From an uncultured bacterium (GTDB lineage: Bacteria; Actinomycetota; Actinomycetes; S36-B12; CAIKAW01): 34,866 nucleotides of DNA. The DNA is taken from NCBI GenBank assembly GCA_903825575.1, contig CAIKAW010000093.1, positions 1 through 34,866 on the forward strand, given 5' to 3'. A program made the translations under genes and the position numbers. Each line of letters starts with the position of its first letter. Positions within the stretch are counted from its first letter, which is position 1. The notes under the pieces were generated by a model. That model was not told the DNA's origin. It searched no databases and saw only the letters and a program-made list of their open reading frames with translations. Of this stretch, positions 1 to 34,866 are shown one piece after another.

Positions 1-314
1 GGGTTGCCACCTATGGCCACGAGTTTGCTGTATCGAACTTGATCACCTCGCTGGGTGCGTACGTAATCTTCGCAGGAATGCTGCTGTTCCTTTCGGCCAT
101 CATCAATTCGTGGCGTTCAGGTGAGCCAGCCGGCGAGAATCCGTGGCAGGCCAAGACGTTGGAATGGATGGTCGCTTCGCCGCCGATACTTGAGAATTTC
201 GAGGTATTGCCGGTCGTGACAGGTGATCCCTACGGGTACGGGGAAGAAGACTCTAGGCACGCCATTATGGCCAAGAGCCACAACAGCCATTCTTCGACGG
301 AGGCACACTCGTGA
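1..314 (+). CDS. ctaD: Cytochrome c oxidase subunit I, C-terminal fragment (truncated by window edge)
   Basis: This is the last ~103 codons of the heme-copper oxidase catalytic subunit, the membrane protein that reduces O2 to water and pumps protons in aa3-type respiratory chains. The reading frame runs from base 3 with no start in the window. The visible part has the final transmembrane helix (about bases 39-110), then the conserved subunit I tail NPWQAKTLEW...SPP, which lies on the cytoplasmic side. The last ~25 residues (His/Ser-rich, GYGEEDS...HSSTEAHS) look like a lineage-specific extension. The heme and copper ligands lie upstream and cannot be checked. Its stop codon overlaps the GTG start of the subunit III gene, so the two are probably translationally coupled. 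Family assignment is firm from the NPW/TLEW tail plus the subunit III neighbour. Confidence 0.93.
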   Translation, partial: VATYGHEFAVSNLITSLGAYVIFAGMLLFLSAIINSWRSGEPAGENPWQAKTLEWMVASPPILENFEVLPVVTGDPYGYGEEDSRHAIMAKSHNSHSSTEAHS

Positions 315-910
315 CTACCACTCAACACGAGACGCAATCGCATCACTTGCCCCCGGAGCAGGTGGCCGATCAACAACGCAAGGCTGTGAAGTACTTCATC
401 ATTGGCGATGCGGTCTTCTTCGCGTGCCTGATCTTCACGTACTTCTATCTTCGGGCATTGAACATCAGCGGTGGCTGGATTCCTTCTGGTGGCAAGACAG
501 CCGCTTCTTGGCAGGTCTGGTTGATTGGAGGCCTGACCGTTGCAAGCGCGCTGACCTACCGTTATGCCCTTTCTCGATTGTCTGGTGGCGATCGAGTGGC
601 CTACGCGACGGGTGCTTTGGGCTCAACAATCTTGGCCATTGTCGGATTGGCGTTCTCGATCTACCAGTTGGCCACCTTGCCGATTCTCATGAGTGACGGT
701 TCATACGCGTCGGTATTCATCGCGATGGCGGCCGTTCAGGCTTTGCACCTCTTAGTACTTGTGTTCATCGGAATTGCCGTGTGGAACCGCGCACTTCAGT
801 CGAAGATTGACGTCGGGAACGATACGCATGCAGTTGTTGCCGGGTACTTCTGGAACTGGGTGGCGCTGACTGGGTTCTTGGCTGCGCTGCTCACGTTCTT
901 CGTTCGCTGA
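311..910 (+). CDS. ctaE: Cytochrome c oxidase subunit III
   Basis: Subunit III of the aa3-type terminal oxidase, a membrane subunit that stabilises the catalytic core. The 199-residue product has a polar N-terminus of ~27 residues and then about five hydrophobic helices, the short form usual in actinobacteria (mitochondrial-type subunit III has seven). Recognisable features are the FIIGDAVFFACLIFTYFYLR segment in helix 1, the AVQALHLLVL helix with its conserved His, and the C-terminal GYFWNWVALTGFLAALLTFF helix. The GTG start sits in a GTGA overlap with the ctaD stop. In many actinobacteria ctaE leads into qcrCAB. Here it is followed after a single base by an oppositely oriented gene, so the bc1 complex must be encoded elsewhere. 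Confidence 0.95.
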   Translation: MTTTQHETQSHHLPPEQVADQQRKAVKYFIIGDAVFFACLIFTYFYLRALNISGGWIPSGGKTAASWQVWLIGGLTVASALTYRYALSRLSGGDRVAYATGALGSTILAIVGLAFSIYQLATLPILMSDGSYASVFIAMAAVQALHLLVLVFIGIAVWNRALQSKIDVGNDTHAVVAGYFWNWVALTGFLAALLTFFVR

Positions 911-911
911 A

Positions 912-1271
912 CTAGCTTCTTGATTCGGGCTCAGCCTCAGGGCGGGTCTCGTGTGAGTTGCGCTGGGCGAGGTGTGCCTGCCACCGCAGCAGATCAGGGT
1001 CGTCTTCGGGAATGCTTGGTTCAGAACTGATCTTCCTGGCAGCCCGGGACGCCTTACGGCGCTCCGCCGCTTCAGGGTGAGTCAGGTTCCACCACACGTA
1101 AGTGCCGAAGACCCCAAGCACCGGCCATTCGACGACGTACGCCCAGGCCAATAGGTGTCCGTGCAACGCGCGCCGAAGTTCAACGGTTAGTCCCAAGGTA
1201 GATAGTGCGAGCCCCAACGCAAGTGTTAGGTGCAGTCGCCGCTTGGAACCGGGTTCAGTTCCGCCTGCCAT
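912..1271 (-). CDS. Small two-helix membrane protein, function unknown
   Basis: A 119-residue protein with a short basic N-terminus (GSKRR), two predicted membrane helices at about residues 13-30 and 40-60, and a long polar, charged cytoplasmic-type tail rich in Arg, Glu and Ser. The central stretch with AWAYVVEWPVLGVFGTYVWW resembles a conserved segment I associate with uncharacterised actinobacterial membrane proteins, but I cannot name a family with confidence. I chose the ATG at 1271. Longer starts would run into the divergent methyltransferase gene and give an Arg-rich, unlikely N-terminus. It ends one base from the ctaE stop (tail to tail) and starts 63 bases from the divergent gene at 1335. 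A role with the oxidase is only a guess from position. Confidence 0.7.
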   Translation of the reverse strand: MAGGTEPGSKRRLHLTLALGLALSTLGLTVELRRALHGHLLAWAYVVEWPVLGVFGTYVWWNLTHPEAAERRKASRAARKISSEPSIPEDDPDLLRWQAHLAQRNSHETRPEAEPESRS

Positions 1272-1334
1272 GCCTGCACAGTAGTGGCTCACTCTGCGAA
1301 CGGAGCCAAAGGCGGGTCGTCTAGGCTTCACTGC

Positions 1335-2216
1335 ATGACTTCGCTTACGGATGCCCTTGCTAGCCACAGTCCGCTGCTCTTCGATGGAGCGATGGGCACC
1401 ATGTTGCAGGAGAGCGGCCTGACCGACGGCGGGTCATCTGAGCTCTGGAACGTCGAGCATGGAGCGGCCGTGGCCGACATCCATCGGGGCTACCTGAGCG
1501 CTGGAGCCCGTGTCATAACGACCAACACATTCGGTGGCACCAGTTCTCGGCTAGGAATGCACTCGTTGGAGGACCGGGTCGAGGAACTAAACCACGCAGC
1601 GGCCGCCTTGGCCCGCTCGGTGGCCGACGAGTTTGGCGCGCTGGTTGCCGGTGACATCGGGCCGACTGGAGACTTGTTCGAGCCGCTCGGAGCGCTAACT
1701 CAGGATGAAGCTCAGGCGATCTTCGAACTGCAATTGCGTGGGCTATCGGCCGGTGGCATCGACCTCGTACTGATCGAGACGATCAGCGACCTTGCTGAGG
1801 CTACGGCCGCAGTGCGCGCGGCGCAGGCCGTCGTGCCGGACGTTCCGATCCTTGTCACGATGAGTTTCGACACGAAGTTGAGGACAATGATGGGGGTCAG
1901 TCCGTCGCTGGCCGTTACTGAATTGGGTGCGCTCGGAGTTGCGGCAGTCGGTGCAAACTGTGGCCGCGGCCCAGAGGAGATGGAAGCGATCATGGCGGAC
2001 ATGGTTGCCGCTCGCCCTGCCGGATTGCTCCTGATCGCACAGTCGAACGCTGGCCTGCCGCACGTAGTAGGCGATCACTTTGAATATGACAAGAGCCCGG
2101 CCGACATGGCAGCCCACGCTGTGCGCCTGCGCGATATGGGTGTCGAACTGATTGGCTCGTGCTGCGGATCAACACCTGCACACACCAAGGCGATGGCGGC
2201 CGCGCTACTTAGTTGA
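1335..2216 (+). CDS. Homocysteine S-methyltransferase family protein (stand-alone Hcy-binding domain)
   Basis: A 293-residue single-domain TIM-barrel enzyme of the homocysteine methyltransferase family (the BHMT, MmuM and MetH N-terminal type). These transfer a methyl group to homocysteine to make methionine, with the thiol activated by zinc. Visible marks are LLFDGAMGTMLQ at residues ~14-25 near the start, TNTFGGT in strand 2, the first zinc Cys in GANCGRGPEEM (~residue 205) and the Cys pair in GSCCGSTPAHT near the C-terminus. There is no cobalamin or pterin domain, so the methyl donor (betaine, S-methylmethionine, SAM or another compound) cannot be read from sequence. The ATG at 1335 places the family motif at the usual distance from the N-terminus. 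The last 12 bases overlap the convergent MFS gene. Confidence 0.88.
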   Translation: MTSLTDALASHSPLLFDGAMGTMLQESGLTDGGSSELWNVEHGAAVADIHRGYLSAGARVITTNTFGGTSSRLGMHSLEDRVEELNHAAAALARSVADEFGALVAGDIGPTGDLFEPLGALTQDEAQAIFELQLRGLSAGGIDLVLIETISDLAEATAAVRAAQAVVPDVPILVTMSFDTKLRTMMGVSPSLAVTELGALGVAAVGANCGRGPEEMEAIMADMVAARPAGLLLIAQSNAGLPHVVGDHFEYDKSPADMAAHAVRLRDMGVELIGSCCGSTPAHTKAMAAALLS

Positions 2217-3953
2217 TTCGAGTTCCTCGCCAGTGCGTTCGCCGACCTCTGCAGTTGAAGTCTTAGTTTCAACTTCGCTTCCACCGATCCAAGAACTAAT
2301 CGCTGCCAGCACCATCATGAATGCTGCTGCACCGAACACCAGTTGCAGTCCAGATGAGAACGGCTGCGAAATCAGCCCTGGGAAGAAGACCTTGCCTGTC
2401 AACGTCGCCACTTGATGGGCGCCCAGCGTTTGGAGCACGCCGGTGGGGGCAAGGAGCGCCCCAATCGGGTTAATTCCTAAGAACGCGGCAAACAAGATCC
2501 CTACCGGTGGCAGCGCTGCGACATGACTGGCCAGCGTGGCGGGCACGCCTTGCCCGGTGAGCCCGCTTTGCAGTGCAGTCGGGACACTCGACGCTAGGCC
2601 AACCACCATGAGCGAGAAGAAGACTCCGATCGACAGTGACATCCCGGAGTTGAAGAACGTAAGCCTCATACCTGATGCGGCACCGCGTTGTGCGGCAGGC
2701 ACGCTGTTCATGACCATCGTCACGTTGGGTGCGCCGAACATGCCTGAACCTATGCCGTTTAGCAGCGTTAACAGGGCGAATGCCCAGTACGGGAAGTTGA
2801 CCGGCAGTAGCAGGAGTCCGATGAAAGCGGTAGCCGACACCAACGCGCCTCCGGTTGCGAAGCGACGCGAACCGAGCCGATCGCTTAGGAATCCCGAAAG
2901 GGGTCCTGCCAGCAGGAATCCGATACTCAGTGGAATCAGGAAGATGCTTGACCAAAACGGGGTGCGTTCGTAGCTATAGCCGTGGAGCGGCAACCAGATG
3001 CCTTGCAACCAGATGATCAGCATGAACTGCAGTCCGCCGCGGGCAATAGAGGCCAGCAGCCCGGCGAGGTTTCCGTAAGCAAAGGCCCGAATCTTGAACA
3101 GTTCAAGATGGAACATCGGGTGCGCCGCTTTGGCTTCGAGGCGCAGGAACCAAATCAAGAACACCACGCCTGCAACCAACTCGCCGATTACCCACGGGCT
3201 TGCCCAACCCATCGGACTTGAGCCGTAGGGCTGGATCCCGTAGGTGACGCCGGTCAGTATGAGTCCAAGCCCAAGGGCGAACGTGAGGTTGCCCGGCACA
3301 TCGAGGCGAGCCGGGTGTCGCACACCTGTTTCGTGAAGCGAGACGACTGACCAAATTGCCCCGGCGATCGCTACCGGAACGCTCACCCAGAAGACGGCCC
3401 GCCAATGCCAGTCGGCGAGGACGCCTCCGATGATCAGACCCAGGAATGACCCGGCAATCGCGGCAACCTGGTTAATCCCTAGGGCCATGCCACGGCGATC
3501 GGCCGCAAATGCGTCGGTGATGATTGCGGTTGAGTTGGCTGTGATCATCGCGCCGCCGACTGCCTGCACCACGCGCCACCCAATCAACCAGATAGCACCG
3601 GCCTTGCCCGTCCACGGATCTAGCGAAAGCAGGACTGCGGTGACCGCAAAGATCACGAAGCCAACGTTGTAGATCCGGACTCGGCCTTTCATGTCGCCGA
3701 GGCGTCCGAATGTAACTACCAAAACGGCGGACACGAGTAGGAAGCCGGTCAACAGCCAGAGCAAATAGCCAACATTCGCTGGATTCAGCGGGTCGAGTTT
3801 GATTCCGCGGAAGATGGCCGGCAAAGAAATCAGCACGATCGAGGAATTAACGGTGACGAGCAGCATGCCCATCGTGGTGTTGGTTAGCGCTATCCAGCGG
3901 TAATGCGGATGACTGCTATGGAACCGACTGACTTCTTCGCCATCTTCCGACAC
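2205..3953 (-). CDS. MFS transporter, DHA2 (EmrB/QacA) type, 14 helices
   Basis: A 582-residue polytopic membrane protein of the drug:H+ antiporter-2 branch of the major facilitator superfamily. These proteins export drugs or metabolites using the proton gradient. Signs are the opening helix ending in VNSSIVLISLPAIF, the motif A-like loop FGRLGDMKGR (~residue 90), and the motif-C-like helix AGSFLGLIIGGVLADWHWRAVFWV (split here as AGSFLGLIIGG and WHWRAVFWV). About 14 hydrophobic segments follow, ending in an Arg/Glu-rich cytoplasmic tail. The start is GTG with TAGGG 7 bases upstream. A LysR gene lies 42 bases upstream on the same strand, so the regulator may control or be co-transcribed with this exporter. 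Substrate unknown. Confidence 0.9.
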   Translation of the reverse strand: MSEDGEEVSRFHSSHPHYRWIALTNTTMGMLLVTVNSSIVLISLPAIFRGIKLDPLNPANVGYLLWLLTGFLLVSAVLVVTFGRLGDMKGRVRIYNVGFVIFAVTAVLLSLDPWTGKAGAIWLIGWRVVQAVGGAMITANSTAIITDAFAADRRGMALGINQVAAIAGSFLGLIIGGVLADWHWRAVFWVSVPVAIAGAIWSVVSLHETGVRHPARLDVPGNLTFALGLGLILTGVTYGIQPYGSSPMGWASPWVIGELVAGVVFLIWFLRLEAKAAHPMFHLELFKIRAFAYGNLAGLLASIARGGLQFMLIIWLQGIWLPLHGYSYERTPFWSSIFLIPLSIGFLLAGPLSGFLSDRLGSRRFATGGALVSATAFIGLLLLPVNFPYWAFALLTLLNGIGSGMFGAPNVTMVMNSVPAAQRGAASGMRLTFFNSGMSLSIGVFFSLMVVGLASSVPTALQSGLTGQGVPATLASHVAALPPVGILFAAFLGINPIGALLAPTGVLQTLGAHQVATLTGKVFFPGLISQPFSSGLQLVFGAAAFMMVLAAISSWIGGSEVETKTSTAEVGERTGEELESTK

Positions 3954-3995
3954 CTAATTACCCTACGTGGTGTGCAGCAGCGCTGTGACGGTGGT

Positions 3996-4919
3996 TCACG
4001 CGAGGCCGAGAGCGCGGCACCGCACCTGCAGTCGTGATCGCACCAGCTCCAAGGGCGGCCAATTGATTGTGCCGGGGCGAGTCAAAGCGAAAATGCGCCT
4101 TTGGAGTGCCGGGTCGATGATTTCCGGATAGCAAACGCCAGTGGTGCGTTGTGGTCGAGCAATCCTAGGCATTAGTGACAGGCCAAAGCCATCGGCAACC
4201 ATGCGCGCAATTACTTGGGTGCTGTCAACCCGATGCCTAATGCGCGGAGCAAAACCGGCAATGCCGCCTAACCGTGACAAAAGTTCGTCGTCATCGGAAC
4301 TGCGAGAACTCGTGATCCAGTTCTCGCTAGCGAACGGGGTGAGATCGGCGGCGGTGATAGTTGGTCGATTCAACCCGTGCTTGTCGGCAAGCTCGATGGG
4401 CAGTGCGACGTGAACCGGTTCGACGCCGATAAGAAGCGAGTTGGTCTGCTCTTTGAAGCGCGGGTTCAGCGTGTAGTCGTAGACAAGGGCCATCTCAACT
4501 TCGTCATCACGTAATTGGGCCACCGCTTCACGTGGTTCACCCTCGAATATCGAAACCTCAACTCGAGTCCGCTTTCGGTAGAGCTCTTCAATCAACGGCA
4601 CTAGGAGAAACGTGATCGAGGACGTGAAACCAGTGATCCGGACCTGTCCGGTGGGTTCGTCCGTGGTGACCAGATCGGCCTCGGCCGCGGCAAGGGCGCC
4701 CAGAATTACTTCGGCATGCTCGACGAGACGCCGTCCGGCAGGCGTAAGTCGGACCCCGCGACCGTCCGGCTCGATCAGTTTTACGCCCGCTTCGCGCTCC
4801 AAGACCGCCAGTTGGTGGGAAACCCCGGAGGTCGTGTAACCGGTGACCTCCCCAACTGCCTGCATCGTGCCCTGGCGGGCGAGTTCGCGCAGGAGGCGAA
4901 GTCGCCGCGGATCCATCAT
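3996..4919 (-). CDS. LysR-family transcriptional regulator
   Basis: A ~307-residue LysR-type regulator. The N-terminal winged helix-turn-helix covers about residues 3-60 (DPRRLRLLRELARQGTMQAV... then TTSGVSHQLAVLEREAG, the recognition helix). A linker helix with LTPAGRRLVEHAE follows, and then a periplasmic-binding-protein-like effector domain beginning near GQVRITGFTSS. The start could be GTG at 4934, ATG at 4919 or ATG at 4916. I prefer 4919 because the family usually begins directly at the M-x-DPRRLRLL segment, but no ribosome-binding site decides it. It is divergent from an EamA exporter (start 5033) and 42 bases upstream of an MFS exporter on its own strand. Control of one or both exporters is the natural inference, and the effector is unknown. 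Confidence 0.9.
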   Translation of the reverse strand: MMDPRRLRLLRELARQGTMQAVGEVTGYTTSGVSHQLAVLEREAGVKLIEPDGRGVRLTPAGRRLVEHAEVILGALAAAEADLVTTDEPTGQVRITGFTSSITFLLVPLIEELYRKRTRVEVSIFEGEPREAVAQLRDDEVEMALVYDYTLNPRFKEQTNSLLIGVEPVHVALPIELADKHGLNRPTITAADLTPFASENWITSSRSSDDDELLSRLGGIAGFAPRIRHRVDSTQVIARMVADGFGLSLMPRIARPQRTTGVCYPEIIDPALQRRIFALTRPGTINWPPLELVRSRLQVRCRALGLA

Positions 4920-4964
4920 GAAGTAATCGTACACGGTTAGTCTAAAATCACTCGTTGGACGGCA

Positions 4965-4974
4965 GGATTAATCC
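4965..4974. promoter_or_regulatory. Small palindrome GGATTAATCC in the lysR/eamA divergent region
   Basis: A perfect 10-base palindrome lies between the divergent LysR and EamA genes. LysR regulators bind dyad sequences, often with a T-N11-A core, between themselves and their target, so this is a candidate site. It is short and could be chance. Confidence 0.25.
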
Positions 4975-5032
4975 AAGAGACACTGGCGTTGAGCACTACG
5001 ACACCATCCGTAAGTTCAACGAAAGCTTGGTC

Positions 5033-5938
5033 ATGACCCTCGCGACGCTGCACCCCGCTGCAGTAGCAAAGACCGCCAGCCGGACCCCCGCCACGGCCCG
5101 AGTGATGCTTGCCATCGCTCTGGCTCAGCTCGGCGGAGCTGCTGCCATCGGGCTGTTCGGCTATTTCGGCCCGCTCGGTGCCGCCTGGCTGCGTCTGGTT
5201 TGGGGCGCGGTGCTGCTTGTCGCCATCGTGCGACCCAACCTTCGCCACCTGCCGCGTACGGACTTGCGCGCCGCCGCCGGACTTGGCGTGGTCAACGGCC
5301 TAATGATGCTGGCGTTCTTCGAAGCCTTGGCCCGGCTCCCGCTTGGCACGGCTGTGGCACTTTCGTTCATGGGGCCACTGGCCGTCGCAGTGGCTAAGAC
5401 GCGAAGTCGACTTGGCCTGATCTGGCCGATGATCGGACTAGTCGGGGTCCTTGTGCTGACGACGCCTTGGGCTGGTCACATCAACTGGGTGGGTGTCGGG
5501 TTTGCCCTACTCGACGGCGTTCTTTGGGGTACCTACATCCTGCTGACGCAGCACGTTGCCAACCGATTCGACGGTGCCGAAGGACTGGTTGTGTCGATGG
5601 TGGTGGCTGCGCTCGTGGCCACACCGTTCGGCATTGGTGCGGCGTTGCCTCACCTGACGATCTCGTTGCTTCTGGCGGCCGGCGGAGTGGCGTTGCTGAC
5701 GCCAGTGGCGGCTTTCTGGCTAGAGATGGGGGCACTGCGTGATCTGCCGCCGGAAACCTTCGGGACCCTGATGTGTTTGGAACCGGCGGTCGGTCTTCTG
5801 GTCGGATTCCTTTTCCTGCACCAGGTTCCGACGGCGATGCAAGGGCTCGGCGTTGTGCTCGTAATCGCAGCGGCATATGGCGCCGAGAGACATCGACGAT
5901 TCATTGACGTGCGATACGGTGCCAGCGGCTTGGCATAG
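5033..5938 (+). CDS. EamA/DMT-family inner-membrane exporter (RhtA-like)
   Basis: A ~301-residue protein with ten hydrophobic helices forming two EamA repeats (about residues 20-145 and 155-290), the layout of drug/metabolite transporters such as the threonine/homoserine exporter RhtA. Segments such as GPLAVAV after helix 5 and WGTYILLTQ at the start of the second repeat match RhtA-like proteins. I chose ATG 5033. The frame stays open to 4955, but the extra N-terminus is polar and would use up most of the divergent promoter region shared with lysR. A LysR-regulated amino-acid or metabolite efflux function is likely. Substrate not determinable. Confidence 0.88.
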   Translation: MTLATLHPAAVAKTASRTPATARVMLAIALAQLGGAAAIGLFGYFGPLGAAWLRLVWGAVLLVAIVRPNLRHLPRTDLRAAAGLGVVNGLMMLAFFEALARLPLGTAVALSFMGPLAVAVAKTRSRLGLIWPMIGLVGVLVLTTPWAGHINWVGVGFALLDGVLWGTYILLTQHVANRFDGAEGLVVSMVVAALVATPFGIGAALPHLTISLLLAAGGVALLTPVAAFWLEMGALRDLPPETFGTLMCLEPAVGLLVGFLFLHQVPTAMQGLGVVLVIAAAYGAERHRRFIDVRYGASGLA

Positions 5939-5962
5939 TGAAACTTGCAGCGGAGGCATTCG

Positions 5963-6448
5963 ATGTCGGAACAAAAGATTCGTAACCACGCTGCCGTGCA
6001 ACGGGTAACTGCGGTGCTGGCCGCTGCCGGACTGGACGAACGCGTAGTTGTGCTGCCCGATACTGCTCGCACTGCTGAAGACGCCGCGGCCGGACTGGCT
6101 GTCCCCGTAGGCGCGATCGTGAAGTCGCTGGTCTTTGTTGCCGCCGGTGCCCCCGTTCTGGTGCTCGCGTCGGGAGATCATCGGGTCGACGTGGATGTGG
6201 TGGCGCAATCGGTGGGGGCGACGTTAGAGCGGGCCGAGGCTAATTACGTGCGCGATGTCACGGGCATGTCGATTGGAGGCGTCGCACCGATCGGACACCT
6301 CACCGTTTTGCCGGTCTACGTAGACGAACATCTCGGTGATTTCGCGGTTGTCTGGGCCGCTGCCGGGCATCCACACGCGGTATGGCCAACAAATTTGGCT
6401 GAACTGCTGCAACTGACCGGCGGTCGCAGCATTGCGGTCCACGCCTAG
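5963..6448 (+). CDS. YbaK/ProX-type aminoacyl-tRNA deacylase domain protein
   Basis: A 161-residue YbaK/EbsC/ProXp-family protein. Members hydrolyse misacylated tRNAs (for example Cys- or Ala-tRNAPro) in trans, protecting translation fidelity. The fold signature is visible in the TAEDAAAGLAVPVGAIVKSLVF segment (split as TAEDAAAGLAVP and VGAIVKSLVF, containing the conserved Lys), VLVLASGDHRVD, then the GGVAPIGH loop and the PVYVDE strand near the C-terminus. The start is fixed by GGAGG at 5952-5956, six bases before ATG 5963; an in-frame upstream start at 5945 would sit before this site. It follows the EamA gene by 24 bases and may be co-transcribed. Which mischarged tRNA it edits cannot be told. 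Confidence 0.9.
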   Translation: MSEQKIRNHAAVQRVTAVLAAAGLDERVVVLPDTARTAEDAAAGLAVPVGAIVKSLVFVAAGAPVLVLASGDHRVDVDVVAQSVGATLERAEANYVRDVTGMSIGGVAPIGHLTVLPVYVDEHLGDFAVVWAAAGHPHAVWPTNLAELLQLTGGRSIAVHA

Positions 6449-6452
6449 GAAT

Positions 6453-7136
6453 TCAACGGTTCAGTCCCCGGTTGGCCTCGCGAACGGCCACCATGTTCGG
6501 ATGCTCGTGCCTTGCAAGAAACGCGCGCACCGCGGGCGGATCCAAACGGGCAAGGTCTCGTAAAGCCCAGCCGATTGCCTTGGCAACGAAGAACTCCGCG
6601 TTCTCCCAGTGTCGACCGCAAAGGTGCAAGACCCGATCTACGTCGGTGTCGGTGCGCCAGCCGCGTTGATGGCCGATCGCTGCCCGGATCAGCCAGATAT
6701 TGCCGGACTCGGACCAAGCGTCAATCAATGCCGTCGATTCGTACCGTCGGGCGAGGGGACTTACTCCTGCATTGACTAGACCGTCCACGGTGTCCCACCA
6801 AGGTTTGGTCACCAACAGGACTTGCACGTGTTCTGCCAAGAAGTGCTCGTTCGCGTTCGCGAGGTACTTCACCAGCAAGTCGTAGGCTGCGTAGTGGTAT
6901 TCGCGCTCAGGTAGTTGCATCAGTTGGCGAGCCGCTCGGCCAAGTTGTTCACTGGTGGGTATCGGCAAATCGACCCAAGCCGCGCGCAGATACTTACGGC
7001 GCGGCTCGGCCGGGATCCCCAGGAACGGCGCAACATGCTTCATGTACGCCTCCGCACCTAGTGCACGTTCGCGATCGGCATGCGGCTGAAGCGCCGCAGT
7101 AGACGCGGCAACAACTTGCTCCGGCCAGGTGCTCAA
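6453..7136 (-). CDS. AlkD-type DNA alkylation repair glycosylase
   Basis: A 227-residue HEAT-like-repeat protein of the AlkC/AlkD family, which removes bulky or cationic N-alkyl purines such as 3- and 7-alkyl adducts without base flipping. AlkD signature residues are visible: KPWWDTVD at 111-118 (equivalent to the DNA-clasping Trp and catalytic Asp of Bacillus AlkD), IWLIRAAI at 147-154 with the conserved Arg, and the AIGWALRDLA helix (Trp190). The start codon is TTG in a TTGA overlap with the stop of the upstream acyltransferase gene, implying coupled translation. It converges on the YbaK gene with a 4-base gap. Confidence 0.92.
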   Translation of the reverse strand: MSTWPEQVVAASTAALQPHADRERALGAEAYMKHVAPFLGIPAEPRRKYLRAAWVDLPIPTSEQLGRAARQLMQLPEREYHYAAYDLLVKYLANANEHFLAEHVQVLLVTKPWWDTVDGLVNAGVSPLARRYESTALIDAWSESGNIWLIRAAIGHQRGWRTDTDVDRVLHLCGRHWENAEFFVAKAIGWALRDLARLDPPAVRAFLARHEHPNMVAVREANRGLNR

Positions 7137-8506
7137 AGTCTTCTGCCATCAGGGGTGGGGTTGCCGACCGCCGCAATCCGGATCAGCACCAAGCCGATGG
7201 CCGCGACGCCAATCGCTAGGCCTGGCGTGAAGCTGAATCCGGCGTAGCTCACGGAAGAATTGAATGGAAAGCCAACGAGTCCTGTTACGGACAGCGCAAG
7301 CAGTGCGATTGCCGTCAGTAGAACGCCGCCAACCGACACGGCCGAACGCCAACGGTAAGTCCAGGTTCGGGTGGGCGAAAACGATGCGGCAGCGTCCCAC
7401 CAGGGCAACTTCGCATGTTCGAGAGGGCGGAACGTGCGGACCAAGATCAATGTAAGCAGTGCAAAACTGCTCCAGAAGAGCAGTCGTGGGCCAACCCACC
7501 CGGAAGTTGAATACCCAACGAGATCTAGCCCGGCCAAGTTAACGATCAAGAGCGCCACGATCAGCGCCACTAGATGCCAAAGGTAAATAGTCATTGCTGC
7601 GGCGTTGATCGCCACCGTCGGCAACCAGATGCGCGTAGCCGATGCCAGACGCTCCAGTTGTGCGTAACTGGCGGCCACGAGCGCAGCCAAAGTGATCGCG
7701 TGTAGGCCGAGCACCAGCGACGGTGGCGCCATATTCGAAATGCGCTCACCCGGCAGTCCGACCATCGACCGCGGCCACGGTCCGAGTGCGACCATCAGCA
7801 CATTCGCTGTGAAAGCACCCCCAGCGATTTGCAAGGCAGTCCGTCGACTAGGTCGCCTACTTGCGTCGAACAGCCACAGGCCCGTCTGGCCGGCCAGCGC
7901 CCAACCGAACACAAAGTTGAGCAGGCCAACCCCAGCCGGGCCACCACTTAGGCGAATCAGATCGACCACGGCGACCGCTGCAAGCCAACCTGCCGTTGCG
8001 AACGCGGGACGAGCTGCTCCGCGTCGCAGCACCGGTGTGAGCGCGGTGACCAGCAGATAGGCCCCGAGGAACCACAACAGCTGGGTGGAAATGCGGAGTA
8101 ACGGCAGTGCGACATTGGTATTCCAAGCCAGTAGGACAGGTGAGATCAGCAGCCAGAATGCGACGTAGCCCAACACGGGTCGTAGTAGTCGCCGAACGCG
8201 GACGGAGAGCCACTCGGAGTATGAAGTTGCGCGACCGTAGGACAGCGAGTTCACCCATGCGCCAGCTGCGAAGAAGAGCGGCATGATCTGCAGCACCCAC
8301 GTGATCGGTTGAAGCGCTGGGGTTTGGGCCAGCGTGTTCGACAATTCAGCTCCGCTGGGCTTGAAGATCACTAGGGCCATCACCGAATGTCCGGTGATCA
8401 CTAGGGCCAGTGCGACGGCACGGACGAGGTCGACGACTCGGTCGCGGTCTGGAGGGGTTCGCTCGGCTAGTTCCCGCGTGGTTGGGAAACGCTTGCCGGT
8501 CGCCAT
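7133..8506 (-). CDS. Acyltransferase-3 family membrane protein
   Basis: A ~457-residue polytopic membrane enzyme of the acyltransferase-3 (OafA/YrhL) family, which O-acylates cell-surface sugars, glycolipids or peptidoglycan. The opening VVDLVRAVALALVITGHSVMA carries the family's Arg and catalytic-type His (shown as RAVALALVITGH), and a second conserved part is ALQPITWVLQIMPLFFAAGAW, where Pro and Phe residues line the acyl pocket. At least ten hydrophobic helices follow. I chose ATG 8506 because the upstream extension overlaps the divergent oxidoreductase gene and is Arg-rich. It overlaps the alkD-like gene by 4 bases. Acceptor unknown. Confidence 0.88.
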   Translation of the reverse strand: MATGKRFPTTRELAERTPPDRDRVVDLVRAVALALVITGHSVMALVIFKPSGAELSNTLAQTPALQPITWVLQIMPLFFAAGAWVNSLSYGRATSYSEWLSVRVRRLLRPVLGYVAFWLLISPVLLAWNTNVALPLLRISTQLLWFLGAYLLVTALTPVLRRGAARPAFATAGWLAAVAVVDLIRLSGGPAGVGLLNFVFGWALAGQTGLWLFDASRRPSRRTALQIAGGAFTANVLMVALGPWPRSMVGLPGERISNMAPPSLVLGLHAITLAALVAASYAQLERLASATRIWLPTVAINAAAMTIYLWHLVALIVALLIVNLAGLDLVGYSTSGWVGPRLLFWSSFALLTLILVRTFRPLEHAKLPWWDAAASFSPTRTWTYRWRSAVSVGGVLLTAIALLALSVTGLVGFPFNSSVSYAGFSFTPGLAIGVAAIGLVLIRIAAVGNPTPDGRRL

Positions 8507-8568
8507 GACTGCAAGGTAGCGCCATTGGCTACGGTGCTCTAGGGAACCGGACAAATGGAGGACCGAGT

Positions 8569-10536
8569 ATGGCCGAGCCTGGCACCGAGGGCGCATTCAC
8601 TCGGCTACTCAGCCCATTGCGAATCGGTTCGGTGGTACTGCCGAACCGCATCGTCTCCACTGGTCACGACACCGTTATGGCCCACGAGGGTCAGGTAACC
8701 GAGCAGTTGATCGCCTACCAGCAAGCGCGTGCTGCCGGTGGCGTCGGCTTGATTGTCGTTCAGGCATGTGGGGTACACCCAACGGCCAAATACACATCCC
8801 GCGTCTTGATGATCGACGACGATTCAGGCATCCCGGGATTCGCCAAACTGGCGGCGGCGGTGCACGAACACCAGGTACCGATCTTCGCGCAGTTGTTCCA
8901 TGGCGGCCGCGAAGTTATGGAAGGCCAGGATGGCTCGCTTCCTGTTACATATGCGCCGTCTGCAATACCGAACGAGCGATTTCACGTGATGCCGCGCGCA
9001 ATGCCTCTCGGACTCATCGAAGAGGTGATCGCCAGCTATGGCGCGGCGGCGGCGCGACTTGCTGCTGCGGGGTTGGACGGCGCCGAACTTGTTGCTTCGC
9101 ACGGCTATTTGCCCGCCCAGTTCCTCAATCCGAAAGTGAATCTGCGAACCGACGAGTACGGCGGCGATTTGGCAAACCGGTTGCGCTTCATCACGTCGGC
9201 ATTGGGCGCGATTCGCGCCGCTGTGCCTGCCACTTTCGCGGTCGGCATGCGCATATCGATCGATGAACGAAGCGTGGACGGACTCGAGTCAGACGAGGTA
9301 CTGGCCGCACTTCGGCTCCTTGACGCCGATGGGCTGCTCGACTACGTGTCAGTAGTGGCAGGGACTTCCTCGACGTTGGCTGGCTCTGACCATATCGCTC
9401 CGCCGATGACTCAGGCCGTTGGCTACACCGCGCCGCTCGGTGCGCTAGCCAAGGGTGCGATCTCGGTGCCAGTAATCGTCACCGGGCGGATCAACCAACC
9501 ACAGATTGCCGAAGCAATCCTTGCGGCCGGTGATGCCGACGCAGTTGGCATGACGCGCGCCATGATCTGCGACCCGGAACTTGGAAACAAGATCAGCGCT
9601 GGCAAATCCGATGAGGTTCGTGCCTGCATCGGCTGTAATCAGGCTTGCATCGGACACTTCCACCTTGGCTATCCGATTTCGTGTATCCAACACCCAGAGT
9701 CGGGTCGGGAGGACGAGTTCCGCGACCGCAGTCCGGTACGCGTGCCGCGCCATGTTGTCGTCGTCGGTGGTGGTCCGGCGGGCCTGAAGGCCGCGGTTAC
9801 GGCCGCACAGCGTGGACATCGGGTAACGCTTTTCGAAGCTGAGCGTCGGGTTGGGGGACAGGTGTTGCTGGCAGAGCGACTACCGGGCCGAGCCGAATTC
9901 GGCGGCGCGATTACGAATCTGACCAGTGAAGCGGCGCGGTACGGGGTCGAAATTGTGACTGGTCGTCGACTTGATGCGGCTGGCGTTCTGGCCGCCAATC
10001 CGGATGTGGTCGTAGTCGCCACCGGTGCAGTGCCGCGCCGGCCCGAACTGGAAACCGGCGATGCCGTGGTGCTCGACGCTTGGGAAGTCATCGCTGGAGC
10101 TGCCGTGCCGACTGGACCTGTTGTGGTCGCTGATTGGCGCTGCGACTGGGTTGGCTTGGGTGTCGCAACCTTGCTAGCGCAACAGGGGCATCGAGTAACG
10201 CTGGCGGTCAGTGGCTACTTCGCTGGACAACTCCTCCAGCAATACATTCGCGACGAACTGCTCGCACTGGCTGCCACGTCCGGAGTCTTGGTTCTACCCC
10301 TGGTGCGGCCTTACGGGGCCGATGAAGACAGCGTGTACCTACAGCACGTGCTCACTGGCGAGCCGGTCATCGTTCCAGCACATGCGCTGGTCCTAGCCCA
10401 AGGACACCAAGCGGTGGACGAGTTACTGCACGAACTCGCCGGGCTAGTCGAGGTCCACGCGGTGGGCGATGCCTTAGCACCTCGGACCGTCGAGGAGGCG
10501 ATCTTGGAAGCGCTGCGAATCGGGCGGGCAATCTGA
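8569..10536 (+). CDS. Old Yellow Enzyme/FAD/4Fe-4S oxidoreductase (2,4-dienoyl-CoA reductase / TMA dehydrogenase family)
   Basis: A 655-residue three-part flavoprotein. Residues ~10-340 form an FMN TIM barrel (NRIVSTGHDTVM, LFHGGREV, HGYLPAQFLNPK...TDEYGG). Four Cys at 353, 356, 360 and 372 (C-x2-C-x3-C-x11-C) bind a 4Fe-4S cluster. From ~395 a Rossmann domain (VVVVGGGPAGLKAA) binds FAD or ADP, followed by a dinucleotide domain. The same architecture occurs in 2,4-dienoyl-CoA reductase FadH, trimethylamine and histamine dehydrogenases and N-methylproline demethylase. The Cys that covalently binds FMN in trimethylamine dehydrogenase has no equivalent in the STGHDT loop, so covalent flavin is not expected. 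A GGAGG at 8557-8561 sets the ATG. A MarR gene follows by 55 bases. Substrate open: unsaturated acyl-CoA or an N-methylated amine are both possible. Confidence 0.9.
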   Translation: MAEPGTEGAFTRLLSPLRIGSVVLPNRIVSTGHDTVMAHEGQVTEQLIAYQQARAAGGVGLIVVQACGVHPTAKYTSRVLMIDDDSGIPGFAKLAAAVHEHQVPIFAQLFHGGREVMEGQDGSLPVTYAPSAIPNERFHVMPRAMPLGLIEEVIASYGAAAARLAAAGLDGAELVASHGYLPAQFLNPKVNLRTDEYGGDLANRLRFITSALGAIRAAVPATFAVGMRISIDERSVDGLESDEVLAALRLLDADGLLDYVSVVAGTSSTLAGSDHIAPPMTQAVGYTAPLGALAKGAISVPVIVTGRINQPQIAEAILAAGDADAVGMTRAMICDPELGNKISAGKSDEVRACIGCNQACIGHFHLGYPISCIQHPESGREDEFRDRSPVRVPRHVVVVGGGPAGLKAAVTAAQRGHRVTLFEAERRVGGQVLLAERLPGRAEFGGAITNLTSEAARYGVEIVTGRRLDAAGVLAANPDVVVVATGAVPRRPELETGDAVVLDAWEVIAGAAVPTGPVVVADWRCDWVGLGVATLLAQQGHRVTLAVSGYFAGQLLQQYIRDELLALAATSGVLVLPLVRPYGADEDSVYLQHVLTGEPVIVPAHALVLAQGHQAVDELLHELAGLVEVHAVGDALAPRTVEEAILEALRIGRAI

Positions 10537-10591
10537 ATTCAGAATGCCCAGTTCTGCTACACCCTGCCGCTGTCGTCGCTAAGATCCGGCC

Positions 10592-11080
10592 ATGGCTCAG
10601 TGGCTCAGCGATGACGAGCAGCATGTCTGGCGTTCCTTCATTGCTATGACGGGTTTGATCTGGGAAAACCTAGATCGCGAGTTGCAGACCGATGCCGGAA
10701 TGCCGCAGTCCTACTACCTGATTTTGGCCATGCTCTCCGAGGCGCCTAATCGCCAATTGCGAATGAGCGAACTTGCGCTGGCGGCTAACTCGTCGCAGTC
10801 TCGCCTTTCGCACGCAGCGTCTCGGCTGGAGCAGCGCGGGTGGATCACCCGAGTGCCGGCCCCTGATGATGGGCGTGGGAGCTTGGCGATTTTGACCGAC
10901 GCGGGGTATGAAGTTCTGGTCGCTGCCGCACCGGGCCATGTCACCGCAGTCCGGAGCGCACTATTCGACCCGCTAACCGAACAGCAGGTGGTCGACTTAG
11001 GCGCGATGTGCGACGCGGTGCTGAATGTGTTGGACCCCGATATGACCTCGCGCAATCGTGGTGGCCTGAAGTCAGAGTGA
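10592..11080 (+). CDS. MarR-family transcriptional regulator
   Basis: A 162-residue winged helix-turn-helix protein. The MarR fold can be followed: dimerisation helix (WRSFIAMTGLIWENLDREL), helix-turn-helix LRMSELALAANSSQSRLSHAASRLEQRGWI (N-terminal LRMSELALAAN and recognition helix SQSRLSHAASRLEQRGW), and the wing with the conserved D-D-G-R segment (PAPDDGRGSLAILT). MarR proteins typically repress neighbouring genes and release DNA on binding aromatic or phenolic ligands. Its position 55 bases after the Fe-S flavoenzyme on the same strand makes that gene the best candidate target. It ends 13 bases from the convergent ferredoxin gene. Confidence 0.92.
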   Translation: MAQWLSDDEQHVWRSFIAMTGLIWENLDRELQTDAGMPQSYYLILAMLSEAPNRQLRMSELALAANSSQSRLSHAASRLEQRGWITRVPAPDDGRGSLAILTDAGYEVLVAAAPGHVTAVRSALFDPLTEQQVVDLGAMCDAVLNVLDPDMTSRNRGGLKSE

Positions 11081-11093
11081 GTGCGGGCCGTTG

Positions 11094-11315
11094 CTAGTTA
11101 GGCAGGTCATCGAGGAACAGCGCGCGTCTTGGACATGCCGCGATTGCTGCATCAGCGGACTTGCGATCCCGCTTGCTAAGCGGGTGTCCGGCAACAATTG
11201 GGAAGCCCCAAGAATCCACGGTGATCAAAGTCGGCGCCAGATGTGTGCAGATACCTATGCCATCACAGGCCACTGGGTCCACGCGGAGCCGAACCGGATG
11301 TTGATTGGCAGCCAT
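11094..11315 (-). CDS. Single-cluster ferredoxin (3Fe-4S/4Fe-4S type)
   Basis: A 73-residue small ferredoxin and the last gene of the six-gene redox operon. Cluster ligands are C17-x5-C23 with THLAP after it, and C61 in a CP dipeptide. This is the three-Cys pattern of actinobacterial ferredoxins, often [3Fe-4S], that partner cytochromes P450. The start is set by a TGATG junction with the NuoF-like gene: ATG 11315 shares its A with that stop, so a longer start is unlikely. The genetic link suggests it carries electrons between the NuoF-like protein and the di-heme membrane protein rather than serving a P450; no P450 gene is in the window. Confidence 0.9.
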   Translation of the reverse strand: MAANQHPVRLRVDPVACDGIGICTHLAPTLITVDSWGFPIVAGHPLSKRDRKSADAAIAACPRRALFLDDLPN

Positions 11316-12625
11316 CAAGCACTCGGTACGGGGATTAGCCGGGGCCCGGTATCGGCGCGACACGGTCCGCGACGAAGGTGTAAGTCAACGTCTACGGCGA
11401 AAGTCGTGAACATTGAGGCTAGTAATCGCATTGCCCCATCGGGATGGTGACAGCCACCGCGCCCGTCGATTTCGGCTCGGTATCGTTCAAGTCGTTTACG
11501 GTCGGCTCGCCCAAGTTCACCGCGAGCCAGTGCGGAGACTAGGTCCGCCACGGCGCGCAACCCAAACAGGCATGGGCCACACTGCCGCGCACTGCTATCG
11601 GCCAAGTACTCCAAGATTCGCCCCGTTTCAGCGATGCCGCAGCCGTCGGTGGGCAGCGGTGCGACGATTCCGGCACCGGTCGATCGGCCTTGAAGTTGGG
11701 CGGCTGGCTCGGATGCCGGTATTGCTTGAAACTCTGCCCACGGCACCCAGTTGCCCCCGTAACCTCCGAGCAGCACGGCCTGCGGAGTTTCGGCGACGTG
11801 CGAGTTGACTAACTGGCCGAGTGTCGTGTCCGGACGAATTTCGGTAACCGTTCTTCCGGTCGGCGTAAGGACCGTGAACAAGGCTGAAGGAATGCCTCCG
11901 CGCTCCACGTGTCCGGTGGGATCCAGACCGCGTGCGATGGCAGCGATTCGAGCCAAAGTTTCGACATTGTGCAGCAGCGTGGGCGCACCGTTGACGCCGG
12001 ATTCGGATGAATGTTTGCGGCGAAAAGTCGGAAGAGGAGGTCCGCCCGACAGCGCGTTTACTACCGCACTTGACTCACCCGTCAGGTAGCGATCAGGGCC
12101 GGTAATCAGCTGGATGTGTGGTCCTGGCAGTCCGGCCACGCGGCGTTCGGCAATGGCCTTGGCCAAGCTCGCTCGCGTTGCCGTAGCTCCCGCGTGGAGC
12201 CAAATCACCGAATGTTCGGCCCGAGTTGCAATGGCCGCTAACTGCAGGCCGTCTAGAACTAGGTGCGGTCTGGTTTGCAGCAACGCGGCGTCCTTGGCGC
12301 TCAGCGGTTCTCCCTCGGCGCCGTTTGCCACTGCGTAGCCACCACCGGCCGTCGCCATGACGCCGCGCCATTTCCTGGCGACTGGGAAGTGCCCGCCGCC
12401 GCGCCCGGTGAGCTTGCAGCGGACGAGTTCGTCCACGAGTTGTTCACGTCCGGCGTCCGCCGGAAAGGCGCCCCAGACTTCGGTGTGCTCGAACAGCGAT
12501 TCAGTTGCCGTGCGTTGGGCGCCTTCAGAGCCAGCGCGGGGAAAACGAATGATGGTTGGGAGCAGCCATGCCGGGGCAGTGGGCCGATCGGCGGGCTCGG
12601 TAAACGAGGGTACGTGCGTGCTCAC
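11315..12625 (-). CDS. NuoF-like NADH-binding FMN/Fe-S subunit, stand-alone
   Basis: A 436-residue relative of complex I subunit NuoF and of RnfC. The FMN/NADH domain shows GRGGGHF at 74-80, NGAEGEP at 101-107 and the typical APTLLHNVETLA at ~214-225. A SLBB-like part follows (residues ~250-300). The C-terminal Fe-S domain has C349, C352 and C392. Against the NuoF pattern C-G-x-C-x-x-C...C the first Cys is Ala346, so only three Cys ligands remain, followed by His393-His394. I recall the same SARQCGPC...CHHPDG arrangement in other actinobacterial homologues, so it is probably a family trait. No other complex I genes are adjacent. GTG start in a GTGA overlap with the upstream membrane gene. Proposed role: NADH oxidation feeding the ferredoxin. 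Confidence 0.9.
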   Translation of the reverse strand: MSTHVPSFTEPADRPTAPAWLLPTIIRFPRAGSEGAQRTATESLFEHTEVWGAFPADAGREQLVDELVRCKLTGRGGGHFPVARKWRGVMATAGGGYAVANGAEGEPLSAKDAALLQTRPHLVLDGLQLAAIATRAEHSVIWLHAGATATRASLAKAIAERRVAGLPGPHIQLITGPDRYLTGESSAVVNALSGGPPLPTFRRKHSSESGVNGAPTLLHNVETLARIAAIARGLDPTGHVERGGIPSALFTVLTPTGRTVTEIRPDTTLGQLVNSHVAETPQAVLLGGYGGNWVPWAEFQAIPASEPAAQLQGRSTGAGIVAPLPTDGCGIAETGRILEYLADSSARQCGPCLFGLRAVADLVSALARGELGRADRKRLERYRAEIDGRGGCHHPDGAMRLLASMFTTFAVDVDLHLRRGPCRADTGPRLIPVPSA

Positions 12626-13353
12626 CGGCGGGGGAGCCGTTCGCCACGTGATTTCAAATCAGAGATCAGGTCGGCCGGCGTTCGGGCCGTGTAGCGCGTG
12701 GCTGCTAGGGCGATCACGAAGATCGCAGTTATGTAGTACAGCGCTTGCAGCGTGGCCGAATCGCTACCGGCCAGGACGCCGTGAATCCAGATGAGCACAA
12801 GCGAAATCGAAGCCACCTTGTGGATTGGCCACCAGATCCGAGCCGTAATCCGCCCGGCCAAAATTGCCGTGAGTCCAGAGAGGAGCCCCGAGTACAGGCC
12901 GATCAACCCAAGCGTGACGGCCAGCGGGCGGTAGGTCGCGGCCATCGGCAACAGTGCACCGCGAACTCCGACGCCTGCCCATTTGTCATTCACCAAGACG
13001 AGGATGTGCAAAATCGTGAAGACCAACGTAAACACGGCAAGCGTCACGTGGATTCGGATCCGGGTCGCCGGTATGGGGCGTCGCACTCTGGTTCGCCATG
13101 GGTGAGATAGAACCAGTCCGAGGGAGACAAGCAGTACGAGCAAAAGGTAAGACGTAATCCCCGCTGCCCTTGCGAGCAGCCAAAGTTCGTTGCGATTTCC
13201 AGCGACGGACGAGATCGCGTTACCCACTAGCCAACTGGAAACGCCCGTGCTGATTGCGATCCCAAGGACGATGCCGAGCCCGCGTCCGACTCCGATGATG
13301 ATCGGTCTGTTGGGCTGCGAACGACGCGACGATGGCAGCTGCTCAGTTGTCAC
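12622..13353 (-). CDS. Ferric-reductase-like transmembrane di-heme b protein
   Basis: A 243-residue membrane protein of the ferric-reductase-like transmembrane superfamily (the YedZ/MsrQ, NOX and STEAP core). About six helices are visible. Two carry spaced His pairs: H102 and H116 in one helix, and H178 and H191 in another. This is the classical arrangement for two stacked b hemes that pass electrons across the membrane. There is no FAD/NADPH cytosolic domain, so electrons must come from a separate partner, most likely the NuoF-like protein and ferredoxin encoded downstream. The GTG start overlaps the ApbE gene by 11 bases, and the stop overlaps the NuoF-like start by 4. Confidence 0.9.
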   Translation of the reverse strand: MTTEQLPSSRRSQPNRPIIIGVGRGLGIVLGIAISTGVSSWLVGNAISSVAGNRNELWLLARAAGITSYLLLVLLVSLGLVLSHPWRTRVRRPIPATRIRIHVTLAVFTLVFTILHILVLVNDKWAGVGVRGALLPMAATYRPLAVTLGLIGLYSGLLSGLTAILAGRITARIWWPIHKVASISLVLIWIHGVLAGSDSATLQALYYITAIFVIALAATRYTARTPADLISDLKSRGERLPRR

Positions 13354-14311
13354 GCGAGGCCTGCCAAATCAGGTGCGGCTTAAGGTCACGGCTGGTTCCC
13401 ACAAACCCATCATGATCTACCCATAGTGCGGCCAGTGAATGTTCATCGGCGAAGGCTCGGATTCCACCTCGCCCGACGAGGAACAACGACTTGCTCCACA
13501 CCTCGGCCTCAGCGGCATCTGGACCGACCACCGTGACCGCCAGCAACCCGGACTCAGCCGGTCGGGCGGTCCTCGGATCGATCAAGTGGTGGGCGGCTCG
13601 ACCGTCGACCTGCCAGTGCCGGACCCGGATTGACGATGTCGCACAGGCACCGGAGGTCAGGTTCACTACCGCGACCGGCTCGGATCCGCCGCGTGGATCC
13701 TCGACGCCGATCCGCCACCCCGTGCCCTCGGTTCCTAGTCCGGATACCGCGACATCCCCGCCCGCCTCGACTAGAGCAGCAGCGCTGCTGGCGACGAGTT
13801 CGGCCAGCGCCCACCGCACTGCCAGTCCCTTGCCGATTCCGCCCAAATCGATCGGCTCCGAACCGATCTTGACTCGACTCCTAGCCTGGTCGAGACCTGG
13901 CTCCCAGGTCCGGCGCATTGCCTTGCTCGAAGTTGCTTCGCCGGTGCCAGTAAGGCTGATCTCGCCCGATCGAAACGGCAACGAGCGGTCGTACCCGGCG
14001 AGCGTTAGGGCCTTGAGCACTCTCGGATCGAACCGGCCATCAGTTTCCCGGTGCGCGACGGCCGCCGCCGCGATCGCGTCGAAACAAAGGACAGGAACCT
14101 CATGCCAATTGCGCGGATCAGCATTAGCGCGCATCAAAGGGCTATCGGGATTGAACCTCGTACAGGCCTGTTCGACGGAATGAAAGACAGCTTCGGCCCG
14201 AGCTAGCGCTGCGGCACTTTCCGGCCTAGGTCCGACCAACTGGAAAGTGACGTCCGTGGCCATCGCCCGGAATTTATGCTCAAGGTCGGGGGCCGAAGCC
14301 TCCGACATCAC
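13343..14311 (-). CDS. apbE: FAD:protein FMN transferase (ApbE)
   Basis: A ~322-residue ApbE-family enzyme. ApbE cleaves FAD and attaches FMN through a phosphoester to Thr/Ser in target proteins, using Mg2+. Motifs in order are DLGGIGKG at 155-162, GGDVAVSG at 184-191, ACATSS around 222-227, and HHLIDPRT at 241-248, matching the family throughout. No signal peptide or lipobox is present, so the enzyme is predicted to be cytoplasmic. This is unusual if its target is exported unfolded by Sec. It starts at GTG 14311 (GTGA overlap) or ATG 14308 (TGATG) with the upstream coiled-coil gene. The expected FMN_bind-domain target is absent from the operon. Confidence 0.92.
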   Translation of the reverse strand: MMSEASAPDLEHKFRAMATDVTFQLVGPRPESAAALARAEAVFHSVEQACTRFNPDSPLMRANADPRNWHEVPVLCFDAIAAAAVAHRETDGRFDPRVLKALTLAGYDRSLPFRSGEISLTGTGEATSSKAMRRTWEPGLDQARSRVKIGSEPIDLGGIGKGLAVRWALAELVASSAAALVEAGGDVAVSGLGTEGTGWRIGVEDPRGGSEPVAVVNLTSGACATSSIRVRHWQVDGRAAHHLIDPRTARPAESGLLAVTVVGPDAAEAEVWSKSLFLVGRGGIRAFADEHSLAALWVDHDGFVGTSRDLKPHLIWQASRDN

Positions 14312-14703
14312 GACCCGCCGGTGGTGGTGTGGGTCGCAGGGGCCGGCGCTGGCGCCGGAATGTTGATCACGATTGGGGCCGCGCTGCCGCCGCTTGACGA
14401 CCCGCCACCGGATGACGAGCCGGTTGAAGTGCTAGCACCGACCGACTTCGCGGCCGTTCGTAGGCTGGCGACCTGCCCTCGCAAAGTCGCAACTTGTGCG
14501 GCGGCCTTGAGCAGGGTGGCTCTCATTGCCACCAGGCTTGGGTCAGGGGTGACGACGACTGGCGTCGTTGTCGCCTGGGCTGCCACAGCATGCGGGTCGT
14601 GATGTAGCGACCACGCGGTGGTGCCGCTGAAAATTACGGCAGCCACGGGCGCGACCAGGGCGGCACCGGTCCAACGGGCTCGCTGGCCCCGACGCTCAGT
14701 CAT
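14308..14703 (-). CDS. Membrane-anchored coiled-coil protein with C-terminal THTTTGGS tail
   Basis: A 131-residue unrecognised protein and second gene of the redox operon. A basic N-terminus is followed by one membrane segment (~12-32) that could be a signal anchor. A short coiled coil comes next (~56-87, Leu/Val/Ala heptads), then a Ser/Gly-rich linker (~90-108), a strand IVINIP, a Pro/Ala stretch, and the exact C-terminus THTTTGGS (124-131). The same tail motif occurs in the gene upstream. An H-x-x-T-G-G-S end resembles the ApbE target pattern D-x-x-[ST]-G-A-[ST] with His for Asp. ATG 14703 lies 8 bases inside the end of the upstream gene. The frame is open further upstream, but that extension is antisense-like, Arg/Pro-rich, and overlaps the upstream gene fully. 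Confidence 0.75.
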   Translation of the reverse strand: MTERRGQRARWTGAALVAPVAAVIFSGTTAWSLHHDPHAVAAQATTTPVVVTPDPSLVAMRATLLKAAAQVATLRGQVASLRTAAKSVGASTSTGSSSGGGSSSGGSAAPIVINIPAPAPAPATHTTTGGS

Positions 14704-15106
14704 CGAGGCCACCTTCGCTGTCGTCGCCCGTAGAACTCGATGCCCCAGTGGTGGTGTGGGTCTTTGGTGCCGAGGTCGCGGGGGACTGGACATAGCGATA
14801 CACCTGTTTGGCAGATTTGGCTGCCCGGCCAGCCGCTGCGGCAATAGCGGCCCGCTGTTGAGCCAAAGCGAGCTCGTGGCGAGCTGTGACCAGTTCCGAC
14901 CGCAACGTGCCAACTTGGCCTTCCAAGGCCTTGATGGCTGCCGCCAGTTGATCCCGGTAGGCCGCACTCGGGTCGACAGTTGAGTTAGCAGGGCTGCTCG
15001 CGACCGCCGCCGCCCCCGCTGGCGCCACGGCAAGCGCGACCCCAACTCCGGTGAGGGCACTTGTGGCGGTCACCGCGGTGATCGCCATCCTGGTGGTTCG
15101 ATTCAT
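14696..15106 (-). CDS. Secreted coiled-coil protein with THTTTGAS tail motif
   Basis: A 136-residue unrecognised protein and first gene of the redox operon. Residues 1-35 look like a Sec signal peptide (basic start, hydrophobic core, AGAAA cleavage region). Residues ~48-100 form an Ala/Leu/Gln-rich coiled coil. The tail has APKTHTTTGASSSTGDDS followed by acidic residues. THTTTGAS (116-123) fits the ApbE flavinylation pattern except that His stands where Asp is usual. The start is ATG 15106, five bases after a GGAGG; an ATG at 15118 overlaps that site and is less likely. No FMN_bind fold is visible. Its partner gene shares the layout: membrane or export segment, coiled coil, THTTTG tail. Confidence 0.78.
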   Translation of the reverse strand: MNRTTRMAITAVTATSALTGVGVALAVAPAGAAAVASSPANSTVDPSAAYRDQLAAAIKALEGQVGTLRSELVTARHELALAQQRAAIAAAAGRAAKSAKQVYRYVQSPATSAPKTHTTTGASSSTGDDSEGGLDD

Positions 15107-15452
15107 TGCTGCCTCCAAATGGCTTGTGACCCCATAATGCGGGTCCCGAGCCGTGAGGGCCAGCCGCTTATCACGGCCTTAGCGTTGGGCTGGCCGGACG
15201 TTGTCCCAGCTCTCACAATGAGGGGCAATTCAACCGGTTTATGAGGAACAGGGGCTTTTTTCGGGCGTTCGTGATACTTTCGGCACGGTTGCAGTTGCAG
15301 GAGCAGTTCGCGAGTGTCAAAGGCTCGACCGCAGTTCGCTGCGGACGATGTACGTCAGGCCAGTTTATCGGTCCTGTCGTGGACGACGGCGGCAGCAGCC
15401 CGGGACGACGCATGGTGCGCGCCCCGTTCGTCCTCGCAAGGAGACTGGCAAG
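15107..15452. other. Gene-free divergent regulatory region between redox operon and cold-shock gene
   Basis: This is the only long stretch without a gene. The left part must hold the minus-strand promoter of the redox operon. The right part holds the plus-strand promoter and a long leader of the cold-shock gene. A GATACT at 15273-15278 could be a -10 element for the latter, but no good -35 stands before it, so the promoter is not firmly located. Frames that stay open across it look unlike proteins. Confidence 0.6.
15343..15443 (+). promoter_or_regulatory. Structured 5' leader of cold-shock gene with alternative pairings
   Basis: The leader has GGACGA three times (15343-15348, 15381-15386, 15403-15408) and one TCGTCC (15428-15433), able to pair with any of them. 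The third copy encloses a CGCA-tgg-TGCG hairpin (15409-15419). TCCT (15431-15434), which overlaps TCGTCC, can instead pair with AGGA (15439-15442) of the ribosome-binding site through a 4-base loop. The two pairings exclude each other: one hides the site, the other frees it. Known cspA leaders are temperature-responsive; that this one switches is inference. Confidence 0.4.
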
Positions 15453-15656
15453 ATGGTTCAAGGCTCGGTTAAGTGGTTCAACTCTGAAAAGGGTTACGGT
15501 TTCATCGCTCAAGACGGCGGTGGCCCCGACGTCTTCGTTCACTTCTCGGCGATTCAGTCCGAGGGTTACCGCTCGCTGGAAGAAAACCAGCGCGTGGAGT
15601 TCGAAATCACGCAGGGCCCCAAGGGTCCTCAGGCCGACGCGGTTCGCGCGATCTGA
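15453..15656 (+). CDS. Cold-shock domain protein (CspA family)
   Basis: A 67-residue single cold-shock domain, the small OB-fold RNA chaperone that melts mRNA structure at low temperature. RNP1 (KGYGFIAQ) and RNP2 (DVFVHFSAI) are both intact, and the length is typical. The ATG at 15453 follows AAGGAG at 15438-15443, nine bases upstream; upstream extension of the frame gives an Arg-rich, non-conserved sequence and is rejected. It is monocistronic, with a long leader in front and a perfect hairpin terminator 15 bases after the stop. Confidence 0.96.
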
Positions 15657-15670
15657 AGTAAGACCAAAGT

Positions 15671-15703
15671 CGATTGGCCCGCCCCCTTGGGGCGGGCCAA
15701 TCG
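15671..15703 (+). terminator. Perfect 15-bp hairpin terminator after the cold-shock gene
   Basis: CGATTGGCCCGCCCC (15671-15685) pairs without mismatch with 15689-15703 around a CTT loop. It begins 15 bases after the cold-shock stop. There is no clear T-run, as often seen in high-GC actinobacteria. Being symmetric it could also act on the other strand. Confidence 0.85.
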
Positions 15704-15722
15704 CGTCTAGCGAGCTGTTGGC

Positions 15723-15740
15723 TTGGTCACAAACGACCAA
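15723..15740. promoter_or_regulatory. Operator-like palindrome TTGGTC-N6-GACCAA upstream of pckG
   Basis: A perfect 6-base dyad separated by six bases lies ~85 bases before the pckG start, in the short space between the cold-shock terminator and pckG. The TGGT...ACCA halves are the sort of site bound by GntR-type dimers, but the regulator cannot be identified from the window. Confidence 0.45.
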
Positions 15741-15791
15741 ATTTGGGCCCTGGGCATTTCCCCCGAGTGTCGTTCTTGGGGAAGATGGTTC

Positions 15792-15807
15792 GGTCGGTGA
15801 CCCGACC
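15792..15807 (+). promoter_or_regulatory. Small hairpin GGTCGG-N4-CCGACC just before the pckG ribosome-binding site
   Basis: A 6-bp stem with a 4-base loop ends eight bases before GGAGG (15815-15819). It may be a leader hairpin or a second half of the pckG control region. Confidence 0.35.
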
Positions 15808-15824
15808 TCACCTCGGAGGAACAA

Positions 15825-17639
15825 ATGAGCGTTGCCGGACTTGCTGCCGCGCCTACCACCAACCGCAAGTTGCTTGACTGGGTGACGGCAGTCGCTGAGT
15901 TAGCGCAACCTGATCGAGTTGAGTGGTGCGACGGGTCAGACGCTGAGTGGGCGCGGCTAACTTCACTGTTGGTGGCCACAGGCACGTTCGTTCAGTTGAA
16001 CCCTGACTTGCGCCCCAATTCTTTCTTGGCGCGGTCTAACCCCAGCGATGTTGCCCGCGTGGAGGACCGCACGTTTATCTGTTCTCCAACGGCCGGGGAT
16101 GCCGGACCGACCAACAACTGGCACGACCCAGTCGACATGCGTGCAACCCTGACAGACCTCTTCCGCGGTTGCATGCGCGGCCGGACCCTATATGTCGTGC
16201 CATTTTCGATGGGACCGCTCGGGTCGCCGATTTCCGAACTCGGAGTCGAACTGACCGACTCGCCATACGTAGTGGTGAGCATGCGAATCATGACGCGGAT
16301 GGGCAAGGCGGCCCTTGACGCGATTGGTGCCGACGGTGACTTTGTTCCGGCCCTGCACTCGGTGGGTGCCCCACTGGTCGACGGTGCGTCGGACGTGCCT
16401 TGGCCGTGTAGCGATACCAAGTACATCGTGCAGTTCCCCGAGACTCGCGAGATCTGGTCCTACGGATCGGGCTACGGCGGCAACGCGCTGCTGGGTAAGA
16501 AGTGCTTTGCGCTGCGAATTGCCTCGGTCATGGCCCGCGACGCTGGCTGGCTCGCAGAGCACATGCTGATTCTGAAGTTGACCTCACCGACGCACGATGT
16601 TCGCTACATCTCGGCTGCATTCCCGTCCGCATGCGGCAAGACCAACCTTGCGATGTTGGAGCCGACGGTTCCTGGCTGGAAGGTTGAGACAGTCGGCGAC
16701 GACATCTGTTGGATGCGTTTTGGTGCTGATGGCCGGCTGTACGCGATCAATCCGGAAGCTGGCTTCTTCGGCGTCGCTCCTGGAACTGGCGTAAAGACGA
16801 ATGCCAATGCCATCAAGTCGCTCTGGGGTAATTCGATCTTCACGAACGTGGCGCTGACGGACGATGGCGATGTGTGGTGGGAAGGTCTAACCGATGACGT
16901 TCCGACGCATCTGATCGACTGGAAGGGGCGCGACTGGACGCCGGAGTCAGACGAGCCGGCCGCCCACGCCAATTCTCGATTCACGGCACCAGCCGAGCAG
17001 TGCCCATCCATCGCCCCCAACTGGGAAGACCCGGGCGGCGTCCCGATCTCCGCGATCCTCTTCGGGGGTCGCCGGGCGACGAATGTTCCGCTCGTCAATG
17101 AGTCATTGAGTTGGCAGCACGGTGTCTTCGTCGGAGCGACCATTGCGTCCGAGCAGACTGCGGCTGCCGAAGGCACGGTCGGCGCCCTGCGCCGCGACCC
17201 CTTCGCGATGCTGCCGTTCTGTGGCTACAACATGGCTGACTATTGGGGTCACTGGTTGAGCCTTGGTGCTGGCGCCGACCCTGAGAAGTTGCCGCGCATC
17301 TACCAAGTGAACTGGTTCCGTAAGGACGCTGCAGGCAAGTTCATTTGGCCCGGATTTGGCGAAAATTCGCGAGTGTTGGCTTGGATTGTCGAACGCCTCG
17401 AAGGTCGCGCCGACGCAATCGACACCCCGATCGGAAGACTGCCGGCTCCTGGAGCTTTGCCGGTAGAGGGGCTAGACCTCGACGCGGCGCGGCTGGCCGA
17501 GTTGTTCCGGGTCGATGCCGAGCCGTGGTTGGCCGAAGCCGAAATGACTGGCGAGTACTTCGCCAAATTTGGTGATCGACTTCCCGCTGCCATGACCGAG
17601 GAGCTAGCTGCCCTCAAACTGCGGTTGACCGCTTCTTGA
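15825..17639 (+). CDS. pckG: Phosphoenolpyruvate carboxykinase (GTP)
   Basis: A 604-residue GTP-type PEPCK, which interconverts oxaloacetate + GTP and PEP + CO2 + GDP in the cytoplasm at the junction of the TCA cycle and gluconeogenesis. Visible marks are the kinase loop FPSACGKTN near residue 268 with the reactive Cys of GTP-type enzymes, followed by the metal-binding GDDICWMRF segment, [11 protein letters not shown] (~residues 212-222), and [13 protein letters not shown]. Length matches the family (about 600). The ATG at 15825 follows GGAGG by five bases. It stands alone, between the cold-shock terminator and an unrelated gene, with two dyads in its upstream region. Confidence 0.97.
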
Positions 17640-17711
17640 GGTTGGCGTTACTCAACTGATCTCGGGACTTTGGCCCCGGAACGATCGGTTGTCATTTGGG
17701 CAAGATCAGAC

Positions 17712-18779
17712 ATGTGTCCCTTTGACGATGATGGTTTCGGATCGATCCCTACCGATTCGGTGTACTCGGTACCCCAGGCAATCGACATCGCTGCCGCCGA
17801 ACTGGCGGCGGCCCAGCACGGTGTCATCTCGACCGAGCAATTAGTTTCGCTTGGGGTTCCAGAGACCACAGTCGTTGTCAGAGCCAGACCAGGCGGGGAC
17901 TACCAGCGGGTACTGCCGGGCGTCTTTAGGCTAGGAGCCTGTGCACCCAGCGCCGCGGGCCAAGCGTCAGCGGCATTGCTCTACGCCGGAGACCCAGCGG
18001 CTGTCGTGACCGGTCTGGCGGCCCTACACCTGTACGGAGTCTCAACGGCTGATCGGATCGCGTCGCAGTTCTCTTCCGAAATCGACATCCGACTTCACGT
18101 ACTTGTGCCGCACCACGTGCGCCGCGAATCGCACAGTTATGTGCGGATAGAACGCACCCGCTATCTGCCAGCGGCAGCCACTGCTCGGGGAGTCCCGGTG
18201 GCTCCGGTTGCCCGGGCATTGATCGATGCCGGACGCTGTATTTGCGACATTGGGGTGCTTCGCCCGCTGGTGGCTGAGGTCTTGTCTCGTGGTCTGGTAG
18301 CCGCAAGCTGTTTATCTGAGACAGCCGCAACTATGCCGGTGCGCGGATCGGTGGCGATCAGACAGGCTGTCGATGAAGTCTCGCTGGGTGTCTGCGATGA
18401 CTCGGTCGAAGCACTGCGAGATGCCGTCATACACGAGCAACTCCCGCTGCCACATTTCTTGCCGACTCTGTTAGATCGGCGTGGGTGTTTCCTAGCCCGG
18501 GTTCACGGCTACCGCGCGCCCGAAGGAGTTGCCTTCGTATTGACCGACGACATCTGCGCTATCGACATCGAAGGCTCACCGGCACGGCTTGACGACCTGC
18601 GCCGCACGGGAGTCCTGGTCATTAACGTCACTACCGCTCAACTCCGCGACGAGCCGACTGTCGCCCTCGGCCCCTATCGCGCTGCATTAATCGAGTCCCG
18701 GGGTCGGCCTAGGCCGGAACTGCGCATCCTGCGCCCTGCCGGCGGAATCGGTAGCCGTGCGAATGCTGGCGTCGTCTAG
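17712..18779 (+). CDS. AbiEi-like antitoxin-domain protein with degenerate DUF559-type C-terminus
   Basis: A ~355-residue protein. Residues ~20-90 resemble the winged-helix N-terminus of actinobacterial AbiEi-type proteins (AAAQHGVISTEQLVSLGV, then VLPGVFRLG). The middle part has the usual ALLYAGDPAAVVTGLAALHLYG. The C-terminal ~100 residues resemble a restriction-endonuclease-like fold, but the catalytic D/E-x-K pattern typical of intact DUF559 domains is not evident. These proteins are abundant and uncharacterised in actinobacteria. No AbiEii-like nucleotidyltransferase toxin lies next to it, so it should not be called a working toxin-antitoxin unit. ATG 17712 is preferred over TTG 17670, without a strong ribosome-binding site for either. 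Its stop is one base from the convergent carbamoyltransferase stop. Confidence 0.65.
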   Translation: MCPFDDDGFGSIPTDSVYSVPQAIDIAAAELAAAQHGVISTEQLVSLGVPETTVVVRARPGGDYQRVLPGVFRLGACAPSAAGQASAALLYAGDPAAVVTGLAALHLYGVSTADRIASQFSSEIDIRLHVLVPHHVRRESHSYVRIERTRYLPAAATARGVPVAPVARALIDAGRCICDIGVLRPLVAEVLSRGLVAASCLSETAATMPVRGSVAIRQAVDEVSLGVCDDSVEALRDAVIHEQLPLPHFLPTLLDRRGCFLARVHGYRAPEGVAFVLTDDICAIDIEGSPARLDDLRRTGVLVINVTTAQLRDEPTVALGPYRAALIESRGRPRPELRILRPAGGIGSRANAGVV

Positions 18780-18780
18780 G

Positions 18781-19794
18781 TCAGATGCGATTCGGAAGCA
18801 TCGCGACAAGCACGGCCTTGATCGTGTGTAGACGATTCTCGGCTTGATCGAATGCGATGTTCGCAGATGAATCGAATACGGCGCTGGAGACTTCGATGCC
18901 GTCGGTTAGGCCGGTCGCCTGCGCGACATCTCGCCCCACCGTCGTGTTTTGGTCATGAAATGCCGGCAGGCAGTGCATAAATCGGACTGCTTCGTTCCCG
19001 GTGCGGTCGAGCATCTTCGTGTCGACTCGATAATCTCGAAGCAGGGCAACCCTTTCCGCCCACGTGGATGCAGGTTCGCCGAGGGACACCCAGACGTCTG
19101 TGTGCACGAAGTCGGCCCCGGGAAGGGCTTGTTCCGGATCGTCGGTAAGCGTGATTCGCGCGCCACTGGCGCCCGCCAGCGACTGGGCAAGTTGTTGAAC
19201 TTCAGCGTCAGGCCAAAGTTCGCGCGGACTCGCGATCCGAACGTCGGCGCCCAGAAGTGCGCCCGTAACCAGCAGCGAGTTGCCCATATTTGATCTGGCA
19301 TCGCCAAGGTAGGCGTAACTCAAGGCCGAAAGGGGCTTGTCTGGGCAGTGTTCGCGCATCGTGAGAAAGTCGGCAAGCATCTGCGTGGGATGCCAGCGGT
19401 CGGTCAGGCCGTTAAACACGGGAACGTCCGCGGCTGCAGCAAGTTGTTCAACAGTTTCGTGGGCACTGCCCCGGAACTCGATCCCGTCATAGAACCGTGA
19501 AAGAACTTTTGCAGTGTCAGCGATCGACTCCTTGTGTCCTAGCTGAGAAGACTGGGGGTCGAGGAAGGTGACATGCGCGCCTTGATCGAAAGCAGCTACC
19601 TCGAAAGCACACCGAGTGCGGGTAGACGTCTTTTCGAAGATCAGCGCCAGATTCACACCGCTAAGACGACGGGTTTCACTTCCGTTGCGTTTGGCGTGTT
19701 TCAGTTCGCTTGCCAGATCCAACAAATACGTAAACTCGGCCGCTGTGAAATCAACTTCCTTCAGGAAGTCCCTGCCTTGCAAGTCGATGTTCAT
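18781..19794 (-). CDS. arcB: Ornithine carbamoyltransferase
   Basis: A ~337-residue carbamoyltransferase that interconverts ornithine + carbamoyl phosphate and citrulline + phosphate. The carbamoyl-phosphate motif STRTR (in [13 protein letters not shown]), the LGHKES loop, HPTQMLADF, the [11 protein letters not shown] segment and the ornithine-binding MHCLPAFHD are all intact. Its position 16 bases after arginine deiminase points to the catabolic direction (citrulline to ornithine + carbamoyl phosphate), hence arcB rather than argF; the sequence alone does not exclude a biosynthetic role. ATG 19794 starts the family-typical N-terminus; ATG 19821 inside the deiminase gene is possible. No carbamate kinase (arcC) follows. 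Confidence 0.93.
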
Positions 19795-19810
19795 GCCTGC
19801 CCCACCTTTG

Positions 19811-21034
19811 TCATGCCGCATCCCGCTGGATCGGACAGGTCATACATCTTGGTCCTCCACGACCCCGGCCCAACTCGGAGCCAACGATCGCGATGAGGTC
19901 TATCCCTTGCTCAACCAGGTACTTGTTGGTCGTGACGTTGCGCTCATATCCGACCACAACACCAGGACCTAGCGCGAGGAAGTTATTGCCGTCGTCCCAC
20001 TGCTCGCGCTCAGCGGCTCGCACGTCAATCGGCGCCCGGAGCACCCGGACCTTGTCGAGTCCAAGCGCTTCTGCTACTACTGGGAAGAGTTCTCGGTTGA
20101 CGCTGACGGTGAAGTCGCCACTAGATCCCCGTGGCCGCAAGGTGTAGGAACTCAAGTGTGCCGGAAGGTATGGATAGACAGAGAACGCGTCTCGATCGAC
20201 CATGGTGAGCGCGGTGTCCAAGTGCATGAAAGCCCGTTCATGTGGAAGTTCAACAACAATCACCTGTTGAACTTGGTCGCCAGCGAAGAACTGTTGGGTC
20301 AACTGTTCGATACCTTGTGCAGTCGTTCGCTCGCCTAGCCCCAGCATCACTGTGCCGTTGCCGAGCACAAGGATGTCCCCACCTTCGATCGTCGCCGGAC
20401 CAGGTGTTGGAGTGTCATCGATTAGGTAGCGGGGAGCGCTCCTACTGAACAGCGGATGGAAGTCGTAGATGATGCGGGAGTTAATTGTCTCCCGGCGACG
20501 CGCCGGTTTAGCCATCGGATTTATAGATAGAGCCCCATAGATCCAGGTGCTGTTATCCCGTTGAAACAGGTGATTTGGCAGCGGCGCCAGCACAAAATCA
20601 TCGTCGAGAAGTCGAGTCCGCTGCAGACTTCCGTCGTCATTACCGGGAAGGTCAATCTTTAGTAGCCCGCCAATCAGCCACTCGACCAACCGGGTCGCCG
20701 AAGCAGTTGTAAACAGGTCCGCCAACTGTGCTCGCAGCATCGGTCCGAGGCCGGCGCTGCGCGCAAGATGTTCGATGGCAAACTCTCGGGCGCCGGGGGC
20801 GTCAAGGGCCTGGGTAAGCAGGTCGGTGAAGTAGTGAACGATCACCCCGCGCTCGCGCAACTGCGAAGTGAATCCGTCGTGCTCGTCACGGGCGCGGTCG
20901 GCCCACAACACGCTGTCGAATAGGAACTCGTGCGTGTTCGAGGGGGTGAGCCGGTTTAGTTCGACTCCCGGTCGGTGCACAATCACCTGGCGCAATGGCC
21001 CGACTTCGGAGTCGACGCGCATTTGGGGGTCCAC
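19811..21034 (-). CDS. arcA: Arginine deiminase
   Basis: A 407-residue arginine deiminase (arginine to citrulline + NH3), first enzyme of the ATP-yielding arginine deiminase pathway and an ammonia source against acid. Marks are [17 protein letters not shown] near residues 37-53, the RDNSTWI substrate loop, EGGD, the catalytic FMHLDTAL (His), EWDDGNN-like [14 protein letters not shown], and the nucleophile Cys in GGPRCMTCP about ten residues before the end. The GTG at 21034 and the ATG at 21022 are both possible starts. It lies 42 bases after a whiB gene on the same strand and 16 bases before arcB. No arginine/ornithine antiporter (arcD) is seen. Confidence 0.95.
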
Positions 21035-21076
21035 GGGGCCAGTCTGCCCGGTGGACGCAGGTTTCGTCAGGTTAGG

Positions 21077-21352
21077 TCAGCCGGTGGCGAGGCGTTGCTC
21101 GCGCTCGTCTTCGGAGAAGCCGCCCCAGATCCCGAACGGCTCGCGGGCGCGTAGCGCATAGTCGGCACACTCGATGCGAACCGGGCAGTGGGCACAAATG
21201 GCCTTCGCAGCCCGCTCGCGTCGAATCCGGCGCAGTCCGCGCTCGTTCTGAGGGTGGTAGAACAGTTCTGGGTCGGAAGTGCGGCAACTGCCGAAGTCCT
21301 GCCAAAACCAGTTTGTGTCCTCGGGAACTCGGGCCAGAGCCTGCCGTGCCAT
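21077..21352 (-). CDS. WhiB-family 4Fe-4S transcriptional regulator
   Basis: A 91-residue Wbl protein. The four cluster Cys are C23, C53, C56 and C62 (C...C-x2-C-x5-C), followed by the GIWGG turn at 74-78 and the SEDEREQR basic/acidic tail. Wbl proteins bind sigma factor and respond to O2 or NO through the cluster. ATG 21352 is supported by GAGG five bases upstream; the longer frame to 21424 is less likely. Which Wbl subclass it belongs to cannot be assigned confidently. It is the gene immediately upstream of arcA on the same strand, so a redox-linked control of arginine catabolism is possible. Confidence 0.93.
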   Translation of the reverse strand: MARQALARVPEDTNWFWQDFGSCRTSDPELFYHPQNERGLRRIRRERAAKAICAHCPVRIECADYALRAREPFGIWGGFSEDEREQRLATG

Positions 21353-21474
21353 CGATCCTCTTCCGTCGGCTGGGAATGCTGCCTGCAGAAGCAGACTCTC
21401 GGCGATGCAGGTGACCGGCGGCACGCGGGCGGGTTACCGGTGGGTGACAAGCAGACGTCCAAACGCGTGGACCT

Positions 21475-22323
21475 TCAGTGACAGAGCGTCCCGAAGTGCC
21501 AGCCCGCGGTGATCAAACGGGGGAGTAGTTCGGCAAGAGCGGCGACGGTTTGGCTGCGATCGCCGCCGCCATCATGCATCAGGACTACGGCGCCGTTTGA
21601 GGCGCCGGCAAGGACCGAGTCAACGATTGCGCCTGTGCCAGGGCGTGACCAATCGACCGTATCGATGTTCCACATCGCGACTCGCATGCCGATCGACGCC
21701 ATCGCCCGTCCAATCGCCGCGTTGTAGTCGCCGTAAGGGGGGCGCATACACAGGGGCGTGTAGCCGGTTAGGTGCCGCAAGACCCGGTTCACCGGCAAGA
21801 CTTCCTTGGCCAGAACCTTCGAGATCGACAAGGTGGTGAGCATGGGGTGGTGTTCTGTGTGGTTTTCGACCATGTCCCCAGCCTTGACCTCAGCGCGGAC
21901 CAGGGCGGGCTGTTCGAACGCCGCGTAGCCGATCACGAAGAAGGTTGCCGGAACGTGGTAGCGGTGTAGGAGCGCAAGAATCTGCGGCGTCCAGGTTGGG
22001 TCAGGCCCGTCATCGAAGGTCAGGTACAGCGTCCGGCCACCGCCTCTTGGGACCTCGAATCGAGGCACGAGTCGCTTGCGCTTTGCCGGTTTGCTAACGG
22101 GATTCTTGGCACTGATCACTTGCGCGGTTGGCGGCCCCGGGCTCATGGTCGGCAATGGGCCATCAACGTAGAACCTGGGTGCGGATGCCGTCTTGGATGT
22201 ATTTGGACCCGAAGCCGTTTGGGCGGCCGTTGCGGCCGTTGCGCTCGGTTGGCCAAGCGCAGCCAAGAACGCACATAAGGCAAGGCAAGTTCCGATTGAA
22301 CCCGCAAGTCGCCCGCTCAGCAT
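21475..22323 (-). CDS. Secreted polysaccharide deacetylase (NodB/CE4 domain)
   Basis: A ~282-residue exported enzyme. The N-terminal ~30 residues form a signal peptide (SGRLAGSIGTCLALCAFLAA), followed by an Ala/Thr/Pro linker to ~90 and a CE4 NodB domain. Motifs are TFDDGPD at 102-108 (catalytic base and metal Asp), HTEHHP at 155-160 (metal His residues), RPPYGDYN at 194-201 and LMHDG at 248-252. Such enzymes remove N- or O-acetyl groups from peptidoglycan or surface polysaccharide. ATG 22323 puts the signal peptide at the N-terminus; ATG 22359 adds 12 residues. Divergent from DUF3039 with 34 bases between. Confidence 0.9.
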   Translation of the reverse strand: MLSGRLAGSIGTCLALCAFLAALGQPSATAATAAQTASGPNTSKTASAPRFYVDGPLPTMSPGPPTAQVISAKNPVSKPAKRKRLVPRFEVPRGGGRTLYLTFDDGPDPTWTPQILALLHRYHVPATFFVIGYAAFEQPALVRAEVKAGDMVENHTEHHPMLTTLSISKVLAKEVLPVNRVLRHLTGYTPLCMRPPYGDYNAAIGRAMASIGMRVAMWNIDTVDWSRPGTGAIVDSVLAGASNGAVVLMHDGGGDRSQTVAALAELLPRLITAGWHFGTLCH

Positions 22324-22357
22324 TGGCTGACAATAGACGCAGTCGTAGGATCTGGCC

Positions 22358-22660
22358 ATGTCCACACATTTCAGGGTTCTGGCACAGTACGCGTCGATCA
22401 GCGCCCCGGATGGGAGCGAACCAGCGGGATCCGGTGGCGTCCTGATCGAAGAACGCACTCAATTATCCGAGCCCGGAGACCACGAGCGGTTCGCACACTA
22501 TGTGCGTAAGGAAAAGATCGTCGAGAGCGCCGTTACTGGCGATGCGGTGGTCGCGCTCTGCGGCAAAGTGTGGGTCCCTACGCGTGATCCGACGAAATTC
22601 CCAGTCTGCCCTGAATGCAAAGAGATCTTCGAATCCCTGCCGGACGACGGATCCAACTGA
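22358..22660 (+). CDS. DUF3039 family protein
   Basis: A 100-residue protein of the actinobacterium-specific DUF3039 family, function unknown. The conserved parts are visible: ERTQLSEPGDHERFAHYVRK in the middle and the C-terminal ALCGKVWVP...FPVCPECKEIFE, whose Cys residues (ALC, CPEC) suggest a zinc-ribbon-like site. It starts at ATG 22358, divergent from the deacetylase. The MFS gene begins 18 bases after its stop and may be co-transcribed. Confidence 0.88.
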   Translation: MSTHFRVLAQYASISAPDGSEPAGSGGVLIEERTQLSEPGDHERFAHYVRKEKIVESAVTGDAVVALCGKVWVPTRDPTKFPVCPECKEIFESLPDDGSN

Positions 22661-22677
22661 GCCGCTCGGTTCCCCGC

Positions 22678-24045
22678 GTGAACAAGACTCCAGGAGTCCT
22701 GGGGTCGGGCCATCGTGCGACGACCGTGGGGATCGTCGCTGTAATGACGCTGGTGGCCTTCGAAGGTATGGCGGCCGCGACCGCGATGCCAGTTGTCGTG
22801 CGCTCCCTCCACGGTCTAGCGCTATTCGCATGGACGTACAACGCATGGGTAGCAAGTTCACTGGTCGCGATGGTGCTTGCTGGTCAATGGGCTGATCGGA
22901 CGGGGCCGCGACTGCCACTCTCGGCCGGGGTCGCCTGCTTTGCGGTCGGAGCAGTTGCGGCGGCTAGTGCGCCCAACATGGCAACGTTCATCATCGGTCG
23001 CGCGGTGCAAGGGCTGGGGGCGGGCGCATGCATTGTGGCGTTGTACGTCTTGATCGCACGGGCCTACCCAGAATCGTTGCGACCAAAGGTGTTTTCAGTG
23101 CTGTCGGCATCGTGGGTGGTGCCATCGTTCGTGGGGCCGGTAGTTGCAGGTTGGCTCTGCGATCACGTCAGCTGGCGGGCTGTGTTCGCGCTCGCCCCAA
23201 TCTTCGTCTTGCCTCCGCTGTTGCTGATGTATCCACAACTTGCGCGGTACTCGGGCCGCCGTGAGGAACCCACCGCTGCGCGGGCCTATCACGTGCCGCG
23301 CGCGGTTGCTGCCGCCATCGGACTCGTCGCCTTCCAGCAGGGGTTGCTCATGCGCGGCGCCTTGGGGTCCGCGGCAGCAGTGGCAGGGTTCGGGCTGCTG
23401 GTCTGGGCAGCCCGGGTGCTCCTGCCGGCTGGCACTTTTAGCGTAAGGATCGGACTGCCGGCCGTGATAGCCGTTCGCGCCATCGTCGCCGGAGCATACT
23501 TCTGCGCCGAAGCATTCATCCCGCTCGCGCTGACGTCGATTCGCCATGTTTCGACGACTACAAGTGGCTTGGTCTTGACCTGTGGCGCGGTTTCTTGGGC
23601 CATCGGGTCTTGGACGCAGGGACGCAGCAAGAGCAGCCGAGTGCAGTTGGCCGGCGTCGGCAGTGTGATCGGTACGACAGCCGTCGCCAGCTTGCCGCTT
23701 TGCCTGTGGCTGCCGCACCCAGCGCTCTGGGCCGGAGCTTCGATGCTCTTGGGTGCCTTCGGCATGGGAATGCTCTTTCCAAGCCTTGGGATCTTGACCT
23801 TGCGCTATTCAAGTCTTGGAGACCAAGGTGCCAACAGTGCAGCCCTGCAGGTCAGCGACTCAATCGGTGGGGTTGTGCTGATGTCGATCGCAGGGGCCCT
23901 GCAGGCTGCCGCCGTGACCGCCGGGGGTCAGACCGCGTCAACTTTTGCGACCATTTGGTGGGCGATGGCAGTCCTGTTAATCGCTGGGGTCTTGCTGACT
24001 CGACGCATGCGGGCTCCCGAGGGATTCGTACCTATTGCTGGGTAG
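22678..24045 (+). CDS. MFS transporter, drug-exporter type
   Basis: A ~455-residue polytopic membrane protein with 12-14 hydrophobic helices. MFS marks are FEGMAAATAMPVVV in helix 1 (D/E-substituted DHA-type opening), the motif A-like loop GQWADRTGPR (~residue 73) and GRAVQGLGAGACIVALYVL in helix 4. Helix 5 with WVVPSFVGPVVAGWL resembles antiporter motif C, supporting proton-driven export. I chose GTG 22678, 18 bases after the DUF3039 stop; a longer frame starts inside that gene. Substrate unknown. Confidence 0.88.
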   Translation: MNKTPGVLGSGHRATTVGIVAVMTLVAFEGMAAATAMPVVVRSLHGLALFAWTYNAWVASSLVAMVLAGQWADRTGPRLPLSAGVACFAVGAVAAASAPNMATFIIGRAVQGLGAGACIVALYVLIARAYPESLRPKVFSVLSASWVVPSFVGPVVAGWLCDHVSWRAVFALAPIFVLPPLLLMYPQLARYSGRREEPTAARAYHVPRAVAAAIGLVAFQQGLLMRGALGSAAAVAGFGLLVWAARVLLPAGTFSVRIGLPAVIAVRAIVAGAYFCAEAFIPLALTSIRHVSTTTSGLVLTCGAVSWAIGSWTQGRSKSSRVQLAGVGSVIGTTAVASLPLCLWLPHPALWAGASMLLGAFGMGMLFPSLGILTLRYSSLGDQGANSAALQVSDSIGGVVLMSIAGALQAAAVTAGGQTASTFATIWWAMAVLLIAGVLLTRRMRAPEGFVPIAG

Positions 24046-24052
24046 GCATTAC

Positions 24053-24107
24053 GTGATCGCGCCGCTACTGGGATACTTCGGGCGCAGCCAACTTTGACCG
24101 CGATCAC
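24053..24107. promoter_or_regulatory. 9-base inverted repeat upstream of the ABC importer
   Basis: GTGATCGCG (24053-24061) and CGCGATCAC (24099-24107) are exact reverse complements, 37 bases apart, and fill most of the 80-base space between the MFS stop and the binding-protein start. It could be a pair of operator half-sites or a looped leader of the transport operon. Confidence 0.4.
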
Positions 24108-24125
24108 TCAGCGAAGGAAGACGAA

Positions 24126-25001
24126 ATGCGCCGGCTAACCCTCGTCCCCGTAGTGGCCCTTCTAGCGGCCGGACTGGCCGCCTGTAGCGCGGGTAACGTG
24201 GGCGCGGCTCCGTCTTCGGCTTCCAGCGCCAGCGCCGCTCCTTCGGACTGCACGCCGGCTGCCATGCAGACCTACACCTCGGGAATGCTGACGATCGGCA
24301 CGGATACCCCCGCATACCCGCCGTACTTCGAGAACAATGACCCGACTAATGGCCAAGGCCTTGAGAGCGCCCTCGCATATGCGGTGGCGGACAAACTCGG
24401 GTTTGCCAAGGCGGCCGTTAAGTGGACTGTGGTTCCGTTCAATTCGTCTTACGCACCCGGACCGAAGAAGTTCGACTTCGACATCAACCAGATTTCGATC
24501 ACGCCAGACCGTGCCAAGGTTGTTGATTTCAGCGAGGGCTACTACACGGTTAACCAGGCGGTCGTAACTCTTAAGACCTCGAAGATCGCCAACGCAACCT
24601 CACTGGCCGAACTCCAGTCGGCCAAGTTGGGCGCACAGGTGGGTACGACCAGCCTGAGCTTTATCACTGACTATGTGAAGCCCGGCGCCCAGCCGTACGT
24701 CTACAACGACACCAATGACGCCAAGAAAGCCCTTGCCACCGGACAGATCGACGGGATTGTGGTTGACCTGCCGACGGCCTACTACATTACGGCTGCTGAG
24801 ATCGACAACAGCAAGATCGTCGGTCAGTTCCCGGCTCAAGAAGGTCCGACATCCGAGCAGTTCGGAATGCTATTTGCCAAGGGCAGTCCGTTGGTTAAGT
24901 GCATCGACTGGGCGTTGGCCAGCCTGAAGTCGGCCGGAACATTGAAGACTATTCAGGACCAGTGGCTTGCCGGTGCGGATGCGCCCTACTTCAAGCAGTG
25001 A
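24126..25001 (+). CDS. Polar amino-acid ABC transporter substrate-binding lipoprotein
   Basis: A 291-residue family-3 solute-binding protein. The signal peptide ends in a lipobox (LAAC, Cys20), so the protein is lipid-anchored outside the membrane. A Ser/Ala linker leads to the bilobed binding domain, starting around LTIGTDTPAYPPYFE, with the DINQISITPDRAKVVDFSEGYY segment (IT-x-DRA-x-x-VDFS) that marks amino-acid binding proteins. AAGGAAG lies just before the ATG. It is the first gene of a binding protein-permease-ATPase set. The ligand cannot be fixed; polar amino acids are the family norm. Confidence 0.93.
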   Translation: MRRLTLVPVVALLAAGLAACSAGNVGAAPSSASSASAAPSDCTPAAMQTYTSGMLTIGTDTPAYPPYFENNDPTNGQGLESALAYAVADKLGFAKAAVKWTVVPFNSSYAPGPKKFDFDINQISITPDRAKVVDFSEGYYTVNQAVVTLKTSKIANATSLAELQSAKLGAQVGTTSLSFITDYVKPGAQPYVYNDTNDAKKALATGQIDGIVVDLPTAYYITAAEIDNSKIVGQFPAQEGPTSEQFGMLFAKGSPLVKCIDWALASLKSAGTLKTIQDQWLAGADAPYFKQ

Positions 25002-25038
25002 TTAGGTCCACCCCCTACAACTGTGGATCGGCTGTTGA

Positions 25039-25905
25039 GTGAGCGCTTCGGGTGACCTGATCGAGGGCGACGCTCCGTATATAGATCCTGTGCGGGCGGC
25101 GGCTCTTCACCGACGTTCGCTGCGGAGCAGTGTTGTCGCGACAGTGAGTACGGTCGTATTCCTGATTGCCGTGGGGTTCGCGACGGTGAATGCGCCGGGC
25201 TGGGCGTCGGTGCGCTATTGGTTCTTCAACGGATCGGCATTCCGTGCGTCAGTTGGCTCGGTGGCCAGCGCGTTTTTGCTAAACGTGAAGATCTTCTTGG
25301 TAGCCGAAGTATTCATTTTGGTGCTGTCATTGGTAGTTGCCCTGATTCGGGTATCGACTGCGCCGGTCCTGATGCCGCTGCGCTTTGTCGCGACGGTGTT
25401 CACCGACGTGTTTCGGGGCACCCCGACTCTGCTTGTTGTTTACCTGTTGGGTTTTGGGATGCCGGCTCTGCAGATCAAGGGATTGCCTAACGATCCGGTC
25501 ATCTGGGGAACGATCGCACTTGTACTGTCGTATACGGCGTACGTGGCCGAAGTATTCCGGGCGGGCATCCGTTCGATTCATCCGAGCCAGCGGGCGGCGG
25601 CCCGGAGCTTGGGTCTGAATGTTTCGCAGACGATGCGGTTCGTGGTCTTGCCTCAGGCAGTGCGTCGGATCGCTCCACCTTTGCTCAACGACTTCGTGTC
25701 GTTGCAGAAGGACACGGCTTTGGTTTCGGTTCTCGGACCAATCGAGGCGCTGCGGGCGGCCGAGATCTACTCAGCTTCGAAGTTCAACTACACCGCAATC
25801 GTTGTCGCAGCCTTACTGTTCATCGCGGTCACGATTCCGTTAGCGCGCTTCACTGATTGGCTCTCTGATCGTCAAGAACGGCGCGACCGAGGAACGGCCC
25901 GGTGA
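25039..25905 (+). CDS. Amino-acid ABC transporter permease (HisM/GlnP type)
   Basis: A 288-residue membrane subunit. A ~35-residue cytoplasmic N-terminus leads to about six helices. The cytoplasmic EAA loop, EVFRAGIRSIHPSQRAAARSLG (core AGIRSIHPSQRAAARSLG), contacts the ATPase, and DVFRGTP upstream is typical of the polar amino-acid group. GTG start 37 bases after the binding-protein stop; its own stop overlaps the ATPase GTG (GTGA). With one permease gene the transporter is probably a homodimer. Confidence 0.93.
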   Translation: MSASGDLIEGDAPYIDPVRAAALHRRSLRSSVVATVSTVVFLIAVGFATVNAPGWASVRYWFFNGSAFRASVGSVASAFLLNVKIFLVAEVFILVLSLVVALIRVSTAPVLMPLRFVATVFTDVFRGTPTLLVVYLLGFGMPALQIKGLPNDPVIWGTIALVLSYTAYVAEVFRAGIRSIHPSQRAAARSLGLNVSQTMRFVVLPQAVRRIAPPLLNDFVSLQKDTALVSVLGPIEALRAAEIYSASKFNYTAIVVAALLFIAVTIPLARFTDWLSDRQERRDRGTAR

Positions 25906-26639
25906 CCGCCTTGCTGCACGTGAACGGGGTGCACAAGGCATTCGGCACGAATCCGGTACTGCGCGGACTTGAGGTGTCGTTAGAGCCGCACGAAGTTGTC
26001 GCCTTGATCGGTTCGTCAGGTTCTGGCAAGTCCACCCTCCTGCGTTGTGTGAATGGGCTCGAGTCCATCGACGCTGGCAAGATCATGCTTGGCGACGTCG
26101 AGGTTTCCGCGCTCGATGCGGATCTTGACGTGGTTCGTCGACGAGTTGGGATTGTGTTTCAGGCGTACAACCTGTTCCCGCACATGTCGGTGCTGGCCAA
26201 TGTCACGCTCGCACCCATTCGAGTACTGCGTCATTCGCGCAAACAGGCCGAAGGCGCGGCGCTGGAACTTCTAGCTCGACTTGGGCTGGCCGAAAAGGCG
26301 CGGCAGTATCCCGACCAGTTATCTGGGGGACAGCAGCAACGGGTTGCCATTGCCCGGGCCTTAGCGATGCAGCCCGAATTGCTGTTACTTGACGAAGTGA
26401 CATCCGCGCTGGACCCCGAACTCGTCGGAGAAGTTCTGGACGTAATTCGTGATCTCAAGGCCGGCGGTATGACGATCTTGATGGCCACCCACGAGATGGC
26501 TTTTGCCCGCGAGGTGGCAGACCGAGTGTGCTTCCTAGATCGGGGTCGGGTGCTCGAGTCAGGCCCCCCGGGGGAAATCTTCGAGAACCCAGCCGAACCA
26601 CGTACGAGGGAGTTTCTCGACCGCTTCCTGAGCGGCTAG
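25902..26639 (+). CDS. Amino-acid ABC transporter ATP-binding protein (GlnQ type)
   Basis: A 245-residue ABC ATPase. Walker A GSSGSGKST at ~37-45, the Q-loop in VFQAYNLFPHMSV, signature LSGGQQQRVAIARAL, Walker B LLLLDEVTSALD and the switch His in MATHEMAFA are all intact, and the sequence follows the GlnQ/HisP group. It completes the importer, energising uptake for the permease dimer. GTG start in the GTGA overlap. A hairpin follows the stop. Confidence 0.95.
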   Translation: MTALLHVNGVHKAFGTNPVLRGLEVSLEPHEVVALIGSSGSGKSTLLRCVNGLESIDAGKIMLGDVEVSALDADLDVVRRRVGIVFQAYNLFPHMSVLANVTLAPIRVLRHSRKQAEGAALELLARLGLAEKARQYPDQLSGGQQQRVAIARALAMQPELLLLDEVTSALDPELVGEVLDVIRDLKAGGMTILMATHEMAFAREVADRVCFLDRGRVLESGPPGEIFENPAEPRTREFLDRFLSG

Positions 26640-26642
26640 TCG

Positions 26643-26675
26643 CGCCCAGTGCTAAGTGAGCATTAGGACTGGGCG
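26643..26675 (+). terminator. Hairpin after the ABC operon
   Basis: CGCCCAGT (26643-26650) pairs with ACTGGGCG (26668-26675), and an inner CTAA/TTAG extends the stem. It begins four bases after the ATPase stop and lacks a T-run. A second small hairpin (CGGCC-cttt-GGCCG, 26714-26727) lies nearer the glycosidase gene. Confidence 0.6.
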
Positions 26676-26766
26676 AACGCCACGCCGAAATGCCCCCTTC
26701 TGGTCAAGCAGGGCGGCCCTTTGGCCGACAATGTAGAAATACCGTTTCCCCCGGTGAGGAGTCTTG

Positions 26767-29700
26767 TTGCGTCGCGCCGTCCGACTATCCAGCGTGGTCG
26801 TGACGACCGCGCTCGTGGCCGTCGGCCTCGTCGGCCCCGCCTCGGGCACCAGTTCAACTAGCGCCGCGCCCTCCGTCACTGTCTCGTCGGGGGTCCCGAC
26901 AGTGGTTGCTCCGCGCGCCATGGTGACCGGATGGGTCCCCTACTGGAACACCCCAGCTGGGCTCGCGATCGTGTCGGCGAACTCCAAGATCTTCAGCGAT
27001 GTGTCGCCGTTCTGGTTTGACGCCCGTGGAACGGCTCCGACCATCCACTTGCTGAACGAGTACTCCACCTCGACCGCAACCCTGTCTGCTGTTGCGGCGT
27101 TTCACGCGCTTGGTCTCAAGGTGATTCCTACCGTGACAGATGGAACCGGCTGGATGCAGATGTCCAACCAGTTGTCGACGGTGTCCGGCCGGGCCACAAT
27201 TGTTAATGCCCTAGTTTCGTTAGCCAAGGCTTACAAGTTCGACGGGATTGATCTGGACTGGGAGCAGTTCGCTTTCAACGATGGTTCCAGCACCTGGCCA
27301 ACTACGCGAGTTCGTTGGATTGCCTTTGTGAAGTCGTTAGCTGCAGCGTTGCACGCGAATCACAAGTTGCTTTCAATCACGGTTCCAGCCGGGTACCCAA
27401 CCGGTGGTGATTCGACTGGCTACTACGTCTACGCCTGGAGCGTTATTGGCCCGGTCATCGACCGGATGCGAATCATGACCTACGACTACTCGCCGTCGGT
27501 CCCTGGTCCAATCGGGCCTTTCCCGTGGGTGGATTTGATCGCTAAGTACGCGGTTACCCAAGTGGCCGCGAGCAAGATTCAAATCGGCGTCGCAAGCTAC
27601 GGCCGCGACTGGGTCTGGTCTTCTGCTGGCTCTTGCCCGACGTTGGCACCCGCAGGGGCAACGACCGCGCAAGCCAACGACTTGCTAAACGTCGAGTTGC
27701 CGTGGGCTCGTAACCGCCATGAGTTCGATTCGCGGGGTGCCGCTAACTATGTCCAAACGTTGTTCAAGGACGCCGTAGCCACCAATCCGGCCATCACACT
27801 GGTGCAAGCCCCTGTATCAACGTGGGACAACACCCAGAAGGAACGCACCTTCGCCTATCAGGTGAAGTTTGCCGGTCGCCGCCAACCGGCTAGCGTCGCG
27901 ATTGGGACGGTAGGGGGCTTGGTTGGGACCTCGACGGTGCAGTTGGCGACAACCGTAGGCGTGGTCCCGGGAGCCAAGGCCACTGGCACTGGAATCGCTG
28001 CCGGGGCTACCGTCACGACGCTCGTTGGAAACACGGTCACGCTCAGTGCCAAGAACACCGCCGCAGTGACCGGGAGCCTGACGTTCACGCATCCGGTCAC
28101 CACTCATGTCACCACCGCTGCGACAGGTAGCGACACTGTCGCGACAATCACCGTCGCCTCCGCGACCGGCATTGTTGTGGGAGCGCTCGCCACTGGCACC
28201 GGGATCGCTGCCGGCGCCACAGTGAAGACGATCGTCGGCACCACCGTGACTCTCTCGGCCGCTAATACTGCGGCGGTAACTGGTTCCGTGGACTTCGCAA
28301 CAACAGCGACGGTGACCGCCAAGTCCGCCGCGGCAGGATTGCTCACGGGAACCAAGACGATCATCGTCGGCTCGACGACCGGCATTACTACCGGAGCCGC
28401 AGTATCGGGCACTGGCATTGGCAAAGGTGCGACTGTCGTATCCCGTTCCGGGAACACTGTGACTTTGTCGGTCGCGAGTACCTCTTCGGGCAATGCGAGC
28501 ATCACGTTCAAACCCGCCCCTGTTGCTACGTCGTGCACGATCTCGCGCGTTGGCTGGTACTCCGAAGCCCAAGCGGCTCTAGCTAGAGCAACGCTGGTCA
28601 ACAAGTACCACCTTGGCGGCATCGCACAATGGACGATCGGCGGCGAGGATGTCACGCAGTGGGCCGGACTCAACGCCTACGCAAAATCCATTGCTGCCGT
28701 TCCATCGGTTGTCACCCTGACCGGTCCTGGTCTGCTCAACGCCAGCCAAGCTGGCACTCTGAGCGGCTCGGTCACATTCAAGGGCGTCGCATTGACCAGC
28801 ACAGTCGTCAACGTGCAGGAACTAGCTCCCGGCAAGACCGTGTGGGTCGCAGCGGGCACGACCACCACGGATGCAACCGGGCATTTCACCCTGCCTCTGT
28901 CTGGACAGCCGGATAACTTCTCGTGGCGAGTTACCGCACCAGGTGATGGCTGGGCGCGAAGTTCGGCAACAGCAACTGGTGCGACTTCCGTTGCCGTTGC
29001 CGCCGTCATCGCCGCGACCGCGCCGCGAGTGCTGCTTCCTGCGACCCCGTCGACGCTTTCTGCGACCGTCCGGTTCAAGGGCGCATTGCTTGCTGCAACA
29101 CCCGTTAAGTTGCAGGTCCAACGCATTGGTTCAAGTACGTGGACCACACTGCCGTCGGTCACGACGAACGCCGTCGGGGTGGCCGCCATCCCAATTCCTG
29201 GCCAGAGCGCTGACTTCAACTGGCAGGTTAGCGTTGGCGGCGACGGGTTTACCCGCCTCCCGGCGCTGGCCAAGGGAACGATCGGGATAGCAATGCCCGC
29301 GACGGTTAGGGCAGCGGGCGCCGCGATCTTGGCGTACGGCGCACTCAACCCGATTCACGGGACGATCACGTTCAAGGGCGCAGCTGTGGTCGCCAAACTC
29401 ACGGTCCAGGTTCACACTGTTGGTGCGACCACGTGGCGCACTGTCGGCACGACCACCACTAGTGCAACCGGCACATTTGTCTTCTCGATTCCTGGTCAGG
29501 CCCGCAGTTATGTGTGGCAGGTAGTAGTCCCGAAAGACGTCTACACCCGACTTGCGACTATCTATAGCGCGACGACCCGGGTGCGGGTTGGCGTTACGGC
29601 CACGCCTCGGGCAGCGATAGTTAAGAAGGGTGCGCGCCCGGTTATCACCGGCGCAATATTGCCGGCCATTGCCGGATACCAGGTCGTGTTGAGACGCTGG

Positions 29701-29877
29701 AACGGAAAGTCATGGGCGTTACAGACTTCGACCACGGCTGGAGCAAAAGGCACTTACACACTTACCGGCTCACCACTGATGAGTGGGACATTCCGGTACT
29801 TGGTACAGGCCTATCCACCTACTGGCGCACCGAACCTGATTGGTTCCAGTCCTGTCGTCACAGTCAGAGTCGGCTAG
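26767..29877 (+). CDS. Large secreted GH18-type glycosidase with inserted repeats and C-terminal beta-modules
   Basis: A ~1036-residue secreted protein. Residues ~1-28 are a signal peptide. A GH18-like (chitinase/SleL-YaaH type) barrel starts at GWVPYWN and carries the catalytic DGIDLDWE (D159-E166, proton donor E166). The barrel is interrupted at ~388-582 by three ~55-residue repeats and then resumes with VGWYSEAQAA and GGIAQWTIGGED (W622), the last barrel strand. Four beta-sandwich-like modules follow (~646-1036), each with a pattern such as G-x-V-T-F-K-G and a W-x-V strand. Likely acts on peptidoglycan or chitin-like polymers outside the cell. GAGGAG at 26756-26761 best fits the TTG at 26767 (a TTG at 26764 is too close). 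No sortase or anchoring motif seen. Confidence 0.88.
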   Translation: MRRAVRLSSVVVTTALVAVGLVGPASGTSSTSAAPSVTVSSGVPTVVAPRAMVTGWVPYWNTPAGLAIVSANSKIFSDVSPFWFDARGTAPTIHLLNEYSTSTATLSAVAAFHALGLKVIPTVTDGTGWMQMSNQLSTVSGRATIVNALVSLAKAYKFDGIDLDWEQFAFNDGSSTWPTTRVRWIAFVKSLAAALHANHKLLSITVPAGYPTGGDSTGYYVYAWSVIGPVIDRMRIMTYDYSPSVPGPIGPFPWVDLIAKYAVTQVAASKIQIGVASYGRDWVWSSAGSCPTLAPAGATTAQANDLLNVELPWARNRHEFDSRGAANYVQTLFKDAVATNPAITLVQAPVSTWDNTQKERTFAYQVKFAGRRQPASVAIGTVGGLVGTSTVQLATTVGVVPGAKATGTGIAAGATVTTLVGNTVTLSAKNTAAVTGSLTFTHPVTTHVTTAATGSDTVATITVASATGIVVGALATGTGIAAGATVKTIVGTTVTLSAANTAAVTGSVDFATTATVTAKSAAAGLLTGTKTIIVGSTTGITTGAAVSGTGIGKGATVVSRSGNTVTLSVASTSSGNASITFKPAPVATSCTISRVGWYSEAQAALARATLVNKYHLGGIAQWTIGGEDVTQWAGLNAYAKSIAAVPSVVTLTGPGLLNASQAGTLSGSVTFKGVALTSTVVNVQELAPGKTVWVAAGTTTTDATGHFTLPLSGQPDNFSWRVTAPGDGWARSSATATGATSVAVAAVIAATAPRVLLPATPSTLSATVRFKGALLAATPVKLQVQRIGSSTWTTLPSVTTNAVGVAAIPIPGQSADFNWQVSVGGDGFTRLPALAKGTIGIAMPATVRAAGAAILAYGALNPIHGTITFKGAAVVAKLTVQVHTVGATTWRTVGTTTTSATGTFVFSIPGQARSYVWQVVVPKDVYTRLATIYSATTRVRVGVTATPRAAIVKKGARPVITGAILPAIAGYQVVLRRWNGKSWALQTSTTAGAKGTYTLTGSPLMSGTFRYLVQAYPPTGAPNLIGSSPVVTVRVG
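27928..28509 (+). repeat. Three tandem ~55-residue repeats inside the GH18 barrel gene
   Basis: The units run about 27928-28089, 28132-28296 and 28351-28509, joined by short Thr/Ala linkers. Each has the pattern ATGTGIAAGA-x-V...GNTVTLS...SG-x-x-TF. Units 1 and 2 are closest also in DNA; unit 3 is more divergent. Similar glycine/threonine repeats are common in phage tail and surface proteins. Confidence 0.85.
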
Positions 29878-31628
29878 TCCTTCAGTGAAAGCAAGCAGAT
29901 CTGCGGCAGTTCGAACCAACGCAAGGTCTCGAAGTCTGAACTCACATCACTGAGATGATCATCTACGGGTAGGTCTGGCAAAGAAAGCAACAGGTCGTGC
30001 GCGGCCGACAGGTGTTCGGCCAGAGCACTCTCAGGTAGCCGGTCCTGGTGGTGCGGGTACGTCAATTCGCCGTCGGTGTCGTAGTGGACTTGGGCGAGTC
30101 GCAACGGCGGTTCCACTGGTCCGTTGCGATGTTGCCAAAGTCCACTGACCACATTGAATCGATAGTCCGGCAATAGTCTCCAGCCGTGGTCGGCAACGAG
30201 TGCCACGGCCTCAACCACGTACCGGAACACGGCTTCGCTTATGAAGTAGTTGAAGTTGACTCGTACCCACCCGGGCTTGATTCCCTCGCAACCGCCCGTG
30301 ATTTCGCGTTCGAACTGGTGCGACAGTTCTAGGTCGATTCCGAGAAGTCGGTGACCGTAGGGGCCGGCGCACGAACATCCGCCGCGGCTCTGAATGCCAA
30401 ATAGGTCATTGAGAATTGCGACCACAAGATTGTGGTGCAGATAGCGCCCACCGGGTCGGCGAACCGTGAACGAGACGATGGAAAGTCGCTCGGCGTTCAG
30501 ATTCCCGAGGATGTCGATGTCTGGATGCGCGTGCCACGCAGCAACAGCACGACGGATCAAGTCGTGTTCGTGGGCACGAATTACGTCGACGCCGACCGCT
30601 TGCTTCAGTTGCATTACTAGTCCGGCGCGAATCGACTCGACGATAGCGGGCGTGCCGCCCTCTTCGCGGTGGATCGGGTCGGACAGGTAGGCGTGTTCAG
30701 AAGGATTCACGTAGCTGACCGTTCCCCCGCCGACTACGTCGGGGACTGAGTTGGTCAACAGTTCACGGCGCATCACCAGTACCCCGGGAGTGCCGGGGCC
30801 GCCAACGAATTTGTGAGGTGAAAAGAAGATCGCGTCCTTATATGCCAGCGGATGATCATCACATTCAGGGTTCATGTCGATGGTGATGTAAGGCGCAGCG
30901 GCAGCGAAGTCCCAGAACGCGAGCGCGCCGGCTTCATGGAGGATCTGGGTGATTCGGTGAGTGTCGCTGACGATGCCGGTGACGTTGCTAGCTGCGCTGA
31001 ACGATCCGATGAGCAACGGGCGGTCCGCGTACTTCTGAAGTTCGGCGGCAAGTCGATCAGCATCGATATGACCGTCTGCGTCCTCCGGAATCTGGACGAC
31101 ATCGGCGATTGATTCGCGCCAAGGCAGTTCGTTGCTGTGATGCTCGAACGGTCCGATGAAAACGACCGGGCGCTCGGCAACGGGAATCGCATCAAGCAGG
31201 TGGTACTTGGCTGATAGGTCCGCGGGTAACCGCAGGTTCATAATCCCGATCAACCGATCAATCGCGCCGGTCGTGCCGGAACCTGCGAATATGACAGCGG
31301 TTGAGTCATCGCCATTTACGGCCGAGTGGATGATCTTGCGGGCGTCCTCGCGCAGTCGGGTGGTCTGCAGTCCGGTGCCGCTTGACTCGGTGTGGGTGTT
31401 GGCGTATCGCGGCAGCACCTCGGCGCGGATGAAGTCCTCGATAAATGACAAGGCCCTCCCGCTGGCCGTGTAGTCGGCGTAGGTGACCCGGCGGGCACCG
31501 AAGGGACCCCACATCACCTGGTCGTCGCCGATGACCGAGTCGCGGATTCGGGCCAGCAACGCCGACTCGGGCAGGTCGGTGGCGGGCGCGGGAATATCGG
31601 CGTGCCAGTGCTCGGCGCCCGGTTGCAT
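29874..31628 (-). CDS. Class V aminotransferase / cysteine-desulfurase-like protein with C-terminal extension
   Basis: A 584-residue PLP enzyme. The fold-type I domain shows FAGSGTTGAIDRL (cofactor phosphate loop), GPFEHHSNELPW, WDFAAAAPY (PLP Asp) and FFSPHKFVGGPGTPG with the Schiff-base Lys. A Cys-rich segment RGGCSCAGPYGH (~430) sits where SufS-type desulfurases have the RxGxHCAxP persulfide Cys. About 130 residues follow the usual end of the domain, with no recognised fold. It is longer than SufS or CsdA (~400), and no Suf or Isc partner genes are nearby. It could be a desulfurase or a Cys-C-S lyase; I cannot decide. It ends in the same CTAG as the glycosidase stop. Confidence 0.82.
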   Translation of the reverse strand: MQPGAEHWHADIPAPATDLPESALLARIRDSVIGDDQVMWGPFGARRVTYADYTASGRALSFIEDFIRAEVLPRYANTHTESSGTGLQTTRLREDARKIIHSAVNGDDSTAVIFAGSGTTGAIDRLIGIMNLRLPADLSAKYHLLDAIPVAERPVVFIGPFEHHSNELPWRESIADVVQIPEDADGHIDADRLAAELQKYADRPLLIGSFSAASNVTGIVSDTHRITQILHEAGALAFWDFAAAAPYITIDMNPECDDHPLAYKDAIFFSPHKFVGGPGTPGVLVMRRELLTNSVPDVVGGGTVSYVNPSEHAYLSDPIHREEGGTPAIVESIRAGLVMQLKQAVGVDVIRAHEHDLIRRAVAAWHAHPDIDILGNLNAERLSIVSFTVRRPGGRYLHHNLVVAILNDLFGIQSRGGCSCAGPYGHRLLGIDLELSHQFEREITGGCEGIKPGWVRVNFNYFISEAVFRYVVEAVALVADHGWRLLPDYRFNVVSGLWQHRNGPVEPPLRLAQVHYDTDGELTYPHHQDRLPESALAEHLSAAHDLLLSLPDLPVDDHLSDVSSDFETLRWFELPQICLLSLKD

Positions 31629-31662
31629 GCTCTGAGACTACGGCTGGTGGGATCATGGGCAA

Positions 31663-31947
31663 ATGAGCCTGGCCCCTAGCGAGTTAGTGGAGTCCCAGAC
31701 TTCCGAGCGCCTAGAGGCCCCGTGGGTGACGATCGTCTGGGATGACCCGATCAATCTCATGGCCTATGTCACCCACGTGTTTATGACCTACTTCCGCTAT
31801 CCAAAGGAAAAGGCCGAATCCCTGATGTTGGCTGTTCACCAAGAAGGCCGGGCGGCTGTCTCGGCGGGCACCCGCGAAGAGATGGAGCGCGACGTCACTG
31901 CCATGCATGGCTATGGACTCTGGGCGACATTGCAGCAGGACAACTGA
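31663..31947 (+). CDS. clpS: ClpS adaptor of the ClpAP/ClpCP protease
   Basis: A 94-residue ClpS protein, which hands N-end-rule substrates to the Clp protease. The conserved core [16 protein letters not shown], the [10 protein letters not shown] helix and [15 protein letters not shown] are clear. The divergent aminotransferase starts 34 bases away. It is followed by the DUF2017 gene after one base, the usual actinobacterial order. Confidence 0.95.
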
Positions 31948-31948
31948 C

Positions 31949-32485
31949 GTGGAGGCCTTTAAAGCGTCCAGGCAGGGTCGAGTTACGGCAAGGATTAGCG
32001 CCGACGAGCGTGACTACCTCCTCTACCTGCTGGCCGAACTTGAACCAGTGCTGGCGCCACTGCCAGTGGCTGCCGATCAGGACCCGCTGGCTGCCATGGT
32101 GGGGATCTCCTCGGCTGTGCGACCTGACGAGCCTGGGGTATTGCGTTTGTTTCCTGATGCCTACGCCGACCCGGACGCCGCTGCAGAGTTTCGCCGGTTC
32201 ACCGAACAAGGGTTACGCGAAGCCAAGACTGCGTCGCTACAAACGATGCGCGAAACATTGGTCGGCAGCGGCGAGAAGGTAGTGCTCAGTCGTCCGCAGG
32301 CCGAAGGCTGGATCTCAACGCTTAACGATCTGAGGCTTCTGATGGGCACCAGGCTCGGCGTTACCGCCGAATTCAGTTTTGGGGCTGAGGCAGACCCGCA
32401 GGATCCGGCCACGCTTGCTGCTGCCACGTATGAATTCCTCGGTTGGGTGCAGGGCACGCTCCTGTTCGCGCTAGACGGAGCCTAG
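31949..32485 (+). CDS. DUF2017 family protein
   Basis: A 178-residue protein of DUF2017, a family found next to clpS in actinobacteria; function unknown. Mainly helical, with acidic and Leu-rich stretches ([19 protein letters not shown]), [19 protein letters not shown] in the middle, and [14 protein letters not shown] near the end. The start is GTG 31949, one base after the clpS stop; a longer frame lies inside clpS and is unlikely. Probably co-expressed with clpS. Confidence 0.88.
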
Positions 32486-32540
32486 GGTTAGCGTTCGGTT
32501 ACCCGTTCGGCATGGCGGAAGAAGGGTTGGGCGGTCAGTT

Positions 32541-33359
32541 GTGGGCTTGAGTTCCCCAGCGGCTTCGGCCCCCATCGGCATCTTCGACTCCGGCGTCGGA
32601 GGCCTTACTGTCGCCCGAGCGATTCTCGATCAATTGCCAGACGAGGCGATCCGCTATGTCGGCGACACAGCCCGTGGACCTTATGGCCCCCGTCCGATTG
32701 CCGAGGTGCGCGAGTTCGCGCTCGACGTAATGGACGAACTTGTAGCCGCGGGCGTGAAACTTCTAGTGATCGCGTGCAATTCGGCGAGTGCTGCGGTGCT
32801 ACGTGATGCCCGCGAACGCTACGACGTGCCAGTGGTCGAGGTGATTCAGCCGGCTGTACGTCGCGCAGTGCACACCACGCGCAGTGGCCGCGTCGGCGTG
32901 ATCGGTACGCGTGCAACGATCACGAGCGGTGCGTACGAGGACGCGTTCGCAGCCGCGCCACATCTACAACTGACCAGCCAGGCTTGCCCGCGGTTCGTTG
33001 AGTTCGTCGAGGCCGGCGTCACCAGTGGCCCAGAACTTCTGGCAATTGCACATGAGTACCTCGAGCCGCTTGTCGCGGCCGACATCGACACCCTCGTGCT
33101 CGGCTGCACCCACTATCCGTTGCTTACTGGTGTGATCTCCTACGTTGTTGGTCAGGACGTGGCTCTGGTGTCCAGCGCCGAGGAGACAGCCAAGGACGTC
33201 TACCGCACGCTGGTCGCTAACAATCTGGTTCGACCAAGTAGCGGCCCGCCGCCCGAGCACCATTTCATCGCCACGGGCGATCCCGTTTCTTTTGCCGCAC
33301 TCGGTCGCCGGTTCCTCGGCCCCGAGGTGCCGCACGTGGAGTCCAGGACTGCTGACTAG
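32541..33359 (+). CDS. murI: Glutamate racemase
   Basis: A 272-residue cytoplasmic enzyme that makes D-glutamate for peptidoglycan, using two Cys as acid and base. [12 protein letters not shown] (Asp16, Ser17), [18 protein letters not shown] (Cys79) and LGCTHYP (Cys189) are intact, and the length is normal. The start is GTG 32541. The order murI, rph, rdgB is an old actinobacterial arrangement; in many species an MBL-fold gene lies between murI and rph, and here it is missing. Confidence 0.96.
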
Positions 33360-33369
33360 GCTCGGCGCC

Positions 33370-34110
33370 GTGAACAGATCAGACGGCCGAAGCGCCGACC
33401 AATTGCGCCCCATCAGTTTCCAGCGCGGGTGGCTAGACCACGGTGAGGGTTCGGTGCTCGTCGAGTTCGGCCGGACCCGGGTGCTGTGCGTCGCCTCGTT
33501 CACGCCGGGGGTCCCGCGTTGGATGAAGGGCTCCGGTCTCGGCTGGGTCACCGCCGAGTACGCGATGCTTCCGCGCTCTACCGACTCGCGCAGCGATCGC
33601 GAGTCGGTCAAGGGCAAACTCGGTGGCCGCACCCAGGAGATCTCGCGGCTGATCGGTCGCAGCCTGCGCGCCGTAATCGACGACAAGGTGCTCGGCGAGA
33701 ACACCATCGTGCTCGACTGCGACGTACTCCAGGCCGACGGTGGGACGCGCACTGCGGCGATTACTGGCGCCTATGTTGCACTCGCTGACGCACTTGTCTG
33801 GGCGAAGGCCAAGGGCCACGTCGCGCCAAACGCCAATCCGTTGCGCAGTTCGGTGGCAGCTGTCAGCGTCGGCATCATCGACGGTGAGCCGCGGCTCGAT
33901 TTGCACTACGAAGACGACGTACGTGCCGACACGGACATGAACGTCGTCATGACCGGCGACGGTCGTTTCATCGAGATTCAGGGAACCGCCGAAGGCGAGC
34001 CGTTCGACCGTGACCTATTGGATCAGCTGCTGGCACTTGCCGCCGCCGGCTGCACCGAAATCACTGCGCTGCAGATCGCCGCACTGGCGGTCCCGCTTCC
34101 GTCGAAATGA
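33370..34110 (+). CDS. rph: Ribonuclease PH
   Basis: A 246-residue phosphorolytic 3'-exoribonuclease that trims tRNA 3' ends. Marks are [22 protein letters not shown] at the start (core [18 protein letters not shown]), [14 protein letters not shown], the [17 protein letters not shown] phosphate-binding part and [19 protein letters not shown] 33370 gives the typical N-terminus and lies ten bases after the murI stop. Its stop overlaps the rdgB start (ATGA). Confidence 0.96.
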
Positions 34111-34733
34111 CCATTCCCCGCATCGTTCTGGCAACGCGTAACGCGCACAAGGTTGAGGAGTTCGCGCGCATCCTGGCCGCCGCCGGTTTGGTTGTGGAAC
34201 TTGTTGCGGTGTCGCAGTTTCCTGACATTCCCGATGTCGAAGAAACTGGCGCCACGTTCGCCGAGAACGCCTCGCTCAAAGCAACCACAATCGCCAATGC
34301 GACCGGTCTGCCGGCAGTTGCTGATGACTCAGGGCTGAGCGTCGACGCGTTGAACGGGATGCCAGGCGTGCTGTCGGCTCGGTGGTCAGGCCGACATGGT
34401 GACGACGCAGCAAACCTGCAGTTGGTGCTTGGGCAACTTCGCGATGTTCCGGCAGAGCGACGGGGTGCCCGCTTTGTGTGCGCGGCAGCCTTCGCGCTTC
34501 CGGCAGACGCCGCGGGGGAGCAGACCTCGCGAGTTGTCGAGGGCGAAGTCTTTGGCTCACTGACTTTCGAGCCGCGCGGATCAAATGGTTTTGGCTATGA
34601 CCCGATCTTCGTTCCGACCGGCGCCGCCCAAACGACCGCAGAACTATCGCCGGCCCAGAAAGATGCGATCTCGCATCGAGGCCAAGCCTTGCGCGCGCTC
34701 GTCCCGATCATTCGGGAACTTGTCTTGCAGTAG
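34107..34733 (+). CDS. rdgB: XTP/dITP diphosphatase (RdgB/HAM1 family)
   Basis: A 208-residue house-cleaning pyrophosphatase that hydrolyses dITP and XTP so they are not built into [15 protein letters not shown] (the T-x-N-x-x-K motif), [11 protein letters not shown], the [11 protein letters not shown] loop and the SHRGQAL motif are all present. The ATG is in a 4-base overlap with rph. The stop is five bases from the 3' end of a convergent tRNA gene. Confidence 0.96.
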
Positions 34734-34738
34734 TGCCT

Positions 34739-34824
34739 TGGTGCGGGAGAAGGGATTCGAACCCTCACGTCTGTTAAGACAACAGGACCTAAACCTGCCG
34801 CGGCTGCCATTACGCCACTCCCGC
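34739..34824 (-). tRNA. tRNA-Leu (anticodon UAG)
   Basis: A class II tRNA read on the minus strand. The acceptor GCGGGAG (34824-34818) pairs with CTCCCGC (34749-34743), the discriminator is A (34742), and CCA is encoded at 34741-34739. The anticodon stem-loop reads GCAGG TTTAGGT CCTGT with UAG at 34-36, decoding CUA. A long variable arm (GTCT...AGAC) and T loop TTCGAAT support Leu. Confidence 0.95.
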
Positions 34825-34866
34825 GAGGAGCACAGCCTAGAGGACGGGGGATCGCGCCCAATCGCA

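Follow-up and report, generated by a model that had tools for sequence, protein, structure and literature searches.

The window (the whole 34,866-nucleotide stretch that was analyzed) carries on its minus strand, at positions 11094 to 15106, six genes in the order CC1, CC2, ApbE, di-heme protein, NuoF-like protein, and ferredoxin. The coordinates bear out the predicted overlaps of 8, 1 or 4, 11, 4, and 1 bases. Genes of relatives were located by six-frame searches, and the six-gene cassette was retained in 11 relatives, with some contigs ending within the locus. Of the 11 type-1 loci scored, the window among them, 10 had a CC1/CC2 overlap of exactly 8 bases; the di-heme/NuoF overlap was 4 bases in 12 of 12 loci scored. 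Because the cassette and its overlaps are conserved among relatives, this arrangement is not due to chance. The original prediction had treated the genes as a single system, and the conservation of the coiled-coil genes and the overlaps beside the redox genes, which co-occur in the neighborhoods of the 11 relatives, supports that reading. Comparison of nine type-1 loci revealed no extra gene common to all; only the cassette genes were shared, and others occurred in three to five loci only.

The di-heme gene (12622 to 13353, minus strand) encodes a six-helix ferric-reductase-domain protein. No Pfam match over the cut-off was obtained, and PF01794 was sub-threshold in one relative only; the assignment was therefore made by fold and His spacing. 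Foldseek matched the model (pLDDT 67) to the STEAP/NOX fold (STEAP2, STEAP1, and NOX5; probability, 1.0; E values, 0.01 to 0.06), and four His with NOX spacing (14 and 13 residues) were invariant (50/50), with H102/H178 and H116/H191 as the predicted b-heme ligand pairs. Together, the fold match and the invariant His uphold the earlier description of this protein as di-heme and ferric reductase-like. The NuoF-like NAD(P)H dehydrogenase (11315 to 12625, minus strand; Complex1_51K, PF01512, 101 bits; NADH_4Fe-4S, PF10589, 47 bits) comprises an FMN domain and an altered Fe-S motif. The residues for FMN/NADH and CGPC are conserved, while of the four-Cys 4Fe-4S set of complex I, C349, C352, and C392 are retained and the first Cys is Ala346. 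An extra Cys upstream, C329, is conserved (85%) and possibly replaces the missing first Cys. Identity to the closest complex I-type NuoF of the same genome is 28%. The last gene (11094 to 11315, minus strand; Fer4_15, PF13459, 33 bits) encodes a small ferredoxin with three invariant Cys, which is likely of the [3Fe-4S] type.

Neither CC1 nor CC2 had a Pfam match over the cut-off, and neither matched PF04205. CC1 (14696 to 15106, minus strand) is an exported protein with a signal sequence, a long helix, a disordered tail, a flavin-tag-like motif, and an end that is acidic in every CC1 tail. CC2 (14308 to 14703, minus strand) is low in complexity and membrane anchored, with a short coil and a C-terminal tag. 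The original description of two exported coiled-coil proteins needs correction: in CC1, one confident long helix spans residues 46 to 106; in CC2, the coil is short, and the N-terminal anchor and C-terminal tag, not the coil, are conserved. The CC1 tag is HTTTGAS (residues 117 to 123; 14738 to 14758, minus strand), with Ser123 as the predicted FMN site and TGAS invariant in nine relatives; the CC2 tag is HTTTGGS-stop (residues 125 to 131; 14311 to 14331, minus strand), with the predicted FMN site, Ser131, as the last residue. Across nine CC1 and seven CC2 sequences, the tag motif was nearly the sole invariant stretch. Compared with the consensus D-x-x-[S/T]-G-A-[S/T], the CC1 core matches (TGAS), the CC2 core has one change (TGGS), and His replaces Asp in both; the relative L044 has a complete DATTGAS. 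These proteins had been regarded as coiled-coil heads without an assigned role, and the ApbE-type tags at both C termini point instead to flavin carriers.

A second operon type (NuoF/ApbE, type 2), present in one copy in the window's genome, codes for a small exported protein that in most cases terminates in [S/T]G[A/G]S. Across the NuoF-like operons, 41 proteins encoded directly upstream of apbE were analyzed: an exact [S/T]G[A/G]S-stop ending was seen in 17, TGAS no more than 6 residues from the end in 9 others, and an [S/T]x[A/G]S ending in 9 of the 41. Tagged tails were found in Streptomyces, Kibdelosporangium, Symbioplanes, Amycolatopsis, and Pseudonocardia, among named hosts. These tails are rich in Ser, Thr, Gly, and Ala, and GGAGG lies within some type-2 ends, as might be seen if the CC proteins were structural or regulatory, with a classical-domain flavin carrier elsewhere and a tail motif that arose by coincidence or only reflects low complexity or the apbE ribosome site. 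However, shuffling of the 41 upstream proteins gave 0.22 expected exact endings against the 17 observed, which rules out a chance origin in low-complexity tails. None of 126 C termini from other genes of the same operons ended in [S/T]G[A/G]S-stop; the tag endings are therefore not a by-product of the ribosome site, and such an origin of the SGGS tails was ruled out. The CC1 tags, moreover, sit 13 to about 35 codons upstream of the stop, beyond the reach of a ribosome site. A profile search (PF04205 at E ≤ 10) detected no FMN_bind, DUF2271, or DUF3570 domain in the window's genome, whose assembly is 95% complete and which encodes two ApbEs; its contigs carry no 16S rRNA gene. In 11 loci of related genomes, an FMN_bind gene adjoins its own, different ApbE. 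A structural or regulatory role with a coincidental tag is already largely refuted, and we consider it very improbable. Given the ApbE-type motif at the end of both CC1 and CC2, and with the genome yielding none of the other substrate domains known for ApbE, the two proteins are very probably the flavin carriers of the operon.

The ApbE-family FMN transferase (13343 to 14308, minus strand, with an alternative GTG start at 14311; PF02424, 168 bits) has no signal peptide. ApbE proteins are usually exported, as lipoproteins or by means of a signal peptide, but not universally, and cytosolic ApbEs are already known. In a hydropathy test, none of the 41 ApbEs scored had a signal-like hydrophobic N terminus. 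The window's ApbE retains the catalytic His and the ATS serine (HHLIDPRTA and CATSS), and in the ADxxxT stretch Glu270 and Lys274 (GTG numbering) stand where Asp and Thr are usual. All tag-linked ApbEs have Glu or Asn at this Asp, with Thr changed to Lys in type 1, while Asp occupies the same position in 11 of 11 ApbEs adjoining FMN_bind genes. These replacements of Asp/Thr, by Glu/Lys or by Asn, define a concrete candidate for a new ApbE subfamily. Three residues have been reported as conserved in ApbE active sites, and the ADxxxT Asp is probably one of them; given this substitution, the activity of the window's ApbE is not certain. E-type ApbEs were also observed outside NuoF-like clusters: that of L254 is accompanied by the di-heme gene and, upstream, by a tail that terminates in STSKGS, and those of L252 and L253 have no clear tagged neighbor.

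The replacement of the ADxxxT residues, together with His in place of the tag Asp, would also fit an ApbE-like protein that has lost its FMN transferase activity or that performs other chemistry (FAD hydrolysis or other nucleotide transfer), the tags then serving another modification or docking to the di-heme protein. Against this stand the retained catalytic His and ATS serine and a tag core that is the motif recognized by ApbE in CC1 and one residue away from it in CC2, with the full motif in L044, and we judge loss of the transferase activity unlikely.

We therefore favor, as the probable function of the operon, a membrane electron transfer line that ends in FMN on the C-terminal tags of exported or anchored disordered proteins. 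The path first proposed, from NADH through the NuoF-like protein/ferredoxin and the b hemes to an extracytoplasmic flavin, remains the most sensible one; it left the flavin carrier unnamed, and the tags on CC1 and CC2 supply a candidate. In the cytosol, NAD(P)H would reduce the NuoF-like flavoprotein, from which the electrons would pass, directly or via the small ferredoxin, to the six-helix two-b-heme protein, which would take them across the membrane. The receiver outside would be FMN placed by the operon's ApbE on the two tags, so that CC1 and CC2 would act as swinging arms tipped with flavin, a coiled-coil spacer taking the place of the usual folded FMN-binding domain. Lacking a signal peptide, the ApbE probably draws on cytosolic FAD to flavinylate the tag, either ahead of export of the chain or in the course of it. 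We infer flavinylation, its timing, and the direction and order of electron flow from the features described above. Several observations count against this model. With a cytosolic ApbE and an exported tail, the flavinylated chain must pass Sec or Tat, and in one family (f60, four genomes) a Cys-x(n)-Cys tail takes the place of the tag at the end of the protein in the tag-carrier position. The Gly for the canonical Ala in CC2, the His for Asp in both tags, and the altered ADxxxT stretch of ApbE likewise count against it.

As a sub-case, the same tagged carriers could serve a line that is mainly an assimilatory iron/metal reductase, with the acidic CC1 tail binding metal beside FMN. The membrane protein belongs to the FRD superfamily, CC1 tails always end in acidic residues, and ferrous-iron transporters occur in published MsrQ-like clusters; however, no iron transporter or siderophore gene was conserved beside the cassette in the nine type-1 loci compared. 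This specialization is possible but doubtful.

On balance, we lean toward a broader reading of the tag-based electron transfer line: a natural, widespread class in Actinomycetota of domain-less exported disordered flavoproteins whose sole redox site would be FMN carried by a C-terminal [S/T]G[A/G]S tag. A separate ApbE subfamily, its active site altered from D to E/N, would attach this FMN within the cytosol. If so, cytosolic FAD would supply an envelope flavin without FAD export, and the class could explain some "orphan" apbE genes. To our knowledge, the flavin of the ApbE-type carriers described so far is attached to a folded domain (FMN-bind, DUF2271, DUF3570, NqrB/RnfD, or flavodoxin) or, in FMN_red proteins, next to one. 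Among ApbE-flavinylated redox proteins, a flexible arm with a bare tag would then be the simplest, and it would give the engineered flavin-tag a precedent in nature. A literature search for disordered flavinylated substrates found none; the domain-less tag carrier has been built by engineers and was not found described in nature. ApbEs lacking a signal peptide were excluded from an earlier survey, which therefore did not cover the tag-linked class.

The combination of NADH, NuoF, ferric reductase, and ApbE has already been described in 31 clusters (Meheust et al. 2021, PMC8238504); what is new relative to described systems is the predicted type of substrate and the ApbE subfamily. Like the actinobacterial MsrQ-like flavinylation clusters of that study, the operon has a six-helix di-heme FRD protein, an ApbE, and an NAD(P)H-oxidizing NuoF-like partner, but it has tag-bearing disordered carriers in place of an FMN-binding-domain substrate. 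The di-heme protein shares its fold, four His, and spacing with the NOX/STEAP ferric reductase domain superfamily (PMC3591440) but has no fused FAD/NAD domain; separate NuoF-like and ferredoxin subunits presumably supply its electrons. The NuoF-like protein resembles NuoF/Nqo1 of complex I in its FMN/NADH domain and Fe-S region and differs in its cluster residues (Ala346 and C329) and in having no NuoE or NuoG partner encoded in the operon. FMN_red proteins have been shown experimentally to be flavinylated by ApbE at one or two motifs within an unstructured C-terminal extension, adjacent to the folded, flavin-binding FMN_red domain (Huang et al. 2024, PMC11334425); CC1 and CC2 likewise bear the motif on a disordered tail, but with no flavin-binding domain beside it, and in such operons it often makes up the final four residues. 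A further parallel is the short terminal motif of the engineered flavin-tag, a 7-residue sequence that, as cited in PMC12052999, works best at a protein terminus (Tong et al. 2021); a terminal tag of this length is sufficient, and loss of its Asp has a minor effect (PMC12052999). Unlike that man-made tag, those described here are natural, with His for Asp and sometimes Gly for Ala.

The six genes of the operon were found exactly where the original prediction had placed them, all on the minus strand: from the operon start, the exported coiled-coil proteins CC1 (14696-15106) and CC2 (14308-14703), an ApbE (13343-14308, or from a GTG at 14311), a di-heme protein (12622-13353), a NuoF-like protein (11315-12625), and a ferredoxin (11094-11315). 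The predicted overlaps of 8, 1 (or 4), 11, 4, and 1 bases, in that order from CC1/CC2, were confirmed. Pfam matches were obtained for ApbE, the NuoF-like protein (51K FMN/NADH domain and NuoF Fe-S region), and the ferredoxin (single-cluster ferredoxin); no match over the cut-off was obtained for CC1, CC2, or the di-heme protein. Tail to tail with this operon lies a MarR-family regulator gene (10592-11080), which follows a gene for an OYE-family flavoprotein (8569-10536) near the mycofactocin OYE 2/BaiCD models (570 bits, under the 793 cut-off).

Conservation was assessed in 60 genomes of the same order. The window-like (type-1) cassette was present in 11 genomes besides its own, disregarding genes cut by contig ends or too short or low in complexity for scoring. 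The CC1/CC2 overlap was 8 bases in 10 of 11 scored type-1 loci (window counted), the di-heme/NuoF overlap was 4 bases in all 12 loci, and the ApbE/di-heme overlap was 11 bases in about half. With the coiled-coil genes kept beside the redox genes and the overlaps retained in relatives, the proposal that the six genes form a single system held. No gene outside the cassette was common to all nine compared type-1 loci.

The NuoF-like protein retains glycine-rich and acidic residues (G74, G76, G77, K85, E104, E106, D112, Y180, and E184) that make up the FMN/NADH site in complex I. The first cluster-motif Cys of complex I NuoF is missing across the NuoF-like family and is A346 here (SARQCGPC), C349, C352, and C392 are kept, and an upstream Cys, C329, is 85% conserved, which suggests that the cluster is re-ligated or three-Cys. 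The ferredoxin has three invariant Cys, the same set as in [3Fe-4S] ferredoxins. The di-heme protein resembles in fold the membrane-spanning region of STEAP2, STEAP1, and NOX5 (Foldseek probability 1.0, E 0.014-0.057; model pLDDT 67). Its invariant His residues (102, 116, 178, and 191; n=4) have the spacings of 14 and 13 seen in NOX2 (His 101/115 and 209/222; PMC3591440), and pairs so spaced occur in 50 of 50 relatives. Therefore, two hemes are expected, one close to each membrane face.

The coiled-coil proteins of type-1 relatives share the short C-terminal motif of the window pair. In CC1 (n=9 sequences), the columns without variation are M1, a small number of alanines, the stretch T120-G121-A122-S123, and the final two aspartates; those in CC2 (n=7) include T128, G129, and S131. 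The ApbE target motif is D-x-x-[S/T]-G-A-[S/T] (PMC12052999), its core being given as [S/T]GA[S/T] (PMC8238504, PMC11334425), and judged by sequence the conserved CC1/CC2 stretch is this core, with one change (Gly for Ala) in the window CC2. His often replaces the first Asp, as in the window tags HTTTGAS (CC1) and HTTTGGS (CC2); loss of the motif Asp had only minor effects, seven residues were sufficient for ApbE, and a terminus was the best position (PMC12052999). One relative has the complete DATTGAS in both coiled-coil proteins, and another has two motif copies within CC1. In the AlphaFold model of CC1, only helix 46-106 is confident (pLDDT about 89); the signal sequence is a low-confidence helix, and the remainder is disordered with no globular domain. 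The acidic CC1 tail beyond TGAS (14696-14737) ends in DD and contains long Asp/Glu runs in two relatives, suggesting putative metal binding.

A second ApbE/di-heme/NuoF-like/ferredoxin operon (type 2) is present on contig C31 of the same genome, its NuoF 41% identical. Its first gene encodes an exported, low-complexity protein ending in PASGGS. This arrangement recurs throughout the phylum, with tails ending in TSGAS (Streptomyces griseorubiginosus), QSGGS (Kibdelosporangium), TTGGS (Symbioplanes), RSGGS (Amycolatopsis), and SSGGS (Pseudonocardia). Among 41 proteins directly upstream of apbE (a 42nd, also TGAS-bearing, was excluded), 17 end exactly in [S/T]G[A/G]S, a further 9 carry TGAS no more than 6 residues from the end, 9 end in [S/T]x[A/G]S, 2 end in TRASK[G/A], and 4, all of one family, end in a Cys pair and not a tag. 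Shuffling of the last 60 residues gave 0.22 exact endings expected versus the 17 observed (nominal P about 1e-29, indicative only, as relatives are not independent). SGGS might instead encode the ribosome site of the overlapping apbE; an SD-like string lies at the tail in only 9 of 41, and when 126 ApbE, di-heme, and NuoF-like proteins from the same operons were checked, no C-terminus fitted even the relaxed pattern. In the Cys-tailed family (four loci), the upstream protein has a Cys-x(n)-Cys terminus (such as CYSTPSGNVRCY) in place of SGGS, the remaining operon genes and an ApbE with Asn for the ADxxxT Asp are retained, and the carrier may here take a thiol form. At two other loci, apbE is preceded by two consecutive SGGS-ending proteins, like CC1 and CC2. 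The second operon (C31:113000-130000) lies inside a proteasome/pupylation locus, on the opposite strand between Dop/PafA-like and prcB-prcA genes, and the operon of one further locus is placed likewise.

In the window ApbE, the catalytic His is present within HHLIDPRT and the serine within ATSS; the stretch that is canonically A-D-x-x-x-T reads A-E270-V-W-S-K274. At these Asp/Thr positions, type-1 ApbEs are E/K and type-2 ApbEs almost all N/T (few E/T or E/K); D/T was seen instead at all 11 loci in related genomes where an ApbE gene adjoins an FMN_bind gene. In a tree, one split (support 0.80) parted tag-linked from FMN_bind-linked ApbEs, modest evidence given partial FMN_bind-linked sequences. 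A review of ApbE lists Ser241, His257, and Asp285 (V. cholerae numbering) as the only conserved center residues; Asp285 would be the ADxxxT Asp as we read the alignments with other ApbE structures, not by residue number. By simple hydropathy, a signal-like hydrophobic N-terminus was found in 0 of 41 scored ApbEs and in nearly all carriers, the two ranges overlapping slightly. Tag-type systems may have been overlooked because a 2021 survey discarded genes lacking a predicted signal peptide; orphan apbE genomes still amounted to 4% (PMC8238504). Two E/K-type ApbEs lie outside NuoF-like clusters, with no clear tagged protein adjoining.

FMN_bind, DUF2271, and DUF3570 gave no match in the genome at E<=10, and besides the predicted carriers it shows no known kind of ApbE substrate; FMN_bind is absent (E<=0.1) in 16 of 40 genomes having such a NuoF-like protein. 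We consider it likely that an NAD(P)H-to-FMN line ends on predicted FMN-bearing C-terminal tags of CC1 and CC2. NAD(P)H electrons would enter the NuoF-like subunit at its FMN and Fe-S, pass, possibly via the ferredoxin, to the inner heme and then the outer heme of the di-heme protein, and reach the tag FMN on the outside. CC1 and CC2 could be swinging arms on a tether, the coil serving as a spacer, and a C-terminal tag on an unfolded chain would allow a cytosolic ApbE to use cytosolic FAD prior to export of the tail.

The electron line as a whole belongs to a known kind, the MsrQ-like flavinylation systems, 31 of which have a NuoF-like protein (PMC8238504). Neither domain-less, C-terminally tagged carriers nor an ApbE subfamily with Glu or Asn for the Asp was found described in the literature searched (which excluded bioRxiv preprints altogether and the majority of subscription papers), and within that literature the predicted carriers and the putative subfamily appear to be new. 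The nearest precedent is FMN_red (PMC11334425), which has a flavinylation motif on a disordered tail; that tail adjoins a folded flavin-binding domain, whereas CC1 and CC2 have no such domain.
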